Origin: Phaeospirillum sp.
Lineage (GTDB): Bacteria > Pseudomonadota > Alphaproteobacteria > Rhodospirillales > Magnetospirillaceae
Reading direction: 5' to 3'
DNA length: 33,430 nucleotides
Assembly (NCBI GenBank): GCA_030824585.1
Contig: JAVBXM010000219.1
Location: forward strand, 1 to 33,430
Numbering within the stretch: position 1 is the stretch's first letter; every line of letters starts with the position of its first letter. Below are positions 1-33,430 of the stretch, piece by piece. A model generated the notes under the pieces. It was not told where the DNA came from, ran no database searches, and saw nothing but the letters and a program-made list of their open reading frames with translations. Position numbers and translations under genes: made by a program.

Positions 1-912
1 CTCGACGATCCGCAGCAGGGGCCGGGGGCGGGGGCGGTGCAGGCCGGCTATCGCCTCGCCATGCTGGCCGCTGGGGCGGGAGCCCTGCTGGTGGCCTCGC
101 AATGGGGCTGGTTCGCCGCCTACGCCGTCATGGCCGGCCTGCTGGCGGTGGGCATGACCGTGTTCCTGTTCGGCCCCGAGCCGCAGATCAAGGTCTCGGC
201 CGCCACCGCCGAGCGCGAGCGCCGGGCGGCGGAATACCTGGAGGCGCGCCCGCATCTCGGGGGCGCGCCGGCCAAGGTGGCGGCGTGGCTGTACGGCGCG
301 GTGGTCTGCCCCTTCGCCGATTTCATGGCGCGGCCGGCCTGGTGGGCGGTGCTGCTGTTCGTCATCGGCTACAAGATGGGCGAGGCCATGGCCGGCGCCA
401 TGGCCAACACGCTGTACATCGAGATGGGCTTCGCGCTGGACGAGATCGCCTGGGTCAGCAAGATCTTCGGCTTCGGCGCCACGGTGGCCGGCACGGTGAT
501 CGGCGGCGCCCTGGTGGTGCGCCTCGGCATCATGCGGGCGCTGCTGGTGTTCGGGGTGCTGCAATCCCTGGGCAACCTGTTCTACGTGGTCCAGGCCCTG
601 GCCGGCCACAACCTCTGGGCCCTGGCGTTCTGCGTGGCGGCCGAGAACCTGACCGCCGGTATGGCCGGTTCGGCGCTGGTCGCCTATATCTCGGGCCTGT
701 GCAACCTGGCCTATACCGCCACCCAATACGCCCTGCTGTCGTCGCTGACCGCGGTGGGCCGTACCCTGTTCGCCTCGGCCAGCGGCAAGCTGGCCGATAT
801 GTTCGGCTGGGTGGATTTCTTCCTGCTGACCACGGTGGTGACCCTGCCGGCCCTGCTGATTCTGCCCTGGCTGATGCGCCAGCAGGGCCGGGTTGCATCC
901 AAGCCCGGTTGA
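1..912 (+). CDS. ampG: AmpG-type MFS muropeptide transporter (3' part)
   Basis: The reading frame is open from the first base of the window, so the 5' end lies outside. About 303 C-terminal residues are visible. They show at least six hydrophobic segments, and the arrangement resembles the second half of AmpG permeases, which import anhydro-muropeptides released by cell-wall recycling across the inner membrane. Supporting stretches are KMGEAMAGAMANTLYIEMGF, the E-N-L-T-A-G-M-A-G-S-A-L-V-A-Y segment and the T-A-T-Q-Y-A-L-L-S-S segment, all typical of the family. The sequence ends in LPWLMRQQ plus a short basic tail. It is followed 60 bp later by ald on the same strand. A more general sugar-phosphate MFS protein is possible, but the ENLTAGMAGSALVAY match makes AmpG the best call. 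Confidence 0.82.
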   Translation, partial: LDDPQQGPGAGAVQAGYRLAMLAAGAGALLVASQWGWFAAYAVMAGLLAVGMTVFLFGPEPQIKVSAATAERERRAAEYLEARPHLGGAPAKVAAWLYGAVVCPFADFMARPAWWAVLLFVIGYKMGEAMAGAMANTLYIEMGFALDEIAWVSKIFGFGATVAGTVIGGALVVRLGIMRALLVFGVLQSLGNLFYVVQALAGHNLWALAFCVAAENLTAGMAGSALVAYISGLCNLAYTATQYALLSSLTAVGRTLFASASGKLADMFGWVDFFLLTTVVTLPALLILPWLMRQQGRVASKPG

Positions 913-972
913 ATCCTGCGCTCCGAGGGCTCATTCTCAGGGTTTAGGAATGCTTCCAAAGGTAATGACGGA

Positions 973-2094
973 ATGCGCATCGGCGTTCCCAGGGAAATCA
1001 AGAGCCACGAATACCGCGTGGGGCTGACGCCGGGCTCGGTGCGCGAGCTTGTCCACCACGGCCATCAGGTGCTGGTGGAAAGCGGCGCCGGTGCCGGCAT
1101 CGGCTGCGCCGACGCCGCCTACCGCGCCGCCGGGGCCGAGATCGCCGCCAACGCCGCCGAGGTGTTCGCCTTCGCCGAGCTGGTGGTCAAGGTCAAGGAG
1201 CCGCAGCCGGTGGAATTCCCCCTGCTGCGTCCCGGCCAGGTCCTCTTCACCTATCTCCACCTGGCGCCCGATCCCGCCCAGACCAGGGCGCTGGTCGAAT
1301 CCGGGGTGTCGGCCATCGCCTACGAGACGGTGACCGACGCCAACGGCCGGCTGCCCCTGCTGGCTCCCATGTCCGAGGTGGCGGGGCGCATGTCCATCCA
1401 GGTGGGCGCCCATTGCCTGGAGAAGGAGCAGGGCGGCTCGGGCGTGCTGCTGGGCGGCGTGCCCGGCGTGGCGCCGGCCAAGGTGGTGGTGCTGGGCGGC
1501 GGCGTGGTCGGCGGCAACGCCACCCGCATGGCGGTGGGCCTGGGCGCCCGGGTGGTGGTGCTGGACCGCTCGCTGGCCCGGCTGGCCCAGATCGACGAGC
1601 TGTTGCTCAATACGGTGGAGACCGCCTACGCCACCATGGACAATATCGAGCACCACGTGCTGGAGGCCGATCTGCTGATCGGCGCCGTGCTGGTGCCGGG
1701 CGCCGCCGCGCCCCGGCTGGTCGGCCGCGAGCTGGTGGGCGCCATGCGCCCCGGTTCGGTGGTGGTGGACGTGGCCATCGACCAGGGCGGGTGCATCGCC
1801 ACGGCGCGCCCCACCACCCACGCCGCTCCCACTTTCGTCGAGCAAGGTGTGGTACATTACTGCGTCACCAATATGCCGGGAGCGGTGGCGCGGACCTCGG
1901 CCTTCGCGCTGAACAACGCCACGCTGCCGTTCGTGCTGGCCCTGGCCGACAAGGGTCTGGTCCGCGCACTCTCGGATGATCCGCATTTCCGTGCGGGTCT
2001 CAACGTTCACCATGGCGGCGTCACCCACGCCGCCGTGGCCCGGGACCTCGGTTATGCCCATGTGGCGCCCGAGAAAGCCCTTTCTTCTCCATAA
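973..2094 (+). CDS. ald: Alanine dehydrogenase
   Basis: 373 residues, the usual length for NAD-dependent L-alanine dehydrogenase, which interconverts L-alanine with pyruvate and ammonium in the cytoplasm. Visible motifs are the N-terminal [20 protein letters not shown] (substrate-binding Arg), K-V-K-E-P-Q near residue 75 (the conserved Lys), Y-L-H-L-A-P-D near residue 95 (catalytic His), a Rossmann motif [13 protein letters not shown] near residue 176, and V-D-V-A-I-D-Q-G-G near residue 265 (catalytic Asp). The ATG at 973 starts the canonical N terminus. Only a weak Shine-Dalgarno (acgga) precedes it. It lies 16 bp upstream of ppa, so the two are probably co-transcribed. Confidence 0.96.
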
Positions 2095-2110
2095 GGGAAA
2101 CAAAGCAAAA

Positions 2111-2656
2111 ATGGACCTCAAGAAGATCCCCATCGGCAAGAACCCGCCCCGCGACGTCAACGTCGTCATCGAGATTCCGCTGCGCGGCGACCCGGTGAAG
2201 TATGAGATCTGCAAGGAATCGGGGGCCATGTACGTGGACCGTTTCCTCAACACCGCCATGTACTACCCCGTCAATTACGGCTTCGTGCCCCATACCCTGT
2301 CGGCCGACGGCGATCCGGTGGACGTCATGGTGGTCGGCCGCATTCCGGTGGCGGTGGGCTCGGTGATGCGCTCGCGGCCCATCGGCGTGCTGCTGATGGA
2401 AGACGAGGCCGGCATGGACGAGAAGATCCTGGCCGTGCCCCATTCCAAGCTGCACCCGTTCTACGACGGGGTGAACAGCTACGAGGACCTGCCCAAGATC
2501 CTGGTGCAGCAGATCGAGCACTTCTTCGTCCACTACAAGGACCTGGAAGTGGGCAAGTGGGTCCAGTTGAAGGGGTGGGGCGGGCCGGACCGGGCCGGCC
2601 AGATCATTCAGGAATCCATCGACCGCGCCATCGCCGCCAAGCCGAAGAAGAAGTAG
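2111..2656 (+). CDS. ppa: Inorganic pyrophosphatase (family I)
   Basis: 181 residues, typical of soluble, Mg2+-dependent family I pyrophosphatase, which hydrolyses PPi to two phosphates and drives biosynthetic reactions. The family signature appears as D-G-D-P-V-D-V-M-V-V near residue 65, preceded by YYPVNYGFVPHT, and a Lys-rich active-site region follows. The reading frame is open upstream to 1976, but that part overlaps the end of ald. The ATG at 2111 (MDLKKIPIGKNPP) gives the standard N terminus, with an aaggga-like ribosome site about 12 bases upstream. The C terminus is lysine-rich (AAKPKKK). A strong terminator hairpin follows 28 bases after the stop. Confidence 0.96.
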   Translation: MDLKKIPIGKNPPRDVNVVIEIPLRGDPVKYEICKESGAMYVDRFLNTAMYYPVNYGFVPHTLSADGDPVDVMVVGRIPVAVGSVMRSRPIGVLLMEDEAGMDEKILAVPHSKLHPFYDGVNSYEDLPKILVQQIEHFFVHYKDLEVGKWVQLKGWGGPDRAGQIIQESIDRAIAAKPKKK

Positions 2657-2684
2657 GCCGGCCGCGCAGGGTCCGATCGCGACG

Positions 2685-2712
2685 CCGCCGCCCCCGTCAT
2701 CGGGGGCGGCGG
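2685..2712 (+). terminator. Terminator hairpin after ppa
   Basis: A perfect 12-bp G+C stem (2685-2696 with 2701-2712) encloses a TCAT loop and is followed by ttgcgtctt. It lies 28 bases past the ppa stop and just beyond the end of a small minus-strand gene (2723-2935). It could therefore end transcription from both sides. The T-run is interrupted, so its efficiency is uncertain. Confidence 0.75.
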
Positions 2713-2722
2713 TTGCGTCTTG

Positions 2723-2935
2723 TCAGCCGTGTTCGACCATTTCCACGTCGTCGTCCAGGCACTCGCTGCGAAAGACCATTTCGGTGGTCATGGCGTGGTC
2801 GAGATGGGCGCGCACTTCCACGTCGGCGATGGTCCGGGCGATGAAGCGCCCCAGTTCCATCAGGTAATCGGGACCGTTGACGGTCAGCGGAGCGTAGTTT
2901 GACTGGCGGCTGAGTCCCAGATCGACGACGAGCAT
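2723..2935 (-). CDS. Small hypothetical protein (70 aa)
   Basis: I do not recognise this protein. The frame is open to an ATG at 2977, but the ATG at 2935 has a perfect AGGAGG five bases upstream, so I take 2935 as the start. This gives 70 residues beginning MLVVDLGLSRQSNYAPLTV. The C terminus is acidic (CLDDDVEMVEHG). There is no signal peptide, membrane segment or obvious metal-binding motif. The gene is monocistronic. Its end lies 11 bp from the shared terminator hairpin, and an AT-richer stretch at about 2985-3060 may hold its promoter. The strong ribosome site and codon bias like the neighbours support a real gene. Confidence 0.65.
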   Translation of the reverse strand: MLVVDLGLSRQSNYAPLTVNGPDYLMELGRFIARTIADVEVRAHLDHAMTTEMVFRSECLDDDVEMVEHG

Positions 2936-3076
2936 GGCGGCCTCCTCTTTCCCCACGACCGCAGAATAGCCTGCCAACCAAAGTATAAGCAGCGGGATTC
3001 GCGAAGGCGAGCCCTGCGCCTATAGTATAGTTTTCAAATTCCCGACAATTTTATCCATCTTGTCTTGATGCCGGCC

Positions 3077-4738
3077 CTACGCCGTGGCCGCCGATTTGCG
3101 GCCGATGCGGTCATAGGCCTGTCCCACCCGCATCAGGCAGATGGAGCGGTCGGGCTGCTCGCCGGTGACGGTGGCCAGCACCAGCTTGGCGATGGTGGTG
3201 TAGGTGGCGACCTCGGCATCGGCGGCGAAGATCATGGGAAAGGCGGTGATCACGCCGCGGGCCTCGTCCAGTTCGGGGCCGAACAGGTTGCGGCTCATCA
3301 CCTTGTAGCAGTCGAGCAGCCGCTCCACCGAGCCCAGCACGGCATCGAGATGCAGGCGGCGGCGCAGCGCCTCGCGCAGTTGCAGCGCCAGTTCATGGGG
3401 GCGCCGGGCCAGTTCGGCGGGAATGAAGGGCCGCTTGGCGACCATGGCGCTCTTGTCGCGCGCCGAGCCGACGCAGGCCGCGTGGAACTGGGCCAGCCGG
3501 AAGCTGGTGTCGCCGCAGCGGGTGAACATCATCATCACCAGCACGTCGGTCAGGTGATTGGTGAAGGACTTGTCGGCGGCCTTGAGACGCTCGGTCAGGA
3601 AGCCGCTGGTGGTGTCCTCGTGCGCGGCCAGGCCGATCAGCTCGTCGCGGCTCTGGGCGAACAGGCGGGGATTGAAGTTGAGCAAGGTGCGCAGGAACTG
3701 GAAGTCGGCGGCGTCGGGCAGCTTCAGCCCGGCCTGGGCGGCGCCGTTGCGGAACTCCTGGATCAGGTCCATGGCCTGGACCTCTTCGGGCTCCAGCTTG
3801 TAGGGCGGCGGCACCTTGACCTTGACCCGCTTGGTGGTGGTGACCTGGCCCAGGGCGAACTCGACGCCGAGGATGTTGTAGGTGCGCGGCCGGGTGACCG
3901 GCATCTCGACCACCTTGAAGCCTTCCTTGCCTTCGTTGCCGGTCCGCGCGATGGCAGCCTGCTTGGTCTCGGCCGCCTTGTGGTGGGTGGCCAGCTTGGT
4001 CAGCGACTCGTCGACCACCTTCCACACCAGCTCGCGGGCCTCGTTCCAGAATTCCGCCTGGCGGTCCGGCTTGGTGAGGACTTCGTGGTCGATGCGCGAC
4101 AGCACCCGCTTTTCCAGCCCGTCGCGGCAGCGGCGTAGGATGGGGCCGGTGATGAACGCCTTGGCGATGACCGCGAAGGTCGGCACGAACAGGAAGAAGG
4201 GCTGGTCCAGGCACCAGGCCACCGAGGGGATGGCCGGCAGCGGCACCCGCATCAGGGCCAGGCGCTTGTCCAGGGCGTCGCCCAGCTGGCCGGCGACGAA
4301 GGCCTCGGCGGGGCTGAAGGCGTATTCGTCGGCCTCGGGCGGCAGCGGCGGCGGCATTTCCATGGGCAGGTCGGCGGCGCGGCGCTGCGGCGGCGCTGCC
4401 GCGGCGGCGGCCGGCGCCTGGGCCGGCGCCGGTGGCTGCCGGGGGGGCTGGCCGTGGATCTTCTGCCAGGCCAGGGCGATCTCGGGCCGTTTGGTGATCA
4501 CCACCTGGATGACCTCGGAGGCCAGTTCCTTCTGTTCGGGGAAGGTGAGCCCGGTCAGCCCGGCGGCGAAGGCGTCCTGGATCACCGCCAGGAACTGGGC
4601 GTCACCCTGGCGGCGCAGCAGGGTCTTCAGGATTTCCGCCATGAAGCGCAGCAGGCCGGGGGAATCCTCCACCTTGCCCAGCCGGGACAGGACGTCGTCG
4701 AGCAGCAGCCGTTGGTCGGCGGGCAGGTCGTTGGCCAT
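3077..4738 (-). CDS. Uncharacterised 553-residue protein coupled to CreA-family gene
   Basis: I do not recognise the family. The N-terminal ~95 residues ([20 protein letters not shown]...) look helical. They are followed by a Pro/Ala-rich linker at about residues 96-135 (PPRQPPAPAQAPAAAAAAPP). A long, mostly helical C-terminal region has a hydrophobic patch near residues 175-195 (FFLFVPTFAVIAKAFITGPI) that could associate with a membrane. There is no signal peptide. The stop codon of the upstream creA-like gene overlaps the ATG (TGATG), so translation is probably coupled. A GTG one codon earlier is an alternative start. An ATPase, kinase or DNA-binding motif could not be seen. Confidence 0.85.
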   Translation of the reverse strand: MANDLPADQRLLLDDVLSRLGKVEDSPGLLRFMAEILKTLLRRQGDAQFLAVIQDAFAAGLTGLTFPEQKELASEVIQVVITKRPEIALAWQKIHGQPPRQPPAPAQAPAAAAAAPPQRRAADLPMEMPPPLPPEADEYAFSPAEAFVAGQLGDALDKRLALMRVPLPAIPSVAWCLDQPFFLFVPTFAVIAKAFITGPILRRCRDGLEKRVLSRIDHEVLTKPDRQAEFWNEARELVWKVVDESLTKLATHHKAAETKQAAIARTGNEGKEGFKVVEMPVTRPRTYNILGVEFALGQVTTTKRVKVKVPPPYKLEPEEVQAMDLIQEFRNGAAQAGLKLPDAADFQFLRTLLNFNPRLFAQSRDELIGLAAHEDTTSGFLTERLKAADKSFTNHLTDVLVMMMFTRCGDTSFRLAQFHAACVGSARDKSAMVAKRPFIPAELARRPHELALQLREALRRRLHLDAVLGSVERLLDCYKVMSRNLFGPELDEARGVITAFPMIFAADAEVATYTTIAKLVLATVTGEQPDRSICLMRVGQAYDRIGRKSAATA

Positions 4739-5205
4739 CACGGTTTCCAGTTCTTCTCAATGGCCACCGCCGACACCGAATTCTTGGGCGAGCCGTCGAT
4801 GATCTTGTCGCTGTAGACCAGATAGACCAGCACGTCGCGCTTCTTATCGTGGAAGCGCACCACCTGCAGGGTCTTGAACAGCAGCGAGGTGTCCTTCTTG
4901 AACACCGTTTCGCCGTCCTTCAGCGTTCCCTCGATGCGGATCGGCCCCACCTGGCGGCAGGCGATGGAGGCGTCCGAGGTGTCCTCGGCCAGTCCGACGC
5001 CCCCCTTGATGCCGCCGGTCTTGGCCCGCGACAGATAGCAGGTGACGCCCGCCACCCTGGGATCGTCGAACGCCTCGACCACGATCTTGTCGTTGGGGCC
5101 CAGGGCCTTGAAGACCGTGGAGACGCTGCCGATCTCCTCGGCCGCGACGGGAGCGGCCATCAGCAGGGCGAGGGCAAGGACGGGAAAGCGCGGAATGATG
5201 CTCAT
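4738..5205 (-). CDS. creA: CreA family periplasmic protein
   Basis: 155 residues with a clear signal peptide: [20 protein letters not shown], with probable cleavage after AAPVAA. The mature part resembles CreA, a conserved periplasmic protein of unknown biochemical role that in E. coli sits beside the creBCD genes. Matching features are [20 protein letters not shown] near the mature N terminus, the [19 protein letters not shown] segment, a second Cys in [12 protein letters not shown], and [20 protein letters not shown] near the C terminus. The two Cys residues may form a disulfide. It is first in a two-gene unit with the 553-residue gene. No creB/C/D is present here. Confidence 0.9.
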
Positions 5206-5388
5206 GGTATCGGCCGATAAGCTCCGGACAGCGGACGGACTATCTTAGCGTCAACCATAGGGGTCAAATCGTGAGGAAACTGTGAACGGGTTTACAGAAC
5301 GGACATATTTTTGCCTGACCAAGCTCAAGGACCTTACCCCGGGGCAGCGGGCACAGTACGGAGCCTCCGCCGAACCCAGGATACCGCC

Positions 5389-5997
5389 ATGCCGTTTCCC
5401 GCCTTTTTCGCCGACGCCCCCGCCATCACCCTGCGCGATCCCCTGGCCGCCTTTCTGGGCGCCCCCGCCGACGGCCTGATCACCTATCGCTACGAGGATG
5501 CGGTGCGTCTGGCCGGCCATTCCTGCCCCACCGTGGCCGGGGCCTGGCTGATGACCATCAAGGCCCTGCGGTCCCTGTGGTCCGACGGCATGCCCGAGCG
5601 CGGCGCCGTCGAGGTGCTGATGGACGATGCCCAGGACGACGGTGTCACCGGCGTGATGGCCGGGGTGGCTGGACTGGTCACCGGCGCCGCCGGGCCGGGG
5701 GGATTCAAGGGTCTGGCCGGGCGGTTCGGCCGCAACGACCTGCTGCGCTTCAAGGCCAATATCGGAGCGGAGCTGGCGCTGCGCCGCCTGGACGACGGCC
5801 AGACGGCGGTGGCGCGCTATCATCCGGAACTGGTCCCCGCCGACCCCGAGATGCGCGAGCGCCTGCAGCGCGTGCTGGGCGGCAGCCGCGACCCCGAGGA
5901 CCAGGCCCGCTTCGCCGAGCTGTGGCAGGACAGGGTCAGGCGCATCCTGGTGGATTGCGCCGAGCTGCCCGGACTGGTCAGGATCGAGATGCGCTGA
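5389..5997 (+). CDS. FmdE-like domain protein (hypothetical)
   Basis: 202 residues from the ATG at 5389. The frame is open upstream to 5311 but that part lacks a good start. The motif L-A-G-H-S-C-P-T-V-A-G-A-W (His44, Cys46) resembles the H-x-C-P...G signature of FmdE, the accessory subunit associated with formylmethanofuran dehydrogenase. FmdE-like domains also occur as stand-alone proteins in bacteria that lack that enzyme. No second cysteine cluster or zinc ribbon is present. A Gly-rich stretch (TGAAGPGGFKGLAGRFG) lies near residues 97-113. It is divergent from creA and 51 bp upstream of the DUF6165 gene. Function is not assigned; the family link rests on the short motif. Confidence 0.7.
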   Translation: MPFPAFFADAPAITLRDPLAAFLGAPADGLITYRYEDAVRLAGHSCPTVAGAWLMTIKALRSLWSDGMPERGAVEVLMDDAQDDGVTGVMAGVAGLVTGAAGPGGFKGLAGRFGRNDLLRFKANIGAELALRRLDDGQTAVARYHPELVPADPEMRERLQRVLGGSRDPEDQARFAELWQDRVRRILVDCAELPGLVRIEMR

Positions 5998-6048
5998 CGG
6001 TTTAAATCTGCTAAGACCGGCACGGTTTCCGGCAAGAATAGGTCCGTC

Positions 6049-6435
6049 ATGTCCGTTCTGGTGCCCGTGTCGTGGGGCGAGATCATCGACAAGATCACCA
6101 TCCTCGAGATCAAGGCCGAGCGTCTGTCCGACGCCGCCAAGATCGCCAACGTCACCAAGGAACTGGATGAACTGGTAGTGGTGCGCGAGCGCGAGTTCCC
6201 CAATCACGCCGGTCTGGCGGTGCTGTCGGCCGAGCTGAAGGCCATCAACGAGAAGCTGTGGGTGATCGAGGACGACATCCGCGACTGCGAGCGCGCCAAG
6301 GATTTCGGGCCGAAATTCGTCGAGCTGGCCCGCGCCGTCTATTTCACCAACGACGAGCGGGCGGCGTCCAAGCGCAAGGTCAACGACCTGCTGGGCTCGG
6401 CGCTGATCGAGGAAAAGTCCTACGCTCCCTATTGA
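6049..6435 (+). CDS. DUF6165 family protein
   Basis: 128 residues beginning MSVLVPVSWGEIIDKITILE, the signature start of the small DUF6165 proteins often found beside glycosyltransferase or surface-polysaccharide genes. The body is charged and helical (IKAERLSDAAKIANVTKELD...), probably forming a coiled-coil-like hairpin. There is no signal peptide. It sits 12 bp upstream of the first of three family-9 glycosyltransferase genes on the same strand, so it is probably the first gene of that operon. The biochemical function is unknown; a role in glycan assembly is inferred only from context. Confidence 0.85.
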   Translation: MSVLVPVSWGEIIDKITILEIKAERLSDAAKIANVTKELDELVVVREREFPNHAGLAVLSAELKAINEKLWVIEDDIRDCERAKDFGPKFVELARAVYFTNDERAASKRKVNDLLGSALIEEKSYAPY

Positions 6436-6447
6436 GGTGACGGCGCC

Positions 6448-7566
6448 TTGAAGCTGAAGCGCCTGATCTCCGATACCTTGCGCCGCCTGCGGCCCCGGCC
6501 CGGGCGCCCGGCCGGGGCGTCCGGCGTGCTGCTGCTGTCGGCGGGCGGCCTGGGCGATACCGTGCTGTTCGCCCTGGTGCTGCCGCGCTTCCTCGAACTG
6601 GCGCGGCCGGGCGAGACGGTCACCGTGCTGCTGCGCGCCGACGGGGCGAAGATGGCCTTCCTCTTCCCGCCCGAGGTCCAGGTGATCAAGGTGGATTTCG
6701 GCCGTCTGGCCAAGGACCCGGCCTATCGCGGCGCCACCTTCGACGATCTTTACCGCGCCCATTACCGGCTGGTGGTCTCTTCCGACTTCAAGCGCCATCC
6801 CGACCTGGACGAGGCCCTGGCCTTCGCCTGCGAGGCCCCGGAAAGCGCCGCCATGCGGGCCCGGCCGTGGGCCAAGTACCAAAGCCGCCTCGACGCCAAC
6901 CGGCGGCGCTGGGGGCGGCTGGTGGATTCGGGTCCCGCCCTGCAGGACAAGGTGGTGCGCTGGTCCCGTTTCGCTTCCGAACTGACCGGGCATGTCCAGC
7001 CGCCGCCCCTCGTGGCGCTGCCGCCCGAGCGGATGCCGGCCCGGGTCGAGCCGCCCGGTCCCATGGTCATCGTCCAGCCGTTCTCGGCGGTCAGGGAGAA
7101 GCAGAGCCCGCCTGAACTCTACGCCCGCATCGCCGCCGCCCTGCCGCCGGGCTGGAGCCTGCGCATCGCCGGCCACCCCGGCGATCTCGACAAGAATCCC
7201 GATTACCGGCCCTTGCTCGACCTGCCCAACGTCTCGTTCGAGCCGGCACCGTTCTCGGAACTGGCCGGCATTCTGCGCGGCGCCCGTCTGGTGGTTTCGG
7301 TGGACACCGCCTGCATGCATCTGGCCGCCGCGCTGGGGGTTCCCACCCTGTGCCTGGCCTCGGCCGGCTTTGTCGGCGAGATCGTGCCCTATGCCGACGA
7401 GGTGATGCCCGGCAATCTCAGGGTGTTGTACCAGCCCATGGACTGTGCCGGCTGCCTGGGCGATTGCCGCCTGAAGGCGGTGAATTCCATGTTTCCCTGT
7501 GTGGCGGCTCTCGACTCCGACGCGATTTTGACGGACATTGCCAGGATGGTGGAGGGAGGTTCATGA
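6448..7566 (+). CDS. Glycosyltransferase family 9 (heptosyltransferase-like), copy 1
   Basis: 372 residues starting at TTG, with gaggtgac upstream as ribosome site. GT9 enzymes transfer heptose or related sugars from nucleotide-sugar donors to lipopolysaccharide or other glycans at the inner membrane face. Evidence: N-terminal G-V-L-L-L-S-A-G-G-L-G-D-T-V-L-F, a typical GT-B opening; a donor-site segment VVSVDTACMHLAAALGVPTL near residue 280; and a four-cysteine pattern C-x2-C-x3-C-x10-C near residue 332 (CAGCLGDC...FPC). It overlaps copy 2 by ATGA and is clearly paralogous to it, which suggests tandem duplication. The acceptor cannot be predicted. Confidence 0.88.
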   Translation: MKLKRLISDTLRRLRPRPGRPAGASGVLLLSAGGLGDTVLFALVLPRFLELARPGETVTVLLRADGAKMAFLFPPEVQVIKVDFGRLAKDPAYRGATFDDLYRAHYRLVVSSDFKRHPDLDEALAFACEAPESAAMRARPWAKYQSRLDANRRRWGRLVDSGPALQDKVVRWSRFASELTGHVQPPPLVALPPERMPARVEPPGPMVIVQPFSAVREKQSPPELYARIAAALPPGWSLRIAGHPGDLDKNPDYRPLLDLPNVSFEPAPFSELAGILRGARLVVSVDTACMHLAAALGVPTLCLASAGFVGEIVPYADEVMPGNLRVLYQPMDCAGCLGDCRLKAVNSMFPCVAALDSDAILTDIARMVEGGS

Positions 7567-8684
7567 AGATTGCCGCCCTGCTTGATCCGGTTCTGAGGCT
7601 CCTGCTCCGGTACAAAAAGCGCCGGAAGCGGGCCGAAGGCGTGCTGCTGGTCAGTTCGCGCGGCCCGGCCGAGATGGTGTTCCTGTCCGCCGTGCTGCCC
7701 CGCTTCATGCGCCTGGCCAAACTGGACGAGAGCGTCACCCTGCTGTGCCGTTCCGACGCGGCGGGCATGGCCTTCCTGTTTCCCCGCACGCTCAAGCTGC
7801 GCCGCATCGATTTTCGCCGCCTGGACGAGCTGGACTATCGCTGGAGCAGCTTCAAGGACCTGTTCGCCCAGCATTACCGGCTGATCGTCTCGCTGGATTA
7901 CGTGCGCGAGCACGACCAGGACGAGGCGCTGATCATCACCGCCGACCCGGCCGAAACGGCGGGCATGGTGCCGCCGCCCTTCAAGCGCAACTTCCACCAG
8001 CGCCTGGAGGAGAGCGAGAAGGTCTTCGACCTGCTGTTCGATTCGGGGCCGGTGCGCCAGGACAAGATCGTCCGCTGGTCGCGCTTCGCCGACGAGGTGC
8101 TGGATGACCGCCAGCCGCCGGTCCTGGCCCTGCTGGAAGACAGCCAGCTGCCCAATGCCGAGGTCATGGCCGCCCCGACCATCGTGCTGCTGCCCTTTTC
8201 CGGGGTGAAGCAGCGTCAGTTGCCCGCCGAGGTCTGGCGGCAACTGGCCGATCTGGTTCCGCCCAACTGGCAGGTGCTGGTGGCCGGGCACAAGAACGAT
8301 TTCGACAAGAATCCCGAATACATGGCGATGCTGACCCAGCCCAACGTCAGGATGGAGACCTCGGGCTTCGAGAAGCTGGCTTCGATCCTGCTGGGGTCCA
8401 AGCTGGCCATCGGCGTCGACACCGCCGGCCTGCATCTGGCGGTGCTGCTGGGGGTTCCCACCCTGTGCCTGGCCAGCGCCGCCTATGTGGGGGCCGGCGT
8501 GCCCTATGACGAGCGGGTGGTGCCCGGCAACGTGCAGTTCGTCTACGTGCCCATGGAATGCCAGGGCTGCCTCGGCCGCTGCAAGTTCCCGCTGGAAGAC
8601 GGCATGTACAAATGCGTCAACGCCATCGACACCGACCAGGTGCTGGCCTTCGTCCGCGATTCGGTGTCGCGGGGCGTGTTCTAA
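7563..8684 (+). CDS. Glycosyltransferase family 9 (heptosyltransferase-like), copy 2
   Basis: 373 residues from the ATG at 7563, which overlaps the TGA of copy 1 and has ggaggt just upstream. The frame is open much further upstream, but that part runs through copy 1. It shares the layout of copy 1: a GT-B start (G-V-L-L-V-S-S-R-G-P-A-E-M-V-F), the YRLIVS segment, the QDKIVRWSRFADE segment (copy 1 has QDKVVRWSRFASE), GVDTAGLHLAVLLGVPTLCL, and a C-x2-C-x3-C-x10-C motif (CQGCLGRC...YKC). The usual G-D of the first motif is changed to P-A, so the N-terminal loop differs from copy 1. Probably part of the same glycan pathway. Confidence 0.88.
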   Translation: MKIAALLDPVLRLLLRYKKRRKRAEGVLLVSSRGPAEMVFLSAVLPRFMRLAKLDESVTLLCRSDAAGMAFLFPRTLKLRRIDFRRLDELDYRWSSFKDLFAQHYRLIVSLDYVREHDQDEALIITADPAETAGMVPPPFKRNFHQRLEESEKVFDLLFDSGPVRQDKIVRWSRFADEVLDDRQPPVLALLEDSQLPNAEVMAAPTIVLLPFSGVKQRQLPAEVWRQLADLVPPNWQVLVAGHKNDFDKNPEYMAMLTQPNVRMETSGFEKLASILLGSKLAIGVDTAGLHLAVLLGVPTLCLASAAYVGAGVPYDERVVPGNVQFVYVPMECQGCLGRCKFPLEDGMYKCVNAIDTDQVLAFVRDSVSRGVF

Positions 8685-8695
8685 ACATCAAATGA

Positions 8696-8779
8696 TTCAC
8701 CACGAAGGCACGAAGGCACGAAGAGGAGGGAGGAAGGAATCTCCCTGTTTTCTTCATGCCTTCGTGCCTTCGTGGTGAA
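8696..8779. repeat. 28-bp inverted repeat (long hairpin) between glycosyltransferase genes
   Basis: Arms at 8696-8723 and 8752-8779 match at 27 of 28 positions around a 28-base spacer. Each arm is built from reiterated cacgaagg units. It lies 11 bases after the stop of GT9 copy 2 and could act as a transcription terminator or processing site. I recognise the spurious peptide it would encode (HHEGTKARR...) as one that recurs in many unrelated bacterial genomes, so it is likely a widespread dispersed repeat rather than a local structure. Confidence 0.85.
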
Positions 8780-8832
8780 AGACCATCGTCGATCAGATCG
8801 ATGCCGGTCGCCGAGTGGGAAAACCATCGTTT

Positions 8833-9990
8833 ATGAGCCTGCTTTCGACGTTGTTTCCGCGCGGCATGCGGCGGCGCTGGTGGATGTTCCGTCCCATCGA
8901 CGCCATGGTCGCCCTGTGGCCGGCCCCCCGGGTGCGCCGTGGCGCCGTGGTGGTGCGCATGGACGGCATCGGCGACATGGTGATGTTCCGGGCCGCGCTG
9001 GAGCACTACCCTTCGGTCCTCGGCATCCCCAAGTCCGAGATCACCGTGCTGGGCTGCCATTCGTGGAAGGCGGTGACCGGCGAGGTGTTCGCCGGCTTCC
9101 GGGTGGTCACCATCGACGAGCACGCCTTCGAGAAGAAATGGCTCTATCGCCTGAAGATCGCCCTGTGGATGCGCCGCCAGGGCTTCAGGACGGCGCTGTG
9201 CGACATGTTCATGCGCAAGACGCTGACCGCCGACACCCTGGTGTGGGCCAGCCGGGCCGAGGAGCGCATCGTCTGCGCCCCCTTCGTCACCGAGCGGACC
9301 AGGGCGGAATACGCCTGGTATCTGGCCAAGGCCACGCGGGTGATCGATACCGGCCCCTATCCCACCCACGAAGGCCTGCGTCACTTCACCTTCCTGCAGG
9401 CCCTGTCGGGTACCCGCATGCCCCCGGAAGTGCCCTCCATCCCCTGGCCCGACCGCGCGCCGGCCCTGCCCGAGGGGGCGCCCTATGTGGTGATGTTCAT
9501 CGGCTCCAACGAGCCGGGGCGGCGCTGGCCGCTGGAAAATTTCATTGCCATTGCGAAACAGGCCCTGGACGCCGGGTTGCGGGTGGTATTCGTCGGCGGG
9601 CCGCAGGAGGCCTATGCCAAGCCGGCCCTGGCCGAACTGAACCATCCCGGCCTGATCGACGCCATCGGCGTGCTCAGGCTGGGGCAGACGGTGGACGTGA
9701 TGAAGCATGCCGCCTGCGTGGTCGGCAACGATTCCGGTCCCGGCCATCTGGCCATCGGAGTGGGGGCGCCCACCGTGCTGCTGGCCGGCGGCGGCCATTT
9801 CGGCTGCTTCGTGCCCTATCCCGAGGAAATCCGCCCGCCCCGGGCCCGTTTCCTCAACGCGCCCATGGAGTGCTACCACTGCCTGTGGCGTTGCCCCAAG
9901 CGCCGGAGCGACCAGGAATCCTTCCCCTGCGTCGCCGGGATCGCCCCGGACGCGGTATGGGCCGCCGTGCGGGACCAACTGGCCTCCTGA
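8833..9990 (+). CDS. Glycosyltransferase family 9, copy 3 (divergent)
   Basis: 385 residues from the ATG at 8833 (MSLLSTLFPRGMRRRWWMFR). A GTG at 8815 in the same frame is an alternative start. GT9 features: GAVVVRMDGIGDMVMFRAAL at the N-terminal GT-B loop (with the canonical G-D), FIGSNEPGRRWPLENFIAIA, the donor-site segment VVGNDSGPGHLAIGVGAPTV, and a C-x2-C-x3-C-x11-C motif near the C terminus (CYHCLWRC...FPC). It is more distant from copies 1 and 2 than they are from each other and is separated from them by the long inverted repeat, so it may have its own promoter. Confidence 0.88.
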   Translation: MSLLSTLFPRGMRRRWWMFRPIDAMVALWPAPRVRRGAVVVRMDGIGDMVMFRAALEHYPSVLGIPKSEITVLGCHSWKAVTGEVFAGFRVVTIDEHAFEKKWLYRLKIALWMRRQGFRTALCDMFMRKTLTADTLVWASRAEERIVCAPFVTERTRAEYAWYLAKATRVIDTGPYPTHEGLRHFTFLQALSGTRMPPEVPSIPWPDRAPALPEGAPYVVMFIGSNEPGRRWPLENFIAIAKQALDAGLRVVFVGGPQEAYAKPALAELNHPGLIDAIGVLRLGQTVDVMKHAACVVGNDSGPGHLAIGVGAPTVLLAGGGHFGCFVPYPEEIRPPRARFLNAPMECYHCLWRCPKRRSDQESFPCVAGIAPDAVWAAVRDQLAS

Positions 9991-10043
9991 GCGGCAAGTT
10001 CGCTTCACAAAATCCGCCGCCCCGTCTATGGTGGCGGCAAGGC

Positions 10044-10061
10044 CTGACCGAAAACGGTCAG
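10044..10061. other. Short hairpin upstream of aromatic-acid transporter gene
   Basis: A perfect 7-bp stem (ctgaccg / cggtcag) with an AAAA loop lies 54 bases after copy 3 of the glycosyltransferases and 119 bases before the transporter start. No T-run follows. It may be a weak terminator for the upstream operon or an operator dyad; the sequence does not decide. Confidence 0.4.
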
Positions 10062-10179
10062 CGACCCAAACAATAATCAGACAAAGCAATCGGTTCGACA
10101 TGAACACCCCCCGCCGGCGTTTTCGCCTCCGGGATGGTGGGCCTGTCTTGATTCGCTATGCGTGGAGGGATGTTTTCTT

Positions 10180-11541
10180 ATGGCATTGGTTAATGCACAC
10201 AAACTGATCGACGAGGCCAAGTTCGGGAAGTTCCACTGGAACGTCCTGTTCTGGACCGCGTTGATCATCATTTTCGACGGCTACGATCTGGTCATCTACG
10301 GCGTGGTCCTGCCGGTTCTGATGAAAGAATGGCAACTGGACCCCATCCAGGCCGGGGCGCTCGGCAGCTATGCCCTGTTCGGCATGATGTTCGGGGCGCT
10401 GACCTTCGGCTCGCTGTCCGACCGCTTCGGGCGCAAGCCGATCATCGCCGTCTGCGTCGTGCTGTTCAGCCTGTTCACGGTGCTGAACGGCTTCGTCCGC
10501 GACACCACGGAATTCGCGGTCTGCCGCTTCATCGCCGGCCTGGGCATCGGCGGCGTGATGCCCAACGCGGTGGCGCTGATGACCGAATACGCGCCCAAGC
10601 GGCTGCGCAGCACCCTGGTGGCCGTGATGTTCAGCGGCTATTCGGTGGGTGGCATGCTGTCGGCGGGCCTGGGCATGACGCTGATTCCCGCCTTCGGCTG
10701 GCAGGCCGTCTTCTTCGTGGCGGCGGTTCCCCTGCTGCTGCTGCCGATCACCCTGTATCTGCTGCCGGAATCCATCGGCTTCCTGATCAAGGCCGGCCGC
10801 ACCGGGGAAGCCATCGACAAGCTGGCTCGGCTGGAGCCGTCCTACACGCCGCAGCCCGGCGACGAGATCGCCTTTCCCACCGGCGCCACCGGCCAGGCGT
10901 CGCTGCCGGCCCTGTTCGCCGGCGGCCGCGGCCTCTCCACGGTGATGTTCTGGGTCGCCTTCTTCATGTGCCTCTTGATGGTCTACGCCCTGGGCTCCTG
11001 GCTGCCCAAGCTGATGAACAATGCCGGCTATGGCCTGGGGTCGAGCCTGAGCTTCCTGCTGGTGCTGAACTTCGGCGCCATCTTCGGCGCGGTGGGCGGC
11101 GGCTACATCGCCGACCGCATGAACCTGAAGCGCGTCCTGGTGACGTTCTTCGTGGTCGCCGCCATCTCCATCAGCCTGCTGGGCGTGAAAAGCCCGACCA
11201 TGGTGCTCTATGTCCTGGTGGCGGTGGCCGGCGCCACCACCATCGGCACCCAGATCCTGCTCTACGCCTATGTGGCGCAGTTCTACCCCATGGCCATCCG
11301 CTCCACCGGCATCGGCTGGGCCTCGGGCGTGGGGCGCAGCGGCGCCATCCTCGGTCCGATGCTGGGCGGGACGCTGCTGGCCTGGAAGCTGCCGCTGATG
11401 CAGAACTTCATGGCCTTCGCGGTGCCCGGCGTGATCGCCGCCGTGGCCATGAGCCTGGTGGTGCGCAGCGCCCAGCATACCCCGGCGGAAGAAAAGGACC
11501 TGGCCTTCGCCGCCGAGACCGGGATGATGGAACCCGATTGA
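10180..11541 (+). CDS. MFS aromatic acid:H+ symporter (AAHS family, BenK/PcaK-like)
   Basis: 453 residues and about twelve hydrophobic segments. The start at ATG 10180 is chosen because GGAGGGA lies nine bases upstream; an in-frame GTG at 10162 overlaps that ribosome site. Family marks: F-D-G-Y-D-L-V-I-Y-G in the first membrane segment (the D-G-x-D typical of AAHS permeases), the MFS loop motif G-S-L-S-D-R-F-G-R-K-P near residue 80, a GLGIGGVMPNAVALMTEYAP segment, and S-T-G-I-G-W-A-S-G-V-G-R-S-G-A near residue 375. Relatives import benzoate, 4-hydroxybenzoate or protocatechuate with protons. No aromatic-degradation genes are nearby, so the substrate is open. Confidence 0.88.
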   Translation: MALVNAHKLIDEAKFGKFHWNVLFWTALIIIFDGYDLVIYGVVLPVLMKEWQLDPIQAGALGSYALFGMMFGALTFGSLSDRFGRKPIIAVCVVLFSLFTVLNGFVRDTTEFAVCRFIAGLGIGGVMPNAVALMTEYAPKRLRSTLVAVMFSGYSVGGMLSAGLGMTLIPAFGWQAVFFVAAVPLLLLPITLYLLPESIGFLIKAGRTGEAIDKLARLEPSYTPQPGDEIAFPTGATGQASLPALFAGGRGLSTVMFWVAFFMCLLMVYALGSWLPKLMNNAGYGLGSSLSFLLVLNFGAIFGAVGGGYIADRMNLKRVLVTFFVVAAISISLLGVKSPTMVLYVLVAVAGATTIGTQILLYAYVAQFYPMAIRSTGIGWASGVGRSGAILGPMLGGTLLAWKLPLMQNFMAFAVPGVIAAVAMSLVVRSAQHTPAEEKDLAFAAETGMMEPD

Positions 11542-11548
11542 GGCGGAG

Positions 11549-11573
11549 ACCCGGTCTCGTCATGAGACCGGGT
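11549..11573 (+). terminator. Hairpin terminator after transporter gene
   Basis: A perfect 10-bp stem (11549-11558 with 11564-11573) with loop gtcat begins eight bases past the transporter stop. There is no T-run, because the dispersed structured repeat begins directly after it. Probably the 3' end of the transporter transcript. Confidence 0.65.
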
Positions 11574-11574
11574 T

Positions 11575-11649
11575 AGGCCCAAGGGGCCGCGCGGCTTATG
11601 CCGCGGGAGCCAAGCCCCACGGAGGTGGGGCGCCCGGCGCCTGAGGACG
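11575..11649 (+). repeat. Structured intergenic repeat, copy A
   Basis: Starts aggcccaaggggccgcgcgg. Three consecutive hairpins can be drawn: ggccc-aag-gggcc; cgcggc-ttat-gccgcg (11590-11595 with 11600-11605); and gccccac-ggag-gtggggc (11614-11620 with 11625-11631). It ends with cgcccggcgcctgagg. It lies between the convergent transporter and glnD genes. Four relatives occur in this window. Stem 3 differs completely in sequence from copy C but is still fully paired. Confidence 0.85.
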
Positions 11650-11656
11650 GGAAATA

Positions 11657-11683
11657 CAAGGCGGCGGCTATTCCGCCGCCTTG
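11657..11683 (-). terminator. glnD terminator hairpin containing the stop codon
   Basis: A perfect 11-bp stem (11657-11667 with 11673-11683) with loop ctatt. Read on the minus strand, the 5' arm is the last coding part of glnD and the TAG stop lies in the loop/3' arm junction. The transcript then continues into tatttccc. This is a compact terminator that shares bases with the coding region. Confidence 0.7.
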
Positions 11684-14445
11684 GTTCCGTCGGCCGTCTT
11701 GGCGGCGGGGTCTTCGAGGGCGGCCAGCAGGGCGGTCTTGATCTGCTCCAGCTTGCGGTCGTGCTCGATCTTATGGCCGAACACGTCCTTGACGTAGAAC
11801 ACGTCCACCACCCGCTCGCCATAGGTGGAGATGTGGGCCGAGGAAATCTGCAGCCCCACATTGGTCATGGCGTTGGTGATGTCGTAGAGCAGCCCGGGCC
11901 GGTCGCGGCCGTTGACCTCGACCACGGTGTGGGAGCGGGACGGCTTGTTGTCGACCAGCGCGCGGGGCGGCACCTTGAAGACGTGGGCGCGGGACGGCAG
12001 CTTGCCCTTGCGCGCTGCCAGCTCGCGGTCGAGGCGCAGGCGGCCGGACAGCACCTGTTCGACGCAGGTGGCCAGCTTGGCCAGCTTGGCCGGGCTGTCG
12101 AAGGCGCCGCCGTCGGAATCCTGGATGCAGAAGGTGTCGAGCGCCATGCCGTTGGCCAGGGTGATGATCTTGGCGTCGACGATGTTGGCGCCCGATACCG
12201 CCATGGCGCCGGCGATCTGCGAGAACAGGCCGGGATGGTCGCCGGTATAGACGATGATCTCGGTGACGGCGCGGTGGGAATCCACCCGGGGCTCGACGGT
12301 GAGCGGGGCGCGCACCGCCTCGGCCTCGCGCACCAGGCGGGCGTGGCGCAGGTGGATCGGCGTGTCGAAGGTGGTCCAATAGGTGGAATAGCCGCGCGCG
12401 ATATGGGCCTCGATGTCCTCGGGCGGCCAGGACAGCTTGAACAGTTCGGCGCGCAGGGCATCCTGGGCGGCCTTGACCCGGGCGGCGCGCGCCGTGCCCG
12501 ACAGGCCGCCGGTCATCACCTCCATGGCCCGCGAGTACAGTTCGCGCAGCAGGCCGGCCTTCCAGGCGTTCCACACGGTGGGGCCCACGGCGCGGATATC
12601 GGCGACGGTCAGGCAGAGCAGCAGCCGCAGGCGCTCGGGCGACTGGACCAGGGCGACGAAGTCGGAAATGGTCTTGGGATCGTCGATATCGCGCTTGAAG
12701 GCGATACGGCTCATGGACAGGTGTTCGCGCACCAGCCAGGCGGCGGATTCCGTTTCCTCGTCGGTCAGCCCCAGGCGCGGCCCCAACTTCATCACCACCT
12801 CGGCCCCCAGGGCGGAATGGTCGCCACCCCGTCCCTTGGCGATGTCGTGGCAGAACACCGCGATGAACAGGGCGCGGCGCGACACCACCTGATGGATCAC
12901 CTCGGTGCAGGTGGGGGCCTCGTCCTTGAGATCGCCGCGCTCGAGGGCGTGCAGCACGCCCAGCGCCTGCACCGTGTGCTCGTCCACGGTGTAGACATGG
13001 TACATGTCGTACTGCATCTGCGCGACGACGCGGCCGAAATCCGGGATGAAGCGGCCCAGCACCCCGGCCTCGTTCATGTGGCGTAGGGCCACTTCCGGGT
13101 TCTTGCGCGACGTCACCATCTCGACGAACAGCCGGTTGGCGTTGGCGTCGACCCGCAGCGCCGCGTCGATGCGCTTGAGATTGCGGTGGACCAGATCCAG
13201 GGCGTGGGGGTGGATGTCCACCTCCTGGGTCAGCGCGGTGTGGAACAGGCGGATCATGGCCGCGGGATCGGTCTCGAACTGGTTGGCGGCGGTGACGTCC
13301 AGGCGTCCGCCCTCCAGTTGGAAGCCGGCCACCATGGTGCGGCGCGAGAACAGGCGGCCCAACTGCAGCCGGCGCGGCTTGCTCTTGAAGGTCTCCTCGG
13401 TCAGGGCGCAGAACAGCCGGGTCAGGTCGCCCACGTCCTTGGCGATCAGGAAGTAGTGCTTCATGAAGCGCTCGACCCCGCGCGAGCAGGCGCGGTCGGC
13501 ATAGTGCATGCGCACCGCGATCTCGGGCTGCACGTCGAAGGTCAGGCGGTCCTCGGGCCGGTCGGTCAGGTAGTGCAGGTGGCAGCGCACCGCCCACAGG
13601 AAGGCCTGGGCCTTGGCGAAGCGCCGCGCCGCCGGGCGCGAGATGATGCCCTTCTCGGCCAGTTCCGAGACGTCCTCGACCCGATAGACGTACTTGGCGA
13701 TCCAGTACAGCGTATGCAGGTCGCGCAGGCCGCCCTTGCCCTCCTTGACGTTGGGCTCCAGCACATAGCGGGAATCGCCCATGCTGGAATGCCGGGAATC
13801 CCGCTCGGCCAGCTTGGATTCCACGAAGGCCTCGGCGGTGCCGTTCATGATCTCGGCGCAGTAGCGGGCCCACAAATCGTCGAACAGCGCCCGGTCGCCC
13901 CACAGCCAGCGCATTTCCAGCAGGGCGGTGCGGATGGTCAGGTCGGCCTTGGCGTTGCGCACGCAATCCTCGGCCGAGCGGGTGGAGTGCCCGACCTTCA
14001 GCCCCATGTCCCACAGCATGTAGAGGATGAACTCCACCACCTGCTCGTGATAGGGCGTGCGCTTGTAGGGCAGCAGGAACAGCAGGTCGATGTCGGAATG
14101 GGGCGACAGCTCGCCGCGCCCATAGCCGCCCACCGCCACCAGGCTCATGCTCTCGCCCGTCGTGCGCACCCCTTGGGGAAACTCGCGGTCGCAGGCGTAG
14201 TCGTGGACCAGACGGACCAACTGGTCGATCAGGAAGCAGTTCTCGCGCACCGTGGCGGTGCCGTCGCCGTGGGCATCGAAGCGGGCGCGCACCTCGGCGC
14301 GGCCGGCGGCCAGCACCTGCTTGAAGATCTCGAGGACCTTCATCCGCCGCTTGTTCTTGGGCAGGTCCTCGTCCACCAGTCCGTCCAGCCGGGCGATGAC
14401 CGCCTGGCGGTTGATGATGGCGCGCTGGCCTTTGATCTTGCTCAT
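11668..14445 (-). CDS. glnD: [Protein-PII] uridylyltransferase / uridylyl-removing enzyme
   Basis: 925 residues, within the normal GlnD range. GlnD senses glutamine, uridylylates PII under nitrogen limitation and removes UMP when nitrogen is ample. Domains in order: a nucleotidyltransferase domain with GGYGRGELSPHSDIDL from residue 106; a central PII-uridylyltransferase region (EPNVKEGKGGLRDLHTLYWI); an HD phosphohydrolase domain with F-C-H-D-I-A-K-G-R-G-G-D-H near residue 530; and two C-terminal ACT domains (TGDHPGLFSQIAGAM near 730 and GRDRPGLLYDITNAM near 842) that bind glutamine. All catalytic motifs are intact. It is monocistronic, with the terminator at its stop codon. Confidence 0.97.
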   Translation of the reverse strand: MSKIKGQRAIINRQAVIARLDGLVDEDLPKNKRRMKVLEIFKQVLAAGRAEVRARFDAHGDGTATVRENCFLIDQLVRLVHDYACDREFPQGVRTTGESMSLVAVGGYGRGELSPHSDIDLLFLLPYKRTPYHEQVVEFILYMLWDMGLKVGHSTRSAEDCVRNAKADLTIRTALLEMRWLWGDRALFDDLWARYCAEIMNGTAEAFVESKLAERDSRHSSMGDSRYVLEPNVKEGKGGLRDLHTLYWIAKYVYRVEDVSELAEKGIISRPAARRFAKAQAFLWAVRCHLHYLTDRPEDRLTFDVQPEIAVRMHYADRACSRGVERFMKHYFLIAKDVGDLTRLFCALTEETFKSKPRRLQLGRLFSRRTMVAGFQLEGGRLDVTAANQFETDPAAMIRLFHTALTQEVDIHPHALDLVHRNLKRIDAALRVDANANRLFVEMVTSRKNPEVALRHMNEAGVLGRFIPDFGRVVAQMQYDMYHVYTVDEHTVQALGVLHALERGDLKDEAPTCTEVIHQVVSRRALFIAVFCHDIAKGRGGDHSALGAEVVMKLGPRLGLTDEETESAAWLVREHLSMSRIAFKRDIDDPKTISDFVALVQSPERLRLLLCLTVADIRAVGPTVWNAWKAGLLRELYSRAMEVMTGGLSGTARAARVKAAQDALRAELFKLSWPPEDIEAHIARGYSTYWTTFDTPIHLRHARLVREAEAVRAPLTVEPRVDSHRAVTEIIVYTGDHPGLFSQIAGAMAVSGANIVDAKIITLANGMALDTFCIQDSDGGAFDSPAKLAKLATCVEQVLSGRLRLDRELAARKGKLPSRAHVFKVPPRALVDNKPSRSHTVVEVNGRDRPGLLYDITNAMTNVGLQISSAHISTYGERVVDVFYVKDVFGHKIEHDRKLEQIKTALLAALEDPAAKTADGTKAAE

Positions 14446-14574
14446 GGTCGGGTGCCGTCACCGCAGGAATTCGAGGGGCCGATTATAGGCGTCGGACGCC
14501 GCCAGCCGCCAGCCCCTTCGGACGCGGATTGGGCATACGGCGGCCATTGCCTGACATTTGGGCACTACACCGGC

Positions 14575-14637
14575 AAGCGCAAGGCGCGCCGCGGCTTATG
14601 CCGCGAGAGCCAAGCGAAGCGCCCGGCGACCGAGGGC
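14575..14637 (+). repeat. Structured intergenic repeat, copy B
   Basis: A relative of copy A in the glnD-cobO gap. Stem 1 is gcgc-aag-gcgc instead of ggccc-aag-gggcc, a paired change. Stem 2 is the common cgcggc-ttat-gccgcg. Stem 3 is nearly lost (gccaagcgaagcgcccggcg). The copy ends about ten bases from the cobO stop. Confidence 0.75.
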
Positions 14638-14647
14638 CCGGCGACAG

Positions 14648-15259
14648 CTAAAATTCCACCCCCGCCTGGGCCTTGATGCCGTCCTTGAACGGGTGCTTCA
14701 CCATGGTCATCTCGGTGACCAGGTCGGCGGCCTCGATCAGCGGGGGCAGGGCGTTGCGTCCGGTCAGCACCACATGCTGGCCCTCGGGCCGCCTCCGGAC
14801 GGCGTCCAGCACCGTTTCCAGCGGCAGGTACTCGTAGCGCAGCGCCACGTTGATCTCGTCGAGGATCACCATCTTGTATTCGGGATCGGCCAGCAGGGCG
14901 GCGGCCAGGTCCCAGGCCCGCTCGGCGGCGGCGATGTCGCGGGCGCGGTCCTGGGTCTCCCAGGTGAAGCCCTCGCCCATGGCGCGAAAGGTGACCAGCT
15001 CGCCCAGGCCTTCCATCACCCGGCGTTCGGCGGTGTCCCAGGCGCCCTTGATGAACTGGACGATGCCCACCTTCATGCCGTGGCCGACACAGCGGATCGC
15101 CATGCCGAAAGCGGCGGTGGACTTGCCCTTGCCCGCCCCGGTGTGGACGATCACCACGCCGCGCGCTCCGGTCTTCCTGGCCATCAGTTTATCGCGCGAG
15201 GCCTTCTTCTTGGCCATTTTCTCGCGGTGGCGCTGGTCGTGGTCCTGGTCCTCGGTCAT
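14648..15259 (-). CDS. cobO: Cob(I)yrinic acid a,c-diamide adenosyltransferase
   Basis: 203 residues of the CobO/BtuR family, which transfers the adenosyl group of ATP to cob(I)yrinic acid or cobalamin to make the coenzyme form of vitamin B12. Evidence: the P-loop variant H-T-G-A-G-K-G-K-S-T-A-A-F-G near residue 40, V-G-I-V-Q-F-I-K-G-A-W near residue 65, E-G-F-T-W-E-T-Q-D near residue 96, and V-I-L-D-E-I-N-V-A-L near residue 133. The charged N terminus (DQDHDQRHREKMAKKKASRD) is typical. It stands alone, with no other cobalamin genes nearby and no B12 riboswitch visible in the 146 bases upstream. Confidence 0.95.
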   Translation of the reverse strand: MTEDQDHDQRHREKMAKKKASRDKLMARKTGARGVVIVHTGAGKGKSTAAFGMAIRCVGHGMKVGIVQFIKGAWDTAERRVMEGLGELVTFRAMGEGFTWETQDRARDIAAAERAWDLAAALLADPEYKMVILDEINVALRYEYLPLETVLDAVRRRPEGQHVVLTGRNALPPLIEAADLVTEMTMVKHPFKDGIKAQAGVEF

Positions 15260-15405
15260 GGTCTCTCCGGCGGGAAGGGGCGGTTCGCCATAGATGGCGA
15301 GCGGGGGGTGGGGTTCAAGACTGAAACAAATCCTTCACGTTCTTCCCGTTGCGTCCAGCGGTATAAGCCCTGCGGGTCCAGGGATGGATGTGGAATTTGA
15401 GACGC

Positions 15406-16182
15406 ATGGCAGAACAATCGGCCCAGCCAAAAATGACCGCCCGCGAGCTTGCTGTCCATTATGGCGGAAAGCCAGCCCTGAAGGGTGTCGACCTGGATAT
15501 CGCGGCGGGCGAGGTGACCGCCCTGATCGGCCCGTCGGGCTGCGGCAAGTCGACTTTCCTGCGCTGTCTCAACCGCATGAACGACACCATCCCCGCCGCG
15601 CGGGTGAGCGGGCGGGCCGCCCTGGACGGCGAGGAGATCTATGGCTCCGCCGGCATGGACCCGGTGTTGCTGCGCGCCCGGGTCGGCATGGTGTTCCAGC
15701 GGCCCAACCCCTTCCCCAAGTCCATCTACGACAACGTGGCCTTCGGCCCGCGCCTGCACGGCCTGGCGGCCGAGGGCGAGGAGATGGAAGCCCTGGTCCG
15801 CACCAGCCTCGAGCGGGCCGGGCTGTGGAAAGAGGTCAAGGACGTGCTGGGCAGCCAGGGCACCGGCCTGTCGGGTGGCCAGCAGCAGCGCCTGTGCATC
15901 GCCCGCGCCATCGCCGTGGCGCCCGAGGTGATCTTGATGGACGAGCCCTGTTCGGCGCTGGACCCCATCGCCACGGCGCGCATCGAGGAGCTGATCGACG
16001 AGCTGCGGGACTCCTTCACCATCGTCATCGTCACCCATTCCATGCAGCAGGCGGCCCGCGTGTCGCAAACCACCGCCTTCTTCCACCTGGGCGATATCGT
16101 CGAGGTGGGCGTCACCGAACAGATTTTCACGGCGCCCGCCAGTTCGCTGACCCAGGGCTACATCACCGGCCGCTTCGGCTGA
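15406..16182 (+). CDS. pstB: Phosphate ABC transporter ATP-binding protein PstB
   Basis: 258 residues from the ATG at 15406; an in-frame ATG at 15388 (preceded by aggga) would add six residues. PstB is the ATPase of the high-affinity phosphate importer PstSCAB. Walker A is GPSGCGKST at residues 42-50, the Pst-specific Q-loop region reads [15 protein letters not shown], the signature is L-S-G-G-Q-Q-Q-R, Walker B is V-I-L-M-D-E-P, and the switch His lies in T-H-S-M-Q-Q-A. It is followed by phoU 140 bp downstream, as in classical pst operons, but the permease genes pstS, pstC and pstA are absent. Divergent cobO lies directly upstream. Confidence 0.95.
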
Positions 16183-16207
16183 GACCGGGCCTCCTCGAGG
16201 TCCGGCC

Positions 16208-16281
16208 AGGCCCAAGGGGCCGCGCGGCTTAGGCCGCGGGAGCCAAGCGCGCGGAGGCGCGCGCCCGGCGCTTGAGGGGCT
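16208..16281 (+). repeat. Structured intergenic repeat, copy C
   Basis: Lies between pstB and phoU, which run in the same direction. Stem 1 is the same as copy A. Stem 2 is cgcggc-ttag-gccgcg. Stem 3 is gcgcgc-ggag-gcgcgc (16247-16252 with 16257-16262), fully paired but with different bases from copy A (ccccac/gtgggg) and the same ggag loop. An imperfect hairpin precedes it (about 16186-16203). Confidence 0.85.
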
Positions 16282-16322
16282 CTTTGACCAAGGAGCCCCA
16301 GTATGAAAGAGGAGTGACCCAC

Positions 16323-17042
16323 ATGACCACCATCGGCGAACCGCATATCGTCAAATCCTACGATTCCGAACTGGCCCGCCTCGACGATTCCCTGGCCCGC
16401 ATGGGCGGGCTGGCCGAGGCCCAGATGGCCGCCGCGCTCGATGCGCTCGAGGCCCGCGACAGCGATCTGGCCACCCGGGTGATGGAGAACGACGCCCAGG
16501 TGGACGCCGTCGAGGCCTTCGTCAACGAGCAGACGGTACGGGTGCTGGCGCTGCGCGCGCCGGTGGCCGACGACCTGCGCACCGTGGTGGCGGCGCTGAA
16601 GATCGCCGGCGAGATCGAGCGCATCGCCGACCTGGCGGCCAACGCCGCCAAGCGGTCGCTGGTGCTCAACCGCCTGCCGCCGGTCGAGCCCATGCGCTCG
16701 CTGCTGCGGCTGGGCCGGCTGGCGCTCGGCCTGGTCAAGGAGGTGATGGACGCCCATCTCGGCCACGACGCGGTCCGGGCCCTGGCGGCGCGCGACCGCG
16801 ACCAGGAGATCGACGACGTCTACGCCTCGCTGTTCCGCGAGATCCTCACCTATATGATGGAGGACCCCAGGAACATCACGCCGTGCTCGCACCTGATGTT
16901 CATCGCCAAGAATTTCGAGCGTATCGGCGACCACGCCACCAACATCGCCGAGCTGGCCCATTTCCGCATTCTCGGCCGGGCGGCGCTGCAGCAGCGGCCC
17001 AAGAAGGACGATTCGTCCTTCGTGGGCGCCGATCCGGAATAA
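16323..17042 (+). CDS. phoU: Phosphate signalling complex protein PhoU
   Basis: 239 residues. PhoU links the Pst transporter to the PhoR-PhoB two-component system and damps the phosphate-starvation response. The start is ATG 16323, preceded by aggag eight bases upstream; the frame extends to 16272 without a better site. The two repeated three-helix PhoU modules carry the metal-binding type motifs K-I-A-G-E-I-E-R-I-A-D near residue 99 and K-N-F-E-R-I-G-D-H-A-T-N near residue 196. The N-terminal segment S-Y-D-S-E-L-A-R-L is also typical. It follows pstB, separated by repeat copy C. Confidence 0.95.
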   Translation: MTTIGEPHIVKSYDSELARLDDSLARMGGLAEAQMAAALDALEARDSDLATRVMENDAQVDAVEAFVNEQTVRVLALRAPVADDLRTVVAALKIAGEIERIADLAANAAKRSLVLNRLPPVEPMRSLLRLGRLALGLVKEVMDAHLGHDAVRALAARDRDQEIDDVYASLFREILTYMMEDPRNITPCSHLMFIAKNFERIGDHATNIAELAHFRILGRAALQQRPKKDDSSFVGADPE

Positions 17043-17043
17043 G

Positions 17044-17065
17044 GCCAAGCTCTTTTGGGCTTGGC
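17044..17065 (+). terminator. Hairpin after phoU
   Basis: Stem gccaagc / gcttggc (17044-17050 with 17059-17065) with loop tcttttgg starts two bases after the phoU stop. Repeat copy D follows directly, as copy A follows the transporter terminator. Confidence 0.55.
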
Positions 17066-17066
17066 T

Positions 17067-17130
17067 AGGCCCAAGGGGCCGCGCCGCTTATGCGGCGGGA
17101 GCGGAGGCCCGCGCCCGGCGACGGAGGGGC
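17067..17130 (+). repeat. Structured intergenic repeat, copy D
   Basis: Lies between the convergent phoU and pit genes. Stem 2 is cgccgc-ttat-gcggcg (17082-17087 with 17092-17097). Compared with the other copies, one G-C pair is flipped to C-G by changes on both sides, while the ttat loop is unchanged. Stem 3 is shortened. Confidence 0.8.
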
Positions 17131-17143
17131 TGGAAAAGATGCC

Positions 17144-18145
17144 TTACCAGAAGTAGGTGGACAGCCAGTAGAACAGGGCGGCCACCGATCCCGACGCCGG
17201 AATGGTGATCACCCAGGCGACCACGATGTTGCCGGCGATGTGCCAGCGCACCGCCGACACCTTGCGGGCCGCGCCGACGCCGATGATGGCGCCGGTGATG
17301 GTATGGGTGGTCGAGACCGGAATGCCCAGCCAGGTGGCGCCGAACAGGGTGATGGCCCCGCCGGTCTCGGCGCAGAAGCCCTGAACCGGCCGCAGGTCGG
17401 TGATCTTGGAGCCCATGGTCTTGACGATGCGCCAGCCGCCGAACAGGGTGCCCAGGCCCATGGCGATCTGGCAGGTGATGGCCACCCACAGCGGCACGTG
17501 GAAGGTGTCGCCCAGCATGCCCTGGCTGAACAGCAGGACGGTGATGATGCCCATGGTCTTCTGGGCGTCGTTGCCGCCGTGGCCCAGGGAATACATGGCC
17601 GCCGAGAAGAACTGCAGCACCCGGAAGCGCTGGTCCACGGCGAAGGGGGTGGTGCGGCGGCACAGCCACGACACGGCCAGCACCAGGATCATGGCCAGCA
17701 GCAGGCCGATCAGCGGCGACAGGATGATGGCCGAGCCGGTCTTGATGAAGCCGGACATGACCAGGGCGGCCAGGCCGCCCTTGGCGATGCCGGCTCCGGC
17801 GATGCCGCCGATCAGGGCGTGGGAGCTGGACGAGGGGATGCCCAGGCCCCAGGTGACGACGTTCCACGTGATGGCGCCCACCAGGGCGCCGAAGATCACA
17901 TGGGTGTCGATCAGGCCGGGCTGGACGATGCCGGTGCCGATGGTCTTGGCCACGCTGGTGGTGAAGAACAGCAGGGCGATGGTATTGAAGAACGCCGCCC
18001 AGGCCACCGCGTATTTGGGTGACAGCACCCGGGTCGACACCACCGTGGCGATGGAATTGGCCGCGTCGTGCAGGCCGTTCAGGAAGTCGAACACCAGGGC
18101 CGTGATGACCAGGGCGACGATGATGGGAAAGGCGACGGATTCCAT
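17144..18145 (-). CDS. pit: PiT family inorganic phosphate transporter
   Basis: 333 residues with about ten membrane segments, on the short side for bacterial PiT. It is a low-affinity, proton-coupled permease for metal-phosphate. The duplicated signature is seen as FLNGLHDAANSIATVVSTRV near residue 22 and G-H-G-G-N-D-A-Q-K-T-M-G near residue 190. Further conserved parts are WGLGIPSSSSHALIGGIAGA and LGIPVSTTHTITGAIIGVGA, the two S-S-S-H / S-T-T-H repeats of the family. It ends with a W residue at the membrane boundary. It is second in an operon nine bases after the DUF47 gene, an arrangement known as orfA-pit in rhizobia. Confidence 0.95.
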   Translation of the reverse strand: MESVAFPIIVALVITALVFDFLNGLHDAANSIATVVSTRVLSPKYAVAWAAFFNTIALLFFTTSVAKTIGTGIVQPGLIDTHVIFGALVGAITWNVVTWGLGIPSSSSHALIGGIAGAGIAKGGLAALVMSGFIKTGSAIILSPLIGLLLAMILVLAVSWLCRRTTPFAVDQRFRVLQFFSAAMYSLGHGGNDAQKTMGIITVLLFSQGMLGDTFHVPLWVAITCQIAMGLGTLFGGWRIVKTMGSKITDLRPVQGFCAETGGAITLFGATWLGIPVSTTHTITGAIIGVGAARKVSAVRWHIAGNIVVAWVITIPASGSVAALFYWLSTYFW

Positions 18146-18154
18146 CGATGCGGC

Positions 18155-18796
18155 CTAGACCTGTTCGATCACCACCGTCTCGATGACGTTGGCCACGTCG
18201 TCGAAGCGGTCGGAGACCTTTTCCAGCCGCTGATAGATCTCCTTGCGGGTGATCAGCTTGACCGGGTCCTTCTCGGTGGCGAACAGGGCGCGCAGGCCCT
18301 CGTGCTGGCGCTTGTCGGCGGCGCTTTCCTGGCGGCCGATGGCATCGCACAATTCATTGATGGCCGCCGCGTTGCGCGTGACTTCGCGCATCAGCGGAAT
18401 GGCCTTGGTCAGCAGGTGGGCGCACTCGGTGATGCCGGTGGCCAGGGCCCGCATGTCGGGGGTGAATTCCTTGACGCCGTAGAGGTCGACCCGCTGCGCC
18501 ACTTCCTCGATGGTGTCGACCGCGTCGTCCATGGTGGTGATCAGCCGGTGGATCTGGTCGCGGTCGAAGGGGGTGATGAACGAGCGGTGCAGGGCCTGCA
18601 GCGTTTCGCGGGTGAGGAGATCGGCCTCCCCCTCGAAGGCGCAGATCTGCTTGAAATGCAGGCCGATGTCGGCGTTGTCGCCCATCATGGCTTCCAGCGC
18701 CTTGGCGGCGCAGTGAATCTTTTCCGCATGTTGGGCAAACAGCCCGACGAACTCCTCCTCCTTGGGCATCAAGGCGCGGAACAGGCGGAAAAACAT
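18155..18796 (-). CDS. DUF47 (PhoU-like) protein, Pit partner
   Basis: 213 residues from the ATG at 18796 (MFFRLFRALMPKEEEFVGLF). The frame continues upstream to 18841 without a better start, and aggggttccccc precedes this ATG. DUF47 proteins are cytoplasmic, helical and related to PhoU. They commonly precede pit and are thought to modulate its activity. Landmarks are F-E-G-E-A-D-L-L-T-R near residue 57, P-F-D-R-D-Q-I-H-R-L near residue 79, and K-E-I-Y-Q-R-L-E-K-V-S-D-R-F-D-D-V-A near residue 190. It is first in the DUF47-pit operon, with a PHO-box candidate 48 bp upstream. Confidence 0.93.
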   Translation of the reverse strand: MFFRLFRALMPKEEEFVGLFAQHAEKIHCAAKALEAMMGDNADIGLHFKQICAFEGEADLLTRETLQALHRSFITPFDRDQIHRLITTMDDAVDTIEEVAQRVDLYGVKEFTPDMRALATGITECAHLLTKAIPLMREVTRNAAAINELCDAIGRQESAADKRQHEGLRALFATEKDPVKLITRKEIYQRLEKVSDRFDDVANVIETVVIEQV

Positions 18797-18843
18797 GGGG
18801 GAACCCCTGGGCAGTTGGGATAATTGCCGCCTCAATACCACAT

Positions 18844-18861
18844 GTGACCGGAAGATGACAC
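18844..18861 (-). promoter_or_regulatory. Candidate PHO box (PhoB site) for DUF47-pit
   Basis: Read on the minus strand: gtgtcat-cttc-cggtcac. This is two direct 7-mers separated by four bases. The PhoB consensus is ctgtcat-N4-ctgtcat; 11 of the 14 half-site positions match. It ends 47 bases before the DUF47 ATG. It is the only such site I found near the phosphate genes. In Sinorhizobium meliloti the equivalent orfA-pit operon is known to be repressed by PhoB, so repression under starvation is the likely outcome here too. Confidence 0.65.
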
Positions 18862-18880
18862 GTCGTATCGAGCAGGGGAC

Positions 18881-19594
18881 CTATCGCGGCCGGCGGCGGT
18901 ACAGGAAGAATATTGGCGCCCGCCCGGTAATGCATTTCTGCTCGTAGCGGGTGGCGGGCCAATCGGCCGGGACCGCGGCGCGGTCGGCGGTGGCCAGGAG
19001 CTTTTCAAAGGCCGGGTGGGCATCCAGGTGGCGGGCCGCCCAGGCCACGTAGACGGGGTCGTCGCTGGCGACGCGCAGCTCGCCGCCATCCTCGAGAACC
19101 CGGGCCAGCACGTCCAGGGTGTCGGGGCTGATGAAGCGCCGGTAGGCATGGCGGGTCTTGGGCCAGGGATCGGGGAACAGCACGAACACCCGCCCCAAGG
19201 CGCCGTCGGGCAGGGCGGGCAGCAGCAGGCGGACGTCTTCGGGGAAGATGCGGACATTGCCCAGGGCGCGGGCCTGGACATGGCCCAGCAGGCTGGCGAT
19301 GCCGTTCCTGAACACCTCGCAGCCGATCAGGCCCACATCCGGATTGGCCTCGGCGAGCCGGGCCAGATGCTCGCCGCCGCCGAAGCCCACTTCCAGCCAG
19401 ACCGAGCGCATGGCGCCGGGAAACAGCAGGGTGGGCTCGACCCGGGTATCGGGCTCGGGCACCATTACGGTCAGGCGGGGCAGCAGATCCTCGATCAAGC
19501 CGAGGGCGTTGCGGCGCAGGGCCTTGCCCTGGCGCCGGCCGAAAAAACGCGGCCGCTCGGCGGCCGCGTTTCCGTTTTCGGCATGCTTGCTCAT
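18881..19594 (-). CDS. trmB: tRNA (guanine-N7)-methyltransferase
   Basis: 237 residues from the ATG at 19594, seven bases after metK. The frame runs further upstream, but only inside metK. TrmB uses SAM to make m7G46 in the variable loop of tRNA. Motifs: the N-terminal P-R-F-F-G-R-R-Q-G-K-A-L-R typical of alphaproteobacterial TrmB, SAM-binding V-W-L-E-V-G-F-G-G-G-E-H near residue 88, the acidic I-G-C-E-V-F-R-N-G, and the catalytic F-P-D-P-W-P-K-T-R-H motif near residue 153 followed by R-R-F. The C-terminal T-R-Y-E-Q-K segment is also conserved. It sits with its SAM supplier metK in one operon. Confidence 0.95.
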   Translation of the reverse strand: MSKHAENGNAAAERPRFFGRRQGKALRRNALGLIEDLLPRLTVMVPEPDTRVEPTLLFPGAMRSVWLEVGFGGGEHLARLAEANPDVGLIGCEVFRNGIASLLGHVQARALGNVRIFPEDVRLLLPALPDGALGRVFVLFPDPWPKTRHAYRRFISPDTLDVLARVLEDGGELRVASDDPVYVAWAARHLDAHPAFEKLLATADRAAVPADWPATRYEQKCITGRAPIFFLYRRRPR

Positions 19595-19601
19595 GAAAAG
19601 C

Positions 19602-20768
19602 TTAGAAAGCCTTCTTGAGCTGCTCCACCAGGTCGGTCTTCTCCCACGAGAAGCCGCCGTCGGCGTCCGGGCTGCGGCCGAAATGGCCGTAGGCGGCGGT
19701 GCGGGCATAGATGGGCTTGTTGAGGCCCAGATGGGTGCGGATGCCGCGCGGGCTGAGGTCGACCAGCTGCTGCAGCACCAGGGCCAGCTTGTCCTCGTCC
19801 ACCTTGCAGGTGCCCGAGGTGTCCACATAGACCGACAGCGGCTTGGAGACGCCGATGGCGTAGCTGAGCTGGATCACGCACTTGTCGGCCAGGCCGGCGG
19901 CGACCACGTTCTTGGCCAGGTAGCGCGAGGCATAGGCGGCCGAACGGTCGACCTTGGTCGGGTCCTTGCCCGAGAAGGCGCCGCCGCCGTGGGGCGCCGC
20001 GCCGCCGTAGGTGTCGACGATGATCTTGCGGCCGGTGAGGCCGGTGTCGCCGTCCGGGCCGCCGATGACGAAGCGGCCGGTCGGGTTGACATAGAACTGG
20101 TCGTCGGCGGGCATCCAGCCTTCCGGCAGCACGTTCTTCACGTGGGGACGGACGATCTCCTTGATGTCGGCCTGGGACAGGCCGTCCACGTGCTGGTGCG
20201 AGACCACCACCGAGGTGGCGCGCACCGGCTTGCCGTCGCGGTATTCCAGGGTCACCTGGCTCTTGGAATCGGGCAGCAGCTGCGGGGCGGCGCCGGAATG
20301 GCGGGCCTCGGCCAGGCTCTTGAGGATTTCGTGCGAGTAGTAGATGGGCGCCGGCATCAGGACCGGGGTCTCGTTGCAGGCATAGCCGAACATGATGCCC
20401 TGGTCGCCCGCGCCCTCGTCCTTGTCGGCGCCGGAATCGACGCCCTGGGCGATATCGGCCGACTGGGAGTGGACGCGGTTGATGATCTCGGCGTTCTTCC
20501 AGTGGAAGCCGTCCTGCTCGTAGCCGATGTCCTTGACCGCGTGGCGGGCCAGTTCGTCCATCAGGGCGGCGTTGACGGAAGCCGGGCCGCGCACTTCGCC
20601 GGCCATGACGATCAGGTTGGTGGTGACCAGGGTCTCGACCGCTACGCGGGCGTAGGGATCGGCACCGAGGAACGCATCGACGACGGCATCGGAAATCCGG
20701 TCGGCGACCTTGTCGGGATGGCCCTCGGACACGGATTCACTGGTGAAGAGGAAATTCTTTTTGGACAC
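19602..20768 (-). CDS. metK: S-adenosylmethionine synthase
   Basis: 388 residues. MetK makes SAM from methionine and ATP, releasing PPi and Pi. The GTG at 20768 is chosen because AGGAGGG lies seven bases upstream; a TTG two codons earlier would be only two bases from it. Motifs are [12 protein letters not shown] (ATP/Met site) at the N terminus, [12 protein letters not shown] near residue 120, and the phosphate-binding G-G-G-A-F-S-G-K-D near residue 258 followed by [10 protein letters not shown]. It is in an operon with trmB and is preceded by a 219-base leader region carrying a SAM-II-like aptamer, so feedback by its own product is likely. Confidence 0.97.
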
Positions 20769-20805
20769 GGGCAAGCCCTCCTAGATCCAACCAAAATTGG
20801 GACCT

Positions 20806-20845
20806 GGGGCATCAACACGCAGATCAGCGCCATCGTGATGCACCC
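20806..20845 (-). promoter_or_regulatory. Hairpin following the metK aptamer (possible expression platform)
   Basis: On the minus strand gggtgcatca (20845-20836) pairs with tgatgcccc (20814-20806) with one bulged base. Its 5' arm begins right where the aptamer ends. A tcccaatttt stretch follows the 3' arm, so it could act as an attenuator. The link to SAM binding is inferred. Confidence 0.45.
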
Positions 20846-20892
20846 ACTTAGCCGAAATCAGCGTGGCGGCAAGCGGTCAAAATCTCCACGGG
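20846..20892 (-). ncRNA. SAM-II-like riboswitch aptamer upstream of metK
   Basis: On the minus strand, stem P1 is cgtgg (20890-20886) pairing with ccacg (20866-20862). Its loop has the U-rich gatttt and the word gcttgc (20874-20869). After P1 comes a nine-base joint and then gctaa (20852-20848), which can pair back to ttgc in the loop as the pseudoknot P2. From memory, SAM-II RNAs share this order: gtgg, gattt, gcttgc, gccacg, gctaa. The downstream gene makes SAM. Unlike classical SAM-II elements, the ribosome site is not adjacent to gctaa but about 70 bases later. Confidence 0.7.
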
Positions 20893-20932
20893 AGCGGTCA
20901 CACCCCTCCGGGGGGTTCTTCTGACAGGCCAA

Positions 20933-20960
20933 GGGGCGACTCGTCAAGACGAATCGCCCC
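20933..20960 (-). terminator. Hairpin after XRE regulator gene
   Basis: A 12-bp stem (20933-20944 with 20949-20960) with one G-U-type pair and a four-base loop lies 27 bases past the regulator stop. It separates that gene from the metK leader. No T-run follows. Confidence 0.65.
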
Positions 20961-20987
20961 AGGGCCGAAATCCTGGATTTCAAAGGG

Positions 20988-21482
20988 TTATTTCTTGCTC
21001 TCACCCACTGCCGCCAGAGCCTTGGCCAGGTCGTAGACCCGGCGGCGCACCTGGGGATCGACGATGCTGTAATAGGCGCGGACCAGCTCCAGCGTTTCGC
21101 GCTTGGTCATGGGGTCGGCCTCGAAACTGGCCGGTTCATCGGCCAGGCCCGATATGCCGCGGGCCACCGCCAGCGGGCTCTGGTCCTGGATGGATTCGGC
21201 CATGTCGTCGAAGAAGAACGATACCGGCACGTCCAGAACACGGGACAGGTCGAACAGCCGCGAGGCGCCGATGCGGTTGGCGCCGCGCTCGTATTTCTGG
21301 ACCTGCTGGAAGGTCAGCCCGATGGATTCTCCCAGTTTCTCCTGGCTCATTCCCATCAGGGTGCGGCGCAGGCGCACGCGGGCACCGACGTGGATGTCGA
21401 CGGGGTTGGGCAGGCCCGAGGGAAGGCGGCCCCGCGACGAACCGCGGTGAGAGGGGGCGGAATTGCGATTGCTTTTGACCAT
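20988..21482 (-). CDS. XRE-family transcriptional regulator
   Basis: 164 residues. A basic, Ser-rich N-terminal tail of about 25 residues precedes a helix-turn-helix domain at residues 30-85 (HVGARVRLRRTLMGMSQEKL, then GLTFQQVQKYERGANRIGAS). The C-terminal third is helical (ETLELVRAYYSIVDPQVRRR). It resembles the conserved alphaproteobacterial regulator that sits between lnt and metK; the rhizobial member is PraR, a repressor of adhesion and quorum-sensing genes. The upstream region has a good sigma-70-type promoter embedded in several dyads, suggesting autoregulation. The targets here cannot be told from sequence. Confidence 0.93.
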   Translation of the reverse strand: MVKSNRNSAPSHRGSSRGRLPSGLPNPVDIHVGARVRLRRTLMGMSQEKLGESIGLTFQQVQKYERGANRIGASRLFDLSRVLDVPVSFFFDDMAESIQDQSPLAVARGISGLADEPASFEADPMTKRETLELVRAYYSIVDPQVRRRVYDLAKALAAVGESKK

Positions 21483-21540
21483 GGCGGCGTCCTAATAGGT
21501 CGTTGGATGTAGCGCCCTCAGTACTGGCGGTTGTAGAAAC

Positions 21541-21569
21541 ACCATAAGGGCGCGATTGTATACAGTCAA
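21541..21569 (-). promoter_or_regulatory. Promoter of XRE regulator gene
   Basis: Minus strand: -35 TTGACT (21569-21564), a 17-base spacer, -10 TATGGT (21546-21541), 59 bases before the ATG. Just upstream are overlapping 8-bp palindromes tagcgcta (21589-21596) and gctatagc (21593-21600), and gctac at 21573-21577 and 21626-21630; gtagc lies downstream at 21509-21513. These are plausible operator half-sites. Confidence 0.6.
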
Positions 21570-21626
21570 CACGCTACAGGCGCATTACTAGCGCTATAGC
21601 AATATGCCCTATGTATGTAGGCAATG

Positions 21627-23168
21627 CTACGAGTTCAACCGGCGCAGAAAAAAAGCCGCCAACCCCGTCAGAAGCAGGATGACGCCGGGAACAATATTGC
21701 CGAATCGGCTGTAGATGGTGGGAGGCAGGGCCTGGGGAAGGGGGGCGTCGAGGATGCCCCGCTCGCCGAGCGGCAGGCGGGCGATGATGCGCCCGACCGG
21801 GTCGATCACCGCCGAGATGCCGGTATTGGCGGCGCGGGCCTGGGGCAGGCCCTCCTCGATGGACCGCATGCGCGATGCCGCCAGATGCTGGTGCGGGCCC
21901 GACGAAATGCCGAACCAGCCGTCGTTGGTGACGTTGAGAATCCAGCCGGGACGCGGCTGGTGGCGGGCGACGATGGCGGTGGGGAAGATGGCCTCGTAGC
22001 AGATCAGCGCCGCCGCCGCCGGCAGGCCGGGCAAGTCCAGGGCCACCGGCCCCGGCCCCGCCGAGAAATCGGTGCCGCCATGGGTGATCTTGGCGATGGG
22101 CAGGATGCCGCGCAGGGGCACGTATTCGCCGAAGGGCACCAGATGCACCTTGTCGTAGATCGCGGCGATTTCGGCGGAGCCGGTCACCGCCATCAGGGAG
22201 TTCCAGATCTGAAGGGGCTCGACCCCCTTGGGGGTGATGCGCGGCGCCCCGGTCAACAGCAGCCCGCCGGGCGGTACGGCCGCCGCCGCCATCTGGCGGT
22301 GCAGGCGGTCGAGATCGAGGAAATAGGATACGGCGGTCTCGGGCCAGATCACCGTGGTCACCTGCTCGAAGCCGGGGCCGCGCGTCAGGGCGATATGGTC
22401 GCGCAGATTGGCCTCGCGCTGGTCGTCCTTCCACTTGTTGGCCTGGGCCACGGCGGCCTGGACGATGCGCAGCCTGGTATCGGGCACCATGGTGGCGTCC
22501 GGGCCTTGGGACAGGCGCAGGGCGCCGCCGGCCCACAGCAGGGCGGGCAGGCCCAGGGCCAGGGCGGCGACGGCGCGACGGCGCCCGGGAGCGGCCAGCA
22601 GGGCGGGAGCCAGCACCATCAGGTAGGTGAGCAGGGAAAGGCCCCAGATGCCGCCGAAGGCGCCGAACTGCAGCACGGCCAGGCTGATGTCCCATACCGA
22701 GCCCATGGGATTCCACGGCAGGCCGGTCATCACCCAGGAACGCAGCCATTCCGCCAGGGTGAACGCCGCGGCCAGGGCCGGAATCCGCGCCACCCGCCCC
22801 AGGCGGCACATATGGACCCCCAGGGTGGCGAGGCCGAAAAAGGTGGCCAGCACCGCGGACAGCCCGAATACCGCGAAGGGGATCATCCAGCCGAACTTGG
22901 CCACGTCGGTGAGCAGGGCGATGGAAATCCAGTACAGCCCCACGGCGAACCAGCCGGTGAACCACCAAAAGCCGACACCGAAGGCGGCACGGCGCGTGGC
23001 GGCGGCATCCAGGCTCCAGGCCACGGCGGGAAAGGCCAGGAACAGGGCCGGCAGCACCAGGGTCGGCGGCAGCGCCAGCGCCGCCACGGCGCCCAGCAGC
23101 ACGAGGGTCAGGCGCCGGCGCCAGCCGGTCAGGGCGCAAAACCGCCGCTTCAGGTTTTCCAGCATCAT
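21627..23168 (-). CDS. lnt: Apolipoprotein N-acyltransferase
   Basis: 513 residues. Lnt adds the third acyl chain to the N-terminal cysteine of lipoproteins at the periplasmic face of the inner membrane. There are about six membrane segments in the first ~210 residues, then a periplasmic nitrilase-like domain, then a last membrane helix (NIVPGVILLLTGLAAFFLRR). The catalytic triad is visible: Glu in V-I-W-P-E-T-A-V near residue 273, Lys in Y-D-K-V-H-L-V-P-F-G-E-Y near residue 343, and Cys in L-I-C-Y-E-A-I-F near residue 396. The start overlaps the corC-like stop (ATGATG); either ATG is possible. Confidence 0.96.
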   Translation of the reverse strand: MMLENLKRRFCALTGWRRRLTLVLLGAVAALALPPTLVLPALFLAFPAVAWSLDAAATRRAAFGVGFWWFTGWFAVGLYWISIALLTDVAKFGWMIPFAVFGLSAVLATFFGLATLGVHMCRLGRVARIPALAAAFTLAEWLRSWVMTGLPWNPMGSVWDISLAVLQFGAFGGIWGLSLLTYLMVLAPALLAAPGRRRAVAALALGLPALLWAGGALRLSQGPDATMVPDTRLRIVQAAVAQANKWKDDQREANLRDHIALTRGPGFEQVTTVIWPETAVSYFLDLDRLHRQMAAAAVPPGGLLLTGAPRITPKGVEPLQIWNSLMAVTGSAEIAAIYDKVHLVPFGEYVPLRGILPIAKITHGGTDFSAGPGPVALDLPGLPAAAALICYEAIFPTAIVARHQPRPGWILNVTNDGWFGISSGPHQHLAASRMRSIEEGLPQARAANTGISAVIDPVGRIIARLPLGERGILDAPLPQALPPTIYSRFGNIVPGVILLLTGLAAFFLRRLNS

Positions 23169-24130
23169 TCCGTGGCCACCGGTTCCGGCGCCGCCACCCG
23201 GCGTACCCGCACCCGCTTCACCCGGCGAGGGTCGGCATCCATCACTTCGAATTCCAGTCCGGCGGAATGGGTGATCAGCTCGCCCCGCGACGGCACCCGG
23301 CCGGCGACGAACGATACCAGGCCGCCCAGGGTCTCCACCTCTTCGCGCTCCTCCTCGGTGAGCACCGCCCCCATATGGTCCTCGAACTCGGCGATGGGGG
23401 TGCGGCCGTCGGCCTCGACGGCGCCGTCGGCATGGATGGTCAGTTCCGGTTCCTCGTCCTGGTCGTGCTCGTCCTCGATCTCGCCGACGATCTGTTCCAC
23501 CAGGTCCTCGATGGTCACCAGGCCGTCGATGCCGCCGTACTCATCCACCACCAGCGCCAGATGCGAGCGCTTGAGCCGCATCTCCAGCAGCAGGTCGGTG
23601 ACCCGCATGGAGGGCGCCACGAACTGGACGCGCCGCGCCAGGCGGGGCAGGTTGAACGGCTTGCCCTGACCCATCACCTCCAGCAGGTCCTTGATGTGGA
23701 CCATGCCGATGACGTCATCCAGCGAGCGGCGGTAGACCGGCAGGCGGGAATGGCCGCAGCCGATGAACAGCGAGATCAGCCCCTCCAGGGTGGTCTTGGC
23801 CTCCACCGCCACGATGTCGGCGCGCGGCACCATGACGTCGTAGGCGGTGACGTCGCGCAGGTGCAAGATGTTGCCGAGCAACTGGCGCTCGTGCTCGTCG
23901 ATGGGAATTTCGGCGCTGTCGCGATCCTCGATCAGCTCTTCCAGCGCATCGCGGACGGTCTCGGCGCCCTTGGAGCGGCGGCGGCCCTTCAGCCAGCCGC
24001 GCATGGCGCCGAACAGCGAGTCGTCGCCCGCCTTCTTGAGGGTCGCCCCGCCTTCGCGGAGCGGGCTTTCGCCCGTTCTCTTGGTGTTTGCCCCGCCTTC
24101 GCGGGGCGGGCTACTGCCAGGGTCGTTCAT
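23165..24130 (-). CDS. corC: CBS-domain CorC/HlyC family protein
   Basis: 321 residues. There is no membrane domain; it matches the soluble CorC type (E. coli YbeX) encoded between ybeY and lnt and implicated in magnesium/cobalt efflux or ribosome function. After an unusual repeated N terminus (residues 1-35) it has R-D-V-T-A-Y-D-V-M-V-P-R-A-D near residue 92, a pair of CBS domains (G-H-S-R-L-P-V-Y-R-R; L-V-V-D-E-Y-G-G-I-D-G-L-V-T near residue 197) and a C-terminal CorC/HlyC domain (A-D-G-R-T-P-I-A-E-F). The N terminus contains two diverged 15-residue repeats around R-E-G-G-A, encoded by a palindromic DNA repeat. Confidence 0.92.
   Translation of the reverse strand: MNDPGSSPPREGGANTKRTGESPLREGGATLKKAGDDSLFGAMRGWLKGRRRSKGAETVRDALEELIEDRDSAEIPIDEHERQLLGNILHLRDVTAYDVMVPRADIVAVEAKTTLEGLISLFIGCGHSRLPVYRRSLDDVIGMVHIKDLLEVMGQGKPFNLPRLARRVQFVAPSMRVTDLLLEMRLKRSHLALVVDEYGGIDGLVTIEDLVEQIVGEIEDEHDQDEEPELTIHADGAVEADGRTPIAEFEDHMGAVLTEEEREEVETLGGLVSFVAGRVPSRGELITHSAGLEFEVMDADPRRVKRVRVRRVAAPEPVATE
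24045..24112. repeat. Palindromic tandem repeat inside corC-like N terminus
   Basis: A 23-bp word beginning gccccgccttcgcgg occurs at 24045-24067 and 24090-24112 with one mismatch, exactly 45 bp apart (15 codons). Each contains the hairpin ccccgc-cttc-gcgggg (one mismatch in the first). The bases between are also partly repeated (24024-24044 against 24069-24089), so a 45-bp unit seems duplicated in frame. Confidence 0.8.
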
Positions 24131-24136
24131 GAACCT

Positions 24137-24631
24137 TTATTGCTCTCCATAGGGGTCGGGAATCCCCAGCGCCGCCAGCAGGGTGGTTTCCAGGGATTCC
24201 ATCTCGGCGGCTTCCCCGTCGTCCAGATGATCATAGCCCAACAGATGCAGGACGCCATGGACAACAAGATGACCGAAATGATCGGCCAGCGGCTTGCCCT
24301 GGTCCCGGGCCTCGGCGGCGCAGGTCTCGAAGGCCAGGACCACGTCGCCCAGCAGCAGCGGCGCGCCCGGCACCAGCGGGGCGTCCTCGTCGTCCAGGGA
24401 GGCGAAGGACAGCACGTTGGTGGGCTGGTCCTTGCCCCGCCAGTCGCGGTTGAGGCCCTGGACCGTGGCATCGTCGGCCAGCACGATGGACAGCTCGACG
24501 ATTCCCTCGGGCAGATCGACGGCGCCCAGCGCGGTGGCGGCCAGGCGGCCGCAGCGGGCCTCGGCATCGGGCAGCGCCCCGGTCCAGGCCGGGCATTGGA
24601 TGTCGACGGCGATCTCGATGGTGACGGTCAT
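24137..24631 (-). CDS. ybeY: Endoribonuclease YbeY
   Basis: 164 residues. YbeY is a zinc-dependent single-strand RNase needed for 16S rRNA 3'-end maturation and ribosome quality control. The metal-binding signature appears as [11 protein letters not shown] near residue 119. The conserved [16 protein letters not shown] stretch lies near residue 60 and L-L-G-D-V-V-L near residue 92. Its start overlaps the phoH stop (ATGA) and it ends seven bases before the corC-like gene, as in the conserved phoH-ybeY-corC-lnt order. Confidence 0.96.
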
Positions 24632-25625
24632 TTATCCCTGGTCTTTCCCTTGGCCTCGCGGTCGGCCCCTTTGGCTTCACGATCGGCCTTGTCGTAGGCC
24701 CGCACGATGCGGGTCACCAGATCGTGGCGCACCACGTCACGGTCGGTGAAGCGGATGAAGCGCACGCCTTCCATGCCGTCCAGGATGTGGACGGCGTCCA
24801 GCAGGCCCGAGCGCACGCCGGGCGGCAGGTCGGTCTGGCTGACGTCGCCGGTCACCACCATGCGGGAATGCTCGCCCATGCGGGTCAGGAACATGCGCAT
24901 CTGCATGGCGGTGGTGTTCTGGGCCTCGTCCAGGATGATGAAGGAATTGGCGAGCGTCCGGCCGCGCATGAAGGCCAGCGGCGCCACCTCGATCTCGCCG
25001 GCCAGCAGCTTCTTGGCCACCTGGTCGCCGGGCAGCATGTCGTACAGCGCGTCGTAGAGTGGCCGCAGGTAAGGATCGACCTTGTCCTTGAGGTCGCCGG
25101 GCAGGAAGCCCAGGCGCTCGCCCGCCTCCACCGCCGGCCGCGACAGGATGATGCGGTCCACCTCGCCCGCCACCATCATGGACACCGCCTTGGCCACCGC
25201 CAGATAGGTCTTGCCGGTGCCGGCCGGGCCCAGGCCGAAGGTCAGCGGCACCTCGCCCAGGGCGCGGATGTAGTCGGCCTGGGTGGGAGTGCGCGCCGCG
25301 ATGTGGCGCTTCCTGGTGCGGATGACCAGATCGCCGGCCGAATCCTCGAGATCTTTCGGGAGCTTGGCCATGCGCACCGCCGAATCCACGTCGGCGGTCT
25401 CCAGGTGGCCCTGGCGCTTGGCCGAGGCATAAAGGCTGTCGAGGATGCGGGCCGCCTCGGCGGAGGATTCCGGGGTGCCCGAGATGGTCACCGTGTTGCC
25501 GCGCACGTCCAGCGCCACGCCCAGATGGCCTTCGATGCGGTCGAGATTGGCGTTGTGGGGGCCGAACAGCACCTGGGCCAGGGCGTTGTCGGGAAACTCG
25601 CGGACGAGGGAGGTTTCGCCGGGGT

Positions 25626-25629
<4 letters not shown>
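24628..25629 (-). CDS. phoH: PhoH family ATPase (YbeZ)
   Basis: 333 residues. PhoH-like proteins are cytoplasmic P-loop ATPases, probably RNA helicases that partner with YbeY. A KH-like N-terminal region (residues 1-100) precedes Walker A in [12 protein letters not shown] near residue 135 and Walker B in F-I-I-L-D-E-A-Q-N near residue 230. Also seen are F-M-R-G-R-T-L and [13 protein letters not shown]. The GTG start overlaps the miaB stop (GTGA). The C terminus carries an extra repeated charged tail ([19 protein letters not shown]) from two 21-bp units at about 24651-24692. Confidence 0.95.
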
Positions 25630-26942
<1,313 letters not shown>

Positions 26943-26991
26943 TGTCTTACGCGTCCGGAAAATTCATGGTTAAGGACCGGGGCCGCCCGAG

Positions 26992-27801
26992 TCAAGAATT
27001 CGCCGCCGGCCGCCCGGCCAGCAGGCGGGTCAGGCCGAGGCTGACCACCTTGTGGCAATGGGCGGCGAGCCCCTTGCGCGAGCCGAATTCGGCGACGGTG
27101 ACCGGCGGATGGAACTCCACCTCGACGGTGACGCGCCCCATGCCCAGGGCGCCGATCAGGTGGCTGGCCAGGGTCATGTCGCCGTACCAGGCGAGATAGG
27201 GGCGCAGCGCCCGGGTGATGGGCAGGCCGTCCAGCTTGGTATAGGCCACCGACACCGGCTGCACCGCCACGGCGCGCGGCATGCCGTCGGCGCCCCGCAC
27301 CTCGCCCTCGGCCACCGAGAAGAACGAGCTCTTGAACGGCATCACCTGGTTGCCGTCGTTGGAGGTGCCCTCGGCGAACAGGATCAGCGATTCCCCCAGG
27401 TCGAAGCGCGACAGCAGGCCGTTCCTCTCGCGCGCCGTGGCGCCACGGCTGCGCTCGATGAACACGGTGCGCGAGATGCGCGCCAGGAAGCCGAAGCCGG
27501 CCCAGCCCGCCACCTCGCTCTTGGCGACAAAATAGCCGCGCAGCAGGCTGCCCAGCACGATGATGTCGAGATAGCTGGCGTGGTTGGGGATGTAGAGGAC
27601 CGGCGAACCGTCCTCCAGCGGGCGGCCGCGCAGCACCACGTGATAGCCGATGATCACCATCACCCCCTTCCAGTAGAAGCGGGTATAGGCCGGGATGCGC
27701 GGGCGCGACATCAGCCGCAGCGCCAGGAAGGGCAGCAACAGCGCCAGGGTCCACAGCACGAAGCCGAGGAAACGCAGGATGGCGACGGGGACGGAGATCA
27801 T
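26992..27801 (-). CDS. plsC: 1-acyl-sn-glycerol-3-phosphate acyltransferase family (PlsC/OlsA-like)
   Basis: 269 residues with an N-terminal membrane anchor (VAILRFLGFVLWTLALLLPF). The acyltransferase motifs are I-P-N-H-A-S-Y-L-D near residue 73 (the catalytic H-x4-D) and F-A-E-G-T-S-N-D-G near residue 143 (the E-G-T-S block). Enzymes of this type acylate lysophosphatidate, and OlsA-type members acylate lyso-ornithine lipid. It lies six bases after the OlsB-like gene, so the pair may make ornithine lipids (olsBA). A general PlsC role in phospholipid synthesis is equally possible. Confidence 0.92.
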   Translation of the reverse strand: MISVPVAILRFLGFVLWTLALLLPFLALRLMSRPRIPAYTRFYWKGVMVIIGYHVVLRGRPLEDGSPVLYIPNHASYLDIIVLGSLLRGYFVAKSEVAGWAGFGFLARISRTVFIERSRGATARERNGLLSRFDLGESLILFAEGTSNDGNQVMPFKSSFFSVAEGEVRGADGMPRAVAVQPVSVAYTKLDGLPITRALRPYLAWYGDMTLASHLIGALGMGRVTVEVEFHPPVTVAEFGSRKGLAAHCHKVVSLGLTRLLAGRPAANS

Positions 27802-27807
27802 CGATGC

Positions 27808-28614
27808 CTATTCCTCGGACCAGCCGGGAATGGTGCGGTCGTAATGGGCCCGGTACTTGGCGGTGACCAGGTCGGTCTTGACCATGACGCAAACATCGGT
27901 GGTGTTGAACTGGTGGTCGATCACCGCGCCGTCGCCGACGAAGCCGCCCAGCCGCAGGTAACCCTTGATCAGCGGCGGCAGCTCGGCCATGGCGCGGCGG
28001 GGGACCAGCGCGTCCTTGGGCAGCAGCGCCATGTCGACGCGCAGGTGAGGCAGGGCGCGCGGCCGCAGGTCCTCGGGCGCCAGGTGATGGTGGTAGAGGT
28101 AGGACAGGTGCCCGGCCAGGGCCTGGACATCGGTGCCGGGCAGGCTGGCGCAGCCGAACATCAGTTCCACCCCGTTCTCGAAGACATAGGCGGCGATGCC
28201 GTCCCACAGCTTCTTCATGGTGGCGCCGTTGCGATAGCCGGAATCGACGCACGAGCGGCCCAGTTCCATGAAGCGGCCGCCATTGTTCAAGATGTTGGCG
28301 ATGTCGTATTCGCCCGCCGTGTAAAAGCGGCCGAACGCCTCGCCCGCCGTCCGGCGCATCAGGCGGTAGGTGCCGACCACGCCGGCGGCGCCCGCCCCCC
28401 GGGCCCGGTCGATGACCAGCAGATGGTCGCAGACGGAATCGAAATCGTCGAAATCGGCCAGACGCTCGCGCATGGCGTCGGAGGGTTTGGCGCCCATTTC
28501 CTGATAGAAGACGCGATAGCGCAACGCCTGGGCGGCGGCCACCTCGGCCGCGCTCTCGGCAAGCCGGACCTCAAGCCCGTCGCTGACCTCGCGTGTCTCG
28601 GACACGGATTGCAT
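27808..28614 (-). CDS. olsB: OlsB-like N-acyltransferase (hemolysin-like GNAT)
   Basis: 268 residues from the ATG at 28614, preceded by gaggg; a TTG at 28656 would add 14 residues without a ribosome site. The family comprises ornithine-acyl-ACP N-acyltransferases and related hemolysin-like proteins. Landmarks: A-A-A-Q-A-L-R-Y-R-V-F-Y-Q-E-M-G near residue 25, the acidic D-F-D-D-F-D-S-V-C-D-H-L near residue 53, G-T-Y-R-L-M-R near residue 82, and M-E-L-G-R-S-C-V near residue 115. OlsB transfers a 3-hydroxy fatty acid to ornithine, the first step of ornithine-lipid synthesis. Coupled to the PlsC/OlsA-like gene; downstream of fur. Confidence 0.85.
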   Translation of the reverse strand: MQSVSETREVSDGLEVRLAESAAEVAAAQALRYRVFYQEMGAKPSDAMRERLADFDDFDSVCDHLLVIDRARGAGAAGVVGTYRLMRRTAGEAFGRFYTAGEYDIANILNNGGRFMELGRSCVDSGYRNGATMKKLWDGIAAYVFENGVELMFGCASLPGTDVQALAGHLSYLYHHHLAPEDLRPRALPHLRVDMALLPKDALVPRRAMAELPPLIKGYLRLGGFVGDGAVIDHQFNTTDVCVMVKTDLVTAKYRAHYDRTIPGWSEE

Positions 28615-28659
28615 GATCCCTCTGGTTCCGTCCTCGCGGCGCAGATTCGACCGCAAGGC

Positions 28660-29091
28660 TTATTTCTCTTCCGGTTTATCACCGGAAGTCAACGGAACTC
28701 CATACAGTTCAAGGCGATGCCCCACCAGACGATAGCCATAGCGCCGGGCGATCTCGCGCTGCAGGGCCTCGATCTCGGTGCTGGTGAACTCGATCACGTT
28801 GCCCGACTGCATGTCGATCAGATGGTCGTGGTGGTCGCCCGCCGCCTCTTCATAACGGGCGCGGCCATCGCCGAAATCGTGGCGTTCGAGGATATCGGCC
28901 TCTTCGAACAGCCGCACGGTGCGGTAGACGGTGGCGATGGAGATGTGGGGATCGATCGCCGTGGAGCGGCGGTAGACCTCCTCCACATCCGGATGATCGG
29001 AAGACTCCGAAAGGACACGCGCGATGACCCGACGCTGGTCGGTCATCTTCATGCCCTTGTCGATGCAGCGTTGCTCGATGCGTGAAATCAT
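28660..29091 (-). CDS. fur: Ferric uptake regulator, Fur family
   Basis: 143 residues, typical of Fur. The N-terminal winged helix includes the recognition-helix motif D-P-H-I-S-I-A-T-V-Y-R-T-V. The metal and dimer region has the His cluster A-G-D-H-H-D-H-L-I-D near residue 83 and S-G-N-V-I-E-F near residue 95. The CxxC pairs seen in E. coli Fur are absent, as in many alphaproteobacterial Fur proteins. The H-H-D-H-L-I-D-M-Q-S-G-N-V-I-E-F pattern fits Fur (or Mur) rather than Zur or Irr. It is followed 45 bases later by olsB-like. No clear Fur box was seen upstream. Confidence 0.93.
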   Translation of the reverse strand: MISRIEQRCIDKGMKMTDQRRVIARVLSESSDHPDVEEVYRRSTAIDPHISIATVYRTVRLFEEADILERHDFGDGRARYEEAAGDHHDHLIDMQSGNVIEFTSTEIEALQREIARRYGYRLVGHRLELYGVPLTSGDKPEEK

Positions 29092-29125
29092 TGCCGCGAT
29101 CCGGTTATGACGGGTCCAGCGACGA

Positions 29126-29211
29126 ACGGGGCGCCAAAGGCACCCCGTCGGGCCGGGATTCCGGGATCATGCCCGGAAGTCCCCTGCTTGTCGAGAAGGC
29201 TTACCTTCTCG
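29126..29211 (-). terminator. Cluster of three hairpins between mucR and fur
   Basis: Three stems in a row: 29126-29135 with 29139-29148 (10 bp, one G-U-type pair); ccggg / cccgg at 29161-29165 with 29172-29176; and a perfect 8-bp cgagaagg / ccttctcg at 29192-29199 with 29204-29211. The last begins 15 bases after the mucR stop and probably ends its transcript. The others lie in the fur 5' region. Confidence 0.55.
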
Positions 29212-29225
29212 TGATATTCCCAGGC

Positions 29226-29645
29226 TCAGACGGCCCGCTTGCGCTTGCGCGGCTTGGTGCCCAGGCCGATCTTCTTGGCCAGGCTGGAGCGGTGCTGGGC
29301 GTAATTGGGAGCCACCATGGGATAATCGGCGGGCAGGCCCCAGCGATCCCGGTATTCCTCGGGGCTCATGTTGTAGGCGGTCTTGAGGTGGCGCTTCAGC
29401 ATCTTCAGCTTCTTGCCGTCCTCGAGACAGATGATGTAGTCGGGGGTGACCGACTTCTTCACGTTCACGGCGGGCTGAGGCCGCTCGGGCGCCGCAGGAG
29501 TGCTGCCGACCGAGGCCAGGGTGCGGTACACTTCCTGAATCAGATGGGGAAGATCGGCAACCGCCACGCTGTTATTGGCGACATGCGCGGCCACGATTTC
29601 CGTGGTCAGGCCCAGCAGGTCACCGCTGTTCGAACGCTCCGACAT
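29226..29645 (-). CDS. mucR: MucR family transcriptional regulator
   Basis: 139 residues from the ATG at 29645 (ggaggg nine bases upstream). The frame extends upstream to 29918 but only through the promoter and the opposite-strand TusA-like gene. MucR/Ros proteins are small nucleoid-associated regulators that bind AT-rich DNA and control exopolysaccharide, motility and virulence genes. The domain reads S-V-T-P-D-Y-I-I-C-L-E-D-G-K-K from residue 65, followed by L-K-R-H-L-K-T-A-Y-N-M and W-G-L-P-A-D-Y-P-M-V-A-P. Cys73 and His86 are present, but the second Cys position is Asp76 and the second His is Ala90. The C terminus is very basic (KPRKRKRAV). Confidence 0.95.
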   Translation of the reverse strand: MSERSNSGDLLGLTTEIVAAHVANNSVAVADLPHLIQEVYRTLASVGSTPAAPERPQPAVNVKKSVTPDYIICLEDGKKLKMLKRHLKTAYNMSPEEYRDRWGLPADYPMVAPNYAQHRSSLAKKIGLGTKPRKRKRAV

Positions 29646-29680
29646 AGAGAGCAGCCCTCCAAATTCACTCAGTGGGGCTT

Positions 29681-29709
29681 TATATAAATCCTTCATACAA
29701 AGCTGGCAA
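29681..29709 (-). promoter_or_regulatory. mucR promoter
   Basis: Minus strand: -35 TTGCCA (29709-29704), a 17-base spacer, -10 TATATA (29686-29681), ending 35 bases before the ATG. The surrounding 29660-29740 is markedly AT-rich compared with the rest of the window. That is the type of DNA MucR binds, so autoregulation is plausible. Confidence 0.65.
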
Positions 29710-29744
29710 TAACCATTACGACAAATGAAAGTGACACAATTCGC

Positions 29745-29993
29745 ATGACTGAGAAGCCAAACTACAGCCTTGACATCACCAACGAAGTCTGTCCGATGAC
29801 CTTCGTGAAAACCAAGTTGCTGGTAGAGCGCATGGCTCCTGGAGAGATGGTGGAAGTACGGTTGAAAGGTGCGGAACCACTGGGAAATGTGCCGCGTTCT
29901 CTCGCCGAACTGGGTCACGAAATCCTATCGCTGACACCAGAGCCCGGCGAAGGGTCCACCGGAATCCACCGGCTTGTCGTTTGCAAGAAATAA
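29745..29993 (+). CDS. TusA-like sulfurtransferase family protein
   Basis: 82 residues of the TusA/SirA fold. TusA proteins carry persulfide sulfur on the Cys of a C-P-x-P motif for tRNA thiolation, molybdenum cofactor or sulfur oxidation. Here the motif is V-C-P-M-T-F-V-K-T-K-L at residues 15-25, with Thr instead of the second Pro. I recognise this C-P-x-(T/N)-F-V-x-T-K-L pattern as a separate subfamily. The later A-E-P-L-G-N-V-P-R-S segment is also typical. It is divergent from mucR. Its base composition is visibly less G+C-rich than neighbouring genes. The partner proteins are unknown. Confidence 0.9.
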   Translation: MTEKPNYSLDITNEVCPMTFVKTKLLVERMAPGEMVEVRLKGAEPLGNVPRSLAELGHEILSLTPEPGEGSTGIHRLVVCKK

Positions 29994-30025
29994 GCCCCGG
30001 GAGGGGTGGTGGATATTGGTGCCGC

Positions 30026-30505
30026 TCAGGGCTCGACTGAAGTCTGGTCCAATCCGCAACTCATGGTGACGCCATCTACACCTCCGTAGTAGCCCTTACG
30101 TAGTCCAACGGGACAAAATCCTTTGGATTGGTAGAGGGCGATGGCGGCGTGGTTGTTGGCGGCGGCCTCGAGGAACATGGTCAGTGCCCCGCCCCTGGCC
30201 GCCGAGTCCATGGCGGCTTCCAGCAACCGGGCGCCCAGGCCCTGGCGGCGCCAGGGGGGCAGCACGGCGATGGTCAGGATTTCGGCCTCGTCGAAGATGC
30301 GCCGCCACAGCACCAGCCCGGCCGGTCCCGGCGGTTCGGCGGCGGGGGCGAGCGATGCGCCGTCCACGGCGATCAACCCCTCGGAGCCGGCCAGGGCCAG
30401 CACCTCGGCCATGGAGGTGGCGCTCCACGGTTCGGCGAAGCAGATGCGGTGCATGCCGGCCAGCAGATCGGCATGGACCAGGCCGGCGGGGATCAGCTCG
30501 ATCAC
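30026..30505 (-). CDS. rimI: Ribosomal protein alanine N-acetyltransferase RimI-like
   Basis: 159 residues of the GNAT fold. RimI acetylates the N-terminal alanine of ribosomal protein S18; homologues next to tsaB are usually called RimI. The acetyl-CoA motif is E-I-L-T-I-A-V-L-P-P-W-R-R-Q-G-L-G-A near residue 85 (R-x-x-G-x-G/A). The family hallmarks F-L-E-A-A-A-N-N-H-A-A-I-A-L-Y near residue 120 and G-F-x-P-V-G-L-R-K-G-Y-Y are clear. The GTG start at 30505 overlaps the tsaB stop (GTGA). The much longer open frame upstream runs through tsaB and is not coding. Confidence 0.93.
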   Translation of the reverse strand: MIELIPAGLVHADLLAGMHRICFAEPWSATSMAEVLALAGSEGLIAVDGASLAPAAEPPGPAGLVLWRRIFDEAEILTIAVLPPWRRQGLGARLLEAAMDSAARGGALTMFLEAAANNHAAIALYQSKGFCPVGLRKGYYGGVDGVTMSCGLDQTSVEP

Positions 30506-31176
30506 TCCAGCCTTCCCGACATGGTCTTTCCCGGCAGGGTGACGTCGGCGTCGCGCAGGTAAAGGGGTTCGGGCGGCAGGGATTCGCCCCGGCTCCACTG
30601 GCCGGCGGCCAGTTCGGCCACCAGGGCGGCATCGGGAAAGCCGGGCGAGGCGGCAAGGATCGCGCCGGGCAGGTGGGGCAGGACCTGGGCCGCCGCGTCG
30701 CCGGCCACCACCACCGGACCGGTGGCCAGTTCCCCCGCCCGCCCGGGCGGCAGGGCGCGGATGTCGGACAGGGGATTCAGGGCGGCATCGAACAATTGCA
30801 GCCACAACTCGTCCCGCCGGGAATCGATGGCCACCAGCACGGCGCGGTCCCGCCGCTGGCTTTCCAGCACGCCCAAAGCCACCGCGGCCGTCGTCGCCAC
30901 CCCGGCCAGGGGAAGGCCGCGGGCCAGCGCCAGGCCGCGCGCCGCCGCCAGGCCGATGCGCAGGCCGGTGAAGGCCCCCGGCCCCACCGTCACCGCCAGC
31001 AGGTCGAGATCGGCGAATCCCAGGCCGGCTTCCGCCATCACCTCGGCGACCATGGGCATCAGCGCCTCGCTCTGGCCGCGCGCCATGGGCGACAGGCGCC
31101 GGGCCAGCACCCTGCCCTCCGACCACAGGGCGGCGGAGCAGGCGGAGGTCGAACTGTCCATGGCGAGAACGATCAT
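30502..31176 (-). CDS. tsaB: tRNA threonylcarbamoyladenosine biosynthesis protein TsaB
   Basis: 224 residues. TsaB is the scaffold partner of TsaD in making t6A37 in ANN-reading tRNAs. The N-terminal ASKHA-fold signature I-V-L-A-M-D-S-S-T-S-A-C-S is followed by the partner-binding G-P-G-A-F-T-G-L-R-I-G near residue 65. The remainder is short and lacks the metal-binding His residues of TsaD, as expected for TsaB. It is coupled to rimI. It starts 161 bases from the divergent dipeptidase gene, with repeat copy E between. Confidence 0.95.
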   Translation of the reverse strand: MIVLAMDSSTSACSAALWSEGRVLARRLSPMARGQSEALMPMVAEVMAEAGLGFADLDLLAVTVGPGAFTGLRIGLAAARGLALARGLPLAGVATTAAVALGVLESQRRDRAVLVAIDSRRDELWLQLFDAALNPLSDIRALPPGRAGELATGPVVVAGDAAAQVLPHLPGAILAASPGFPDAALVAELAAGQWSRGESLPPEPLYLRDADVTLPGKTMSGRLE

Positions 31177-31220
31177 GGCGCCGCTATAATCCTGTCATGG
31201 TGATCGTTCCGATCACCGGA

Positions 31221-31290
31221 GCCCTCGGGCGCCGGGCGGGCGCGAGCGCCCTTGGCTTCCGCGGCACAAGCCGCGCGGCCCCTTGGGCCT
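31221..31290 (-). repeat. Structured intergenic repeat, copy E (inverted)
   Basis: The minus strand reads aggcccaaggggccgcgcgg at its start. Stem 2 is cgcggc-ttgt-gccgcg and stem 3 is gggcg-ctcg-cgccc, a third different but fully paired version. It lies between divergent tsaB and the dipeptidase gene, so it cannot be a 3'-end terminator for either. Confidence 0.8.
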
Positions 31291-31337
31291 GCCCATGTTT
31301 CGAGGGCTTCGAACCATGGTATTACCCGCCACGGGGC

Positions 31338-31919
31338 ATGATTGAAAGCAGGAAGATGCATCCGCTGGTTCGCGTTACCACCGAAGATTACGGCGTCGAG
31401 ATCGCCCTGGCCTACGCCACGCCCGACAACTTCACCGGCCGGCCGGTCTATGGGCCGTCCGCCGGATGCTGGCTGCACGCCGAGGCGGCGCCACTGCTGA
31501 GGACGGCGGCCGAGTTGGCCCGGCCCCTGGGGCTCTCCCTACGCATTCTCGACGCCTATCGTCCGGCCGAGGCGCAATGGGCCCTGTGGGCCCACACCCC
31601 CGATCCGGAATTCCTCGCCGACCCCCGCCGGGGCTCCACCCATTCGCGCGGCGTGGCGGTGGACCTGGACCTGCTGGAGTCCGCCAGCGGCCGGGCGCTC
31701 GACATGGGCACCGCCTTCGACGCCTTCACGCCGCTCTCCCACCACGCGGTCACCGGGGTGAGCGTCGAGGCCCAGCGCCACCGCCTGCTGCTGCTGGGGC
31801 TGATGAACGCCGCCGGCTGGGATTTCTATGCCAACGAGTGGTGGCACTACCAGATGCACGGCGCCGCCCGCTTTCCCCTGCTGTCCGATACGGTGCTGGG
31901 GGCGGAGCGGATGATGTAA
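31338..31919 (+). CDS. ddpX: D-alanyl-D-alanine dipeptidase (VanX/DdpX family)
   Basis: 193 residues. VanX-type zinc peptidases cleave D-Ala-D-Ala dipeptide. The conserved I-L-D-A-Y-R-P-A-E-A-Q lies near residue 67 (transition-state Arg), the zinc motif S-T-H-S-R-G-V-A-V-D near residue 100 (S-x-H-x-x-G-x-A-x-D) and the catalytic E-W-W-H-Y near residue 170. There is no signal peptide, so it is probably cytoplasmic and serves cell-wall recycling rather than glycopeptide resistance; no vanH or vanA is nearby. The ATG at 31338 is used; 31356 is an alternative. It ends nine bases from the convergent dehydrogenase gene. Confidence 0.9.
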   Translation: MIESRKMHPLVRVTTEDYGVEIALAYATPDNFTGRPVYGPSAGCWLHAEAAPLLRTAAELARPLGLSLRILDAYRPAEAQWALWAHTPDPEFLADPRRGSTHSRGVAVDLDLLESASGRALDMGTAFDAFTPLSHHAVTGVSVEAQRHRLLLLGLMNAAGWDFYANEWWHYQMHGAARFPLLSDTVLGAERMM

Positions 31920-31927
31920 AGCCCCCC

Positions 31928-33058
31928 TTATTGCCACAGCCACCCTTCGTCCAGCGCCATCCACGACGGGCAGCCGATCTGGATCAGGGTGCGTCTGAGG
32001 TCGGCGGCCAACAGGTCGGCGGCCCGCGCCGTTCCCGCCTCGCCCGCCGCCGCCGCGCCGTAATAGAAGGCGCGGCCGCAGAACACGAAATCGGCGCCCA
32101 CGGCTCCGGCGCGCACCACGTCCTCGCCCGAGCGGATGCCGCCGTCCATGACCACCACCGCCTCGTTGCCCAGGGCGGCGCGGATGGCGGCCAGGGATTC
32201 GATGGCGGCCGGGGCGGCATCCAGTTGGCGGCCGCCGTGGTTGGACACCCAGATGCCGTCGGCGCCCACCCCCAGGGCGGTCCTGGAATCGGCGGCGGTC
32301 ATGATGCCCTTGACCAGCAGCTTGCCCTGCCACAGGTCGCGCAAGGCCTTGATGTCGTCCCAGGTCAGGTCGTCCTTGATCTGCGACGAGATGAAGCCGG
32401 CCAGGGTCTTGCCGTCCACCTCGCCCACGTAGCGGCTGAGATTGGGAAAGCCCGGCGAGCCGGCCCGCAGCGTGGCCAGCGCCCACAACGGCGCCATGGC
32501 CACCTGGGCGGCGAAGCGCAGTCCCGGCCGGAACGGCAGGATGAAGCGGTTGCGCACGTCGCGGCGGCGGTCGCCGGCCACCGGCACGTCCACGGTGACC
32601 ACCAGCTCGCGAATGCCCGCCGCCCAGGCCCGCGCCAGCAGGTCGCGGTTGATGCGGTCCTCGCGCGAGACGTAGAGCTGGAACCAGGCATGGCCCTCGG
32701 CCGCCTCGGCGATGGCCTCCAGGGGGGTGGTGGCGACGGTGGAGGCCACCACGGGAAAGCCCAGCCGGGCAGCCTGGCGGGCCACCATCAGGTCGGCGCC
32801 TGGCCACAGCAGGTTGCCCATGCCCACCGGGGCGGCACCGAACGGCAGGGAATAGTCGCGGCCGAACAGGGCGGCCCGCGTCTCGGGCTTGACGCCGGTG
32901 CAGGCCTTGGGAGCCAGCACCACCGCCTCCAGCCGCCGGCGGTTGCGGCGCAGGCCGCCTTCCTCGCCCGAGGCGCCGTCCAGGAAGCCGAAGGCGAAGC
33001 CCGGCAGCCGCCACCACGCCCGCCGGGCCAGATCGCCGATGCTCGCCGCGTCGCTCAT
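31928..33058 (-). CDS. FMN-dependent alpha-hydroxy-acid dehydrogenase (LldD-like)
   Basis: 376 residues. This flavoprotein family oxidises L-lactate, glycolate or mandelate to the 2-oxo acid. Features: L-P-G-F-A-F-G-F-L-D-G-A-S-G-E-E near residue 18, P-F-G-A-A-P-V-G-M near residue 72, F-Q-L-Y-V near residue 126 (active-site Tyr), V-V-T-V-D-V-P-V-A-G-D-R near residue 152, the Lys in L-L-V-K-G-I-M, and the signature V-S-N-H-G-G-R-Q-L-D-A-A-P near residue 275 with its catalytic His, then M-D-G-G-I-R-S-G near residue 308. Substrate cannot be decided. It is not in an obvious lactate operon. Confidence 0.92.
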   Translation of the reverse strand: MSDAASIGDLARRAWWRLPGFAFGFLDGASGEEGGLRRNRRRLEAVVLAPKACTGVKPETRAALFGRDYSLPFGAAPVGMGNLLWPGADLMVARQAARLGFPVVASTVATTPLEAIAEAAEGHAWFQLYVSREDRINRDLLARAWAAGIRELVVTVDVPVAGDRRRDVRNRFILPFRPGLRFAAQVAMAPLWALATLRAGSPGFPNLSRYVGEVDGKTLAGFISSQIKDDLTWDDIKALRDLWQGKLLVKGIMTAADSRTALGVGADGIWVSNHGGRQLDAAPAAIESLAAIRAALGNEAVVVMDGGIRSGEDVVRAGAVGADFVFCGRAFYYGAAAAGEAGTARAADLLAADLRRTLIQIGCPSWMALDEGWLWQ

Positions 33059-33132
33059 GCTCGGATCCCCATTCTTGCCATATCAATCCGTGTCTCGATC
33101 GCCGGGCGCGTCCGGCCCGCCCATTCCCGGTC

Positions 33133-33430
33133 TCAGATGCAGTAATCGTCGGCCGGGGCCCGGGGCAGCCGCACCGAAAGCTCGCCGCCCAGCACCTCGG
33201 CCAGATTGCGCAGGTCGGTCAGGATGTCGAGGACCACCGTCTCGGCGCCGCCGCCCAGCAGCACGCCGCGCTCCAGCCCCGCGCCGCGCAGTTCCAGGCC
33301 GGAGCGGCCGATCTGGTCGATGGCCTCCTGGGGCTGGGCGCCGGGCGTGTCCACCGCATAGGTCACCATGTAGGGCAGCCCCAGGGTATCGAGCAGGATC
33401 GCGGCGTCCATGGCGTAGCCGGGGCCGCGC
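33133..33430 (-). CDS. Unrecognised gene, 3' end only
   Basis: The frame is open to the window edge, so the 5' end is outside. About 98 residues are seen. I do not recognise the family. Visible features are R-G-P-G-Y-A-M-D-A-A-I-L-L-D-T-L-G-L near the window edge, a Gly-rich S-G-L-E-L-R-G-A-G-L-E-R-G-V-L-L-G-G-G, and a C terminus ending APADDYCI. It is on the same strand as and 74 bases upstream of the alpha-hydroxy-acid dehydrogenase, and might be co-transcribed with it. Confidence 0.6.
   Translation of the reverse strand, partial: RGPGYAMDAAILLDTLGLPYMVTYAVDTPGAQPQEAIDQIGRSGLELRGAGLERGVLLGGGAETVVLDILTDLRNLAEVLGGELSVRLPRAPADDYCI

Follow-up and report, generated by a model that had tools for sequence, protein, structure and literature searches.

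Intergenic multi-hairpin repeats in Phaeospirillum, probable copies of a non-autonomous, MITE-like mobile element

What are the similar hairpin-rich repeats that stand between genes in this window (the whole stretch of 33,430 nt of Phaeospirillum DNA analysed), and what brought them there? The original prediction described four copies, A to D, as a family without a known name. Our analysis makes it very probable that each is a copy or a remnant of a mobile element that is MITE-like and non-autonomous and whose body is an unusual series of hairpins. The evidence of mobility, namely the repeats at the element's ends, the duplicated targets and the sites found empty, is a piece that the original prediction did not contain.

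The repeat family and its anatomy

The four copies lie where they had been placed (A at 11575, B at 14575, C at 16208 and D at 17067) and are the first direct-repeat family (D1) listed for the window; a fifth copy, E, was also found (Table 1). Covariance-model matches across the genome, together with stem covariation, confirm a single family. The Phaeospirillum genome contains 87 matches at E<=0.01 (150 scored out of 10,875 first-look candidates), so that further copies are indeed present genome-wide, and the 3' motif CCGGCGMYTGAGGG with at most one mismatch occurs 103 times, versus 10 with a reversed control. The predicted covariation of the stems is also found: there are 227 double-sided changes versus 79 in shuffles, a number that 0 of 500 shuffles reach, and the similarity is thus not a chance effect of G+C-rich sequence. 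The covariation score is 0.439, versus 0.094 for shuffled and about 0.05 for slid data. The two arms of a stem change together, and what is conserved is the internal loop of H4 and the tail. Such covariation is equally expected of single-stranded DNA hairpins and of structured RNA.

Table 1. Parts of the five window copies
Part	Positions	Strand	Basis
Copy A, H1, 10-bp hairpin ACCCGGTCTC/GAGACCGGGT	11549..11573	+	sequence and fold
Copy A, core H2-H3-H4 and tail CCTGAGG	11574..11649	+	model R1, 88 bits, E 1.3e-18
Copy B, left 3-bp duplication CTA	14565..14567	+	sequence; empty site GGGCACTAAAA in relative G481
Copy B, shortened element, 80 nt, without H1	14568..14647	+	R1, 63.6 bits; empty site
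Copy B, right duplication = TAG stop of cobO	14648..14650	-	sequence; gene name from NCBIfam
Copy C, left duplication = TGA stop of pstB	16180..16182	+	sequence; pstB by TIGR00972
Copy C, whole insertion, 121 nt	16183..16303	+	R1, 75 bits; absent in relatives; DNA fold
Copy C, right TGA duplication	16304..16306	+	sequence versus empty sites
Copy D, H1 hairpin GGCCAAGCTCTTTTGGGCTTGGC	17043..17065	+	sequence; similar H1 at the same site of G481
Copy D, core with shortened H4, right end unrecognisable	17065..17130	+	R1, 49 bits
Copy E, core	31220..31292	-	R1, 71.1 bits
Copy E, left end TACCATGG... with H1	31293..31321	-	sequence

The repeat of 64-75 nt first described is a real segment but merely the core of a larger element. 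Of the sequences said to be shared, cgcccggcg occurs in all four copies, but aggcccaaggggccgcgcgg is exact in A and C only (B reads aagcgcaaggcgcgccgcgg and D reads ...gccgcttatgcggcgg). The core is marked by H4 with its AA/GCCC internal loop and by the tail YTGAGGG; beyond it lie, on the 5' side, the hairpin H1, whose sequence differs from copy to copy, and often a 3' hairpin, H5. Complete copies are mostly 132-172 nt long, and window copy C is 121 nt. Many copies carry terminal inverted repeats, TACCAA...TTGGTA, which are present in genomes G036 and G037 and at several Magnetospirillum-type loci and are not visible in core-only copies. Copies with both ends start with TACC or GACC right after TAA, TTA or TGA (rarely TCA, TAG or CTA), and continue with H1, the core (H2, H3, H4), H5 and ..TTGGTA, after which the triplet appears again. 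This terminal anatomy is established for part of the family only, because many copies lack TACCAA ends, including 13 of 14 copies read in Niveispirillum and those of Erythrobacteraceae.

A strong hairpin is found upstream of 130/261 cores, versus 10/783 shuffles and 6/251 upstream windows. Its start is strongly concentrated 1-2 nt past a stop-like triplet (copy A, at 7 nt, is an exception), and empty pstB-phoU sites lack it as well. Thus, the terminator-like hairpin noted before A and D, and imperfectly before C, is not a separate feature but the element's own H1. The proposed row of consecutive hairpins holds in part: a plain row is the best DNA fold of A and C, but as RNA these two copies fold best into branched forms, and the best folds of B and D are of another kind both as RNA and as DNA. 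RNA fold z-scores versus shuffles are -3.6 (A), -3.9 (C), -3.1 (D) and -0.7 (the short copy B). Rfam 15 has no match in the window at the gathering threshold, and a comparison of 11500-17200 with Rfam gives one unrelated weak match (E 1.3). In the portions of the open-access literature surveyed, no description of the element was seen.

Target duplications and empty sites

In 34 of the 50 copies with a recognised right end, the element is flanked by an exact 3-bp target duplication (p 1.3e-10 versus the 24.65% obtained when triplets of different copies are paired); control duplications of 4 bp (0/50) or at shifted positions (0-1/50) are essentially missing. The 16 copies without identical triplets include four in tandem pairs, and 11 further copies without a recognised right end fall outside the 50. 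In 20/34 cases the duplicated triplet coincides with a called gene's stop codon. In G036, 13/23 duplications are at stop codons versus 72/836 TNA sites (stops or non-coding DNA), with p 7e-9. Only 1 of 238 placed copies is inside a called gene. In the window genome, few copies combine both ends with the duplication (L014, L024 and window copy C); copy B has the duplication without TACCAA ends.

Individual window copies illustrate these arrangements. The H1 of copy A follows the stop codon of an MFS transporter gene, and its counterpart in G481 has the same H1 and nearly the same core. Copy B is at the cobO stop codon, antisense to both cobO and glnD, and its site is empty in G481. Copy C reads H1, H2, H3, H4, the tail CTTGAGGGG, an H5-like hairpin (GGGGCTC...GAGCCCC) and the end AGTA. 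The H1 of copy D is directly 3' of the phoU TAA stop (17040-17042), and at the same site genome G473 has an independent insertion in the opposite orientation, between TAG and TAG. Copy E has a TAA (31324-31322) before its left end and a decayed right end; its neighbours, going by gene calls and names, are tsaB (-) and a dipeptidase gene (+), both with their start towards the copy.

Among 13 relatives, the pstB-phoU site of copy C is occupied in three and empty in ten; an empty allele (L318) reads GGCTGA directly followed by GGGAGATTATCCGCATG. Since the insertion is absent in 10/13 relatives, copy C is no conserved part of pho regulation. Where present, it may alter the pstB-phoU transcript, as originally suggested. 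At this site H1 is entirely different between species, yet the flanks are 84-94% identical; simple inheritance of a single insertion does not account for this.

Mode of movement and rival explanations

Bacterial MITEs such as ERIC, RUP and NEMIS/Correia are short, gene-less and patchily distributed, with terminal inverted repeats, a short target duplication and many intergenic copies. Our element resembles them in all of these respects; it differs in that its 3-bp duplication falls at TAA, TTA or TGA, often the stop codon, and in having an internal chain of hairpins with covarying arms and a core that is found in records of several orders. We propose that the element is moved by a transposase whose gene lies elsewhere; it would act on the terminal repeats, make cuts staggered by 3 bp at targets resembling T(A/T/G)A and paste the element in there. 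As the triplet that is duplicated is often a stop codon, the gene would keep its end and the insertion would be tolerated. More tentatively, the rare mismatches in stems are more often G-T than A-C, which hints that folding of the sense single strand might matter, either as a transfer intermediate or in the transcript. Transposition of a single strand leads one to expect a replication-strand bias; the closed genome G481 shows none among the matches listed (71 of 73), 351/1000 random assignments being as extreme. An inserted copy would add stable hairpins to the 3' end of the neighbouring transcript, and any effect on expression is presumably a by-product.

The search for a partner, which covered two transposase families and sampled loci, found no transposase that shares the element's ends. 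DDE_Tnp_1 matches mark 26 loci, spread over five of six genomes, and none of them has element-like ends around the gene, counting exact TACCAA/TTGGTA only; in G139 (L367/L378), TACCAA and TTGGTA occur about 640 nt apart with triplets that do not match. IS1031/ISL2-type elements of the IS5 family use 3-bp TNA targets and so resemble our element in its TNA-like duplication; on the other side, none of these 26 loci is an IS with TACCAA ends. PF07592 (ISAzo13-type) gave no match in 6 genomes, where the control was equally silent, and paired ends 500-3000 nt apart in 328 sequences gave one unrelated hit.

The repeats could instead be cis-acting RNA elements, that is, 3'-end structures of mRNA (terminators, stabilisers or processing sites) under selection in the transcript. 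The stem mismatches, with 46 G-U versus 14 A-C, do favour a folded sense strand. Copies are enriched at convergent gene ends (92/237 versus 152/710 gaps) and depleted in divergent gaps (21/237 versus 163/710), those between co-directional genes share their orientation in 22/30 cases in the window genome and 11/11 in G036, and a copy with the same flank is present at L046, L078, L098 and L113, in four genomes that carry the label Sphingomonadales, Erythrobacteraceae or Alphaproteobacteria. However, orientation between co-directional genes has no clear bias overall (72 versus 52, p 0.09) and none in the named genomes (22 versus 28), copy B is antisense to both neighbours, and the G-U share is 0.8% in H4 and 2.1% in H1 versus 7.3% in 13 tRNAs. 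As read in the printed copies, no T-run of an intrinsic terminator follows H1, which is followed by TTAGGCCC/CTAGGCCC and similar, and the tail is followed by GAGGG, again with no T-run. Sites vary within the genus rather than being conserved, and selection on transcripts does not predict exact 3-bp duplications; we therefore consider the RNA explanation improbable. REP/BIME elements, moved by RAYT (Y1) transposases, are also extragenic, palindromic and multi-copy, and the window genome has one Y1_Tnp gene. Yet the repeat on either side of this sole gene (L037) is another one, GGAGCGCGGGCGTCCCGCCCGC with a near reverse complement, and the present element is unlinked to the gene, consists of several distinct hairpins and makes 3-bp duplications, which are not known for RAYT movement. 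Such an origin is rejected as exceedingly improbable. An excerpt of PMC12306157 gives a general definition of REP elements.

A variant compatible with the MITE reading takes the core itself as the mobile or recognised hairpin unit, aimed at gene ends, and the TACCAA-ended MITE as one later vehicle that took it up. Cores without TACCAA ends in Niveispirillum and Erythrobacteraceae are consistent with this, as are the palindromic forms of G036, which have the same ends and no core, and the G473 copy at phoU, which runs from H1 to the tail without TACCAA ends. Stop-like triplets also peak 1-3 nt before H1 where there is no TACC start, a class that includes the G036 copies, whose triplet peak is at -6. 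Against the variant, decay or divergence of MITEs could account for core-only copies, and their 3-bp duplication comes from single cases (window copy B and G473); we regard it as rather unlikely. A similarly speculative, broader picture is a mobile family, present in much of the class, whose core, folded as single-stranded DNA or as RNA, is what the machinery of movement reads. Its targets would be stop codons of both strands, and by doubling the stop triplet it would preserve the gene; the H4 internal loop and the tail would be constant, stems would be freely exchanged in matched pairs, H1 would be rapidly replaced and ends would differ by lineage. GTTAGGC in some copies resembles the end of an integron attC site; on reading, the bases vary (GGTTAGG, GGCTAGG, GGCCAGG) and no partner box is seen, and this candidate was rejected.

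Distribution and meaning

The element is present in 19/241 genomes of Alphaproteobacteria, a patchy distribution, and the core is recorded under titles of several alphaproteobacterial orders. Copy number differs widely among relatives, with dozens in genomes of the window's genus. G036 has 182 left-end matches (<=3 mismatches), versus 13 with a reversed control, and near-identical bodies among the copies read; this number may reflect a burst. At the limits used, the element occurs in one plasmid record, from Niveispirillum, and in no phage record. Several copies sit at the ends of draft contigs.

Judged by titles cited in PMC1273637 rather than by sequence, RIME and the Caulobacter-type long repeats of Alphaproteobacteria are likewise intergenic, mosaic or palindromic, and occur in the same bacterial class. 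Mitochondrial double-hairpin and repetitive hairpin elements are, according to an excerpt of PMC2800124, likewise repeated and possibly mobile in intergenic DNA; there, in the sponge elements, the loops vary and the stems are constant, whereas the present element varies stems pairwise and keeps the H4 loop and tail.

For compact genomes, landing on a stop codon without loss of the gene would be a safe niche. The element puts hairpins on many gene ends. Sites that are occupied in one genome and empty in another offer ready-made pairs with which to test the effects of 3' hairpins. The matched changes in its stems raise a further question that can be tested, namely how the arms get exchanged.

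Copies and structure of the core

The four repeats A-D of the original prediction are present in the window as the first repeat family listed there, and a fifth copy, E, joins them (see table). The core consists of three hairpins, H2-H4, with an unpaired tail, YTGAGGG, directly after H4. H2 is GGCCC-AAG-GGGCC and variants; the H3 loop is TTAT in most copies of the window's own genome (GCA_030824585.1) and divergent in Niveispirillum and in G036 (TGAT), a genome of the same family and another genus; and H4 comprises GCC, an internal loop AA/GCCC, a variable-length stem and a loop that is often GGAG, GGAT or GGAC.

Repeat features of the window
Feature	Position (nt)	Strand	Description
Copy A	from 11575	plus	after MFS transporter gene
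Copy B	from 14575	plus	at cobO stop
Copy C	from 16208	plus	at pstB stop
Copy D	from 17067	plus	after phoU
Copy E	31220-31292	minus	fifth copy
Inverted repeat of a different kind	8696-8779		29 nt, TTCACCACGAAGGCACGAAGGCACGAAGA, 97% complementary, between two called genes

Further copies can be found genome-wide. A covariance model of the core (R1), built on an alignment of 79 copies (76 hand-picked from 117 regular-expression matches in collected loci, plus three short copies), has 87 matches in the own genome (E ≤ 0.01; 150 of 10,875 first-look candidates scored). With blastn, at least 41 matches to copy C are obtained (40 of 80 candidates scored), and the 3' motif CCGGCGMYTGAGGG is matched 103 times with at most one mismatch, versus 10 with a reversed control. 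The same genome carries two other copy types: one of H4 and tail only (L030, L032, L035, L021), with a repeated ATGAGCGAGGCG...-type sequence in front of it that can be read as a short intergenic open reading frame, perhaps an independent repeat or a recurring leader peptide, and one in which a hairpin such as GCGGCCATTGAGGCCGC is joined to H4 and the end is GGCGAGGG, lacking the YTGAGGG tail (L033, L029, L036, L022). Tandem arrays with periods of about 82-110 nt occur at L001, L002, G481:C1:518229-518466 and L082; those of the own draft genome sit at contig ends (C247 end, L001; C196 start, L002).

The predicted stems covary. Across 79 distinct core rows, 96.2% of 1155 cells are paired, and both-sided changes affect 227 cells versus 79 in shuffles. 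Changes on one side only are very rare (3 cells). The covariation score of 0.439 drops to 0.094 after shuffling and to about 0.05 when partners are slid. The search pattern and the regular expression demanded CTTATG and parts of the H3/H4 ends, so in the named copies those columns are constant partly because of how the copies were selected; the covarying positions were left free by both. Among 266 distinct cores, the G-U share is 0.8% in H4, 2.1% in H1 (the hairpin 5' of the core) and 0.2% in H3, where most pairs are invariant throughout, versus 7.3% in 13 tRNAs from the same loci. Stem mismatches are G-U in 46 cases versus A-C in 14 (p 4e-5), which suggests a role for the folded sense strand, be it RNA or single-stranded DNA. 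The row of hairpins proposed for every copy holds as the best fold of copies A and C as single-stranded DNA; B and D fold otherwise, and the best RNA folds of A and C are branched.

Element ends and target duplications

Near-identical copies in G036 reveal the complete element, which runs from a left end TACCAAGTCGCGATGAG through H1, the core and a further hairpin, H5 (TTGATCGG..CCGATCAA or similar), to a right end ..TTGGTA. The left end has 182 matches in G036 with up to three mismatches, versus 13 for the reversed control. The complete form also occurs in G037, from a different family of the class, and at several Magnetospirillum-type loci. G036 also has palindromic forms that keep the element's ends and lack the core (L225, L239). 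Lengths are mostly 144-148 and 172 nt, and 45 of the 48 listed fall within 132-172 nt.

The right end is recognised in 50 copies, of which 34 have identical triplets on both sides (TAA 15, TTA 12, TGA 7) and 16 do not. Another 11 copies, whose right end is not recognised, lie outside this count, as does L125, with a TCA/TCA duplication, for the same reason. Triplets paired between different copies match in 24.65% of cases (p 1.3e-10 for the observed 34), and flank identity falls to 0/50 at 4 bp and 0-1 of 50 at shifted positions. Other duplications are TAG/TAG (L024) and CTA/CTA (window copy B). In G147, treated here as Niveispirillum, only L246 among the 14 copies read combines TACCAA-type ends on both sides with a TAA/TAA duplication. 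Core-only copies, which lack the TACCAA...TTGGTA terminal repeats, are found under the names of several orders.

In 20 of the 34 cases the duplication falls on a called gene's stop codon. For G036 this holds for 13 of 23, against a background at its loci of 72 stop codons among 836 TNA sites at stops or in non-coding DNA (8.6%; p 7e-9); counter-selection of insertions elsewhere may account for part of the pattern. Genes were called with our own script and checked against gene models within the window only, where the neighbours glnD, cobO, pstB and phoU are confirmed; of the two transporter genes, one is by its best model probably an MFS transporter of the aromatic-acid type and the other is Pit-like, both below the model cut-off. 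Of 303 distinct copies, 237 lie between two genes, 65 at locus edges and one inside a gene. The 237 comprise 92 at convergent sites, 72 oriented with both neighbouring genes, 52 opposed to both and 21 at divergent sites; relative to 710 gaps >60 nt, convergent sites are over-represented and divergent ones under-represented.

Occupied and empty sites in relatives

Sites were compared across the genus in 14 stretches from 13 relatives. Flanking sequence of site C can be located in 13: three are occupied (G481, G474, G470) and ten empty. In an empty allele GGCTGA is followed directly by, for example, GGGAGATTATCCGCATG, and in the window by 121 nt and then TGAAAGAGGAG. In G481, site B has no insertion (GGGCACTAAAA). 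The window reads CTA, 80 nt, CTA on the cobO stop codon, an insertion found in none of the 11 relatives read there; G474, G475 and G477 have other sequence at this site. In the glnD-cobO gap of G474 (L316), a 32-nt palindrome stands beside a reverse-complement partial element near the same stop codon; this further insertion suggests that the gap is an insertion hot spot. At site D, among 11 relatives read, G481 has a truncated copy and G473 an independent one running the other way, flanked by TAG on both sides and lacking TACCAA ends; no core was seen in the others, and G476, G474 and G478 have other sequence. Site A, readable in two relatives, is occupied in G481 and without a copy in G474.

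H1, immediately 5' of the core, has a copy-specific sequence. It is strong in 130 of 261 copies but in only 10 of 783 shuffles and, 300 nt further upstream, in 6 of 251 windows; the 130 include 113 distinct arms. At sites A and D it is the same or similar in the window and G481. At site C, the window and the three occupied relatives have four different H1 hairpins, all well paired, although the flanks are 84-94% identical. Either H1 is exchanged whole, or insertion at this stop codon has occurred more than once. Three of the four alleles share the right end AGTA|TGA, and for these a single insertion followed by H1 turnover is therefore favoured; the G473 copy at site D shows that repeated insertion at one site also happens.

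Distribution and nature of the element

With R1 (E ≤ 1e-5), at least 19 of 241 alphaproteobacterial genomes, the own included, and at least 11 of 249 in a phylum sample have matches, lower bounds because scoring was limited to 20 candidates per genome; the sample matches are all within the class, and the output gives no share of sample genomes outside it. A search of named genomes for the exact pattern returned at least 109 stretches, nearly all alphaproteobacterial among the 80 titles listed. Two stretches (L064, from Vibrio, and L071), with no core surrounding the pattern, are taken as chance. A MAG labelled Stygiobacter has real copies on two contigs (L058, L085), which are perhaps mis-binned. 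Within the genus, relatives assembled into 1-2 contigs (closed or nearly so) yield 45, 34 and 73 matches (E ≤ 1e-4) and Erythrobacter rubeus has 11 (E ≤ 0.01); one plasmid record and no phage records match. No replication-strand bias is seen across 71 of the 73 matches in G481.

The window has no Rfam match, and we found no description of the element in the open-access literature searched, including passages of PMC1273637, PMC12306157 and PMC2800124. A repeat of the resident Y1 gene can be ruled out: this small Y1-type transposase gene (L037:1203-1820, 181 aa) lies between different inverted repeats of its own, GGAGCGCGGGCGTCCCGCCCGC. Similar repeats also occur in the glnD-cobO gap of G475 (L318). 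A partner transposase with the element's ends was not found at 26 DDE_Tnp_1 loci (five of six genomes), and a scan of 328 sequences for paired ends 500-3000 nt apart gave one unrelated match. The element fits a MITE-like, non-autonomous type, in which the core would be either a passenger or the part recognised by the mobility machinery.
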